37,244 nucleotides of DNA, taken from positions 1-37,244 of IMG/VR virus record IMGVR_UViG_3300034198_026098; one strand, 5' to 3'. The position numbers were made by a program, and so were the translations under genes. A model generated the notes under the pieces. The model made no database searches, was not told the DNA's origin, and saw only the letters and a list, made by a program, of their open reading frames with translations. The stretch comes from a virus. This document shows, one piece after another, positions 1-37,244 of this stretch (within the stretch, counting starts at the first letter, position 1; every line of letters starts with the position of its first letter).

Positions 1-36
1 ATCTCCAATTTCTGCGTTAAGTATATTAGCAAATCC
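1..36. repeat. Terminal direct repeat (circle overlap), copy 1
   Basis: Bases 1-36 are identical to bases 37209-37244. The tail-fibre reading frame crosses this overlap without a break, so the repeat is best read as the overlap left by opening a circular assembly. A true short terminal repeat of the virion DNA is less likely, because the repeat lies inside a gene. Confidence 0.9.
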
Positions 37-526
37 AACAGGGGCTTCAGCTGTACCGACAGCTGTAACGCTCGGGACAAATCTTTCTTTTACGGGATCA
101 GTATTAAATGCGTCGGGGGGAAGTGGCGGATTTGCATTTGTAACTATACCTAATTCAACACAAATCCAAATGGCTGTGAATACCACGTATTGTTATGTCA
201 TAGGTGGGGCATTTAATGCTTCATTACTTTTGCCAGCTGTTGCAAATGAAAATGATACGGTCAGAATATATACTACAAATATGTCTTCATCAGATCAACT
301 TGTGATAAATCAAAATCCGGGCCAAACAATTTATTGCGGCTATCAAACTTTTGTGCCAGCAGTAAAAAGTAATACAACAATCGGGGTAACTGGATTCCTA
401 AAATCAACGGGGGGAGGCCTATCATTTGATTTAGTGTGTATTGTGGAAAATACCACTTGGTATTTAACTAATATCAGCGAAGGGCCAGCTATCCCTCAAC
501 CGTCAAGCATATTCACGATAGTTTAA
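1..526 (+). CDS. Tail-fibre-like protein, C-terminal part (gene continues from 36580 across the junction)
   Basis: The frame is open from base 2 and joins in frame with the segment starting at 36580, giving one protein of 384 aa on the closed circle. This part carries the C-terminal domain, with the motif NASLLLPA and later VINQNPGQTI. The neighbouring gene at 670 ends with a related domain (NASLLLPA, IIINQNASQFI), so the two are paralogues. Such beta-rich C-terminal domains are usual in trimeric receptor-binding proteins of phage tails. The exact ligand cannot be told. The methionine at 170 is internal and not the real start. Confidence 0.85.
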   Translation, partial: SPISALSILANPTGASAVPTAVTLGTNLSFTGSVLNASGGSGGFAFVTIPNSTQIQMAVNTTYCYVIGGAFNASLLLPAVANENDTVRIYTTNMSSSDQLVINQNPGQTIYCGYQTFVPAVKSNTTIGVTGFLKSTGGGLSFDLVCIVENTTWYLTNISEGPAIPQPSSIFTIV

Positions 527-554
527 AAATATAACAGCTAAGGAGCATATAAAA

Positions 555-638
555 ATGGATTATGCATATTATGTAAATGGATCAAATCAACGATATACGA
601 ATGCAGCGGGAGATTTTTACATTTCGGGACGCGGTTAA
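555..638 (+). CDS. Small hypothetical protein (27 aa)
   Basis: A short open frame begins 10 bases after a good ribosome binding site (AAGGAGC at 539-545) and sits between the two long paralogous fibre genes. The product is MDYAYYVNGSNQRY followed by a Gly/Ala-rich tail ending ISGRG. Codon use and position resemble the other tiny tail-region genes at 2117 and 36426. No function is recognised. Confidence 0.5.
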   Translation: MDYAYYVNGSNQRYTNAAGDFYISGRG

Positions 639-669
639 ATTTTAATGTTTTTAGACAAAAGGATTTGTC

Positions 670-2088
670 ATGGCTAACGTTTTATTATGGAACACAGTAA
701 TTCTTGACCCGCTTGCAAGTGTTGGTGACTTAAGAAATGTAGACATTTCCGGTTTTTCAAACGGGGTAGTTTGTAATATCCCAGGGGCCGGTAATTTTTA
801 CTACAATATTTCTTCTGTGGCGACGGATAATGGTATTACGGTTTTACAACCAACCTCGGGATCAGGACGTTGGCTAATCCAAAAACCAGCTGTTTCTAAC
901 ACTTATAAAATTTTGGGTCAAACGACCGGCAGTCCAGGCCCTGTAGCCGAATTGCCTATTACGGCCCTTGGTTACTCAATCATGAATGCAGCTTCAGCGG
1001 CAGCTATACGCACAGCAGCGGGAGCAGTTAGCACGACGGGGTCAAATGCTGCAGGAACATGGCCAATTAACATTACTGGCTATTGCGCAAATCTGATAGG
1101 AGCTGTCACCTCTTCCGCGGGCGTTACTTCAATTGCTACAGGAGCTGTTAATTATTCTAACCTGCAAAATGTAAGCGCTGGGAAAAAGTTGCTAGGTAAT
1201 TATAATGTTGCTTCGCATGCAATTCAAGAAATTTCATTGGGTGAAAATCTAACTTTATCAGATGGTGGCGTACTCAATGCGCTAGGGACTGCCGGCGCAT
1301 TATTAAGATCACAAAATTTGGCAGATTTGATTTCGGTGAGTAGTTCTCGTACAAACTTGGGATTAGGGACAGTTGCCGTTAAAGCGGCTAGCGATGTTTC
1401 TAAAACTACAGTACCAATGATTTCATCTTTTACAAGCGGAAACTACGCAAAATTTGATTCTGTCGGATCGCTAGTTGACGGTGGCGGAAATCCAGCGTCA
1501 GGTGATTTGTTGGCCGCAAATAATCTTTCCGAGCTCTCTGGAACAGCAAGCACGGCCCGTGGGAATTTAGGACTTGGGGCAGTATCTGTAAAAGGTTTGA
1601 CTGATGCAAGCAAGTCTAGTGCTGTGATGTTGTCTACTTTTACCGACGGAAACTATGCGAAGTTTGACAGCAATGGTTCATTAGTAGATGGGGGCTCTGC
1701 GGTCGCGATTGTAAGAAATAATGTTACGAGCTCAACACAAGTACAAATGGTAGTTAATCAAGCCTACTATTTTACCGGAGATTTCAACGCGAGTTTATTA
1801 TTGCCGGCGAGTGCCGCCATTGGCGATACCGTTTATATTGATAATACATTAACTTACAATGTTGTCGGAAAAACAATCATCATCAACCAAAATGCTTCAC
1901 AGTTCATCACACTAGGGGGTGGCACTGTAACTACCGCAGGTGTTGGTGGATCATTAAAAAATACTATTTATGGCACTACGTGGGCGCTTAGGTGCATTGA
2001 TACTGATAACAATTGGTTATTAACACTTGTTACTGTTCCCAGTATTTTCATAACCGGTATTGCTGTAGCTGCATTTGTGCCAGTATAA
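670..2088 (+). CDS. Tail-fibre-like receptor-binding protein
   Basis: A 472-aa protein with three parts. Residues about 10-75 hold the module shared with the short tail genes at 34338, 34870, 35509 and 36580 (a D-x-S-x-F stretch, then GNFYY, then GRWL). Residues about 213-272 and 280-342 are two copies of a roughly 68-residue repeat: NLADL/NLSEL, then NLGLG, then GNYAKFDS, then GSLVDGG. The C-terminal domain matches that of the upstream fibre gene. Repeats of this NLGLG type are familiar in phage fibres, where they form the shaft. The last gene of the main late transcript apart from the 47-aa gene at 2117. The receptor is unknown. Confidence 0.8.
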   Translation: MANVLLWNTVILDPLASVGDLRNVDISGFSNGVVCNIPGAGNFYYNISSVATDNGITVLQPTSGSGRWLIQKPAVSNTYKILGQTTGSPGPVAELPITALGYSIMNAASAAAIRTAAGAVSTTGSNAAGTWPINITGYCANLIGAVTSSAGVTSIATGAVNYSNLQNVSAGKKLLGNYNVASHAIQEISLGENLTLSDGGVLNALGTAGALLRSQNLADLISVSSSRTNLGLGTVAVKAASDVSKTTVPMISSFTSGNYAKFDSVGSLVDGGGNPASGDLLAANNLSELSGTASTARGNLGLGAVSVKGLTDASKSSAVMLSTFTDGNYAKFDSNGSLVDGGSAVAIVRNNVTSSTQVQMVVNQAYYFTGDFNASLLLPASAAIGDTVYIDNTLTYNVVGKTIIINQNASQFITLGGGTVTTAGVGGSLKNTIYGTTWALRCIDTDNNWLLTLVTVPSIFITGIAVAAFVPV

Positions 2089-2116
2089 CGATTTTAATTT
2101 AATAGGAGATTTAAAA

Positions 2117-2260
2117 ATGAAAGACAAAGACAAAGGTGTGATGGGCAAAATGACTTCTTCGGGCCTAGGATCAGGCTTGAAAGATGTTAAAATGCCATTA
2201 GGCGGCAAATGTGTTGATGCGCCAATCGCTGGCCAACAACCTAAAGTCGGGATGAAATAA
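2117..2260 (+). CDS. Small Gly/Lys-rich protein (47 aa)
   Basis: The start at 2117 is chosen because TAGGAGAT lies 8 bases upstream; an earlier in-frame ATG at 2075 has no such site and overlaps the fibre gene. The product is rich in Lys, Gly and Met (KMTSSGLGSGLKD, MPLGGKC) and looks unstructured. It is the last gene before a terminator-like hairpin. Its composition recalls the 40-aa gene at 24559, but no homology is evident. Function unknown. Confidence 0.55.
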   Translation: MKDKDKGVMGKMTSSGLGSGLKDVKMPLGGKCVDAPIAGQQPKVGMK

Positions 2261-2273
2261 TACCGGCTTTTTA

Positions 2274-2306
2274 TGATGACACCCTCCTTATCCCGGGGTG
2301 TCATCA
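2274..2306. terminator. Hairpin between convergent genes, probable bidirectional terminator
   Basis: TGATGACACCC (2274-2284) pairs perfectly with GGGTGTCATCA (2296-2306) across an 11-base loop. It lies just after the last late gene and overlaps the last codons of the convergent gene at 2288. Downstream on the + strand a short T-tract (AATTTTTCCC) follows at about 2317-2326. No clean U-run touches the stem, so efficiency is uncertain. Confidence 0.6.
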
Positions 2307-2773
2307 CCATTCCATAATTTTTCCCATGATCTATTATGGCGTATTATTATTTGTCTTACTCTGTTTTCCGATAAGGCATGAATTTCACTTATTTTTTTAT
2401 AAGTCATTTTTTTTATATTTCGTAAATCACTAATATCGGAATTTCTAATTGCTAACCTAATTTGCCTTTGACGTGAAGTTTCAATATACGCACCTTCTGA
2501 TATTAAAATTTGCTTTATTAGCCATTTTGGCGAGTTAAACCATGCTGAAATATAATTTATTGACTGAACACGGAACATTTCGAATATTTTTTTATTATTT
2601 AAACCAGCTTTTGTTGCTTGGTATAAACTTGATAATCTCAGATCTTCATCCTCTTTAATTTTGATTCTTCTTTTACAATCAGCTAATGCACTTAACCTTT
2701 CTTCCTCAGTCCAAGAATTAGTTGTGTCATCCGAATTAAAAATTAGATGGTTGGAAATTGGATCCTCTGGCAT
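2288..2773 (-). CDS. Hypothetical protein downstream of portal (161 aa)
   Basis: The start at 2773 has a strong GAGGGG site. The protein is charged and mostly helical by composition. The C-terminal third (MTYKKISEIHALSENRVRQI) looks like a helix-turn-helix, and an earlier segment (KAGLNNKKIFEMFRVQ) could be another, so DNA binding is possible. It is the last gene of the leftward packaging operon (small terminase, large terminase, portal, this gene). I do not recognise the family. A role in packaging or late regulation would be inference only. Confidence 0.7.
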   Translation of the reverse strand: MPEDPISNHLIFNSDDTTNSWTEEERLSALADCKRRIKIKEDEDLRLSSLYQATKAGLNNKKIFEMFRVQSINYISAWFNSPKWLIKQILISEGAYIETSRQRQIRLAIRNSDISDLRNIKKMTYKKISEIHALSENRVRQIIIRHNRSWEKLWNGDDTPG

Positions 2774-2800
2774 AATTACCCCTCATTTTTTGATTTACTA

Positions 2801-5005
2801 TTATACTTGTTTTTTTTCAATTTCAGCTTGTGCCGCTACCATTTCTCGTTGTAACTCAATTTTTTTCATTTCAACTTCGTCTTGTGATTTTTGACGATCA
2901 ACCATGTTTTTCTCGTGCTCTATTTGCAACTTTTGAGAATCGACCTGAACCTTTTGCTGTTCTACCTTTATTTTTTCAGATTCGTTTTGTGCTTGCATTT
3001 GCTGAATTTGCATTTGCATTTGCATGGGATCTGGGCCACTTTGTTGCTGAGGAGGAGAAGGCAGATTCATTTCTTTTCGCAATATGTCAGCGACAGGCAT
3101 GCCAAGCATTACAGCTCTTAATCTATCTACGATTTGAGGAGTATTTGTTAGATTGGTATTAGCAGCAATAAGATCCATTATAGCTAAAGCACCCTGAGGA
3201 TTAATTGGCGCAATCGTCGAGGAAATCTGCAGTAGTTGATCAAGATTTTCGCTGAGCTGAGTTTCGTAATTACTGCCACATGTTACTTGCACCGTGAACT
3301 TTCCAGCGGTCATATCATTCATCATTCCGCTCGATCCTTTTTCGTTTAGACGTTCTAAACTTTGGTCGCCATTTTTATTTCTCACCATTACAGATCGATT
3401 AGAATCATATAGTTTCGGAAATAAAGATAAGACTACTTTGTACACTTCATCAATTGCTCTTTTTAAGTTATCTTTATAGATAAAGTTAGAGAGTTCGCCT
3501 TGTTGTACGCGGCTATTAAATGCTTTCCCGCTGACTTCAGACTCATTTATTTGTTGATTTGGATTAACAAAACCTAAGGTGCTTTGAATGTCAGAAATGG
3601 ATTGACTAATGAGAGGACCGTAGCTAGGGGAAATTTGCGGGGGGTTTAGCTGAGCAGGTAAATTGCCGGAGCTATCTCGATTCGCAATAATAGAACCTCG
3701 CGGTATAGACGGGTCACGCCAAACGTCTTCCCATCCGGAAAAATTTTCCTCGGTTCCGATGAATTGGCTCTTGTTAGCATTCATCAAATTAGTGACAGAT
3801 TCGCTTGCCATAATATTCAGAATACGCTGCGGATCTTTTGCTGTTCGATGAAACGACTTTGTGATTTGTTGACCATTAATCCAGTGAGAATGTCCGTCGA
3901 CATAAACTAAGGGCAGCATGTCACTAGGCCATTCGGTTTCTTCTAGCTCTTCATCGTTAGAAAAAATGCAATGCATGATTTTAGTTTCGGTCGAGTCTCT
4001 CGAAATTTTATTTCCATCTTCATCCAATGCAAAATCAAGCGGTTCAATATTATCTAACGGAGAAGGTTGATTTGACGCTTGCCCTGTAACTTGCATCATC
4101 ATTTTTTTTAATAGCCCTTCATCTTTTTTTGCTTCTTTTCTTTTTTGTTTATCTTCTTCGATTGCCTTGATTGCTTCGTCCATTTTCATGACGCCGCCAT
4201 TATTCATTTGATAAATTTTTATGGCGTTTTGTTCACGAACAAAATAGTGGGCAATGCGAATAAAGTCTTGATCGAACCAAACGCTAGTTTTTGTAGCTTG
4301 CGAAGATGCAGGGAAAGAAGTTGGCCATTGATTTTTTTCTGCATATTTTGAATTGGGATATGCGGTCTTGTACTCTTCAAACGTAAAGGTTTGTAGGTGA
4401 CCTGAAAATCTGCCCTCTGTTTTACAGCAAGATAAATCTGCGGGATCCCAAAAACACCAGGCTGGATCTAGAATACCTTTAATAGTCGGACGCTGATTGA
4501 AAGAAAATTCATTTTCATATTCCGTGCCAACTAAAATAGCGCCATACGATCTACACAAACTATTTTCTACGGCAATTTGAAACTGAATCTCAGCATTATT
4601 TTCATACGAGATTTGACGAAGTAAATTTTCTCGCAAGTCAATTGCTTTTTGATCAATATGCGTTTGTGCGTTCATTTGATCTGCTGCACTGAATACTTTA
4701 AATTCTGGTGTGTTTTTTCTTATCTGCGCAATTAATCCGGTAACAATGGGATAAATATTATTTATTTGAAAACAGGGCTTATCTAGCTGTGCGCGTTGAG
4801 ATGCGATACCTTCATCCCATTGACCGAGGTCGTCCATAACAAACGCTAAGTCAGCGATTCCGTTATTAATGTTTTCATTGAAGTAATCAAACCAATGATT
4901 TACATTTTTAACAGCAGCGCTAATTTTTTCCTTCTTGTCCATTTCTGAAAATTTTTTATTGTCTTCGGGTGGTGTTCCTAAAAGCGCATCTTCTGTGGTG
5001 TACAT
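2801..5005 (-). CDS. Portal protein, P22 type
   Basis: A 734-aa protein, close to the 725 aa of P22 gp1. In this family a dodecamer forms the DNA channel at one capsid vertex, docks the terminase and binds the tail. The N-terminal region (VNHWFDYFNENINNGI, then QINNIYPIVTGLIAQIRKN) fits the P22-like portal family. The end, residues about 645-734, is a Gln/Lys/Glu-rich coiled coil (QMQMQIQQMQ, then heptads to EIEKKQV) like the P22 portal barrel. The start has AAGGA 8 bases upstream. It follows the large terminase by 15 bp, as expected for a packaging operon, but the whole block is on the strand opposite to scaffold and coat. Confidence 0.9.
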   Translation of the reverse strand: MYTTEDALLGTPPEDNKKFSEMDKKEKISAAVKNVNHWFDYFNENINNGIADLAFVMDDLGQWDEGIASQRAQLDKPCFQINNIYPIVTGLIAQIRKNTPEFKVFSAADQMNAQTHIDQKAIDLRENLLRQISYENNAEIQFQIAVENSLCRSYGAILVGTEYENEFSFNQRPTIKGILDPAWCFWDPADLSCCKTEGRFSGHLQTFTFEEYKTAYPNSKYAEKNQWPTSFPASSQATKTSVWFDQDFIRIAHYFVREQNAIKIYQMNNGGVMKMDEAIKAIEEDKQKRKEAKKDEGLLKKMMMQVTGQASNQPSPLDNIEPLDFALDEDGNKISRDSTETKIMHCIFSNDEELEETEWPSDMLPLVYVDGHSHWINGQQITKSFHRTAKDPQRILNIMASESVTNLMNANKSQFIGTEENFSGWEDVWRDPSIPRGSIIANRDSSGNLPAQLNPPQISPSYGPLISQSISDIQSTLGFVNPNQQINESEVSGKAFNSRVQQGELSNFIYKDNLKRAIDEVYKVVLSLFPKLYDSNRSVMVRNKNGDQSLERLNEKGSSGMMNDMTAGKFTVQVTCGSNYETQLSENLDQLLQISSTIAPINPQGALAIMDLIAANTNLTNTPQIVDRLRAVMLGMPVADILRKEMNLPSPPQQQSGPDPMQMQMQIQQMQAQNESEKIKVEQQKVQVDSQKLQIEHEKNMVDRQKSQDEVEMKKIELQREMVAAQAEIEKKQV

Positions 5006-5020
5006 TTAACATTCCTTGTT

Positions 5021-6448
5021 TTAAATTATCCCTAACTTCCTCATCATTTGATTTCTGCTTTCTTTAGTAGCAGCTTTTTCCGTTTTAAAATTATCAAAAA
5101 TTAATGCAATGTATTGAGCGCAATCTTGTCCGTGCGAATATTGATTTTTATCAACTTCAGGGCTGTATTTAGTTTCACCGAACGACAATGTGTTAAGCGC
5201 TTTGTAATGGTAGCCACCTAGCATTCCCTTTCTTAATGATTGGCATTTAGGGCCAATTACAAATGCAGGTTCGCCGTCAGCTAAATTTGACAATCTTCGT
5301 GAGACAGATTCTTTTCTCGTCAGGAAATTATTTGTTTTAGCAGGGATGGTTGCAAAGCCATGATTTTGCAAAATAGTAAAACATGTAATTCTTTCGTCCG
5401 AAGGATTCCCCGCATTACCCGATGGATCACCTACGGACATTTCAATTTTATAATTTGAATAATATTGCGAGAAAAGAGGCGTCACCATTGATTTAACAAA
5501 ATTACTTAAGCCCATGTAATCTGTATTAAGCTCATCGATTATTCTTAATTGTCCGTTGTGAAATTGAGCTATTAGGAGTGCAGGGGTAAGTCCAAAATCA
5601 AATCCCAAATAGAGAGGCAACTTGGGGTCAGCTTTTAAGGAAGGCGAATAATGCAGAGCATCGTTGTATTCAGGATAGACTGGCCGACCGTTATAGCTAG
5701 ATCCATATTCACCGCAGAACATGACTTTGATATATTCGTCTTTTTGACCAGGCAATTGATTTAAATAATAGTCATACCCAAGCTCAAGATTTTCTATGTT
5801 TTCTGCTTTCGGATTGGGTATCCACAGTCCATCAGTTTTGATGAGAGCAGGTGGGTAATGAAATATTTTATGGTTTGCAGGTTTTGTTTCTTCGAAAAGT
5901 TTAAAAAACCAATGATTCGTATCGGGTGGGTTAGTGTCCAAAATGACGCCGTATTGCGTGGTAGAACTGTGGGTCTTTGGTGGGTATCGCATTGCTCGTT
6001 CGAGAGCGACAGTAATCGCTTCTCGAAACAAATACTGACACTCGTTGATCCAAACGACTGTACACTCTAGAGACTTAAGCTTTTTGATATCATCTTCTGA
6101 ACCCAAAGACATGAAAATGACTTCAGCTCTAATATTTCCAAGTTCAAAATAATGTATGGTTGGGGAACCGTGGACAATACGACCTGTTTCTGGGGTTGGG
6201 AACAACATTTTCCAGGTTTTTAAAGTCGTTGTGACAAGTTCCGGGTAGGTATTTCTAATGCAAACAGCTTTAGTACGTCTATAACCGTCTTTTCCGACCT
6301 CCTGAGAGCACATGATGCGGAATATCTCCATACAGCACGCCACAGATTTTCCACATCCCACTGGCCCGAGAAGAGCTCTAATAAGCGATGTGTCATTGTG
6401 AAACTTTGCTGCTGTCGGAGTTGCTATATAATCAAGTGGATCTGACAT
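5021..6448 (-). CDS. terL: Terminase large subunit (packaging ATPase and nuclease)
   Basis: A 475-aa motor that pumps DNA into the prohead and cuts the concatemer. Walker A is GPVGCGKS at about residues 28-35. Walker B with catalytic Glu is VVWINE at about 131-136. The C-terminal RNase-H-like nuclease shows three acidic sites: GFDFG (about D284), SVGDPSG (about D341) and HGQDCAQY (about D442). The start at 6448 is preferred because AGGA lies 10 bases upstream; an ATG 12 bases earlier sits on the site itself. The P22-type portal and circular map suggest headful packaging, but that is inference. Confidence 0.93.
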   Translation of the reverse strand: MSDPLDYIATPTAAKFHNDTSLIRALLGPVGCGKSVACCMEIFRIMCSQEVGKDGYRRTKAVCIRNTYPELVTTTLKTWKMLFPTPETGRIVHGSPTIHYFELGNIRAEVIFMSLGSEDDIKKLKSLECTVVWINECQYLFREAITVALERAMRYPPKTHSSTTQYGVILDTNPPDTNHWFFKLFEETKPANHKIFHYPPALIKTDGLWIPNPKAENIENLELGYDYYLNQLPGQKDEYIKVMFCGEYGSSYNGRPVYPEYNDALHYSPSLKADPKLPLYLGFDFGLTPALLIAQFHNGQLRIIDELNTDYMGLSNFVKSMVTPLFSQYYSNYKIEMSVGDPSGNAGNPSDERITCFTILQNHGFATIPAKTNNFLTRKESVSRRLSNLADGEPAFVIGPKCQSLRKGMLGGYHYKALNTLSFGETKYSPEVDKNQYSHGQDCAQYIALIFDNFKTEKAATKESRNQMMRKLGII

Positions 6449-6575
6449 TTTCTGAATCATCCTGATTCAATTGAGAGCTATTCATGAGCTCTTTAAATTC
6501 GTTTAGCCAAATTTGGGTACTTGCTATACTCAAAGGGCCTTTATTACATACATCTCTACTGTAATATTTGTGCAA
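6432..6575 (-). CDS. Possible small gene, or read-through extension of small terminase
   Basis: Directly after the TAA of the small terminase gene (6611-6609) the same frame stays open for 58 codons to a TGA at 6434-6432, overlapping the large-terminase start by 17 bp. The translation looks protein-like (FAAGKSFYNDLHKYY, then STQIWLNEFKELMNSSQ). No ATG is in frame; a TTG at 6575 would give 47 aa, but GGGG is about 16 bases away, which is poor. It could be a TTG-started gene, a stop-codon read-through domain, or a gene joined to the small terminase before a mutation or sequencing error. Confidence 0.4.
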   Translation of the reverse strand: MHKYYSRDVCNKGPLSIASTQIWLNEFKELMNSSQLNQDDSENVRST

Positions 6576-6608
6576 GTCATTATAAAATGATTTCCCCGCA
6601 GCAAATAA

Positions 6609-7079
6609 TTAATTGTCATGTTCACAGTCCTTGTTAATCGTCATCTTGACGCTGAAGGGCACTTGCGCCTCGTTACTGATTTCTAAATCAGTTTTGTTAG
6701 TTGAGTATTCATTCCCAAAGCGCATTTTAAGAATTTCAACTGCGGCACGCCAATGCTCTGGCATCGATGCAGCTTCTTGTATTTGATTAAATGCTTGAAT
6801 TTGTAAATTAGTTTCTAATTCTGAGATTTTTGCCCAGATTTCAATAAAAATATACTCATCTTCTGGGATGGGAACGGTGCCAGCTTCTAGCTGTTCAGCA
6901 AGCGTTTGACCTTTTTTAATCCAGTTTTTTAAAGTATTTACTGTGATGCCAGCATATTGAGCAGCTAGCTTTTGAGTTGAACCGTTTCTGTAAGCATATA
7001 ATATTCTTTGTATTTTATCATCGCTTATCTTAAGATTAGTCCTATCTTTCCAGTATTCCTTTACTTCGTCATAATTCAT
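6609..7079 (-). CDS. Terminase small subunit (DNA recognition)
   Basis: A 156-aa protein. The N-terminal half has a helix-turn-helix of the small-terminase type: SDDKIQRILYAYRNG, then TQKLAAQYAGITVNTLKNWI, the second being the recognition helix region. The C-terminal half is helical and acidic and could form the oligomer. In this family the ring binds the pac site and stimulates the large subunit. Start 7079 is chosen because GGAA lies 7 bases upstream; an ATG at 7091 has no site. It is first in the leftward packaging operon. The frame continues open after the stop codon (see the entry at 6432). Confidence 0.8.
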   Translation of the reverse strand: MNYDEVKEYWKDRTNLKISDDKIQRILYAYRNGSTQKLAAQYAGITVNTLKNWIKKGQTLAEQLEAGTVPIPEDEYIFIEIWAKISELETNLQIQAFNQIQEAASMPEHWRAAVEILKMRFGNEYSTNKTDLEISNEAQVPFSVKMTINKDCEHDN

Positions 7080-7156
7080 ATGCAATTCCATTGCAATGTT
7101 TAAATTTTACTTAATATGTATTATAATGTATTTTAAGATAAAAACAACGGATTGTT

Positions 7157-7345
7157 ATGATTTGGAAAAAAATTAGGGATCATTTGGCAGTCATAGTTAG
7201 CATCCTAACCATCTTTGCAATACTTTTCGGGTGCATGGATCAGATACGGCAGATATATCATATTATCAATGACAAAAACTGTCAGCAAGATATTGAAATT
7301 GCAGTTTTAGATCAACGTATTAAATGTTTAGAGGCCAAATCATGA
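7157..7345 (+). CDS. Small membrane protein of the lysis cassette (62 aa)
   Basis: One membrane segment (LAVIVSILTIFAILFGCM, residues about 10-27) is followed by a short amphipathic stretch with coiled-coil character (QDIEIAVLDQRIKCLEAK). The gene starts the + strand lysis block, divergent from the small terminase, and overlaps the endolysin start by 4 bp (ATGA). It could be a holin, an antiholin or an accessory spanin-like protein. The two-helix protein at 7706 is the stronger holin candidate. Confidence 0.65.
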   Translation: MIWKKIRDHLAVIVSILTIFAILFGCMDQIRQIYHIINDKNCQQDIEIAVLDQRIKCLEAKS

Positions 7346-7668
7346 GCGAATTGCTTGATACGCAAATGAATTTTTCCAAAATGATTGGACAGTTAATTGA
7401 TTTTATATATGCAAGTGGCTACACGGTGACCTTTGGAGAAGCTTGGCGGACTCCCGAGCAAGCGGCTCTTAATGCTCAGAAAGGAATAGGGATAAAAAAT
7501 TCTTTGCATTGCGATCGGCTAGCGGTTGATTTTAATTTCTTCAAAGACGCAGGCTGGATAAACACCCCAGTTGAAATTGGCGAGTATTGGGAAAAAATAG
7601 GTGGTTCATGGGGGGGTAGGTTTGGCGATCCACCTCATTTTAGCGTAGAGTTTGGGGGCAGAAAATAA
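7342..7668 (+). CDS. Endolysin, M15-type L-alanyl-D-glutamate peptidase
   Basis: A 108-aa zinc peptidase that would cut the peptide stem of peptidoglycan at lysis. The conserved layout is visible: GEAWRTPEQA at 32-41, SLHCDRLAVDFN at 54-65 with zinc ligands H56 and D63, and GDPPHFS at 95-101 with D96 and third ligand H99. T5 endolysin is the model of this family; this one is shorter and has no separate cell-wall-binding domain. The start at 7342 is set by AGAGG upstream and the ATGA overlap; an earlier in-frame start at 7324 is not supported. No signal peptide, so a holin is needed for export. Confidence 0.88.
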   Translation: MSELLDTQMNFSKMIGQLIDFIYASGYTVTFGEAWRTPEQAALNAQKGIGIKNSLHCDRLAVDFNFFKDAGWINTPVEIGEYWEKIGGSWGGRFGDPPHFSVEFGGRK

Positions 7669-7705
7669 TCTTTAGGAGCAAGAACAGAACAGGAGTTCAT
7701 CAATT

Positions 7706-7948
7706 ATGCTAGATACGTTACGCAAAGTTTTAACTAATTTATTTACCGGCAAAGACAATAAGACCTACACGCCAGATAGGGTTTTCGGCGCCCTTGGTTT
7801 TGTATCAATCTTGCTGATAATTTTTTTGAAAAACCCTCCATTCATGGAAATCTGCACCGGTTTGGCTCTTTATCTGACTTCTTGGTGCACAGGGGTAATT
7901 ATAAAAAATACAGCGGAACCTGCGCCGGAGGATAAAAAGGATGTTTGA
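7706..7948 (+). CDS. Probable holin (two membrane segments)
   Basis: An 80-aa protein with two hydrophobic helices (VFGALGFVSILLIIFLK and CTGLALYLTSWCTGVII) joined by a short turn. The tail is short and charged (EPAPEDKKDV). Size, topology and position between endolysin and spanin fit a class II holin. CAGGAG lies 12 bases upstream of the ATG. The stop overlaps the next start by 8 bp. Name is by context; the family is not recognised with certainty. Confidence 0.65.
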   Translation: MLDTLRKVLTNLFTGKDNKTYTPDRVFGALGFVSILLIIFLKNPPFMEICTGLALYLTSWCTGVIIKNTAEPAPEDKKDV

Positions 7949-8240
7949 CTTAGCGGGGTTATTTTTCAAAACATGGTACAAAGAAATTATTATCGTATTT
8001 TTATTGAGTTACGGCCAGTATTGGCACGTGAAAGCTCTTGAATATCAAAATATTATAATTAAAATAAATGAGAACTCAGCAATAATTGAGGCCACAATTG
8101 AACAGTCAATCAAGGAAGAAGATAATAAAAAGCTAGCACAAGAGAGCGAGTTGCAAAGAGTGAGAAACGCTAAGGTTTCTGACAATTGCGAACACGCAAT
8201 GGATTGGATGAAAAGTCAGTTGCTTAATAAAAACAACTGA
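7941..8240 (+). CDS. Probable i-spanin (Rz-like)
   Basis: A 99-aa protein with one N-terminal membrane segment (EIIIVFLLSYGQYWHV, about 15-30) followed by a long charged helical periplasmic part. The end, VSDNCEHAMDWMKSQL, resembles the C-terminus seen in many Rz-like proteins. Rz proteins anchor in the inner membrane and pair with an outer-membrane lipoprotein to fuse the two membranes at the last step of lysis. The likely lipoprotein partner is not nested here as in lambda; a candidate is at 8726 on the other strand. Confidence 0.65.
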   Translation: MFDLAGLFFKTWYKEIIIVFLLSYGQYWHVKALEYQNIIIKINENSAIIEATIEQSIKEEDNKKLAQESELQRVRNAKVSDNCEHAMDWMKSQLLNKNN

Positions 8241-8256
8241 CTTTTGGTCAAATTAC

Positions 8257-8673
8257 TTAATCAATAGCAAAAACCAAATATTTATCTTTTCCTTCTTTTA
8301 TAATCTCGTGATAAGGATACTTTGAAGAAGTATCATAATTACATGATAGTGGGCCCAAGTGAGAACATAAGAATGAAAATTTTACGGATGATTTTCCATA
8401 AACCGCTGCTTTAAAGTGTCCCGGATTTGCGTCATCTCCTCTGCTTACTAATAATATATTTTTCCCGCTCACTGAATCTTCCGCATAATGAACTTGGACC
8501 ATGTCCCCAACTTCAATATCAATTTTATTTGCCAGATATACCGGCAAGCTAATTATCAATCTATTTGTTTTTCCATTATTTGTGCTGAAGAACTGATAAC
8601 GTAATTGTATATTATTTCCAGAATGTCCTTTTGAAATAGGTAAAATTTTTTTAAAGTCAAATTTAATAGCCAT
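8257..8673 (-). CDS. Hypothetical protein (138 aa)
   Basis: Not recognised. The middle (NRLIISLPVYLANKIDIEVG then DMVQVHY) has the alternating beta-strand look of an AbrB/SpoVT-like swapped-hairpin region or similar small beta barrel, which would suggest DNA binding, but this is weak. It is the last gene of the leftward early operon and converges on the spanin gene. An AGAGG site lies 8 bases before the ATG, and a 7-bp tandem repeat lies immediately before that site. Confidence 0.7.
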   Translation of the reverse strand: MAIKFDFKKILPISKGHSGNNIQLRYQFFSTNNGKTNRLIISLPVYLANKIDIEVGDMVQVHYAEDSVSGKNILLVSRGDDANPGHFKAAVYGKSSVKFSFLCSHLGPLSCNYDTSSKYPYHEIIKEGKDKYLVFAID

Positions 8674-8683
8674 TTTTGCCTCT

Positions 8684-8727
8684 TTGATTGTTGATTGTTG
8701 ATTGTTGATTGTTGATTGTTGATTGTT
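8684..8727. repeat. Heptanucleotide tandem repeat, about six copies
   Basis: The unit TTGATTG (AACAATC on the coding strand of the neighbours) is repeated about six times without change, ending in a variant at the stop codon of the lipoprotein gene. It fills the gap between that stop and the binding site of the gene at 8257. A 7-bp unit changes spacing, and frame, with each gain or loss. Confidence 0.95.
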
Positions 8728-8983
8728 AATTCTTACTCATGAAATCCCCCAGATAGTTATAGCATTCCGCGTCATGATTAACGCACATTTTATTGCTTTC
8801 GACAATCGCTTTAACTGTTTGTGAATTGCTGGCGTTTGATTTTAAATGCCAGACCGGCAAGTCAAGCGGCTTCATGTCAGGAGCAGCAGGGCACTTAGCA
8901 TATGTTGTGCAGCCGCTAATAATTACCATCACTAGAAACAGAATGCATAAAAATACAAATAAAAATATTGCTTTTTTAGTCAT
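8726..8983 (-). CDS. Lipoprotein, candidate o-spanin (Rz1-like)
   Basis: An 85-aa protein with a basic start (MTKK), one hydrophobic segment to about residue 22 and a lipobox IISGC with lipidation at C25. The mature part begins with a Pro-rich stretch (CPAAPDMKPLDLP) and ends with TVKAIVESNKMCVNHDAEC, a pattern like that in some Rz1-type lipoproteins. It faces the lysis cassette but is on the opposite strand, in the early operon, which is unusual for a spanin. Start 8983 is the ATG with GGAA upstream; a TTG one codon earlier is less likely. Another role, such as surface exclusion, is possible. Confidence 0.6.
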   Translation of the reverse strand: MTKKAIFLFVFLCILFLVMVIISGCTTYAKCPAAPDMKPLDLPVWHLKSNASNSQTVKAIVESNKMCVNHDAECYNYLGDFMSKN

Positions 8984-9195
8984 CAAAAAGATTCCAAATA
9001 ATTTTCAATAAGAGTTTCCATCATCATTAATTCATCCTTTCCTATCCATCTTTCTAAGTTGAGTATAGGTGGGCGAGATATTATTCTTGCAGAATATATA
9101 TTGGCAAAAAGCTTCTGTATGTTGTATTTTGAATTCATATCAATAGTGCCATTCTCTGCTCTATGATAAGGATCAAGCGGTTCAAATTCAATCAT
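8983..9195 (-). CDS. Hypothetical protein (70 aa)
   Basis: Starts after a good AGGAAAAG site and ends in a TGATG overlap with the lipoprotein gene, so it is a true member of the early operon. The C-terminal half (RWIGKDELMMMETLIENYL) is amphipathic and helical. No motif is recognised. Confidence 0.7.
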   Translation of the reverse strand: MIEFEPLDPYHRAENGTIDMNSKYNIQKLFANIYSARIISRPPILNLERWIGKDELMMMETLIENYLESF

Positions 9196-9238
9196 TATTT
9201 CTTTTCCTTTTCCATTTACAGCTCTTGCAGGTTTTCAT
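9188..9238 (-). pseudogene. 16-codon remnant or mini-gene starting MKTCKSCK
   Basis: A tiny frame begins with an ATGA overlap at the stop of the gene at 9235 and reads MKTCKSCKWKRKRNND. Its first eight residues are identical to the start of the CxxC protein encoded at 10293-10511. It looks like a truncated duplicate of that gene, or a mini-gene that couples translation between its neighbours, since it also contains the binding site of the next gene. Confidence 0.5.
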
Positions 9239-9489
9239 TTCAAATCTTCTCCATCAATAACCTTTCTCATAATAGATTTAAAGTTAATAAAGTCTTTCTC
9301 TAATTTTTGTTTTTTAAGAAACGACAGCATGCCTTTAACTTCGGTTCCCAAAAAAGAGCAGATGAGACTATTTGTTTCATAATTTAATAAATCGTGTTTT
9401 TTTGCAATTCTTTTTAATATGTCAATATGTAAAATTGCCAAATCATCCATTGCATCCTTTATTTTTTTATGTCCTCGAATTATTTTCAT
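9235..9489 (-). CDS. Hypothetical helical protein (84 aa)
   Basis: Overlaps the exonuclease stop by 4 bp (ATGA), so it is translated with it. The protein is Lys-rich and helical (HKKIKDAMDDLAILHIDILK). No cysteine cluster or enzyme motif is seen. Position suggests an accessory role in the recombination operon, but function is unknown. Confidence 0.7.
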   Translation of the reverse strand: MKIIRGHKKIKDAMDDLAILHIDILKRIAKKHDLLNYETNSLICSFLGTEVKGMLSFLKKQKLEKDFINFKSIMRKVIDGEDLK

Positions 9490-10127
9490 AGTGATTTACT
9501 CTTTATTGATTCAGTCAATATAGCAACTTCATCTAAAAACTTGTCGAGCTCAGTTTTATATGCTTTTAATTGCTCTATGGCAGGTATAAATCGGCATACA
9601 AATAACCTTAACTTTTCCGGAAGCTCCTCATTGTAGCTAACAAAATCGCAGTATTCAACTTCAGTGATCAATAAATTATGAATGATTTGCATTTGATAAT
9701 CATTAGGTATTTCGTTTTTTTCTATGTAATCATAATGTATAGCTGCAATAGGGCATTTCACTTCGATAATTCCTGATCTATCAAGTGTAAAACCATCTAC
9801 AGAACAGCCATATTCCATTCCTTCTCTATAAGCAAATCCTACTTCTTCAATACATTCTTGATGTTTCACTTCGTAAGTTTGACGAGCGCGCCCCTCTAAT
9901 CCATTGCCACGTTCCATATGTTTATTGGAAAAATCCCTTTCTTGAGAAACGCCAGTAATTCTTTCTAACGCTAGTTGCAACTTATATTTATGTCTAATTA
10001 TTGAATCTGACCCCTTTGATCTCCCTCTTGAGACGATTGCAGACGCTTTCGATCCAGTGGCTTTGCCAAGGCGGTCATTTAGCCATTCCTGCGTTCCCTG
10101 GGCGTTATTTGATATTATTAATTTCAT
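9486..10127 (-). CDS. YqaJ/lambda-exonuclease-family recombinase nuclease
   Basis: A 213-aa PD-(D/E)xK nuclease. Motifs: QGTQEWLNDRLGKATGS (about 11-27), GNGLEGRARQTYE (E78), GCSVDGF (D111) and IIEVKCP (E122, K124), the expected catalytic set. The family degrades one strand of linear duplex DNA 5' to 3' to feed single-strand annealing. Start 10127 is chosen because AGAGGGG lies 8 bases upstream; a TTG at 10148 is inside the previous gene's frame with no site. With the Sak4-like ATPase upstream and SSB at 15989 it gives a full phage recombination set. Confidence 0.88.
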   Translation of the reverse strand: MKLIISNNAQGTQEWLNDRLGKATGSKASAIVSRGRSKGSDSIIRHKYKLQLALERITGVSQERDFSNKHMERGNGLEGRARQTYEVKHQECIEEVGFAYREGMEYGCSVDGFTLDRSGIIEVKCPIAAIHYDYIEKNEIPNDYQMQIIHNLLITEVEYCDFVSYNEELPEKLRLFVCRFIPAIEQLKAYKTELDKFLDEVAILTESIKSKSL

Positions 10128-10296
10128 AAATTTGCCCCTCTTTACCAACAGGATATTCTTTTGGTTGAAGAGTAATAAATATATTTGCTATGCAGCAACC
10201 TGGATACATTATTTTAAATTTATCAACAAAATCATCTATATTTTCAACGCCAATATCTACATTGATATTAAGCCACTTTAAGTTTTTTTTTATCAT
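10105..10296 (-). CDS. Hypothetical protein (63 aa)
   Basis: The start at 10296 overlaps the previous stop (ATGA) and has AAGG upstream; longer in-frame forms run into the previous gene. The sequence (MIKKNLKWLNINVDIGVENI, then PGCCIANIFITL) suggests a small alpha/beta protein. It ends inside the exonuclease start, so the two are coupled. Not recognised. Confidence 0.65.
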   Translation of the reverse strand: MIKKNLKWLNINVDIGVENIDDFVDKFKIMYPGCCIANIFITLQPKEYPVGKEGQIYEINNIK

Positions 10297-10511
10297 ACCT
10301 TGTCCTCGTGGTGGATGCAGCCGAAGTTTTCGCCAACAGAAGCTGGAAAGTGCCATTCAAAATCACATAAAATTACGTTATCAGGAACATCAATTTCAAT
10401 ATCAAAAATATTAAAATTAACTATCTTTGATTTTAGACAATCTCCTATTTTTGAAATTTTATTACCATATTCTTCTCTCGCCCAAAACTTGCAGCTCTTA
10501 CAGGTTTTCAT
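10293..10511 (-). CDS. Small CxxC zinc-type protein (72 aa)
   Basis: Four cysteines and a late Cys-His pair (CKSCKFW at 4-10, GDC, ILCDF, GCIHHE) suggest one zinc site. Short proteins with this layout are frequent in phage early operons, and their role is not known. It follows the Sak4-like gene closely. A 16-codon copy of its beginning lies at 9188-9238. Confidence 0.7.
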   Translation of the reverse strand: MKTCKSCKFWAREEYGNKISKIGDCLKSKIVNFNIFDIEIDVPDNVILCDFEWHFPASVGENFGCIHHEDKV

Positions 10512-10515
10512 AAGT

Positions 10516-11475
10516 TTAATACCCTTCAAATTCTTTGAGCCACTCGCCAGTTTTAGGATCCATCGGGGCGGCCTCGATAGGCTCTTGAGCTGTTGCAATT
10601 TCTGCAACGGTTGCTTTTAGCTCTTTGTATTTTTTTTGATATGCTACTTTCAGCTCAAGTCCATCATATCTTAAATTAAGCAATTCCTGATTACCTAATT
10701 TCCAGGCTGCCTGAAGGTTATCTAAGTCCTCTATTTTATTCATATTGCCTATAATTTCCTGAACCCTTTTATTAATTTCTGGATTTTGTTTTATTTCCTC
10801 GATCGCATCTTCTCCATCATTAAGCCATTTTAGAATCATTTCTGCATGCTCTGCTCTAATAATGTCGTTAGTACCATCAAAGAGATGAGTTCTGTCTTTT
10901 GATGACTCAAAGAAATGACCCTGATTTAGCCTGAGAACTGTTGTAAATTCATATTCTAATCCGTCTCTCTGTTCTGTTTTAGTTCCCAATTTTTTTATTT
11001 TTTGTTTTTTTGAACCATCTTCTTCTGTAATAGAATATTCAGATTTTGTGCGAGCCGTCCCAATAACATGTAATCTACTTTGTAAAATAGCTTCTAAAAA
11101 TTTATTATGTTGGGGTGTCACCTTGACCCAATCTGTATAACGACCGCCAAGTCTTTGCTGTATGTCTAAGCACCCACCATCACCTGACCATTCGTGGGAA
11201 ATTGAGTCTATAATTAAGACGTCGTATCCTGATTTTTCAGCAAAAACAATTGTTTCAATATATTTTTGAGGAGAATAGGGTGGCGATAATTCACAAACAT
11301 CAAAAGTAAATTCGGATGAATATAGAGATGCACTACATTTTTCTGTATCTATAACTGCTATTTTTTTTCCAAGCGCAGATGCCAGCAAAAGTGCACTATA
11401 CGTCTTGCCGCTTCCTGATGGGCCTTCTAGTAATAATCTCAATTTAGCTTTCTTTTTAGATGCTTTATTAAACAT
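10516..11475 (-). CDS. Sak4-like RecA-fold ATPase (single-strand annealing recombinase)
   Basis: A 319-aa P-loop ATPase. Walker A is GPSGSGKT at 18-25; Walker B is YDVLIIDSIS with D90; RLHVIGTARTKSEY further on resembles the sensor strand of the AAA_24/Sak4 group. In phages this group acts as a RecA-like annealase that works with the phage SSB, and it often sits next to a YqaJ exonuclease, as here. The C-terminal 100 residues are helical (VQEIIGNMNKIEDLDNLQ). The start at 11475 is followed by a basic leader KASKKKAKLRL. Assignment to Sak4 rather than another RecA-like phage ATPase is from motifs and context. Confidence 0.8.
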   Translation of the reverse strand: MFNKASKKKAKLRLLLEGPSGSGKTYSALLLASALGKKIAVIDTEKCSASLYSSEFTFDVCELSPPYSPQKYIETIVFAEKSGYDVLIIDSISHEWSGDGGCLDIQQRLGGRYTDWVKVTPQHNKFLEAILQSRLHVIGTARTKSEYSITEEDGSKKQKIKKLGTKTEQRDGLEYEFTTVLRLNQGHFFESSKDRTHLFDGTNDIIRAEHAEMILKWLNDGEDAIEEIKQNPEINKRVQEIIGNMNKIEDLDNLQAAWKLGNQELLNLRYDGLELKVAYQKKYKELKATVAEIATAQEPIEAAPMDPKTGEWLKEFEGY

Positions 11476-11510
11476 ATGGTTTCTCTCTCTTGTGTTAATT
11501 TTAGGTTTAT

Positions 11511-11645
11511 TTATCTCATCTCTTCAGGATACTTAGCTATTAGCTCACCGTCTTCGCTAATAAGCCAATTTTTGAGCAATCTAATTTTATTTATAATTTG
11601 GTGAGCTTTTTTTAATTCCTGCTCTAGCTGCGTGTCAGTGCTCAT
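11511..11645 (-). CDS. Small helical protein (44 aa)
   Basis: Begins with an ATGA overlap at the previous stop. The product MSTDTQLEQELKKAHQIINK continues to LISEDGELIAKYPEEMR, likely one long helix plus a tail. It is coupled to the coiled-coil gene upstream. Function unknown. Confidence 0.65.
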   Translation of the reverse strand: MSTDTQLEQELKKAHQIINKIRLLKNWLISEDGELIAKYPEEMR

Positions 11646-11881
11646 AATTTTTCCTCGATTTTTTTAACAATAAAATGCAAGTGATCATATCGCGCATTCA
11701 TACTTTCTTCAAGCCGATTAAACCTGTCGAATAGTTTAAACTGATCTTTTTCGCATTCGAACATATATACTCGTTGCATCAACATATCTATAATTTTTCT
11801 TTGTTCTGTCAAAATTTGTAAAATATCTGTATCGCTCGAATTTGCAGAATTATCGCTCGGTTTAAAAGATAACTTAGTCAT
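11642..11881 (-). CDS. Small coiled-coil protein (79 aa)
   Basis: Start 11881 is set by GGGGGAA upstream; an in-frame ATG at 11902 contains that site in its own codons. Residues about 20-79 have heptad character (QRKIIDMLMQRVYMFECEKD, then NRLEESMNARYDHLHFIVKK). Probably oligomeric. No enzyme motif. Confidence 0.65.
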   Translation of the reverse strand: MTKLSFKPSDNSANSSDTDILQILTEQRKIIDMLMQRVYMFECEKDQFKLFDRFNRLEESMNARYDHLHFIVKKIEEKL

Positions 11882-11882
11882 A

Positions 11883-12038
11883 TTATTCCCCCAGATTTTC
11901 AAGGTGCAATTTTAGCACCAAAATGTTTAGTTCTACAGTTGGCTTGTACGCGTGATATTTTTTGTGATATCTCATTGCTAGCCACCAATAATATGCATTC
12001 TCAACGTCTCGTTTAGATTTCAAATGTGAAGTCATCAT
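11883..12038 (-). CDS. Hypothetical protein (51 aa)
   Basis: An excellent AAAGGAGCAG site precedes a double ATG (12038 and 12035). The product contains AYYWWLAMRYHKKYHAYKP, an aromatic and basic helix. Its stop is one base from the next start. Small early proteins of this kind often target host factors, but nothing here identifies a partner. Confidence 0.65.
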   Translation of the reverse strand: MMTSHLKSKRDVENAYYWWLAMRYHKKYHAYKPTVELNILVLKLHLENLGE

Positions 12039-12049
12039 TTTCTGCTCCT

Positions 12050-12166
12050 TTAAAGTCTGGTTAAATAATTTAGTGTTTCGCTTATAGCGAAACCAATAGC
12101 CACCCAGTGAAAATTATTGTCAACAAATTCATCGAGTAGTTCGCGTATATTTCTCTTGTTTTCCAT
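12050..12166 (-). CDS. First gene of the leftward early operon (38 aa)
   Basis: AAGGGG lies 9 bases upstream of the ATG, and the start is about 40 bases below the leftward promoter and its operators. The product (MENKRNIRELLDEFVDN, then FHWVAIGFAISETLNYLTRL) has a partly hydrophobic C-terminal helix that may touch the membrane. As first gene of the operon it would be made early. Function unknown. Confidence 0.6.
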   Translation of the reverse strand: MENKRNIRELLDEFVDNNFHWVAIGFAISETLNYLTRL

Positions 12167-12182
12167 AAAAACCCCTTAATTG

Positions 12183-12204
12183 TTAGCGCTAAAAATAGCG
12201 CTAT
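12183..12204. promoter_or_regulatory. Two adjacent TAGCGCTA operator palindromes
   Basis: TTAGCGCTAA (12183-12192) and ATAGCGCTAT (12195-12204) are perfect 10-bp palindromes whose centres are 12 bp apart, close to one helical turn. They lie just downstream of the -10 of the leftward early promoter, over its transcription start. A third copy lies in the rightward promoter at 12362. Confidence 0.8.
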
Positions 12205-12210
12205 AAATTC

Positions 12211-12239
12211 ATATTATCACAGTCTATTTTAAATTGCAA
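12211..12239 (-). promoter_or_regulatory. Leftward early promoter
   Basis: Reading the - strand: -35 TTGCAA (12239-12234), a 17-bp spacer, -10 TAATAT (12216-12211), with a TG-containing extended element (TGTGATAAT) alternative in the same place. It would drive the recombination operon from 12166 down to 8257. The TAGCGCTA operators lie immediately downstream. Confidence 0.65.
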
Positions 12240-12357
12240 GCTTTTTATCTAGATCTTCTGCCTCTAAATTGCCTGAAAATCTCCTGTTATAAAAACAATT
12301 ACTTATGATTTTAGGGGCGATTTTTTTAGGCGAAATGATTACGAGATAACGTAACAT

Positions 12358-12386
12358 TTGATTAGCGCTAACTATTGATATATCAT
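12358..12386 (+). promoter_or_regulatory. Rightward early promoter with operator in spacer
   Basis: -35 TTGATT (12358-12363), 17-bp spacer, -10 TATCAT (12381-12386). The palindrome TTAGCGCTAA (12362-12371) overlaps the -35 and spacer, so a bound protein would block RNA polymerase. It drives the regulator at 12414 and the replication genes. Between the two promoters (12240-12357) no gene is seen. Confidence 0.7.
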
Positions 12387-12413
12387 GTAAGATTGTCAGC
12401 CGAGGAAAAGTTT

Positions 12414-12671
12414 ATGGAAGTAACGAAAAGAGTCAGGAAAACTAAAAAACAACTAAAACAGTCATGTGATGCACTTAGAAAAGTGCTTGCGTTTATTACG
12501 ATGTCTTATATATCAAAAGATTTCGATATTTGTATTAGCAGTGTTAGTTTATGGAGAGTAAAGGGTGTGCCATCATCCAGGGCAGAACGTTTATCAGAAT
12601 TAACAAATGGTCTTGTAAGTAAATATGACTTGGCTCCAGAACTTCTGGAGTTAGAGCAAAATGAAGAGTAA
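12414..12671 (+). CDS. Cro/YdaS-like HTH regulator
   Basis: An 85-aa basic protein. Residues about 30-65 fit a helix-turn-helix of the YdaS/Cro-like type: SYISKDFDICISSVSLWRVK, then GVPSSRAERLSELTNG, and the following DLAPELL is typical of the end of this group. It is the first gene right of the divergent control region, so it is the best candidate to bind the three TAGCGCTA palindromes and set the balance between early transcription units. Start 12414 is preferred (GAGGAAAAG upstream) over a TTG at 12375 that lies within the promoter. Confidence 0.75.
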   Translation: MEVTKRVRKTKKQLKQSCDALRKVLAFITMSYISKDFDICISSVSLWRVKGVPSSRAERLSELTNGLVSKYDLAPELLELEQNEE

Positions 12672-12721
12672 AATGGATACCCTAAACGGATATTTAATAA
12701 ACAATTTTTAAGGAATAAGTA

Positions 12722-13714
12722 ATGGCAATTGAAAACTCAAAGCGCGATAAAGAATTTCGCAACGGTGATATTTTTCAAGAAAAAGCAGAGCATCCTTTTT
12801 TGATCATGCATCAGCAAGGATTAAATGCAAAAATGTCGTGGAGAGCAAAGGGAATGCTAGCGTTCCTAATGAAATTGCCAAAAGATTGGATAATAAATAT
12901 GGATCATTTGGTTAAAATATCAGAAGAAGGAAGAGATGTTGTTTATAAAATAATGCATGAGCTTATAGAAAAAGGATACGTAAGCAAAATAGCCCAACGT
13001 GACAAGAGACAAAAAGGGCGTTTCGAAGTTTTTTATTATGTAGCACGAGATATTACTGTCAACCCACTTACTGAATTTCAGGAAATGGACAAGGGTATTG
13101 ATAACAAAGGATCTTGTCCATTTCCTGAAAATCCGGATCCGGATTTTCAGGATCCTGAGTTTCAGTATGCATTACAAAAGAAGATTAATACAAAAAAAGA
13201 AAATAAAAAAACAGCAGCAATTAATAAAACCCCCATTCCAAAAAATCTCGGCGCAAATAAAAATGCTGCTGTTTCTTATTTTAATGTTTTTTTAACACCC
13301 CCCGATTTGCTAATCGGAAAAGAGCTGACAGACACGCAGCAGCAGTGTGTACAAGAATGTCTTGTCAAAAATCACCAGAATTTAACTACAGAATTGTTTG
13401 AGCAAGTATGCTGCGGAATGCTTGATATAGAACACTATAGCGCCTCTGGAAAAGACTTTTTAAAAAAGTTAAATACTATTTCAAGTCAGATAACAAAGGG
13501 ACAATGGACGCCTCCAGCAAGCATTGAAGAGAAAAAAAGCAAAAAAAAACTCGACGATGAAAGCGAAAAATACAGGAAAATGAATTTATTGCAAGCAGAG
13601 ATTGAACATGCTAAGCGTATGATAAAAATGCTAGATGACCATAATGCGCGTATTCCATGGAATCAGATGATAAGCGATGCAGAAAAAAAATTATCTGAAA
13701 TAGCACGGCATTGA
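12722..13714 (+). CDS. Replication initiator-like winged-helix protein
   Basis: A 330-aa protein with an AAGGAATAAG site. Residues about 36-90 form a winged helix as in phage and plasmid replication organisers (SWRAKGMLAFLMKLPKDWII, then VVYKIMHELIEKGYVSKI). The linker is Lys/Asn-rich, and the C-terminal part is helical with a final coiled coil (LLQAEIEHAKRMIKMLDDH). Like lambda O, the gene carries a cluster of inverted repeats in the linker-coding region (13076-13152) that may be the origin it binds. No helicase or primase gene is present, so host DnaB would have to be recruited. The exact family is inferred. Confidence 0.7.
   Translation: MAIENSKRDKEFRNGDIFQEKAEHPFLIMHQQGLNAKMSWRAKGMLAFLMKLPKDWIINMDHLVKISEEGRDVVYKIMHELIEKGYVSKIAQRDKRQKGRFEVFYYVARDITVNPLTEFQEMDKGIDNKGSCPFPENPDPDFQDPEFQYALQKKINTKKENKKTAAINKTPIPKNLGANKNAAVSYFNVFLTPPDLLIGKELTDTQQQCVQECLVKNHQNLTTELFEQVCCGMLDIEHYSASGKDFLKKLNTISSQITKGQWTPPASIEEKKSKKKLDDESEKYRKMNLLQAEIEHAKRMIKMLDDHNARIPWNQMISDAEKKLSEIARH
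13076..13152. repeat. Origin-like nested inverted repeats inside the initiator gene
   Basis: Two overlapping structures. First, 18-bp perfect arms at 13076-13093 (TTTCAGGAAATGGACAAG) and 13113-13130. Second, a perfect 30-bp palindrome at 13123-13152 with half-site TCCTGAAAATCCGGA. Both are built from the octamer TTTCAGGA, which occurs at 13076, inverted at 13123 and again at 13145; a partial TTTCAG is at 13160. Such iterons within an initiator gene recall the lambda origin. Confidence 0.6.
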
Positions 13715-13738
13715 GTTATTCGAAAATCTCGAATAACT
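13714..13738. other. Intercistronic hairpin after the initiator gene
   Basis: AGTTATTCGA (13714-13723) pairs with TCGAATAACT (13729-13738) around a 5-base loop, immediately after the stop codon. There is no T-run, so it may stabilise the upstream mRNA or slow polymerase and is probably not an intrinsic terminator. Confidence 0.6.
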
Positions 13739-13755
13739 GAAAACAAGGACACGGA

Positions 13756-14169
13756 ATGAGTTTGAGTGATGATTTTAAATACCGGCGCAGAGTTTTTGGA
13801 TACAATGAGGAGAACCAAGGAATGAACGAAAAAGTTAAGAGCGATTTCAGGTCGAAGCAAGATAGCTTTCTAGCTGCGAGAAGCCCGCTTGATGAAAGCT
13901 TTCCCCGGTGTAGCTATACCGCCTGGACAGACGGGAGCAATAAGCGCTGCGCTTTCGCTGGTACTGTTGGACTTTATCCGATGACTCGTCGTGAGTACTG
14001 TAGCATACATGCTTTGTGTATGAGAAACTCGGATCACGACAAAGGGTTTAAAATTCTAAAACAGAGTTTAGAAGTTTTAAAAGCCTATTTGCCAGAAGAA
14101 TTCATCGACCCCTATGACGGTTACACTCAAGATATGCCAAAAAAGGAAAGATGGGTTGGGTATGTTTGA
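13756..14169 (+). CDS. Hypothetical Cys/His protein of the replication operon (137 aa)
   Basis: AAGGACACGG precedes the ATG. The centre has a candidate zinc site: RCSYTAWTDGSNKRCAFAG, then YCSIHALC. Phage replication regions often carry proteins with this rC...C.G....YC..H layout; their role is not known. The rest is charged and helical. A second ATG at 13822 also has AAGGA and could give a shorter form. Confidence 0.7.
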   Translation: MSLSDDFKYRRRVFGYNEENQGMNEKVKSDFRSKQDSFLAARSPLDESFPRCSYTAWTDGSNKRCAFAGTVGLYPMTRREYCSIHALCMRNSDHDKGFKILKQSLEVLKAYLPEEFIDPYDGYTQDMPKKERWVGYV

Positions 14170-14221
14170 TTTAAATTTAAATAATGACGGCACCTACCAG
14201 GTGTAAAAATAAGGGGCTTAA

Positions 14222-14260
14222 ATGTGGTTATTTGGAAGAAAGGACGATAACAAATGCTAG
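14222..14260 (+). CDS. Possible 12-aa leader peptide
   Basis: AAGGGG is followed after 6 bases by a short frame MWLFGRKDDNKC whose stop overlaps the next start (ATGCTAG). It contains the AAGGA site of the next gene, so its translation could be coupled to that gene. Evidence is only position and the binding site. Confidence 0.35.
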   Translation: MWLFGRKDDNKC

Positions 14261-14724
14261 GAATTAAGAAATTTTTTATAAACTTTTTGGCAGCGATGAT
14301 GGTCAGTGATTCAGCTAAGTACGATGATGACAAGGGGGCTCCTTTGGCTCCAGCGGGTATTCAACATAATATAAAAAAACAAGCTGAACGTGAAGCTCTT
14401 AAAAAAATAATGGATCGGATCGAAACTTGCTACGGCGAAGAGTTTATAGACTTGCGTCCTGGAAAATTCGAAATGACAAAAGAGGAGCGTACACAGTTTT
14501 TCAAAGACAATAAAAAGAAAATAAAAAGCGGAATGCTTATTGTTATTAGAAGCGACGCAGATTGGGAAAAAGTGTACGGAAAGAAAAGGCATCTTTTTTA
14601 CGATCAAGGAAAAGTTCCCGAGCCGATGGTTGATCACACTCAAACGCTCTCGAAAAAACAGATCAGGACGATCGCTAATGCACTACAAAAAACGCGTAGA
14701 CAAAAATCAAACCCAGATAGTTGA
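14254..14724 (+). CDS. Hypothetical protein (156 aa)
   Basis: The N-terminus (MLGIKKFFINFLAAMMVSDS) is hydrophobic and could be a membrane or amphipathic helix. The rest is strongly charged and helical (KKQAEREALKKIMDRI, then KKRHLFYDQGKVPEPMVDHT). The family is not recognised. It overlaps the nuclease gene by 47 bp, which suggests the two are made together. Confidence 0.7.
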   Translation: MLGIKKFFINFLAAMMVSDSAKYDDDKGAPLAPAGIQHNIKKQAEREALKKIMDRIETCYGEEFIDLRPGKFEMTKEERTQFFKDNKKKIKSGMLIVIRSDADWEKVYGKKRHLFYDQGKVPEPMVDHTQTLSKKQIRTIANALQKTRRQKSNPDS

Positions 14725-14959
14725 CTTAGCAAAAAAACTTGGATATTATGTCGCTCATACATATGCTGTGGGGTCTGGATTTCCAGATTTAGTTTTGGGT
14801 AAAAAAGGTTTAAATATACTAATAGAAATTAAAGATGGTTATAAAAAACAACTTACCCCATCGCAAAAAATTTTTCATACAGAGTATTTGGGTGCAGTAT
14901 ACGTGATACATTCAATAGACGAATTTATTTGTCTTGACAAGAAATTATTTGGAAAATAA
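14678..14959 (+). CDS. VRR-NUC-like endonuclease
   Basis: A 93-aa PD-(D/E)xK nuclease. Motifs in order: GSGFPDLVLG (D37), LIEIKDG (E50, K52) and LTPSQKIFH (Q63), the set typical of stand-alone phage VRR-NUC proteins, which are linked to Holliday-junction or branched-DNA cleavage. The start at 14678 has AGGA 9 bases upstream; a longer frame from 14540 lies wholly within the previous gene in another frame and is not supported. It would resolve replication or recombination intermediates before packaging. Confidence 0.82.
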   Translation: MHYKKRVDKNQTQIVDLAKKLGYYVAHTYAVGSGFPDLVLGKKGLNILIEIKDGYKKQLTPSQKIFHTEYLGAVYVIHSIDEFICLDKKLFGK

Positions 14960-14960
14960 A

Positions 14961-15506
14961 ATGCAAAAAGATACAATCAGTTTTGAAACTATGGAAGGAA
15001 TTGTTAAAACTTACAAGGTTTCTCACCCCTTCCAAATCATAAATGTTAACTCTCCTGACCGTCCAAATTTATCTGCGTTATTAGCTATCCCTATTTTTGA
15101 AGAAAACGACAAAGAAGCCATATTTTATTTTAAAAATGACTTTTTACTTAAAAGTAAAAGAATTAGAATATGCTGTGAAATTGTTAAAGATGAGAAGTTT
15201 GAAGAGGCAGAGCCTATGATTACTATTGAGTATAATTCTTCTCCTCCACACGCAATTATTTACAAAAAAAGCAATGTATCTGGAATAGGGCCGTGTCTTG
15301 ATTTACCTGGATTTTTTGCTTTCACACAGATTTGTGACAATGATCCTGGTCTAAAAATAATAAATTTAATTAATGAAAAACTAATCGACTCGATTATAGT
15401 CCAAGAATTGCATTCATCAATTGTGCCAAAAATTCAAGACGTGGAACATACCGACGAAAAAGATAATGAGCCTGTTCCTCACCCTGAGAGCTCTCCCCAC
15501 CAATAA
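14961..15506 (+). CDS. Hypothetical protein (181 aa)
   Basis: Starts two bases after the nuclease stop codon; GGAAAA is the only binding site, so coupling is likely. The middle is beta-rich (IRICCEIVKDEKFEEAEPMI) and the tail is acidic and Pro-rich (EKDNEPVPHPESSPH), probably unstructured. No motif is recognised. Confidence 0.7.
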   Translation: MQKDTISFETMEGIVKTYKVSHPFQIINVNSPDRPNLSALLAIPIFEENDKEAIFYFKNDFLLKSKRIRICCEIVKDEKFEEAEPMITIEYNSSPPHAIIYKKSNVSGIGPCLDLPGFFAFTQICDNDPGLKIINLINEKLIDSIIVQELHSSIVPKIQDVEHTDEKDNEPVPHPESSPHQ

Positions 15507-15557
15507 ATTAATTTAAAATTGAAATTCAACGGACTGAATAATAAAAAGAGGTCCGTT

Positions 15558-15674
15558 ATGAAACAACTAGAAGTTAAAGGTTTGCCGAAATTTAAATTGA
15601 AATATAAGCTTAACAAAACTAAGTATCGATCCTTGGTTCCAAAACAACTGAAACACCATTTTCAGATTTTGTAA
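15558..15674 (+). CDS. Small basic protein (38 aa)
   Basis: AAGAGG precedes the ATG; the product is very basic (MKQLEVKGLPKFKLKYKLNK). The last 56 bp overlap the convergent zinc-ribbon gene. AACGGAC (15528-15534) and GTCCGTT (15551-15557) can pair to place the binding site in a loop. Overlap lowers confidence. Confidence 0.45.
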   Translation: MKQLEVKGLPKFKLKYKLNKTKYRSLVPKQLKHHFQIL

Positions 15675-15822
15675 TCGTAAAAGTGTCGCCGTCATTTGCA
15701 ATGAGACCACATGACATGCAGTTGAATTTAGCTTTTTTACCAATAGAATTATAATACGTTGTCATTCTAGTATTTTTAGATTCGTTACACACGGGACATC
15801 TACTATTTTCTATAATTTTCAT
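15619..15822 (-). CDS. Zinc-ribbon protein (67 aa)
   Basis: Two CxxC knuckles (RCPVCNES at 8-15 and FNCMSCGL at 33-40) separated by 22 residues form a standard zinc ribbon. The C-terminal half is short beta-strands (TFTITKSENGVSVVLEP). It overlaps the upstream membrane-protein gene by 4 bp. Possibly binds nucleic acid; the role is unknown. Confidence 0.75.
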   Translation of the reverse strand: MKIIENSRCPVCNESKNTRMTTYYNSIGKKAKFNCMSCGLIANDGDTFTITKSENGVSVVLEPRIDT

Positions 15823-15980
15823 TGAAATAGTCTACATAAAATAACAAGTGATATGATCGATATCAAAAGAGCAATTAAAATTGGTTCTATGCTCCACCAT
15901 CGGTATACTAAAAAATGAATTATAATTACCACTAGCGGACATATTGCTAAGTCCAATAACAAAATTTGTATTATAGACAT
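15819..15980 (-). CDS. Small membrane protein with two helices (53 aa)
   Basis: Almost entirely hydrophobic: IQILLLDLAICPLVVIIIHF, a short RWW turn, then PILIALLISIISLVILCRLF. The ATGA overlap with the zinc-ribbon gene and the tight fit after SSB support it. Candidate for an immunity or exclusion peptide, but only by analogy. Confidence 0.6.
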   Translation of the reverse strand: MSIIQILLLDLAICPLVVIIIHFLVYRWWSIEPILIALLISIISLVILCRLFQ

Positions 15981-15988
15981 AATAGTAC

Positions 15989-16417
15989 TCAAAATGGGAT
16001 GTCGTCATCTAATGCAGAGACGCTTTTAGCATTTGAAATGGGAAGGGGAGCAACATACTCATCTTTTGTGTGCTCTGCCCACGATTCTTTAGATCCGAGA
16101 AGCTGTATTGTCTTACCTTTTATCTCAGTTTGATAGCAGTCTTTACCTTCTTTGTCTTGCCATTTTTTATAAGTTATCGAACCTTCGATATAACACTGCT
16201 TTCCTTTTTTTAAGTACTCGCCAGCTATTTCTGCTAACCGCGCGTAAAGAACTACTCTATGCCACTCTGTCTTTTCCACGAGCTCACCTTTTTTGTCTTT
16301 GTAAGATTCGTTTGTAGCTATGCTTAGAGTGGCTACAGCTGTACCATCAGTCAATGTTTTGAACTCTGGATCGTGCCCTAAAGTGCCTACAATGATTACT
16401 TTATTTATTCCCTTCAT
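15989..16417 (-). CDS. ssb: Single-stranded DNA-binding protein
   Basis: A 142-aa SSB with the full OB-fold (INKVIIVGTLGHDPEF, TEWHRVVLYARLAEIAGEYL, KKGKQCYIEGSITYKKW) and the acidic tip DDDIPF that binds host replication and repair proteins. The linker is short compared with E. coli SSB (178 aa). AAAGGAG lies upstream. Its natural partner here is the Sak4-like annealase at 10516, although the two are in separate leftward operons. Confidence 0.95.
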   Translation of the reverse strand: MKGINKVIIVGTLGHDPEFKTLTDGTAVATLSIATNESYKDKKGELVEKTEWHRVVLYARLAEIAGEYLKKGKQCYIEGSITYKKWQDKEGKDCYQTEIKGKTIQLLGSKESWAEHTKDEYVAPLPISNAKSVSALDDDIPF

Positions 16418-16419
16418 TT

Positions 16420-16971
16420 TTATTGCTCCTTTGCATTAAACGGATGAACTATATTAATTCTAACAAATTGTCTTTTGCAATCATCCGACACCGGAATTGT
16501 TTTATGTAAAAAAACAGGATTTGTTACATAAATTACGTTTGGTTCCATTGTGAATTCTTTTAATTGTTCAAAATCCACCTCCGACGCGCCTCCTTCGATG
16601 TTAATATTAGCCTTATAATTCCCTTCATATCCAACGGCACCCGTTATATTAGAGCAAAATAAAATAATTTCTGGGGTATACCCGTCCGTATCATGAGCAT
16701 AACAATCGCCACTCCAGTTTCCGTCTACATGAATCCCTCCTCTTCTATGTAATTCTCCTTTTTTTAGCATTTTTTCATCTATAGTAATGTAGCAACCCGA
16801 ATACACCAGGTTTTTAAATCTTTTCAGTAAAGCTTCAAAAATTTTATTTGTAAAGGTATCATAGTTATCTAAATTTTTGGTGGCGTCCATCATATATAGT
16901 CTTTTTGATGAAAATTCCGGGAATTCTTCAATTTTTCCAATAGCTAAGCACTTAGATGTAAAGTTTTTCAT
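16420..16971 (-). CDS. Possible Fe(II)/2-oxoglutarate-dependent oxygenase
   Basis: A 183-aa protein. The pattern fits the metal site of this fold: H81-x-D83 in GGIHVDGNW, a distal H156 in VFLHKTIPV, and R171 in FVRINI, 15 residues after the distal His, where the co-substrate Arg is expected. The rest is beta-rich, as in a jelly roll. If real, it could modify DNA, protein or a small molecule; lying next to ssb slightly favours DNA. The fold is inferred from four residues and spacing, so it could also be an unrelated phage protein. Confidence 0.5.
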   Translation of the reverse strand: MKNFTSKCLAIGKIEEFPEFSSKRLYMMDATKNLDNYDTFTNKIFEALLKRFKNLVYSGCYITIDEKMLKKGELHRRGGIHVDGNWSGDCYAHDTDGYTPEIILFCSNITGAVGYEGNYKANINIEGGASEVDFEQLKEFTMEPNVIYVTNPVFLHKTIPVSDDCKRQFVRINIVHPFNAKEQ

Positions 16972-16977
16972 TTTAAT

Positions 16978-17151
16978 TTACTGTTGAGATATACAGATAT
17001 CTATTTTTCTCATAATTAAACAAGTGATTCCAACACTAGGCAAAACGGTAAACATCGCAACTGTAAATATGCTGTTCGGCGTTATTGTAAACAACACAAT
17101 AAAAACAAAAGCTAATGACAAAATTAATGCTGATAGTACTTTTAAAATCAT
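16978..17151 (-). CDS. Small membrane protein (57 aa)
   Basis: Start 17151 is chosen because AAGGT lies 8 bases upstream; the longer frame from 17214 runs inside the previous gene. Two hydrophobic helices are visible (VLSALILSLAFVFIVLF and IFTVAMFTVLPSVGITCLIM). It is the second of two small membrane proteins in this operon. Function unknown. Confidence 0.6.
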   Translation of the reverse strand: MILKVLSALILSLAFVFIVLFTITPNSIFTVAMFTVLPSVGITCLIMRKIDICISQQ

Positions 17152-17156
17152 TTTGA

Positions 17157-17339
17157 TTACCTTAATTTTCTTGAATAAATAGTGACATGCCACGAATACT
17201 TGCAAATGTTGCATATCATTCTGCGCTCGACGATTATATTTTTTCCCGTGTGAGTATCTACTTTGCTCGTTATTTCAACATCAAAATTTTTTGGGTGAGA
17301 ATATGGGCACTTGCACTGTAAAATCCTGTAATCGTCCAT
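17157..17339 (-). CDS. Small zinc-type protein (60 aa)
   Basis: Cysteines at CKCPYSH (9-15) and CNICKYSW (43-50) suggest one zinc site. It is the first gene after the hairpin at 17375 in the operon that includes ssb. AAAAGAG is the nearest binding site. Not recognised. Confidence 0.65.
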   Translation of the reverse strand: MDDYRILQCKCPYSHPKNFDVEITSKVDTHTGKNIIVERRMICNICKYSWHVTIYSRKLR

Positions 17340-17374
17340 TGATTCTCTTTTAAAAGTAGGTTAAAATACAAACA

Positions 17375-17427
17375 ATTCAGGAGACGGCCGGCCCTTACCC
17401 GGAGCTAACTACGACCGTCTCCTGAAT
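17375..17427 (-). terminator. Long hairpin with 13-bp stem after the HTH gene
   Basis: ATTCAGGAGACGG (17375-17387) pairs exactly with CCGTCTCCTGAAT (17415-17427). The loop of 27 bases is GC-rich and includes GGCCGG. On the - strand it is followed by TTGTTTGTATTTT. It lies just after the stop codon of the HTH gene and 35 bases before the next gene, so it is a terminator or an attenuator that separates the regulatory genes from the ssb operon. Confidence 0.6.
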
Positions 17428-17430
17428 CGT

Positions 17431-17682
17431 CTATTCAGGCACTAATTCGTCGTACTCGTATTGTTTGTCGGTAATGTCGACGCCAGCTTTAATATCCAGC
17501 CAGATTTCATCAAACAATTTTCTGAAATTTTCCTTCGGCTCCATCCCGTTTTTCCAGCGTTGTACTGTAGACTTATGTACTGACAACAGCTCTGCTAGCT
17601 CTGCGGCGCTTAAAAGACAATGCGACAATATGACATTTAACTTGTCAGCTGTTGTTGGGCTCAAATTTTTATGATTCATCAT
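17431..17682 (-). CDS. HTH DNA-binding protein (83 aa)
   Basis: The helix-turn-helix is clear: LLSAAELAELLSVHKSTVQR at about 24-43, followed by WKNG. The C-terminal part is acidic (DKQYEYDELVPE). GAGGAAAATGCTG places the start at 17682 or the next codon. It is the last gene of the operon driven from 18599, next to a second HTH gene at 17766. The pair may form the lysis-lysogeny or copy-control circuit. Confidence 0.7.
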   Translation of the reverse strand: MMNHKNLSPTTADKLNVILSHCLLSAAELAELLSVHKSTVQRWKNGMEPKENFRKLFDEIWLDIKAGVDITDKQYEYDELVPE

Positions 17683-17761
17683 CAGCATTTTCCTCAAACT
17701 GTTTATCTTCCCAGTCTCTTAACTCTTTGTCGCGAAACAAGTCCTCGTCAATTTCTTTCAT
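17669..17761 (-). CDS. Small acidic protein (30 aa)
   Basis: AGGAATAATAAA lies before the ATG at 17761, and the frame overlaps the following HTH start. The product MKEIDEDLFRDKELRDWEDK ends FEENADDES and is extremely acidic, so a DNA mimic or an HTH partner is conceivable. Short size limits confidence. Confidence 0.5.
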   Translation of the reverse strand: MKEIDEDLFRDKELRDWEDKQFEENADDES

Positions 17762-17765
17762 TTTA

Positions 17766-17933
17766 TTATTCCTCAGCCAATTTTTTAAGTCTATATTCAG
17801 CAAGATGGCTCGGTGAGCTTCTGCCGCTTTCCCACATTTGTATCACCGTTCTGCACACGCCAACAGCTTTTGCAAACTCTACTTGAGTCATTTGCATTTT
17901 CATTCTAAGAGCTTTTATTTCTTCTCGTGTCAT
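17766..17933 (-). CDS. XRE-family HTH regulator (55 aa)
   Basis: A compact Cro/CI-type domain: MTREEIKALRMKMQMTQVEF, AKAVGVCRTVIQMWESG, then RSSPSHLAEYRLKKLAEE. Start 17933 has GAGG 8 bases upstream; a longer frame from 17978 lacks a site. With no peptidase or dimer domain it resembles Cro more than CI. The operator in the promoter at 18599 is one possible target. Confidence 0.75.
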   Translation of the reverse strand: MTREEIKALRMKMQMTQVEFAKAVGVCRTVIQMWESGRSSPSHLAEYRLKKLAEE

Positions 17934-17987
17934 TTTATACCTCGAGCTTATTTTAGCTTGTAATTCGGGCTTTAGCAAGCTTTTGAA

Positions 17988-18206
17988 TTACTTATTTAAG
18001 TATTCATGATGTTCACCGTAGGTTAATCTTTGCAGCCCGTTGTGTGGAACAAATATATAGTAAGTATCGCCCTTTACATTAATCATTAAATATTGGTCTG
18101 GCAACCAATCACCCGGAGTGGGTATAGCTTTTAACACTTTTAATTGCATAAACCCTATTTTTACGATGTTTCCTATTTCCCAATTTTGCTTAGTGTTAGT
18201 TATCAT
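17988..18206 (-). CDS. Hypothetical protein (72 aa)
   Basis: A beta-rich small protein (WEIGNIVKIGFMQLKVLKAI, then DTYYIFVPHNGLQRL). Its leader CAAGGGGATAGATTATGA is the same as that of the gene at 18245, which indicates local duplication of a binding-site cassette. Function unknown. Confidence 0.7.
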   Translation of the reverse strand: MITNTKQNWEIGNIVKIGFMQLKVLKAIPTPGDWLPDQYLMINVKGDTYYIFVPHNGLQRLTYGEHHEYLNK

Positions 18207-18244
18207 AATCTATCCCCTTGTTTTGTTGATTAAATTTTGTGTTA

Positions 18245-18556
18245 TTAAAATATTGAGTAGTGGTGTACTTCCCAATTTAAGTCGCCTAAATCCTCTACTT
18301 TTTTAACGTCTTCTTCTTTTTGATAATAATATGCAGTAATTATACGTTCGCAGTCACTTTCTGTTTCGCCGGGAATTTCCATGTCTGCGCAAAATTCCAC
18401 CCATCCATTTCTTAGCAATCTGTTCGTAAAATCGCAATCAATCTCATTTAATATATTTACTGCTTCTAAGCCTGCTTGCGCTACTGCTTGATCTCGAGTT
18501 AAATCATTGTTATCTATAGTTAATTCATAGTTATCTGTAGTTAATTTATCGTTCAT
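18245..18556 (-). CDS. First gene of the leftward regulatory operon (103 aa)
   Basis: Begins 45 bases below the strong promoter at 18599. The N-terminus has a short internal repeat (LTTDNYELTIDNNDLT). The remainder is acidic and helical (VEFCADMEIPGETESDCERI). Acidic early proteins of phages sometimes mimic DNA, but nothing specific is recognised. Confidence 0.7.
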   Translation of the reverse strand: MNDKLTTDNYELTIDNNDLTRDQAVAQAGLEAVNILNEIDCDFTNRLLRNGWVEFCADMEIPGETESDCERIITAYYYQKEEDVKKVEDLGDLNWEVHHYSIF

Positions 18557-18598
18557 AATCTATCCCCTTGTGTTGCAGTCGTGATTGACTGTAAGCTC

Positions 18599-18627
18599 AG
18601 TTTAGCACGCGTAACGTGCTTTGTCAA
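18599..18627 (-). promoter_or_regulatory. Strong leftward promoter with operator in spacer
   Basis: On the - strand: perfect -35 TTGACA (18627-18622), 17-bp spacer, -10 TAAACT (18604-18599). The spacer holds an inverted repeat, AGCACG (18604-18609) and CGTGCT (18615-18620) around CGTAA, placed as in repressor-controlled phage promoters. It drives the genes from 18556 to 17431. Confidence 0.75.
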
Positions 18628-18735
18628 GCTTTTTGTTTTCCCATTTATACCTTTGTTGTTTTGACTGTTTTTTGTGATATCATAGTTTTTTGGTTTTGTA
18701 AAGGGGGAGTAACTGCGTCGTATTTTAAACTCATT

Positions 18736-18768
18736 ATTCCCCCTATATTCCCCCTATATTCCCCCAAT
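18736..18768. repeat. Three 11-bp iterons ATTCCCCCTAT
   Basis: Two perfect copies (18736-18746, 18747-18757) and a third that diverges at the end (18758-18768, ATTCCCCCAAT). The 11-bp period puts the C-runs on one face of the helix. They end at the -35 of the promoter at 18768, and an A-rich tract follows. An inverted GGGGGAGTAA is at 18704. Activator sites or plasmid-type replication iterons are both possible. Confidence 0.85.
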
Positions 18769-18796
18769 TGTTTGTTAAAAAAAAATGCGTTATAAT
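18768..18796 (+). promoter_or_regulatory. Rightward promoter with consensus -10
   Basis: -35 TTGTTT (18768-18773), 17-bp spacer containing nine A residues, -10 TATAAT (18791-18796). Start is expected near 18803. The weak -35 directly below the iterons suggests activation by a bound protein. Confidence 0.65.
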
Positions 18797-18802
18797 TCAG
18801 GC

Positions 18803-19160
18803 GGCACGATAGTTTGAGCAGACTTGGACATATCAAGGTTAACCATCTGCGTCTAAAACAATGGTGTAGTAAGAGAGGTGGGACGGGCGGTGCAAATCCG
18901 CATAGTATTGAGTTTGAAATCTCAATATAAAGCAGCTCAGCACATAGAGCGCTCTTACTTCGTAACTATTACGCCAGTACCCAACCTGGCTCGTGTCAAC
19001 TAATTGCAGAGAAGCGGCGAACCTCATCTACGTAAATCTCGCGATACATTCGTAGCGCTGTCAGTAGTCGTTGCATCTAGCGTCAGGTGCGTTCTTTGTG
19101 ATGACGTCGTTTGCATCTATCTCTTAAACAGATAGATGCAAGCTTAATATAGAGAGTACT
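18803..19160 (+). ncRNA. Candidate structured RNA or long structured leader
   Basis: No credible gene lies in this 358-nt stretch, which is less AT-rich to the eye than its flanks. Pairings seen: GCAGA/TCTGC at about 18819/18845 enclosing CTTG/CAAG; AGTAAGAG (18868-18875) with CTCTTACT (18952-18959) enclosing GCGG/CCGC, TATTGAG/CTCAATA and GCTC/GAGC in a cloverleaf-like set; CCAG/CTGG; CTACG (19028-19032) with CGTAG (19051-19055); GCATCT/AGGTGC; and a perfect 12-bp stem TTGCATCTATCT (19111-19122) with 19130-19141 just before the gene at 19161. It starts below a consensus promoter. It matches no riboswitch, tRNA, tmRNA or ribozyme that I know. Confidence 0.4.
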
Positions 19161-19655
19161 ATGAGCAACTTAGGATGGCTTCATAAAAATGTAGAGCGTG
19201 TTTTTAGAGTCGCACTCTATGCGGCATTTCCCGATTTCCCGGAATTACTTATAGAGTCTTTGCAATTTGCGCCAAATAAAAAAGGTGAGTGTGGAGACCA
19301 AATTAACATCATTAAATTGGCCAGACTAGTTGGATTGAGCAATGAGCAGTTTTGCGAGCGATTATCTGTTTTTATCGAAAGAAGTTGTGCGTTGATTGGA
19401 TTTAGATTTTCTTTGACATTTGATACTCGAGTAGGGTTGTGCTTTATAAATTACTGGCATTTGCCCGTCGATCCATGGCTTAATAATGATAATTCTAACG
19501 CTGGCATAATGACTCATATCAAAATTGCGATCGATAAAATGAAAAAAGATCGCACTGCTTTAATAAAAGACAGAGATTTTAATTTTAGCGTAATGTGTGT
19601 TGCTGAGCACCCGCAGTTTATTTATATGATTTTAGAAGACCCGGACGATCATTAA
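19161..19655 (+). CDS. Hypothetical protein (164 aa)
   Basis: First gene after the structured segment; ATAGAGAG is the binding site. A globular alpha/beta protein with a possible helix-turn-helix (IIKLARLVGLSNEQFCERLS at about 50-69). It contains FDTRVGLCFINYWHLP in the middle. The family is not recognised. If the upstream segment is a regulatory leader, this is its likely target. Confidence 0.7.
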   Translation: MSNLGWLHKNVERVFRVALYAAFPDFPELLIESLQFAPNKKGECGDQINIIKLARLVGLSNEQFCERLSVFIERSCALIGFRFSLTFDTRVGLCFINYWHLPVDPWLNNDNSNAGIMTHIKIAIDKMKKDRTALIKDRDFNFSVMCVAEHPQFIYMILEDPDDH

Positions 19656-19675
19656 ACAGCAAGGATTAAATTCAA

Positions 19676-19858
19676 ATGAAATCTATCTGTTCTTTTATTG
19701 GTTTTTTAGTTAGTATGATCGGTTACCATTTGCATGGCAGCATTTTGTGGTCAATTTTTGACTTTTTTTTCTGGTACGTTGTTTTAGTGAAATGGGTGGT
19801 AGATAAACAATTAACTTTAACTGTCATACAACAAACCTTTTCTTTTTTCTTTCATTAA
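19676..19858 (+). CDS. Small membrane protein (60 aa)
   Basis: AAGGA lies about 10 bases upstream. Two hydrophobic segments rich in Phe and Trp (SICSFIGFLVSMIGYHLHG and ILWSIFDFFFWYVVLVKWVV). The next gene starts at the base after its stop codon, so they are coupled. Superinfection exclusion is a common role of such proteins, but there is no direct evidence. Confidence 0.55.
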   Translation: MKSICSFIGFLVSMIGYHLHGSILWSIFDFFFWYVVLVKWVVDKQLTLTVIQQTFSFFFH

Positions 19859-20053
19859 ATGAGCACTGAATACCTAATAGCATGTGAGGAGAGTAGAAAA
19901 GAAGTTGACAATAGTTTGATTAAATTTGTTTCAGGACAATATTGTTTCAATTGTGGCATTGAAAGTGTTCAAAGAATAACCCCGTCTTGTTCGCCAAATA
20001 ATCAGTTTTTGCTAATCTGTCATAGTTGTGGTAGTAAGTTTGACATTTACTAA
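19859..20053 (+). CDS. Zinc-ribbon protein (64 aa)
   Basis: Two CxxC knuckles, YCFNCGIES at about 28-36 and CHSCGSKF at about 54-61, form a zinc ribbon after a charged helix (ACEESRKEVDNSLIKF). No own binding site; translation depends on the preceding gene. Function unknown. Confidence 0.7.
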   Translation: MSTEYLIACEESRKEVDNSLIKFVSGQYCFNCGIESVQRITPSCSPNNQFLLICHSCGSKFDIY

Positions 20054-20080
20054 AATTTTGTAAATATATTAGGGTTGATT

Positions 20081-20344
20081 ATGATTAATATAGCTGAACC
20101 AACAACTAAAGTGCAGTATGATGTTACCAGGGACTCTATGTGTGTGATAGTTTACTTTAAAAATGAAAATGGCAAAGAAATATCGAGACATGGATTTTAT
20201 ATACCGATGCTTACCGCCGAAGGTCAGAATGATAACTTTGATTGGCCTACAGTTGCGGCTAGCTACAATGAGAAACAAGTAGATGAATTAAATAGATCTT
20301 TTTGCAGATATATTTCCAGCGCGATCGAGGAAGTGGTAGGGTAA
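20081..20344 (+). CDS. Hypothetical protein (87 aa)
   Basis: Start 20081 is favoured by TTAGGG upstream; a TTG two codons earlier is weaker. Beta-strands (TRDSMCVIVYFKNENGKEIS) are followed by a helix (NEKQVDELNRSFCRYISSAI). It is the last gene of the rightward unit and is followed at once by two hairpins. Confidence 0.65.
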   Translation: MINIAEPTTKVQYDVTRDSMCVIVYFKNENGKEISRHGFYIPMLTAEGQNDNFDWPTVAASYNEKQVDELNRSFCRYISSAIEEVVG

Positions 20345-20382
20345 AACTATGCCGTCATAGTTGCGATAGTCTTTACTATCGC
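20345..20382 (+). terminator. Two tandem perfect hairpins after the rightward unit
   Basis: AACTATG/CATAGTT (20345-20351, 20356-20362, loop CCGT) is followed without a gap by GCGATAGT/ACTATCGC (20363-20370, 20375-20382, loop CTTT). They begin at the stop codon. No U-run follows, so they may protect the 3' end or need a partner factor. The 131 bases to 20513 hold no gene that I can support. Confidence 0.5.
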
Positions 20383-20513
20383 TAGTATTGGATAAGTTCT
20401 TGAATTTAATTGATTTAATATTTTAACGGCAAAATGACATTATGGACAATTTGGAAAATAATTGTGCAAAGCAATAAATTATTTAAACAATGAGGCGCTA
20501 ATCTTCGTTATTT

Positions 20514-20810
20514 TTATTGCTCATTCAGTAACTCCTCCGTGACTATTAATTTTTGGATCATTTGACGAGTTTTTTTTATCTGTAAATCGAAAACTTCTAG
20601 TTCTTTGTCTTCAACTGTTTCTTTGCCTTCAACTGTCATAGCTTTTCTAATATTTTCAATCATATTATCTATTGAATTATTGATTAATTCTTGAGCTGTA
20701 ATTCCTAGCCATAATGACTCGAGTACGGTTTTCCTTTGCCCATAATCTCTAATCCAATGTACAACCAAATCACATACAAGATTGGCATCTTCTAAAATGG
20801 AATTACTCAT
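20514..20810 (-). CDS. Hypothetical protein of the partition operon (98 aa)
   Basis: The start overlaps the previous stop (ATGA). Helical and acidic, with a likely coiled coil at the end (ELEVFDLQIKKTRQMIQKLI). As third or fourth gene of the parA operon it may be an accessory of partition. Not recognised. Confidence 0.65.
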   Translation of the reverse strand: MSNSILEDANLVCDLVVHWIRDYGQRKTVLESLWLGITAQELINNSIDNMIENIRKAMTVEGKETVEDKELEVFDLQIKKTRQMIQKLIVTEELLNEQ

Positions 20811-21022
20811 ATTTTATCCTTGTCGCACAGTTCACGATTCAGCAAAGCTCTAGCAAAAGAATTTTTTGATTTGAAGTCAGATCTACTGTTGTATCTTTCA
20901 TTAAACTTCTGCAGCTCGCTTGCTGTCATCTTTATATGCAGCTGTTTTTCTAAAAATTCACGCGGCGTGTTGCTCTTCAGCGTCGCAGATTTTATAAATT
21001 CTTTCCTGTCATGTAGGCTCAT
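20807..21022 (-). CDS. Candidate centromere-binding partner of ParA (71 aa)
   Basis: Start 21022 has GAGGAG upstream and overlaps the parA stop by 14 bp; a frame from 21037 has no site. The protein is small, basic and helical (MSLHDRKEFIKSATLKSNTP, then TASELQKFNERYNSR, then SFARALLNREL). Small ParA systems usually encode the DNA-binding partner right after parA, often a ribbon-helix-helix protein. The N-terminal beta-strand of that fold is not obvious here, so the role rests on position. Confidence 0.55.
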   Translation of the reverse strand: MSLHDRKEFIKSATLKSNTPREFLEKQLHIKMTASELQKFNERYNSRSDFKSKNSFARALLNRELCDKDKI

Positions 21023-21674
21023 TAAGTAACTCCTCAATTTCTAATCCGATTGCGATAATTTCAAAGTGAGCTTTTGCGTCTGTGCTTTCTAATCCGGTGA
21101 GTCCAAAATAATCAGCTGTATCAAACACAGTGCGATGATATATTTTTCCGCGAAACGGAATAATATTATGATCGAGAGCTGCCCTTTCTGCTAGTTCGAT
21201 GTGCTTAAAAAGACTTGGCAATGATGGGCATTGATTTATCAGCACCCTACTCTTTAGATTTGGATTACACGGCCTAACATCTTTGAGTAGTTGTTGCATT
21301 TTATTCAGTGTTTTTTTATCACGTTGTTTGGGTCGAATGGGGATGATAGCAATGTCAGCCATAGCTAGCGCGCAATGCGTACTTTCATCATTGTACCCGC
21401 CTGTATCTACTACAACTATTCCATACTTTTTTGAGAGTTCATCAAGCAAATGATCTGTTTCGCCAGTCTTAGATACAATATTAATTGCATCTGACAATTC
21501 GTTTTTATTGCGTATATCAGCCCAAGACTCACTGCTGAACTGACAGCCATCTGTGTCGACAAGAATAACTTCGCCAAATATTTTACGCTGCTGGAAGTAC
21601 ACGACCAGGTTCTGCGCGATGGTGCTCTTTCCTGTTCCGCCCTTGGTTCCGACTATTGAGATTATATGTCCCAT
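21009..21674 (-). CDS. parA: ParA-family partition ATPase
   Basis: A 221-aa deviant-Walker ATPase. GTKGGTGKST at 9-18 has the signature Lys (K11) of the ParA/MinD group; VDTDGCQ at 39-45 and VVVDTGG at 87-93 are the next motifs. No N-terminal HTH, so it is the small ParA class found on plasmids. ParA forms an ATP-dependent gradient on the nucleoid that moves DNA cargo bound by its partner. Here it implies active partition of the phage genome as a plasmid. The gene overlaps both neighbours. Confidence 0.9.
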   Translation of the reverse strand: MGHIISIVGTKGGTGKSTIAQNLVVYFQQRKIFGEVILVDTDGCQFSSESWADIRNKNELSDAINIVSKTGETDHLLDELSKKYGIVVVDTGGYNDESTHCALAMADIAIIPIRPKQRDKKTLNKMQQLLKDVRPCNPNLKSRVLINQCPSLPSLFKHIELAERAALDHNIIPFRGKIYHRTVFDTADYFGLTGLESTDAKAHFEIIAIGLEIEELLNEPT

Positions 21675-21910
21675 TTTTTCATTTTCCTTATTTTTTCACC
21701 GACCTGATCAAAAGTATCATCTATTCTAATTGATGCATAACCACTCTTAGAGCCTCTTATCCCAGAGATCGGTATGTGATCTGCGCAGAATGCACCTGAA
21801 AGAGTTTGTTTATAAGGTTCAGTAAAAGTACATTGAAAAATATCAATCGGCGATGATTGAAAAAAAGTGCAATTTGAACATGTATCTTCAAATGATATTA
21901 TTTTACCCAT
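21662..21910 (-). CDS. Small Cys-containing protein, first gene of the par operon (82 aa)
   Basis: CSNCTFF (11-17), FQCTF and FCADH give four cysteines and a His that could bind zinc. The C-terminal part is basic (SKSGYASIRIDDTFDQVGEK). It overlaps the parA start by 13 bp and lies directly below the ACACTA array, so it could be the autoregulator or the centromere-binding protein instead of the gene at 20807. Confidence 0.65.
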   Translation of the reverse strand: MGKIISFEDTCSNCTFFQSSPIDIFQCTFTEPYKQTLSGAFCADHIPISGIRGSKSGYASIRIDDTFDQVGEKIRKMKKWDI

Positions 21911-21940
21911 TTTCTATCCCGTTGCTAAATATAATATGAA

Positions 21941-21985
21941 ACACTATACTACACTATTGTAGTGTATGCAACACTAGTGTAGTGT
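21941..21985. repeat. ACACTA array, candidate centromere and operator, over the par promoter
   Basis: ACACTA starts at 21941, 21951 and 21971; its complement TAGTGT starts at 21960, 21975 and 21980. Starts at 41, 51, 60, 71 and 80 are about 10 bp apart, so the sites face one side of the helix. They cover a leftward promoter: -35 TTGCAT (21971-21966), 17-bp spacer, -10 TATAGT (21948-21943). This fits autoregulation, and short phased sites are typical of small ParA systems. Confidence 0.75.
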
Positions 21986-22008
21986 ATTATATACTAGCAT
22001 TATAGTTA

Positions 22009-22037
22009 TTGATTCTTATAAATAACCATGGTATTAT
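22009..22037 (+). promoter_or_regulatory. Rightward promoter for the structural operon
   Basis: -35 TTGATT (22009-22014), 17-bp spacer, -10 TATTAT (22032-22037). The -35 is the same as in the early rightward promoter at 12358. It lies about 100 bp before the scaffold gene and divergent to the par promoter. A late activator may still be needed. Confidence 0.55.
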
Positions 22038-22049
22038 AGTTTTCAGTGG

Positions 22050-22116
22050 AACGCGTAACCACACAAAAAACACGGTCAAATGCAGCACAGTCAACGCGTA
22101 AGACTTAAAACACGGT
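22050..22116 (+). repeat. Two-part direct repeats in the late leader
   Basis: AACGCGTAA occurs at 22050-22058 and 22093-22101, and AAAACACGGT at 22067-22076 and 22107-22116. Two copies of the same ordered pair thus lie in the untranslated leader before the scaffold gene, about 40 bp apart. ACGCGTAA is also in the operator region of the promoter at 18599 (18607-18614). They could be antitermination or late-regulator sites. Confidence 0.65.
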
Positions 22117-22134
22117 ACCCAGGAAGGGAACAAA

Positions 22135-23187
22135 ATGGACTTGAAAGAATTAATGGATGGTATCAAATCGGATAGCGACGCATTTATTGATCCAGAATAT
22201 GCGGAACAATTGCAAGCAGCCGGCGAAGATACTACAACCGACACTCGAAAGAGTGCGGCGGAACAAAATAACCGCATTTCTGAATCTTCAGAAAATGAGG
22301 CATCTTTTGAAACAGATTCCGCTGATGTTACAAGTGACGCATCAAATGAGCAAGATTCTAAATTATCTAAAGATGAAGACTCAACTAGCGACAAGCCAGT
22401 TGAAGACTCTGCGTCTGAAGATACTCCCGAAGCGCAAAAAGCATTAGAGGGCTACGCTGCTAAAAAAATCGGCAAGCTGACGAAAAAAGTACATGATGCT
22501 AATGATGAGCTGAGAGAGTTAAGACAAGAGCTAGAACGTACACGCTTACAACAGAGTCAAATTGTAGACATGCCGCAAATGTCTGTGCCCATGGTCAATG
22601 ATTTCGAATTTACTGACCCGCAATCACAGCAAAAAGTACATATGCCGCAAGCCCGTGATTTTAATGGCGATGCACCTGCGTATATGGAAGCGCGCACACA
22701 GTTTGAATTTGCTAAAAAGCAAGCGTTGCAATTCTGGCAGCAAGCGCAGAAAGACTATTTTGAAAATGAAAATTTAAAATCCACTTATCAACAAAAGCTT
22801 GACGCTGGTAAAAAACAGTACAAAGATTTTGAGGAAGTGATTTTAGGGGGAAATTTAGCCGTGCTAGAACATGCACAGCCTAAGTTGGTTCCCGCGATTC
22901 AAAAGAGCCCCTACGCTGAACATCTTGTTTATCATCTTGCTAAAAACCCAGAGTTAAGAGCAGATTTGGCAAAACAATCGCCGGATGACATGCTTAAAAC
23001 CATCGGGAAAATGGAAGGAATTATAGAAATGGGCATGAAGCCAAACGTTGTCAGTAAAGCTCCCCCTCCCATTTCAACAAAACCTTCATCAGGCACTGGT
23101 ACCATTAAATCCGTTTCAAAAGATGCTTCAAAGTCTCAAGATGAAGTAAATGCATCGATACGTGAACGGATGCGACAAGGTAGATAG
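22135..23187 (+). CDS. Scaffolding protein, P22 gp8-like
   Basis: A 350-aa protein directly before the coat gene. The first 105 residues are acidic and Ser/Asp/Glu-rich; about 113-145 is a coiled coil (KKIGKLTKKVHDANDELREL); a long helical region follows; and the end is basic (SIRERMRQGR), as in P22 scaffold, where the basic C-terminus binds coat. P22 gp8 is 303 aa. AGGAAGGGA precedes the ATG. It would direct procapsid assembly and leave before packaging. Assigned by position and composition, since scaffolds diverge quickly. Confidence 0.78.
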   Translation: MDLKELMDGIKSDSDAFIDPEYAEQLQAAGEDTTTDTRKSAAEQNNRISESSENEASFETDSADVTSDASNEQDSKLSKDEDSTSDKPVEDSASEDTPEAQKALEGYAAKKIGKLTKKVHDANDELRELRQELERTRLQQSQIVDMPQMSVPMVNDFEFTDPQSQQKVHMPQARDFNGDAPAYMEARTQFEFAKKQALQFWQQAQKDYFENENLKSTYQQKLDAGKKQYKDFEEVILGGNLAVLEHAQPKLVPAIQKSPYAEHLVYHLAKNPELRADLAKQSPDDMLKTIGKMEGIIEMGMKPNVVSKAPPPISTKPSSGTGTIKSVSKDASKSQDEVNASIRERMRQGR

Positions 23188-23207
23188 CTTAAAAACTACA
23201 CCTACGT

Positions 23208-23230
23208 ATCTCCAAGGATGGAGATTTTTT
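23208..23230 (+). promoter_or_regulatory. Hairpin with T-run that holds the coat ribosome binding site
   Basis: ATCTCC (23208-23213) and GGAGAT (23220-23225) form a stem with loop AAGGAT, followed by T6. It looks like a small intrinsic terminator, but its loop and 3' arm are the Shine-Dalgarno region of the coat gene, whose ATG is at 23233. It may adjust the scaffold-to-coat ratio. Confidence 0.55.
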
Positions 23231-23232
23231 AA

Positions 23233-24462
23233 ATGGCTACAAATAGACTTTTAGTTGTCGACATGATCGGCAAAAATATATTAGCTCGATTGATTAACTC
23301 AACTGCGATGACCCACACAGCGAATCGCGATTATGAAGATCAATTCACCCCTGGTAAAGTTTATCAAATTGGTTCTACAGTTAGAATTCGCAAACCAACT
23401 TACTTCACCGTAGTTAAGGGTGCGGCGCTTTCACTTCAGGCTGTAATCGAAAATCAAACTTACTTAACTATTACTGAACAGTCCCAAGTTGCAGTGGCGT
23501 TTACTTCTACTGAAGAACAATTGTTTTTGGAAGACGAATACTCAAACGTCTATGAAGGCGCAGCTCAAGTATTAGCTAACGATCTAGATCTTAATCTAGC
23601 TCAAACAGCTGGCACTACATTTTATCGCACCGTTGGTACAGCCGGAGCTGGTATCAGTAGCTTTGCAGTTCCCAATGCTGCGAGAACAATGCAGGTCAAA
23701 TATGGCGTTGTTAGCTCTAAGTTTATGTGCTTTCAGCCGGATGGGATTGCGGTTTTAAGAAATACCCTACAACCTACGTTCAATGAAGAATTAAGCAAAA
23801 GTATTTCACAGCATGCAACGATCGGCATGATTGCTGCGCATGAAGCATTTGAGGATCAAAATTTACCAGTATTCACTACAGGTACTTTCCCTGGCACCCC
23901 AATTGTTGCCGGTGCTGGTCAATCAGGTTCTGCCATTAATCTATCTGGATTTACCGCGTCACAAGTAGGCGTTTTAAATCCGGGCGATATTATTTCGTTT
24001 GCAGGTGTTTATGGGGTTAACCCAGTAAATCGTCAACAAGTCGGCTTAGGTGCTGGCAATTTAGCTCAATTCACTGTTTTAACTCAAGTAAATTCTGATG
24101 CTACAGGTCTTGCTACAGTAACCATCTCACCTGAAATGGTTTTGACGGGCCCGTATCAGAACGTTACTGTTTCGCCAGCTGCAAGTGCTGCGGTTACTTG
24201 TTATGGTGTTACCGTTCCTGGCACCCCTGCGCAATGGGTTAAAAATTTCGCGTACTCAAGAGATGCTTTGAGCTTAGCTTGCGTTCCTGGGCCGATATCG
24301 TTGGGTGCCAAATATTCTAAACTTTTTTCTGACACCAAATCTGGTTTGTCTGTCAGGGCTAATATTGTTTATAATATTCAAACAGATCAAGACATTATCC
24401 GTTTTGATATGTTCTATGGTACGCAAGGGTTTGGATCTTACGGCACCATCATGGCAAGTTAA
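23233..24462 (+). CDS. Major capsid (coat) protein, P22 gp5-like
   Basis: A 409-aa protein (P22 gp5 has 430). The start MATNRLLVVDMIGKNILARL followed by AMTHTANRDYEDQFTPGKVY and GSTVRIRKP matches the N-terminal arm and E-loop region seen in P22-type coats. About residues 225-330 are beta-rich with many Gly and Val (GFTASQVGVLNPGDIISFAG), where the inserted domain of this family lies. It has the HK97 fold by family and forms the icosahedral shell. It follows the scaffold gene as in P22. Confidence 0.92.
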   Translation: MATNRLLVVDMIGKNILARLINSTAMTHTANRDYEDQFTPGKVYQIGSTVRIRKPTYFTVVKGAALSLQAVIENQTYLTITEQSQVAVAFTSTEEQLFLEDEYSNVYEGAAQVLANDLDLNLAQTAGTTFYRTVGTAGAGISSFAVPNAARTMQVKYGVVSSKFMCFQPDGIAVLRNTLQPTFNEELSKSISQHATIGMIAAHEAFEDQNLPVFTTGTFPGTPIVAGAGQSGSAINLSGFTASQVGVLNPGDIISFAGVYGVNPVNRQQVGLGAGNLAQFTVLTQVNSDATGLATVTISPEMVLTGPYQNVTVSPAASAAVTCYGVTVPGTPAQWVKNFAYSRDALSLACVPGPISLGAKYSKLFSDTKSGLSVRANIVYNIQTDQDIIRFDMFYGTQGFGSYGTIMAS

Positions 24463-24470
24463 GCCATTTT

Positions 24471-24540
24471 GTTAAACGTGTCGATTTTTTAGACATTTTT
24501 CGACACGTTTAACTCATATGTCGATTTTTTAGACATTTTT
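24471..24540 (+). terminator. 14-bp hairpin plus a duplicated 22-bp block after the coat gene
   Basis: GTTAAACGTGTCGA (24471-24484) pairs with TCGACACGTTTAAC (24500-24513). A 22-bp block starting TGTCGATTTTTTAGACA occurs at 24479-24500 and again, identical, at 24519-24540. The hairpin probably lowers transcription past the coat gene or protects the coat mRNA; the second block looks like a partial duplication of the hairpin loop. Confidence 0.7.
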
Positions 24541-24558
24541 AAACATAAGGTTAATTTT

Positions 24559-24681
24559 ATGAAGAGTTCAAAGAAAGAAACTAAGTGTCCCGAAGTTAAA
24601 GACAAAGATGCTTGGAAATCATCTATGAAAAACATTAAGATAACTGATAAGTATCAGTCGAGAAAAGGAGGGGACAAGTAA
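24559..24681 (+). CDS. Small basic protein (40 aa)
   Basis: AAGG lies about 9 bases before the ATG, and the stop overlaps the next ATG by one base (TAATG). The product (MKSSKKETKCPEVKDKDAWK, then ITDKYQSRKGGDK) is Lys-rich and probably unstructured. It contains the GGAGGGG site of the following gene. Function unknown. Confidence 0.6.
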   Translation: MKSSKKETKCPEVKDKDAWKSSMKNIKITDKYQSRKGGDK

Positions 24682-24953
24682 TGTGGCCACCCAAAGAGCT
24701 TGGAATAACATTAGCTGCACGTCAAAGCAAGAATACTGCACATCTTTATAAAAAAGAAGGTGATGGTTATGGCTATATGATTGTCGATTATATGGAAATA
24801 GACAAATATTTAGACGAAGGTTTTAAGCGCACCCCGATGGAATGTGATGATGAAGAAGTTTCTAATATTCAGCCAAAAACTCAAGATTTGAAAGTTAAAA
24901 TTGACCATTTAGAAACTAAAATAAAGGAAAAAGAAAAAGAGTTAACAAAATAA
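24681..24953 (+). CDS. Hypothetical protein between coat and gp4-like gene (90 aa)
   Basis: A strong GGAGGGG site is upstream. The N-terminal half (HLYKKEGDGYGYMIVDYMEI) is globular and the C-terminus is a coiled coil (KIDHLETKIKEKEKELTK). Small genes in this place may be head-completion or decoration proteins, but the family is not recognised. Confidence 0.7.
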   Translation: MWPPKELGITLAARQSKNTAHLYKKEGDGYGYMIVDYMEIDKYLDEGFKRTPMECDDEEVSNIQPKTQDLKVKIDHLETKIKEKEKELTK

Positions 24954-24994
24954 AAACATAAGTATTTACATGAATTTGGCAAGGATGCTAATAG

Positions 24995-25732
24995 ATGATG
25001 ACCGCAAACGATCTGATCACGGATGCTCTTTTACAGACCGGCATCATCGCTCAGGAGGGGGGCCCTTACGGCTCCCAGCCTGCGTATATGAATCAGCAAG
25101 CATTTATTCTGCTAAATGACATAATTAACGAATGGGGGGGCGCCACCGGAATTCTTCCGTACAATAATCAGCCAATTCATTTTAATTTTATTCAAAACCA
25201 AAGTTCTTATACTTTTGGGCCATCCCCCATTTATTTTTATAACACCCAGCCCATCATGGATGTTATTACTTTTACTTATTTTCTTGACTATCCGACTAAT
25301 AAAGTTAAACGAACATTACAAAAGATTACTGAATTTCAGTACGCAAATATTTTATATCCGAGCGTAGGATGCTATCCGTCGGAATATTTATTAAGACGTT
25401 ATCCCGATTATTCTGAATTGATAATTCAATCAATCCCGAGTCAAAACTTTAGTGCTACGATAATTTGCAAACAAAGATTGACTGCGTTAATTGATCCTTT
25501 TCAAGATTTATCTGAACTTCCCCCACATTATAGGCTTTGCTTAAAGTATAGATTAATGCTAGATCTTTGGGACGCTTACGGTGTTGAGCCTACATCCGCT
25601 TTCTTGGCGAAATACCAAAAATGTATGGATAGCATGACTGGATCTAATAAAATGGATCTCACATTGCAGCCAACAGAAAGCTTGTGCCGCAGACGCTGGA
25701 GTAACTATCTATTCGGGATATCTGGCTTATGA
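24995..25732 (+). CDS. Head-tail adaptor, P22 gp4-like tail accessory factor
   Basis: A 245-aa protein; P22 gp4 has 166. The start MMTANDLITDALLQTGIIAQ, then LNDIINEWGG and later LPPHYRLCLKYRLMLDLWDA, fits the gp4-like adaptor group that binds below the portal and closes the connector. It overlaps the gp10-like gene by 4 bp, as expected for adjacent tail-machine parts. The longer length includes a middle insertion, residues about 60-140, rich in Tyr and Phe. Confidence 0.82.
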   Translation: MMTANDLITDALLQTGIIAQEGGPYGSQPAYMNQQAFILLNDIINEWGGATGILPYNNQPIHFNFIQNQSSYTFGPSPIYFYNTQPIMDVITFTYFLDYPTNKVKRTLQKITEFQYANILYPSVGCYPSEYLLRRYPDYSELIIQSIPSQNFSATIICKQRLTALIDPFQDLSELPPHYRLCLKYRLMLDLWDAYGVEPTSAFLAKYQKCMDSMTGSNKMDLTLQPTESLCRRRWSNYLFGISGL

Positions 25733-27240
25733 TGCAAGATATCAATTACCAATTAGTCGGCGGATCATATCCTGAGCGATCCCCGGAATTAGACGTTCAA
25801 AAAACCGTAAATTGGTATATGGTTGAAGATCCCAATGCTGTTAAAAAGATAGCTTTTGCACCGACTCCTGGCACTCAACAGATTGGAAAGAATCTAGATT
25901 CTTCTACAAGCCCTATTCGCCAAATTTATTCTTATAAAAATTTTGGTCTTATATTTGTTGATGAAAAGGTTTACTCATTTGACCAGGATTTAGATATAAA
26001 TTTTGTAGGTACTATTGGCAGTAATTCCGGTTACATCGGAGTTTGCAATGGTTCCGACCAGATCATGATCACTGATCAAGAAGGTGGGTATGTGTTTGAT
26101 TTTAATACAGGTTCTTTGTCGCCAATTGCCGATACATACTTTTTGCCTAACCCGCTTTCTTGCGTTTATTTTAATGATTTTTTTTTGGCGTGCGATGTTG
26201 ATACCAACGTATGGCAGGTGTCAGTCGCTAATGATGCAAGCACATGGACTGTATTAGGTGGCCCAAATTCGGCAACCATAAGCAGTAAAGCCGACACGTT
26301 TGTGGGAATGGGCGTTGTAAATCAACGGCTATTTTTGTTTGGTAATTATATTACGGAAGTTTGGTATCCGGGTGTTAACCCACAGTACCCACAGTTTCCT
26401 TTTTCTCGTGATAGCAACTCAATTTTCGAGTATGGGTGTGCCGCCACAGGGTCAATTGCAAACGGTGACAAAAAAGACGACGGCATCTTGTTCTGGTTAG
26501 CAGCTACAAGAAATGGCGTAGGTTCGGTAATGATGACAGACGGTGGCAAGGCTCAAAGAATTAGCACGCCATCGCTTGACTGGAAAATACAGAATTATCG
26601 GTATGTTAAAGATGCTATTGGATTTTCTTATAACCAAGATGGTCATATTTTTTATCAGTTAACATTTCCAACTGAGAACGTAACTTGGTTAGCGGATTTA
26701 ACTGTTAGAGATGAGCAAGGGTATCCGACATGGGTGAATTTGGAATTACTTGGCGAAAAATGCCATATGGCGACATGCCACACCTATTTTTTGCCTCAGG
26801 GCATTCATATTATTGGAAGCAACACTGGGCCTCAAATACTTAGATTATCTACACTTTTTTATACAAACTTTGCGTTAGACTCGGACGGAATGGGGACAAC
26901 TGAGGACATTATCAGAGAATCGATTGGTACAAACTTTTATTTAACCAACTACAACCGATTCATCATCAATAAATTTGAGGTGGATTTTGAAACCGGTGTT
27001 GGCTTGTCAAATAATCCTGGTCAAGATCCAAAGGTTTATCTTTCTATATCTTACGATTATGGGCATACATTTAGTGATGCTTGCGCTATGGGGCTTGGAA
27101 AAATAGGCGAATTTAAGTATAGAGCCTATTGGTTTGGACGCGGAATAAGTAGAAATTTTATTGCAAAAATAACGGTTTATGATCCGGTTAGAACATTTGT
27201 AATGGGCACTTCTTTGCAAATTAATGCGTGTAAAAACTAA
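25729..27240 (+). CDS. Packaged-DNA stabilisation protein, P22 gp10-like hub
   Basis: A 503-aa protein; P22 gp10 has 472. The opening (VGGSYPERSPELDVQKTVNW, then FAPTPGTQQIG) is typical of the family, and the rest is repeating beta-blades (GSVMMTDGGKAQRIS, QDGHIFYQLTFPTENVTWL) that suit the beta-propeller-like tail hub. It sits under the gp4 ring, keeps DNA inside the filled head and is the attachment place for needle and spikes. The next gene starts at its stop codon. Confidence 0.88.
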   Translation: MMQDINYQLVGGSYPERSPELDVQKTVNWYMVEDPNAVKKIAFAPTPGTQQIGKNLDSSTSPIRQIYSYKNFGLIFVDEKVYSFDQDLDINFVGTIGSNSGYIGVCNGSDQIMITDQEGGYVFDFNTGSLSPIADTYFLPNPLSCVYFNDFFLACDVDTNVWQVSVANDASTWTVLGGPNSATISSKADTFVGMGVVNQRLFLFGNYITEVWYPGVNPQYPQFPFSRDSNSIFEYGCAATGSIANGDKKDDGILFWLAATRNGVGSVMMTDGGKAQRISTPSLDWKIQNYRYVKDAIGFSYNQDGHIFYQLTFPTENVTWLADLTVRDEQGYPTWVNLELLGEKCHMATCHTYFLPQGIHIIGSNTGPQILRLSTLFYTNFALDSDGMGTTEDIIRESIGTNFYLTNYNRFIINKFEVDFETGVGLSNNPGQDPKVYLSISYDYGHTFSDACAMGLGKIGEFKYRAYWFGRGISRNFIAKITVYDPVRTFVMGTSLQINACKN

Positions 27241-27551
27241 TGGCTGATTCTACTTTAGTTGGACTTAACCAGATCAATTTGCCGAACATTCGAGCCCCCA
27301 TGATCGGTAGTAATGGTCTTGTAACTAACGAATGGCAGAAGTGGTTTAACAATGTTCAAGTGGCTTTAAATAGTTATTCAAATATCGTCGGTTGGGCAGA
27401 TGCTTATCCAACCGATCCAGCTCAAGGAACGTACGCGGTTAAGAATATTATTTTTAACAATGCTCCTACAGCGGGCGGAAAAATCGGGTGGGTTTGCATA
27501 ACAGCCGGATCACCGGGTGCTTGGAAAGCTTGGGGGCTTATTGATGTTTAG
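27240..27551 (+). CDS. Small tail protein with fibre-like C-terminus (103 aa)
   Basis: N-terminal motif PNIRAPMIGSNGLVTNEWQK and WFNNVQVALNS resemble the trimerising start seen in small podophage tail proteins. The end, AGGKIGWVCITAGSPGAWKA, is common at the tips of phage fibres. It stands where P22 encodes gp26 (tail needle) and gp14, but it is shorter and not a coiled coil, so it is not a direct needle homologue. Confidence 0.7.
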   Translation: MADSTLVGLNQINLPNIRAPMIGSNGLVTNEWQKWFNNVQVALNSYSNIVGWADAYPTDPAQGTYAVKNIIFNNAPTAGGKIGWVCITAGSPGAWKAWGLIDV

Positions 27552-27687
27552 CTGTTTTAATTGCAATGATACGCGCTGGGTCTGTGAAGATCACGCTAAT
27601 ATTCCATTGGGTGAAGGGGATGATTGTTGTGGTGGGGCAGGAGTGCCTTGTATTTGTAATCCACCGAACTGTCCGGCAACTATTTGA
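27544..27687 (+). CDS. Cys-rich zinc-binding peptide (47 aa)
   Basis: The ATG overlaps the previous stop (ATGTTTAG). The order CFNCNDTRWVCEDH, then DDCCGGAGVPCICN, is that of a small family common in phages and prophages, in which C-x-x-C, a W-V-C-E-x-H block and G-A-G-x-P-C-x-x-C-N recur. It probably binds zinc. It is found near tail and ejection genes elsewhere too; its role is unknown. Confidence 0.75.
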   Translation: MFSCFNCNDTRWVCEDHANIPLGEGDDCCGGAGVPCICNPPNCPATI

Positions 27688-27778
27688 ATAGATATATTTA
27701 TTTTATAATTTTATTTGTTAATTAAAGGAAAAGTGACTTTTCTTTAATAAGGATTTTTTAATTAAAAGGAATTTAATT

Positions 27779-28537
27779 ATGAGCTGGTTTGATGACATTT
27801 TTGGTGGTGGTGGTCAGTCTGCGGCAAATGATATGAGCCAAGGTTATGGTCGGTCAATTGATGCGTATAAACAATATTTAGATCAAGCTAAAAATACACT
27901 TGACCCTTGGATTCAACAAGGTCAGCAAGCTGGCAATGCGAATATGAACATGGGCAATGAGATGCAACGTCAAGCAATAATGATGATGGATGGCGGAGGG
28001 TATGGTCCACGTGGAATTCCTGGAATGCTTGGGCCGGGCGGGACGCAGCAACATTTGCTAGGACCCGGCGGAACACAACAGCAACCTGGGTCATTTCAGC
28101 AAATGGATATGGGCGGAGGCGGTCAACAAGGGGGCGGCTCATGGATGGACAGCTACCAAATGTCACCGATGGCTAAATACCACATGGCACAAGGAATGAA
28201 CGCTGGGGAAAATGCTGCGGCTGATAGTGGAATGATCGGATCAAATGCAAACCAACGTGGTCTGATGAATATGGCTAATGACATTTCATCACAAGACCAA
28301 CAGCAATATTTTAACAACATGATGGGTCTGACTCAAGCCGCTCAAGCTAGTTACAATCCTGCAATGAATTATGGATTTAATGGTTCTAGCCAGCTTGCTG
28401 GTGACTATATGGGGACTGGTGGAGCAATTGGAGATGCGTATCAAAATCAAGGAATGGCAAAAGCATATGGTGATCAGTCACGCGCTGGTGGCTATAGGAA
28501 TTTCCTTGGCGGCGCATTTAATGCAATGAGATTATAA
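27779..28537 (+). CDS. Ejection protein candidate, gp7-like position (252 aa)
   Basis: A Gly/Gln/Met-rich protein. Residues about 80-120 are low-complexity with LGPGGTQQ repeated twice. The C-terminal half is helical with Ala, Gln and Asn (NDISSQDQQQYFNNMMGLTQ). First of three consecutive genes with sizes 252, 467 and 696, against P22 gp7 229, gp20 471 and gp16 609, all injected with the DNA. Assignment is by order and composition. An AT-rich leader with AAAAGGAATTT precedes it. Confidence 0.65.
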   Translation: MSWFDDIFGGGGQSAANDMSQGYGRSIDAYKQYLDQAKNTLDPWIQQGQQAGNANMNMGNEMQRQAIMMMDGGGYGPRGIPGMLGPGGTQQHLLGPGGTQQQPGSFQQMDMGGGGQQGGGSWMDSYQMSPMAKYHMAQGMNAGENAAADSGMIGSNANQRGLMNMANDISSQDQQQYFNNMMGLTQAAQASYNPAMNYGFNGSSQLAGDYMGTGGAIGDAYQNQGMAKAYGDQSRAGGYRNFLGGAFNAMRL

Positions 28538-28546
28538 GGGTTATTT

Positions 28547-29950
28547 ATGCCAGATTTATCATTATCTCAGCTAGCTGACTTTGCTAAGCAAGGCAAAAAC
28601 ATGTCGGACAGTTTTTATGCGCCTCTGATTGGGGGGCAGGCGGCTGTGCAAGGTTATTACAACAATAAATATTTGCCGTCTAAGCTTCAAGCTGGAATTG
28701 GACTAACTACAGCTCAAGGTAATTTGGCTCAACAGCAAGCCTTTCAATCTCAAGCTATGGGAAATCAGATTAATAAAATGACGCCAGCTCAAGTTTATCA
28801 ATTAATGGCTCAGTCAGCAAAAGAAATAGCTCAAGGAAATAGTGCCCAAGCAGACGCAAATCTAACTAGCGGTAAAATGCCTTATGATATTCTGAAAGCC
28901 AAGGCAGGAATTATTGATGACTCACATCTTAAAACTGGGTGGCAAGCATCAATGCTTCCAGGATTGATAGGGGCTAATGGCCCTGGTGGAGATTCTCCAG
29001 CGCCTTTAGATAGCAGCGGGTTGCCATCGCCAGATTTTATTACAAATAATATGCCTGGGGCCCCCCCCCCTGGCACTCAAAATAATATTACCGGGGGTAT
29101 GGGACAAATTGCTGCGGGCTCACAATTGGCGGCACAAGCAATAGCTGCCTCACAGCCAGCTATTGATGCTGCTAATGCTCAGGATGCCACTACTACTACA
29201 GCTAATGAATCTGCAAAACAAGCGGTACCTGAGTGGAATGCAAAACTAGATGAGTTGAGCCAATCAGGAAATGATTTGGTTGCTCAGAATCAATTTCTAG
29301 AAGATTTCCACAATAATTATAAGGATGCTCAATATAAGGGAGCAAAGGCTGGAACATTAAAAACTTCAGGTTTTGATTCTCCCATAGGGCCGTTAGATAA
29401 AGAGCAATTAACTGACTTAGCATCTTCAAATTTAAAAGCAGCTGAGGCTAAATTATACAATCCTAAAAATATGACAGATTATGAATTGCAGGAAGCAGGC
29501 AATAGAAAATTAAGTAGAGCATTAGAGCCCGGAGCTGAAAAATCCACCTATGATTTTTATAAAGCTAAGAATGACCAATTGCAAGGCGCTCAGAAATTTT
29601 ACACTGAAGCCAAAGCTAAAAGATTAACAAGGCAGCAATCTGATACTTTGTGGCATGAATATATGTCTCAACGCCCAGCTTATGATTTCCAAAACAACAG
29701 AAAAAACGAAAATTTTATCGGTGATTACGCCCCTTTTCTTAGTGATGAAGCAATATCATCTCTACAATCAGGGAGCGGAAACCAGTTTTTGTCAGTGCCT
29801 AAATCTTTAGATGCCGCTCAACGTGTAGCGTGGCATCAACAATTGCCGCCAGAAACACGTAGAGAATTTGATAAGCAACAAGCCGAATGGCGAAGAAAAC
29901 AAAATCCTAGTTCTGGACAAGGAACTGGTCAATTACTAATGGCGCAATAA
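28547..29950 (+). CDS. Ejection protein candidate, gp20-like position (467 aa)
   Basis: An Ala/Gln-rich helical protein (LADFAKQGKNMSDSFYAPLI at the start; long helices about 215-370, e.g. NESAKQAVPEWNAKLDELSQ). A Pro/Gly linker about 145-180 is encoded over a run of ten C residues (29061-29070). The C-terminus is basic and polar (KQQAEWRRKQNPSSGQGTGQ). P22 gp20 has nearly the same length. It would enter the host with the DNA and help build the trans-envelope channel. The exact family is not proven. Confidence 0.65.
   Translation: MPDLSLSQLADFAKQGKNMSDSFYAPLIGGQAAVQGYYNNKYLPSKLQAGIGLTTAQGNLAQQQAFQSQAMGNQINKMTPAQVYQLMAQSAKEIAQGNSAQADANLTSGKMPYDILKAKAGIIDDSHLKTGWQASMLPGLIGANGPGGDSPAPLDSSGLPSPDFITNNMPGAPPPGTQNNITGGMGQIAAGSQLAAQAIAASQPAIDAANAQDATTTTANESAKQAVPEWNAKLDELSQSGNDLVAQNQFLEDFHNNYKDAQYKGAKAGTLKTSGFDSPIGPLDKEQLTDLASSNLKAAEAKLYNPKNMTDYELQEAGNRKLSRALEPGAEKSTYDFYKAKNDQLQGAQKFYTEAKAKRLTRQQSDTLWHEYMSQRPAYDFQNNRKNENFIGDYAPFLSDEAISSLQSGSGNQFLSVPKSLDAAQRVAWHQQLPPETRREFDKQQAEWRRKQNPSSGQGTGQLLMAQ
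29061..29070 (+). repeat. Run of ten C in an ejection-protein gene
   Basis: GGGG is followed by ten C in the Pro-rich linker (GAPPPG). Such runs slip during replication, transcription and sequencing. The frame as given is open through the run. Confidence 0.95.
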
Positions 29951-29952
29951 TC

Positions 29953-32043
29953 ATGGATCCAATGTCAGAATATGACAATATCAATCCTGTTTCTACAAGT
30001 GGAGGCGTAGTCCCTGTCGCCCATGAAAATATGGCTGATTATGAAGATGTTAATGCACCTGTTTCTGAGGCGTCTTCTAAAATAGCCCCTAAAAAAATAT
30101 TGTCAAACAATTTATCACCATCATCTAGCTATAATGCTTCTGGTACTCTGCATCCGGGGAGTATGCCAGAATTAGAGTCAGCGTTATTAGGGGCGCTTAA
30201 AGGTTCCGTATCGCCAGAAGAGGGGGTAATAAATAAGTTCTATCCCAATGCTCCAAAATTGGATTTTAATAATGTTCAGGCAGTTAAAGATAATCCAATG
30301 GCATATAAGTATAGCCAAATTCCAGGAAATATGATTGGTACAGGGGCTCTTTTGGCCGCCACTCCTGAAGTAGAGGGGCCAATTTTGGCCGGCAAAATTG
30401 CGCCTTGGATTGCAAATGCAGGAATTCAAGGATTGGCTAACGCTGGTTTATCTTACGCTCAATCTGACAAACATCCGGTAGCAGAAACTTTATTTGGGGG
30501 ATTAGCTGGCGCTGGCGGAAGAATGCTTGGCGACAGTTTGGGGGCATTAACTAAATCAGATTTTAGGAATTCACCGGAACAAATAAAATCATTATTAGCG
30601 GCTCAAATGGAGACTGGTAGAACACCTGTAAATTTAAACGTTGGAGATCTTGCTGGCTCGCCTATGCTTCAGAGCCATGTTCAAAAAGCTTCTTATTTAC
30701 CAGGATCTAATATTGCCACAGATGCCGTTAATACAGAATATCAACTAAATGATCGTGCGGCAGAAATAATGCATGATATGGCTCCTGAATTACATCCTGA
30801 TATATCGGAGCAAGAGGGAGATAAACTTCAAAACTATCACCAAATTTTTGATACTACTAAAAATGCATTTCAAAAAACTATTTCTGATAATGAGGGTAAA
30901 GCCGCTTCTGATTATGCTGACGTAGCAAAACGTGCTGAAGATATGGGTGTCGTTGGTAAAAAAGATAATTATATAAGTAAAGCAAAAGAATTGCTTGATC
31001 AAAATGATTCAATTGGCGCTGAATATCCACATTTAAAATATGATTCTGGAACCAGGAGCATGCTTCAAGATATTGTTAACTCAGAAAATTCGTCGTCTAA
31101 TAAGCCAGGGTTTAATGTGCTAACTAAGGCTATTCAAGGAATGAATCAGATTGGACGTGATGAAGCTAAAAATCCTTATGTAGTAAGCCAACTTAACCAT
31201 GCTTTACGTCAAGATCTTGACGATTCTATGAGTAATATTTTATTTCATCATGCGCCAGGATACGAGCAAAATTCATCAACCGATAAATTACTGAAGGATT
31301 GGAAAGACACCCAGTCATTTTACAAAAATGAAGTTGTGCCTTACAAAGACCTTAAATATGATAATGAGGGACAACCTATATCAGGCGAAGAATATATCAA
31401 AAAAATGGTACAAAAGGGCGCGCTTGCTAATCCTAAATTAGCTGCTCGTTTGGTTAAAGGTATGCCTGAAATAAGTAGTAGTGTTTCGCTTGTTAAAGAT
31501 GGACAAAATTTAAGTGAAATGCCAGGCATGGCTTATTTATTATCTAATTCTAAGCCAGATTCAGTGGGAAATATTGCACCTGATGTTAAAAGCATAGTAA
31601 AGGCATATGGATCGTTAGGATCTAAAGCTCGAACCACTCTTTTTCCAAAATCAAAGCAATCTTTAGACAATTTGGAAATGTTACATAATGCATCAAAAGA
31701 TTCTATCAACAAACAAGTTTACCAACCAAATAATGGCGCTTTAGCGGCTAGACTTTTAGGCTCTGTAGGATTAGGCGGCGCTGGAGCATACCAAGGTTAT
31801 CAAATAGGGAAAGATCAAACTAATGGTAGTATGCTGGGTGGATTTGTTGGCGGCGGATTAGGGGCTTTAGGATCTACGCTATTGGGCAGAGGAGCCGGTG
31901 GAGTCTTAAATTCACAAGGAGCTATTCGGGACGCTATTATTAAAAATGGCGGCTATATACCTAAAGGCGTTTCAAGCCTTATTAAGAATAACCCAAATGC
32001 AATACCATCAGTTTTGTCTGGAGTTGTAAACGAATATCAGTAA
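29953..32043 (+). CDS. Ejection protein candidate, gp16-like position (696 aa)
   Basis: The largest internal protein. Two Gly/Ala-rich hydrophobic stretches look able to enter membranes: about 115-170 (MIGTGALLAATPEVEGPILA) and about 595-655 (LLGSVGLGGAGAYQGYQIG, then GGFVGGGLGALGSTLLGRGA). Between them lies a long charged helical region (NAFQKTISDNEGKAASDYAD). P22 gp16 (609 aa) has the same position and helps DNA cross the inner membrane. No lytic transglycosylase motif was seen. Starts 3 bases after the previous stop codon. Confidence 0.65.
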   Translation: MDPMSEYDNINPVSTSGGVVPVAHENMADYEDVNAPVSEASSKIAPKKILSNNLSPSSSYNASGTLHPGSMPELESALLGALKGSVSPEEGVINKFYPNAPKLDFNNVQAVKDNPMAYKYSQIPGNMIGTGALLAATPEVEGPILAGKIAPWIANAGIQGLANAGLSYAQSDKHPVAETLFGGLAGAGGRMLGDSLGALTKSDFRNSPEQIKSLLAAQMETGRTPVNLNVGDLAGSPMLQSHVQKASYLPGSNIATDAVNTEYQLNDRAAEIMHDMAPELHPDISEQEGDKLQNYHQIFDTTKNAFQKTISDNEGKAASDYADVAKRAEDMGVVGKKDNYISKAKELLDQNDSIGAEYPHLKYDSGTRSMLQDIVNSENSSSNKPGFNVLTKAIQGMNQIGRDEAKNPYVVSQLNHALRQDLDDSMSNILFHHAPGYEQNSSTDKLLKDWKDTQSFYKNEVVPYKDLKYDNEGQPISGEEYIKKMVQKGALANPKLAARLVKGMPEISSSVSLVKDGQNLSEMPGMAYLLSNSKPDSVGNIAPDVKSIVKAYGSLGSKARTTLFPKSKQSLDNLEMLHNASKDSINKQVYQPNNGALAARLLGSVGLGGAGAYQGYQIGKDQTNGSMLGGFVGGGLGALGSTLLGRGAGGVLNSQGAIRDAIIKNGGYIPKGVSSLIKNNPNAIPSVLSGVVNEYQ

Positions 32044-32064
32044 CCGGTGACATGATGACACCGG
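32044..32064 (+). terminator. Hairpin before the tail-fibre gene
   Basis: CCGGTG (32044-32049) pairs with CACCGG (32059-32064) over a 9-base loop, just after the last ejection gene. No strong U-run follows, so it may be a weak terminator or an mRNA processing site. Confidence 0.4.
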
Positions 32065-32086
32065 ATAAAATCAAGGAAGAATTAAA

Positions 32087-34246
32087 ATGACAACGTATAG
32101 TTATGTTCCGGCTCCTAACCCAAGATGGCAGGAGTTCCAAGATTATGTCGTCCAGACATCGCCTGCTGTTTTTCAGTTCTCGGCAAATTCTGTAACGTCC
32201 ATTATTTCTTGCGCTACGGATCCTCATTACTATACTGGTCTAGCGGTAAATGTCAGCACAAATGATATTTTGCCGACACCATTAAGCAATAGTATACCCT
32301 ATTATATTATAGTGGTTTCTCTGAACTCTTATCGCTTAGCCACAAGCTACGCCAATGCGCTAGCAAATGTTTACGTAACAATTACCGATGCTGGTACAGG
32401 TATTCAGTCCATCACAACAGCAGGTCAAGTTTATTTAATACCGCTTGCAAATGGCTATATTCGCACCTCCTCATCAAAAGATCATTCTGTGCGCAAGCCA
32501 ACCTATACTGACTGGACTGGAGATACTGCATTACCTAATCCCATTCAGCTAAACAATGTAGGTCAGGCACTCATCTATTGGGCCATAAATCAAGGCGATG
32601 CTACGGATAATTATTTTCTTGAAGTCTATAACGCTATTGGCGTACTCATGTATGTGCTTGATAATTTCAATGCTCCTGGTGGAAGCGGGGGAGTTATCCC
32701 ATCCTCAAGCGTCGTGATCAATCACGGCCGAAATGCCGCTTTCACATATTGGGATTTGTGCGACTGGGATCCTGCTATAGCAGAGCCAGATTTTAACGTT
32801 TCCACGCTACCTTCATCCAGATTTACAGAAGTGGCTAACGAATGGTTTTTTACTAAAAATAACGATAATGCAACAGATAAGATTACCCGTAAAAAATTCA
32901 CAGCGGGGGAAACTAACCCTCCTAATAATTCGGTTTATTATTTAGAGTTTCAGTGCACGTCTGCAGGATCTGGTGGGGAAACATCGAAAAATATTTATCA
33001 ACCATCTGAAAATGTACAAACATTTAATGGGGAATCAGTTGCCGTTAGTTTTTGGATGAAAGCCGCCTCTTCAACTACGATTGTCATTGACGCTCTACAG
33101 TATTTTGGAGCAGGGGGATCAACCTCACGAGAAACTTTAGGCGCTTTATGTCCCGTAACAACCGCTTGGTCACAATGTAATGCAATCATCAATGTACCTT
33201 CCGTTACGGGGCAAAACATTCGGCCAGGTAGTTTTTTTGCGGTTCGAGTAAATTTGCCGTTCAATTCAACAATTACACTTGATATTGCAAACTATCAAAT
33301 TACTCAAACAGCTACGGTTCAATCGTATGTTCAAAGCACGTTGGAAGAGCAGGCTACCACATTAACACCCAGAGGCTATGTAGCAGATACTGGCGAAATT
33401 AGAATTTATCCTCAGGCTCTCAGTACAGTGCCAAGAACCTGGGTAAGAATGTCTAATGGAACGATAGGGAATTCTTTAAGTAATGCAACTATTTTAGCCA
33501 GCCCAGATTCAAAATCTTTGTTTTTATTTTTATGGAATACGTATAGTAATGTTGAATGTCCCGTTTATACTTCTGCTGGCATTAAAGCAGCCAGAGGGGC
33601 TGATGCGATTACAGACTATAATGCGAATGTACAAATCGCGTTATGGACTAATGAAGGGCGCGTTATAGCTAACGTCGGTACACCACAATTCGTATTTGAT
33701 TATGCTATGAATGACACGTCGAGTAATACGATGACAGTCACTGCTACGGGAGATATGGCTAACTACAATTTATATACAGGAACCCCAATTACCGTTGTTA
33801 CTACAGGAACGCTTCCATCCGGTCTAGCATTATCTACTGTTTATTATTTGATTGCCACCGGAACAATAAATCAATATAAATTTGCTTCGACATTGGCTAA
33901 CGCTGTAGCTGTACCCCCCGTCTTTTTAACGGTTGGAGCCTCAGGAGTTGGTACGGGCATAAATTCAATTGAATTCTTGCAAGATACGCATGCAAACGGG
34001 CAATTTTATGGTGAAAATTCACATGCTATTCTTCAAGATCAAGGGCCATTACATAATCATCATCGACCTGGGGCGGCCGCATTTTATGGCATTGAAAATC
34101 CATTTACAACCCTTCCTCACACAGGTTTTACGCAAGACTCTGGAGATTTTGTAGGTAGTACAGTTAATATACCGAGTTCTGGTAATAATAACCCAATAAA
34201 TATTGTGCAGCCAACCTTATCATTACCCATGATAATTAAGCTCTAA
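32087..34246 (+). CDS. Large tail-fibre or tailspike-like protein (719 aa)
   Basis: Beta-rich throughout. Residues about 1-200 include an N-terminal virion-binding region (PAPNPRWQEFQDYVVQTSPA, then TDWTGDTALPNPIQLNNVGQ). About 215-405 looks like a carbohydrate-binding jelly roll (FFTKNNDNATDKITRKKF, VSFWMKAASSTTIVIDALQ). A short domain occurs twice, near 45-110 and 540-630 (PYYIIVVSLNSYRLATSYAN and VYYLIATGTINQYKFASTLA, each followed by GTGI and SI). The C-terminus is His/Gly-rich (GPLHNHHRPGAA). P22 has its tailspike gene at this relative place. The sugar ligand is unknown. Confidence 0.75.
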   Translation: MTTYSYVPAPNPRWQEFQDYVVQTSPAVFQFSANSVTSIISCATDPHYYTGLAVNVSTNDILPTPLSNSIPYYIIVVSLNSYRLATSYANALANVYVTITDAGTGIQSITTAGQVYLIPLANGYIRTSSSKDHSVRKPTYTDWTGDTALPNPIQLNNVGQALIYWAINQGDATDNYFLEVYNAIGVLMYVLDNFNAPGGSGGVIPSSSVVINHGRNAAFTYWDLCDWDPAIAEPDFNVSTLPSSRFTEVANEWFFTKNNDNATDKITRKKFTAGETNPPNNSVYYLEFQCTSAGSGGETSKNIYQPSENVQTFNGESVAVSFWMKAASSTTIVIDALQYFGAGGSTSRETLGALCPVTTAWSQCNAIINVPSVTGQNIRPGSFFAVRVNLPFNSTITLDIANYQITQTATVQSYVQSTLEEQATTLTPRGYVADTGEIRIYPQALSTVPRTWVRMSNGTIGNSLSNATILASPDSKSLFLFLWNTYSNVECPVYTSAGIKAARGADAITDYNANVQIALWTNEGRVIANVGTPQFVFDYAMNDTSSNTMTVTATGDMANYNLYTGTPITVVTTGTLPSGLALSTVYYLIATGTINQYKFASTLANAVAVPPVFLTVGASGVGTGINSIEFLQDTHANGQFYGENSHAILQDQGPLHNHHRPGAAAFYGIENPFTTLPHTGFTQDSGDFVGSTVNIPSSGNNNPINIVQPTLSLPMIIKL

Positions 34247-34252
34247 AAGCTA

Positions 34253-34281
34253 TTCCATTACAAGTAAAATTGTAATATAAT
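34253..34281 (+). promoter_or_regulatory. Probable promoter for the short tail-gene array
   Basis: -10 TATAAT (34276-34281), 17-bp spacer, weak -35 TTCCAT (34253-34258). ATTACAA and TTGTAAT form an inverted repeat in the spacer. GCAGA-G-TCTGC lies in the leader at 34309-34319. Together they suggest that the following array is transcribed separately from the main late unit. Confidence 0.5.
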
Positions 34282-34337
34282 ATATAAACATAAAACTTTG
34301 CCCGGATGGCAGAGTCTGCTCACAAGGAACTGTGAAA

Positions 34338-34856
34338 ATGGCTGTATACTTTTCAGAATTTTATTCCGATCTCGCTTCTTATTTTGATTTAAGTTCCGTC
34401 TGTGAACTTGACACCTCATCTTTTTTTGATCGAACCCAAGTAATTGTAATTAACCAAGGAATTTTTACTTGGTACAAAAATTTTCAGGACATTCCTGTAG
34501 GTCAATTTGTTTATCCAACAACTTTTGGGGCCGGATGGGTTAAATCTTTAGATCCGAATATTATTGTCGGAGACAATGGAATATTAGACTTTTCTTGTTT
34601 GCCCAATAATGGCTCCCATTATATTCCTATTATATTAGTTCGCAGCTACACAGACACCCCTGCACAAACAGTTACTATTCCTGCTATTGGAGTATCCTCA
34701 GGCGATTTGGTTTATTTAAGTTGTCAAAGCGAGGTTGGAAGCGGCGTCTCTTCATATCCGCTTGCCGTTACTGCAGGTGAAGATAGTATTACCCTAACTT
34801 TTAATGCGGCTCCCACCGGGGAAATAAGTTATAACTTTGTAGTATTAAAGCATTAA
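34338..34856 (+). CDS. Short tail-array protein 1 (172 aa)
   Basis: The ATG at 34338 is preferred (AAGGA 9 bases away) over a GTG two codons earlier. Residues about 5-70 carry the array module (DLSSVCELDTSSFFDRTQVI, then FTWYKN, then GAGWVKS). The C-terminal 90 residues form another beta domain (VTIPAIGVSSGDLVYLSCQS, then YNFVVLKH). Not a known enzyme. It probably sits on the tail tip or fibre as an adaptor or receptor-binding unit. Confidence 0.65.
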   Translation: MAVYFSEFYSDLASYFDLSSVCELDTSSFFDRTQVIVINQGIFTWYKNFQDIPVGQFVYPTTFGAGWVKSLDPNIIVGDNGILDFSCLPNNGSHYIPIILVRSYTDTPAQTVTIPAIGVSSGDLVYLSCQSEVGSGVSSYPLAVTAGEDSITLTFNAAPTGEISYNFVVLKH

Positions 34857-34869
34857 GGATGATGCAGCC

Positions 34870-35484
34870 ATGTTAATTAAAAGCGGATACGTACGACCTG
34901 GATTTATAAATCTTCCCACATATCAAAGCACTGCGGATTTAAGTGCAATTGATACAACTACATTTCAATCAAATGCACAAGCGATTGTATTATCTGGCAC
35001 AGCAGATAATAGCCCACAATTAGGTATGTATAAATTTGTAAAAAATTCTTATTTGCCAATTTTGGTTGGTCAGTATGACGTATTGTCTGCGGGAGGTGGA
35101 AACGGACAATGGATCAGATCCCCTGAAAGCGGTATTGTTGTAAGTTCATTTGCTGAAAACGCTATTGAAGACATGATGATTGATTTAAGTAACGTTCCCT
35201 CAGGTGCTCAATTTGCATCTGCTGCAACTATTACTTCATCAGGGTTGACAAGTTCGGCTGGCGCTGGCTCAGGCAACGTTATAACAATTTCTGCTCCTGG
35301 CGCGCTTGTTGGTGATGAATCAATAGTTGTTATGGCCTCTTATACTTGCCCAGATTATCTTGTGTACAACGGAGTAACTAATAACGGCGCTGTTAGTACG
35401 GCAAACGAAATTTCGTTCTACATAAGTAACGGTGCAACCAATCCTGGTCCAAGCACATATTACTATGTGACATATACCCCTTAA
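34870..35484 (+). CDS. Short tail-array protein 2 (204 aa)
   Basis: Same plan: the array module at about 12-85 (DLSAIDTTTFQSNAQAIVLS, then MYKFVKN, then GQWIRSP) and a C-terminal beta domain (AGSGNVITISAPGALVGDES, ending STYYYVTYTP). The C-terminal domain differs from that of its neighbours except for a YxxxxY-type ending. Likely a paralogue made by tandem duplication and domain exchange. Confidence 0.65.
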   Translation: MLIKSGYVRPGFINLPTYQSTADLSAIDTTTFQSNAQAIVLSGTADNSPQLGMYKFVKNSYLPILVGQYDVLSAGGGNGQWIRSPESGIVVSSFAENAIEDMMIDLSNVPSGAQFASAATITSSGLTSSAGAGSGNVITISAPGALVGDESIVVMASYTCPDYLVYNGVTNNGAVSTANEISFYISNGATNPGPSTYYYVTYTP

Positions 35485-35508
35485 TAATTTCCGTAAAAAA
35501 GGATTTTT

Positions 35509-36087
35509 ATGCCATCTTATCGAAAATGTTATACAGATATATCGACTTATACAAATTTAGCAGATTTAACTACTATCGATGTTTCTGGGCTACAAACAGG
35601 AGCAGAAGTCTATATAGTTGGAATTGGTTTTTATAAGCTTTTTAAAAATAGCTCTTCACTACCTGTAGACGGCACTCATGTTGTTAGGGCATCAAATGAC
35701 ATTGGAATTTGGGTATCTGAATCTCCAGCTGATTTTGATTTCCCAACTCCCCCTGAGTGTCAGTATAACCCAAGTTTAGAAATGTATTTGAATGGATCAA
35801 CTTATGAAGTTGCGCCAGAACAATTCCCTCTCACGCCATCTTTTAGCGGTAACTTTATCGCATCAAAAGGTTCTATTACTCAAAATGTTACGGGCGTATC
35901 GCTTTATATTTATGACTCAAGATTTCTTTCTACACATGCATTTATTTGTCAACCCGCAAGTTTAATGAGCATGTTTAAATCTTACAAGACAGTACAGCTT
36001 TTTGACAATTATGCTCTTATTGAATTTGTAGAAGCCCCTGGCCTGATAACATTGAATTATTTTACTGTTGCGCCACCAACCCCTTAA
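35509..36087 (+). CDS. Short tail-array protein 3 (192 aa)
   Basis: AAAAAGGA precedes the ATG. The array module is at about 6-75 (DLTTIDVSGLQTGAEVYIVG, then FYKLFKN, then IGIWVSE). The C-terminal half is a different beta domain (GSITQNVTGVSLYIYDSRFL, ending LITLNYFTVAPPTP). The conserved ends of proteins 1-3 (Tyr-x-x-Val) suggest related final strands. Confidence 0.65.
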   Translation: MPSYRKCYTDISTYTNLADLTTIDVSGLQTGAEVYIVGIGFYKLFKNSSSLPVDGTHVVRASNDIGIWVSESPADFDFPTPPECQYNPSLEMYLNGSTYEVAPEQFPLTPSFSGNFIASKGSITQNVTGVSLYIYDSRFLSTHAFICQPASLMSMFKSYKTVQLFDNYALIEFVEAPGLITLNYFTVAPPTP

Positions 36088-36113
36088 CCGTTTATTAAAA
36101 ATGGATTTTTAAT

Positions 36114-36425
36114 ATGGTATCTATCACAGATTTTGGGAATGGAAGAAGAATTTTCCCTTACTCTGCTTCACAAGCGATTGTTTACGGAACAGAAGCGCCT
36201 CAAAAATTTTTGCCTGTAACTTTAGACGCACCTTTTAGCGACCCCGTTACTGGAGCCATCTGCTCTAGGTTTGTTCGCTGCGACGTTACTGGAACAATAA
36301 CTCTTGAATATGCAGATAGTTCAACATCAACGATGATGTATTTAGCTGGCGTCGACTACTTTGTTAAAGCATTTAAAGTAAAGGCAATCGGTACAACTGC
36401 GACCGGCTTGCACTGGGCGTATTAA
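36114..36425 (+). CDS. Small tail or spike-base-like protein (103 aa)
   Basis: AAAAATGGATTTTTA lies upstream. The second half (CDVTGTITLEYADSST, then AFKVKAIGTTATGLHWAY) resembles a small beta protein found in many tailed phages, in which V-x-A-T-G-T-T-A-T-G-I closes the chain and which is annotated as spike-base or tail component. It lacks the module of the neighbouring array genes. Similarity is from memory of the motif. Confidence 0.6.
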   Translation: MVSITDFGNGRRIFPYSASQAIVYGTEAPQKFLPVTLDAPFSDPVTGAICSRFVRCDVTGTITLEYADSSTSTMMYLAGVDYFVKAFKVKAIGTTATGLHWAY

Positions 36426-36566
36426 ATGAAAGGGCGAATTATTGATGAAGCGGAAATAGCCGCCTCTTATCATCCAGTTCCATCTGACCCTGCATTTTAT
36501 ATAGATGATTCAGAAAATATATACGAAGATGATTCAGGGAATCTGTACATAGACACGTTTAGTTAA
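36426..36566 (+). CDS. Small acidic protein (46 aa)
   Basis: Starts directly after the previous stop codon. Acidic, with a repeat FYIDDSENIYEDDSGNLYID in which ID-DS-x-N-x-Y occurs twice. Analogous in size and place to the 27-aa gene at 555, which precedes the next fibre gene in the same way. Function unknown. Confidence 0.55.
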   Translation: MKGRIIDEAEIAASYHPVPSDPAFYIDDSENIYEDDSGNLYIDTFS

Positions 36567-36579
36567 AAAGGATTTTTAA

Positions 36580-37244
36580 ATGGCAAATGTAAGATTGTGG
36601 CCAACTATAATATCGCCAGCCGTAACTGATGCAGCATCTTTGACAGCTCTTGATGTTTCTGGATTTTCGGACGGCGTAAGTTGTAATGTTATTGGACTTG
36701 GAAATTTTTACTATGATTCCGGCTCTTCTGCTATCGCTAATGATGTAACCGTCATCTCTCCCTCTGCTGGCCCTGGACGATGGCTCGTTTCAAGACCTAC
36801 GGTATCAGGATCAGATAACATTTTGGGAAGAGCGACAGACGGCCCAGGCCCATGTGAAGAAATCAGTTGTACTGCTGTAGGCAGATCTTTAATAGCTACC
36901 GCAACAGCAACAGCCGCAAGATTAGTGCTATCTTGTCCTAATAACGTGGGAGATACGGCTAGCGGAACGTGGCCGATCAGCATCACAGGTAACGCCGGCA
37001 CAATTCCCAATTTAATTGGCGATGTTACGTCTGTAGGAACAGCCACAACGATTTCTGCACACGCAACAACATTTGCAAAAATGCAACAAGTCCCAACCGT
37101 AACTTTGCTTGGCAATTCGACGGGCGGAACAGCTGATATTCAATCCGTTACTCTTGGAACCAATCTTTCATTTTCTGGCACAACTTTAAATGCAGCAGGT
37201 GGCGGTCTATCTCCAATTTCTGCGTTAAGTATATTAGCAAATCC
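36580..37244 (+). CDS. Tail-fibre-like protein, N-terminal part (continues at 1-526)
   Basis: AAAAAGGA precedes the ATG. The array module occupies about 8-75 (SLTALDVSGFSDGVSCNVIG, then GNFYYDS, then GRWLVSRP) and is closest to that of the gene at 670. A GTWPISITGNAG segment also has a counterpart there (GTWPINITGYCA). The frame crosses the sequence end into base 2 and stops at 526, giving 384 aa in total. A receptor-binding or fibre subunit by family look; specificity unknown. Confidence 0.85.
   Translation, partial: MANVRLWPTIISPAVTDAASLTALDVSGFSDGVSCNVIGLGNFYYDSGSSAIANDVTVISPSAGPGRWLVSRPTVSGSDNILGRATDGPGPCEEISCTAVGRSLIATATATAARLVLSCPNNVGDTASGTWPISITGNAGTIPNLIGDVTSVGTATTISAHATTFAKMQQVPTVTLLGNSTGGTADIQSVTLGTNLSFSGTTLNAAGGGLSPISALSILAN
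37209..37244. repeat. Terminal direct repeat (circle overlap), copy 2
   Basis: Identical to bases 1-36. Remove one copy to obtain the circular sequence. Confidence 0.9.

Follow-up and report, generated by a model that had tools for sequence, protein, structure and literature searches.

A strand-specifically folded non-coding segment in a ParA-bearing phage, a candidate two-domain leader of a rightward early operon

C4 antisense RNAs (RF01695) belong to phage-plasmids of the P1, P7 and N15 type and include stretches of complementarity to a downstream target gene at its translation start. Riboswitches borne by phages are documented but rare, with the glutamine riboswitch of phage Melnitz and the manA and wcaG motifs of cyanophages as examples (PMC9004378, PMC2864571). 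A further type of phage leader element is represented by the put RNAs of HK022, which comprise about 70 nt and two stem-loops, putL lying just downstream of PL (PMC9378689). The segment analysed here occupies positions 18803-19160 of a virus record that is 37,244 bases long and that we refer to, as a whole, as the window. Like the phage-borne riboswitch leaders, it would place a structured plus-strand RNA before a phage gene, including a domain able to bury the start codon; unlike them, it matches no riboswitch or cis-element of Rfam and was found as a single occurrence.

The first 36 bases of the window are identical to the last 36 (1-36 and 37209-37244), as expected of a complete genome that is circular or circularly permuted, and some gene may consequently span the join. 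At 23-39% identity, its terminase and portal proteins are similar to those of BcepC6B, P22-like and other short-tailed phages, and it encodes a rep/DnaD-like gene (12722-13714) as well as a ParA gene; we refer to it as a ParA-bearing podophage. The 604-bp gap that holds the segment is flanked by leftward genes, which end at 18556, and by four small unknown rightward genes, which start at 19161, 19676, 19859 and 20078. The first of these (19161-19655, plus strand, 164 aa) belongs to no known family and has its start codon within the predicted leader fold. Downstream of the leader the operon extends for about 1.2 kb before it meets convergent genes, and two HTH repressor-like genes adjoin the segment. 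A single-sequence AlphaFold model of the gene-19161 protein, made with no alignment, reached a mean pLDDT of 55 and gave no fold match at E <= 0.001, and searching IMG/VR with this protein and with ParA returned no match. Two minor features of the leftward genes were also seen: the start regions of two neighbours share a 23-nt stretch (18203-18225 and 18553-18575, 96% identical) that looks as if a ribosome-binding region had been duplicated, and seven tandem copies of TTGATTG lie between leftward genes at 8684-8731, ahead of the gene whose start is at 8673.

The first-pass annotation had described the segment as devoid of a credible gene and higher in GC than its surroundings, and both descriptions hold. 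Codon scores across 18803-19160 are negative in all six frames (-0.05 to -0.30 bits per codon), compared with mostly +0.14 to +0.28 for the neighbouring genes, two tiny neighbours being near zero. A 62-aa open reading frame on the minus strand scores -0.09 with a GC3 of 0.52 and has no PHROG; family searches with the only longer open reading frames of the segment were equally empty. A coding gene on either strand was rejected on the codon scores and the PHROG search. The GC content is 0.450, as against 0.329 for the other intergenic DNA and 0.383 for coding DNA, a value attained by only 5% of all 358-nt windows.

Comparison with shuffled controls, one of the checks proposed for the segment at first reading, showed that the plus strand folds better than chance. 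Over the full 358 nt, the plus strand gives a z-score of -2.98 with none of 100 shuffles as good, whereas the minus strand gives -1.34 with nine shuffles as good. The signal is strongest in a core at 18860-18979, where a 120-nt scan yields z -4.69 on the plus strand (0/600 shuffles) and -2.42 on the minus strand; this stretch was picked among about 60 local 120-nt windows, for which 0/600 leaves a margin. We conclude from these computations that 18803-19160 is a real, strand-specific, structured non-coding segment whose folding exceeds chance. That an RNA is made and folds, as had been proposed, gains support on its second half from the strand-specific folding, the GC content, the non-coding character and two T-loop hairpins described below, while the transcript itself is inferred. 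In a scan of the genome, the strongest windows are hairpins at intergenic gene ends (8161-8280, 24421-24540 and 2221-2340) and inverted repeats in the rep-like gene. The latter, at 13056-13152 and 13189-13294, fold well on both strands and include a 15-bp perfect palindrome (13123-13152); they could mark an origin located within rep, in the manner of lambda O.

Fold and pair probabilities delineate a first domain at 18803-18997 on the plus strand, which taken alone has a z-score of -2.3 to -2.6. It is closed by a 7-bp stem, GGCACGA (18803-18809) with UCGUGUC (18991-18997), whose pairing probability is 0.85-0.99 in a 201-nt fold and drops to 0.36-0.54 as more coding sequence is included. Within it are predicted a first hairpin (GCAGA 18818-18822 with UCUGC 18846-18850), a weaker one at 18973-18990 (GCCAG 18973-18977 with CUGGC 18986-18990) and, between them, a four-way junction at 18868-18961 that lies within the strongly folding core. 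An 8-bp closing stem over three inner stems had been noted here, AGUAAGAG at 18868-18875 with CUCUUACU at 18952-18959; it is present and does close three hairpins, but the minimum-energy fold takes an overlapping stem, GAGGUGGG at 18875-18882 with CUUACUUC at 18954-18961, which is better by 3 kcal/mol (-60.8 versus -57.8 kcal/mol). The three hairpins are predicted with high pair probabilities: the first (18887-18901, 0.94) has the stem GCGG/CCGC around the loop UGCAAAU, the second (18905-18928, 0.92-1.0) pairs the eight bases of GUAUUGAG with CUCAAUAU around UUUGAAAU, and the third (18935-18950, 0.97) has GCUC/GAGC around AGCACAUA. Both UGCAAAU and UUUGAAAU match the T-loop consensus U[UG]NRA with a G-C closing pair. 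One such hairpin arose in 0.5% of 400 shuffles and two in 0/400, figures that are optimistic, since the sequence had been inspected before this pattern was settled on.

T-loops of this kind serve stable tertiary folds, and their presence twice in domain 1 is compatible with a stand-alone RNA of about 200 nt (18803-18997) that would be released by processing and act in trans on RNA or protein of the phage or its host, leaving the remainder as an ordinary leader. The domain is a closed unit, its ends are paired through the 7-bp terminal stem and it starts at the expected +1. We nevertheless judge such a trans-acting RNA unlikely: 18997 is followed by neither a terminator nor a U tract, so that processing must be assumed, and a search for antisense targets gave nothing significant, complementarities elsewhere in the genome reaching at most 11 nt and being about as numerous as chance would give.

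The segment belongs, as judged by covariance and tRNA searches, to no known RNA family among those testable. The Rfam 15 covariance models produced nothing in the window at gathering score and, in the segment at E <= 10, only chance hits (E 2.8 to 6.8), and ARAGORN found no tRNA or tmRNA in the window, despite the T-loop-like hairpin. These results bear out the statement that the segment shows no riboswitch, tRNA, tmRNA or ribozyme signature. They make it new, as it had been called, only insofar as it has no match among known RNAs; because there is one sequence only, it cannot be called a new class. The first hairpin of the junction carries GGUGCAAAUCC, which we take to be a T-loop resembling L4 of the cobalamin riboswitches, and this prompted a closer comparison with that family. 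A four-way junction is common to both, but the B12-box hallmark was not seen in the segment, the downstream gene is not evidently B12-related and no covariance match to RF00174 or its variants appears at E <= 10, so the cobalamin riboswitch was rejected. The C4 antisense RNA is similar in being a leader-encoded RNA of a phage with partition genes. It differs in that the segment has no covariance match to RF01695 and in that the downstream genes show no relationship to the P1-type operon. One 11-nt complement of AACAGATAGAT falls where the next gene begins (19681-19691), such a count being expected by chance genome-wide. We consider it quite improbable that domain 1 represents an unrecognised ligand- or protein-sensing RNA class in which a junction braced by two T-loop hairpins is coupled to a start-codon-burying platform and times the expression of a phage accessory operon.

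The RNA would begin just below a candidate rightward promoter at 18768-18796 (plus strand), composed of TTGTTT (3/6), a 17-bp spacer and TATAAT (6/6) at 18791-18796. The perfect TATAAT that the first reading noted is indeed there, but on its own it is weak evidence, since the -35 matches at three positions, the plus strand of the genome has 25 TATAAT and promoter-like sites in the region are no commoner than in shuffles. This site falls below the promoter-scan threshold and is the only candidate plus-strand promoter between 18331 and gene 19161. Between 18803 and 19161 the plus strand has a single terminator-like site (19072-19091, 7 bp, U-poor), no more than shuffles give. A structured RNA that begins at an early promoter recalls HK022 putL, and processive antitermination, put-like or of another kind, might be envisaged for a leader that acts on RNA polymerase from just below the early promoter. 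The segment, however, forms a four-way junction in about 195 nt and is far larger than the put RNAs with their two stem-loops, and there is little to antiterminate because the downstream operon is so short. Antitermination is therefore a very improbable function.

Directly upstream of the -35 lie three 11-bp direct repeats, TATTCCCCCTA in 2.8 copies at 18735-18765 (plus strand), spaced one helical turn apart and by their position likely to be a protein-binding site for the rightward promoter; one more TATTCCCCC occurs at 11884. A strong divergent leftward promoter (18599-18627, minus strand) reads TTGACA-17-TAAACT with a TG extension and is overlapped by the palindrome AGCACGCGTAACGTGCT (18604-18620), likely a repressor operator. 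Furthermore, TTGCATCTA is present in three copies (two direct, one inverted) within 71 bp, at 19071-19079 and in the 12-bp hairpin described below, and nowhere else in the genome. Together with the adjacent HTH repressor-like genes, these repeats and palindromes could mean that the locus is a control region at the level of DNA, where repressors or partition proteins bind a GC-rich spacer and the RNA fold is incidental. We regard this as rather unlikely, as the strongest fold is strand-specific and contains G-U pairs that DNA palindromes need not have, and repeats and palindromes leave the T-loop hairpins and the GC enrichment unexplained.

The second domain (18999-19164, plus strand) is a candidate expression platform, in which two predicted pairings are mutually exclusive. 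In one, CUACG (19028-19032) pairs with CGUAG (19051-19055); in the other, UCGUAG (19050-19055) pairs with CUAUGA (19159-19164) and, extended by GCU (19057-19059) with AGU (19155-19157), forms a helix spanning 19050-19164 that takes in the start codon of gene 19161. Pairing of the AUG holds at every 3' end tried, with a probability of 0.64-0.99, and when the leader was shuffled and the gene start kept, the AUG was equally buried in 2% of shuffles. As five of the 53 other gene starts of the phage are predicted to be buried at least as deeply, burial by itself is not unusual and the test is supportive rather than decisive. The competing CUACG/CGUAG fold, at -51.8 kcal/mol, lies 4.1 kcal/mol above the minimum of -55.9 kcal/mol. 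The same domain contains a predicted 9-bp stem (19067-19075 with 19097-19105) and a perfect 12-bp hairpin at 19111-19141, UUGCAUCUAUCU (19111-19122) with AGAUAGAUGCAA (19130-19141), which matches exactly the 12-bp stem reported ahead of the next gene, has no U tract and lies some 20 nt ahead of the AUG of gene 19161.

Our tentative reading, held at somewhat less than even confidence, is that the rightward early operon has 18803-19160 as its 5' leader, built of two domains and containing a start-codon-burying switch. Among the three roles offered by the first-pass annotation, a trans-acting RNA, a leader controlling the gene at 19161 and a plasmid-type copy-control RNA, the leader suits best. 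Between 18803 and 19161 there is neither a convincing terminator nor a further candidate plus-strand promoter, which makes a continuous leader the simplest reading, and the start codon is predicted to be paired; the mechanism goes beyond this and is conjectural. Transcription would begin near 18803, from the promoter preceded by the three 11-bp repeats, and the leader RNA would fold into a compact domain 1 with its 7-bp closing stem, four-way junction and two T-loop hairpins. In domain 2, UCGUAG may then pair over the start of gene 19161 and hold translation low, and the start codon would be freed when the same strand pairs with CUACG instead. Candidate triggers for such a switch are a small molecule, a phage or host protein, temperature or a trans RNA. 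The transcription start, a single RNA running across both domains and the action of the two pairings as a switch are all inferred. The divergent control region, with its operator-like palindrome and repeats, also favours the leader, and against it we count the single sequence, the poor -35, the weakening of the closing stem in longer folds and the possibility that the 12-bp palindrome is a DNA operator.

The copy-control proposal fared worst. A plasmid-type antisense copy-control or replication-origin RNA would be in keeping with the ParA of the phage and the repeats beside the segment, but the replication gene (12722-13714) is 6 kb off, a countertranscript arrangement over the rep mRNA leader was not found, the genome contains no DnaA box, blastn gave no plasmid match and the likely partition repeats are elsewhere (21945-21984). 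We hold this role to be extremely improbable.

If the leader is real, it would extend the short list of cis-regulatory RNAs carried by phages by a complex regulatory example that matches nothing in Rfam, and it would offer a direct handle on the timing of accessory-gene switch-on in a partition-bearing podophage. Its distribution was examined at several levels. Comparing the segment by blastn with phage and plasmid collections gave chance matches or none, exact core patterns were absent from IMG/VR and GTDB contigs, and blastn as well as a covariance model of the junction detected no RNA copy across up to 38 related records, which had been gathered through capsid and terminase searches. This absence is weak evidence, because many of the records are fragments and a single-sequence model finds only near copies; the collections may also omit records very close to the window. 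The nearest well-covered relative (G001; terminase 68%, capsid protein 61%) has neither ParA nor the segment; the DNA between its own divergent genes is rich in A and T and shows no structure (z 0.69 and -0.51). The segment's absence there suggests that it travels with an exchangeable accessory block. A second relative (L009), a 4.2-kb fragment with the ParA start, ends before the position of interest.

Several side observations emerged from these comparisons. The stretch from the HTH gene to SSB appears as a hotspot for accessory modules, with several pentapeptide-repeat-like open reading frames in the nearest relative (L008 12975-15977, of G001) where the window has the RNA segment and ParA along with other small genes. 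L009 carries tRNA-Asn and tRNA-Thr genes between its ParA operon and capsid genes (822-973), and the window has none. Repeated palindromes upstream of the ParA operon of the window (21941-21986, ACTACACTATTGTAGTG and CAACACTAGTGTAGTG) are similar to repeats upstream of ParA in L009 (about 700-755, CAACACTATTGTTGTATA) and likely represent a partition site or operator. Finally, a non-coding element, AAAACACGGTCAAATG..G.ACAGTCAACG....GACTT.AAACACGG, precedes the scaffold and capsid genes; blastn did not find it in the phage collection, and it has no convincing RNA fold. It occurs at 22025-22135 of the window, at 12323-12440 (minus strand) of L008 and at 1570-1690 of L009, and is possibly a late promoter, an operator or a packaging site. 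It is nearly identical in the three phages, their capsid proteins being only about 61% identical, and so the kin of this phage do have non-coding elements in common where these have been retained.
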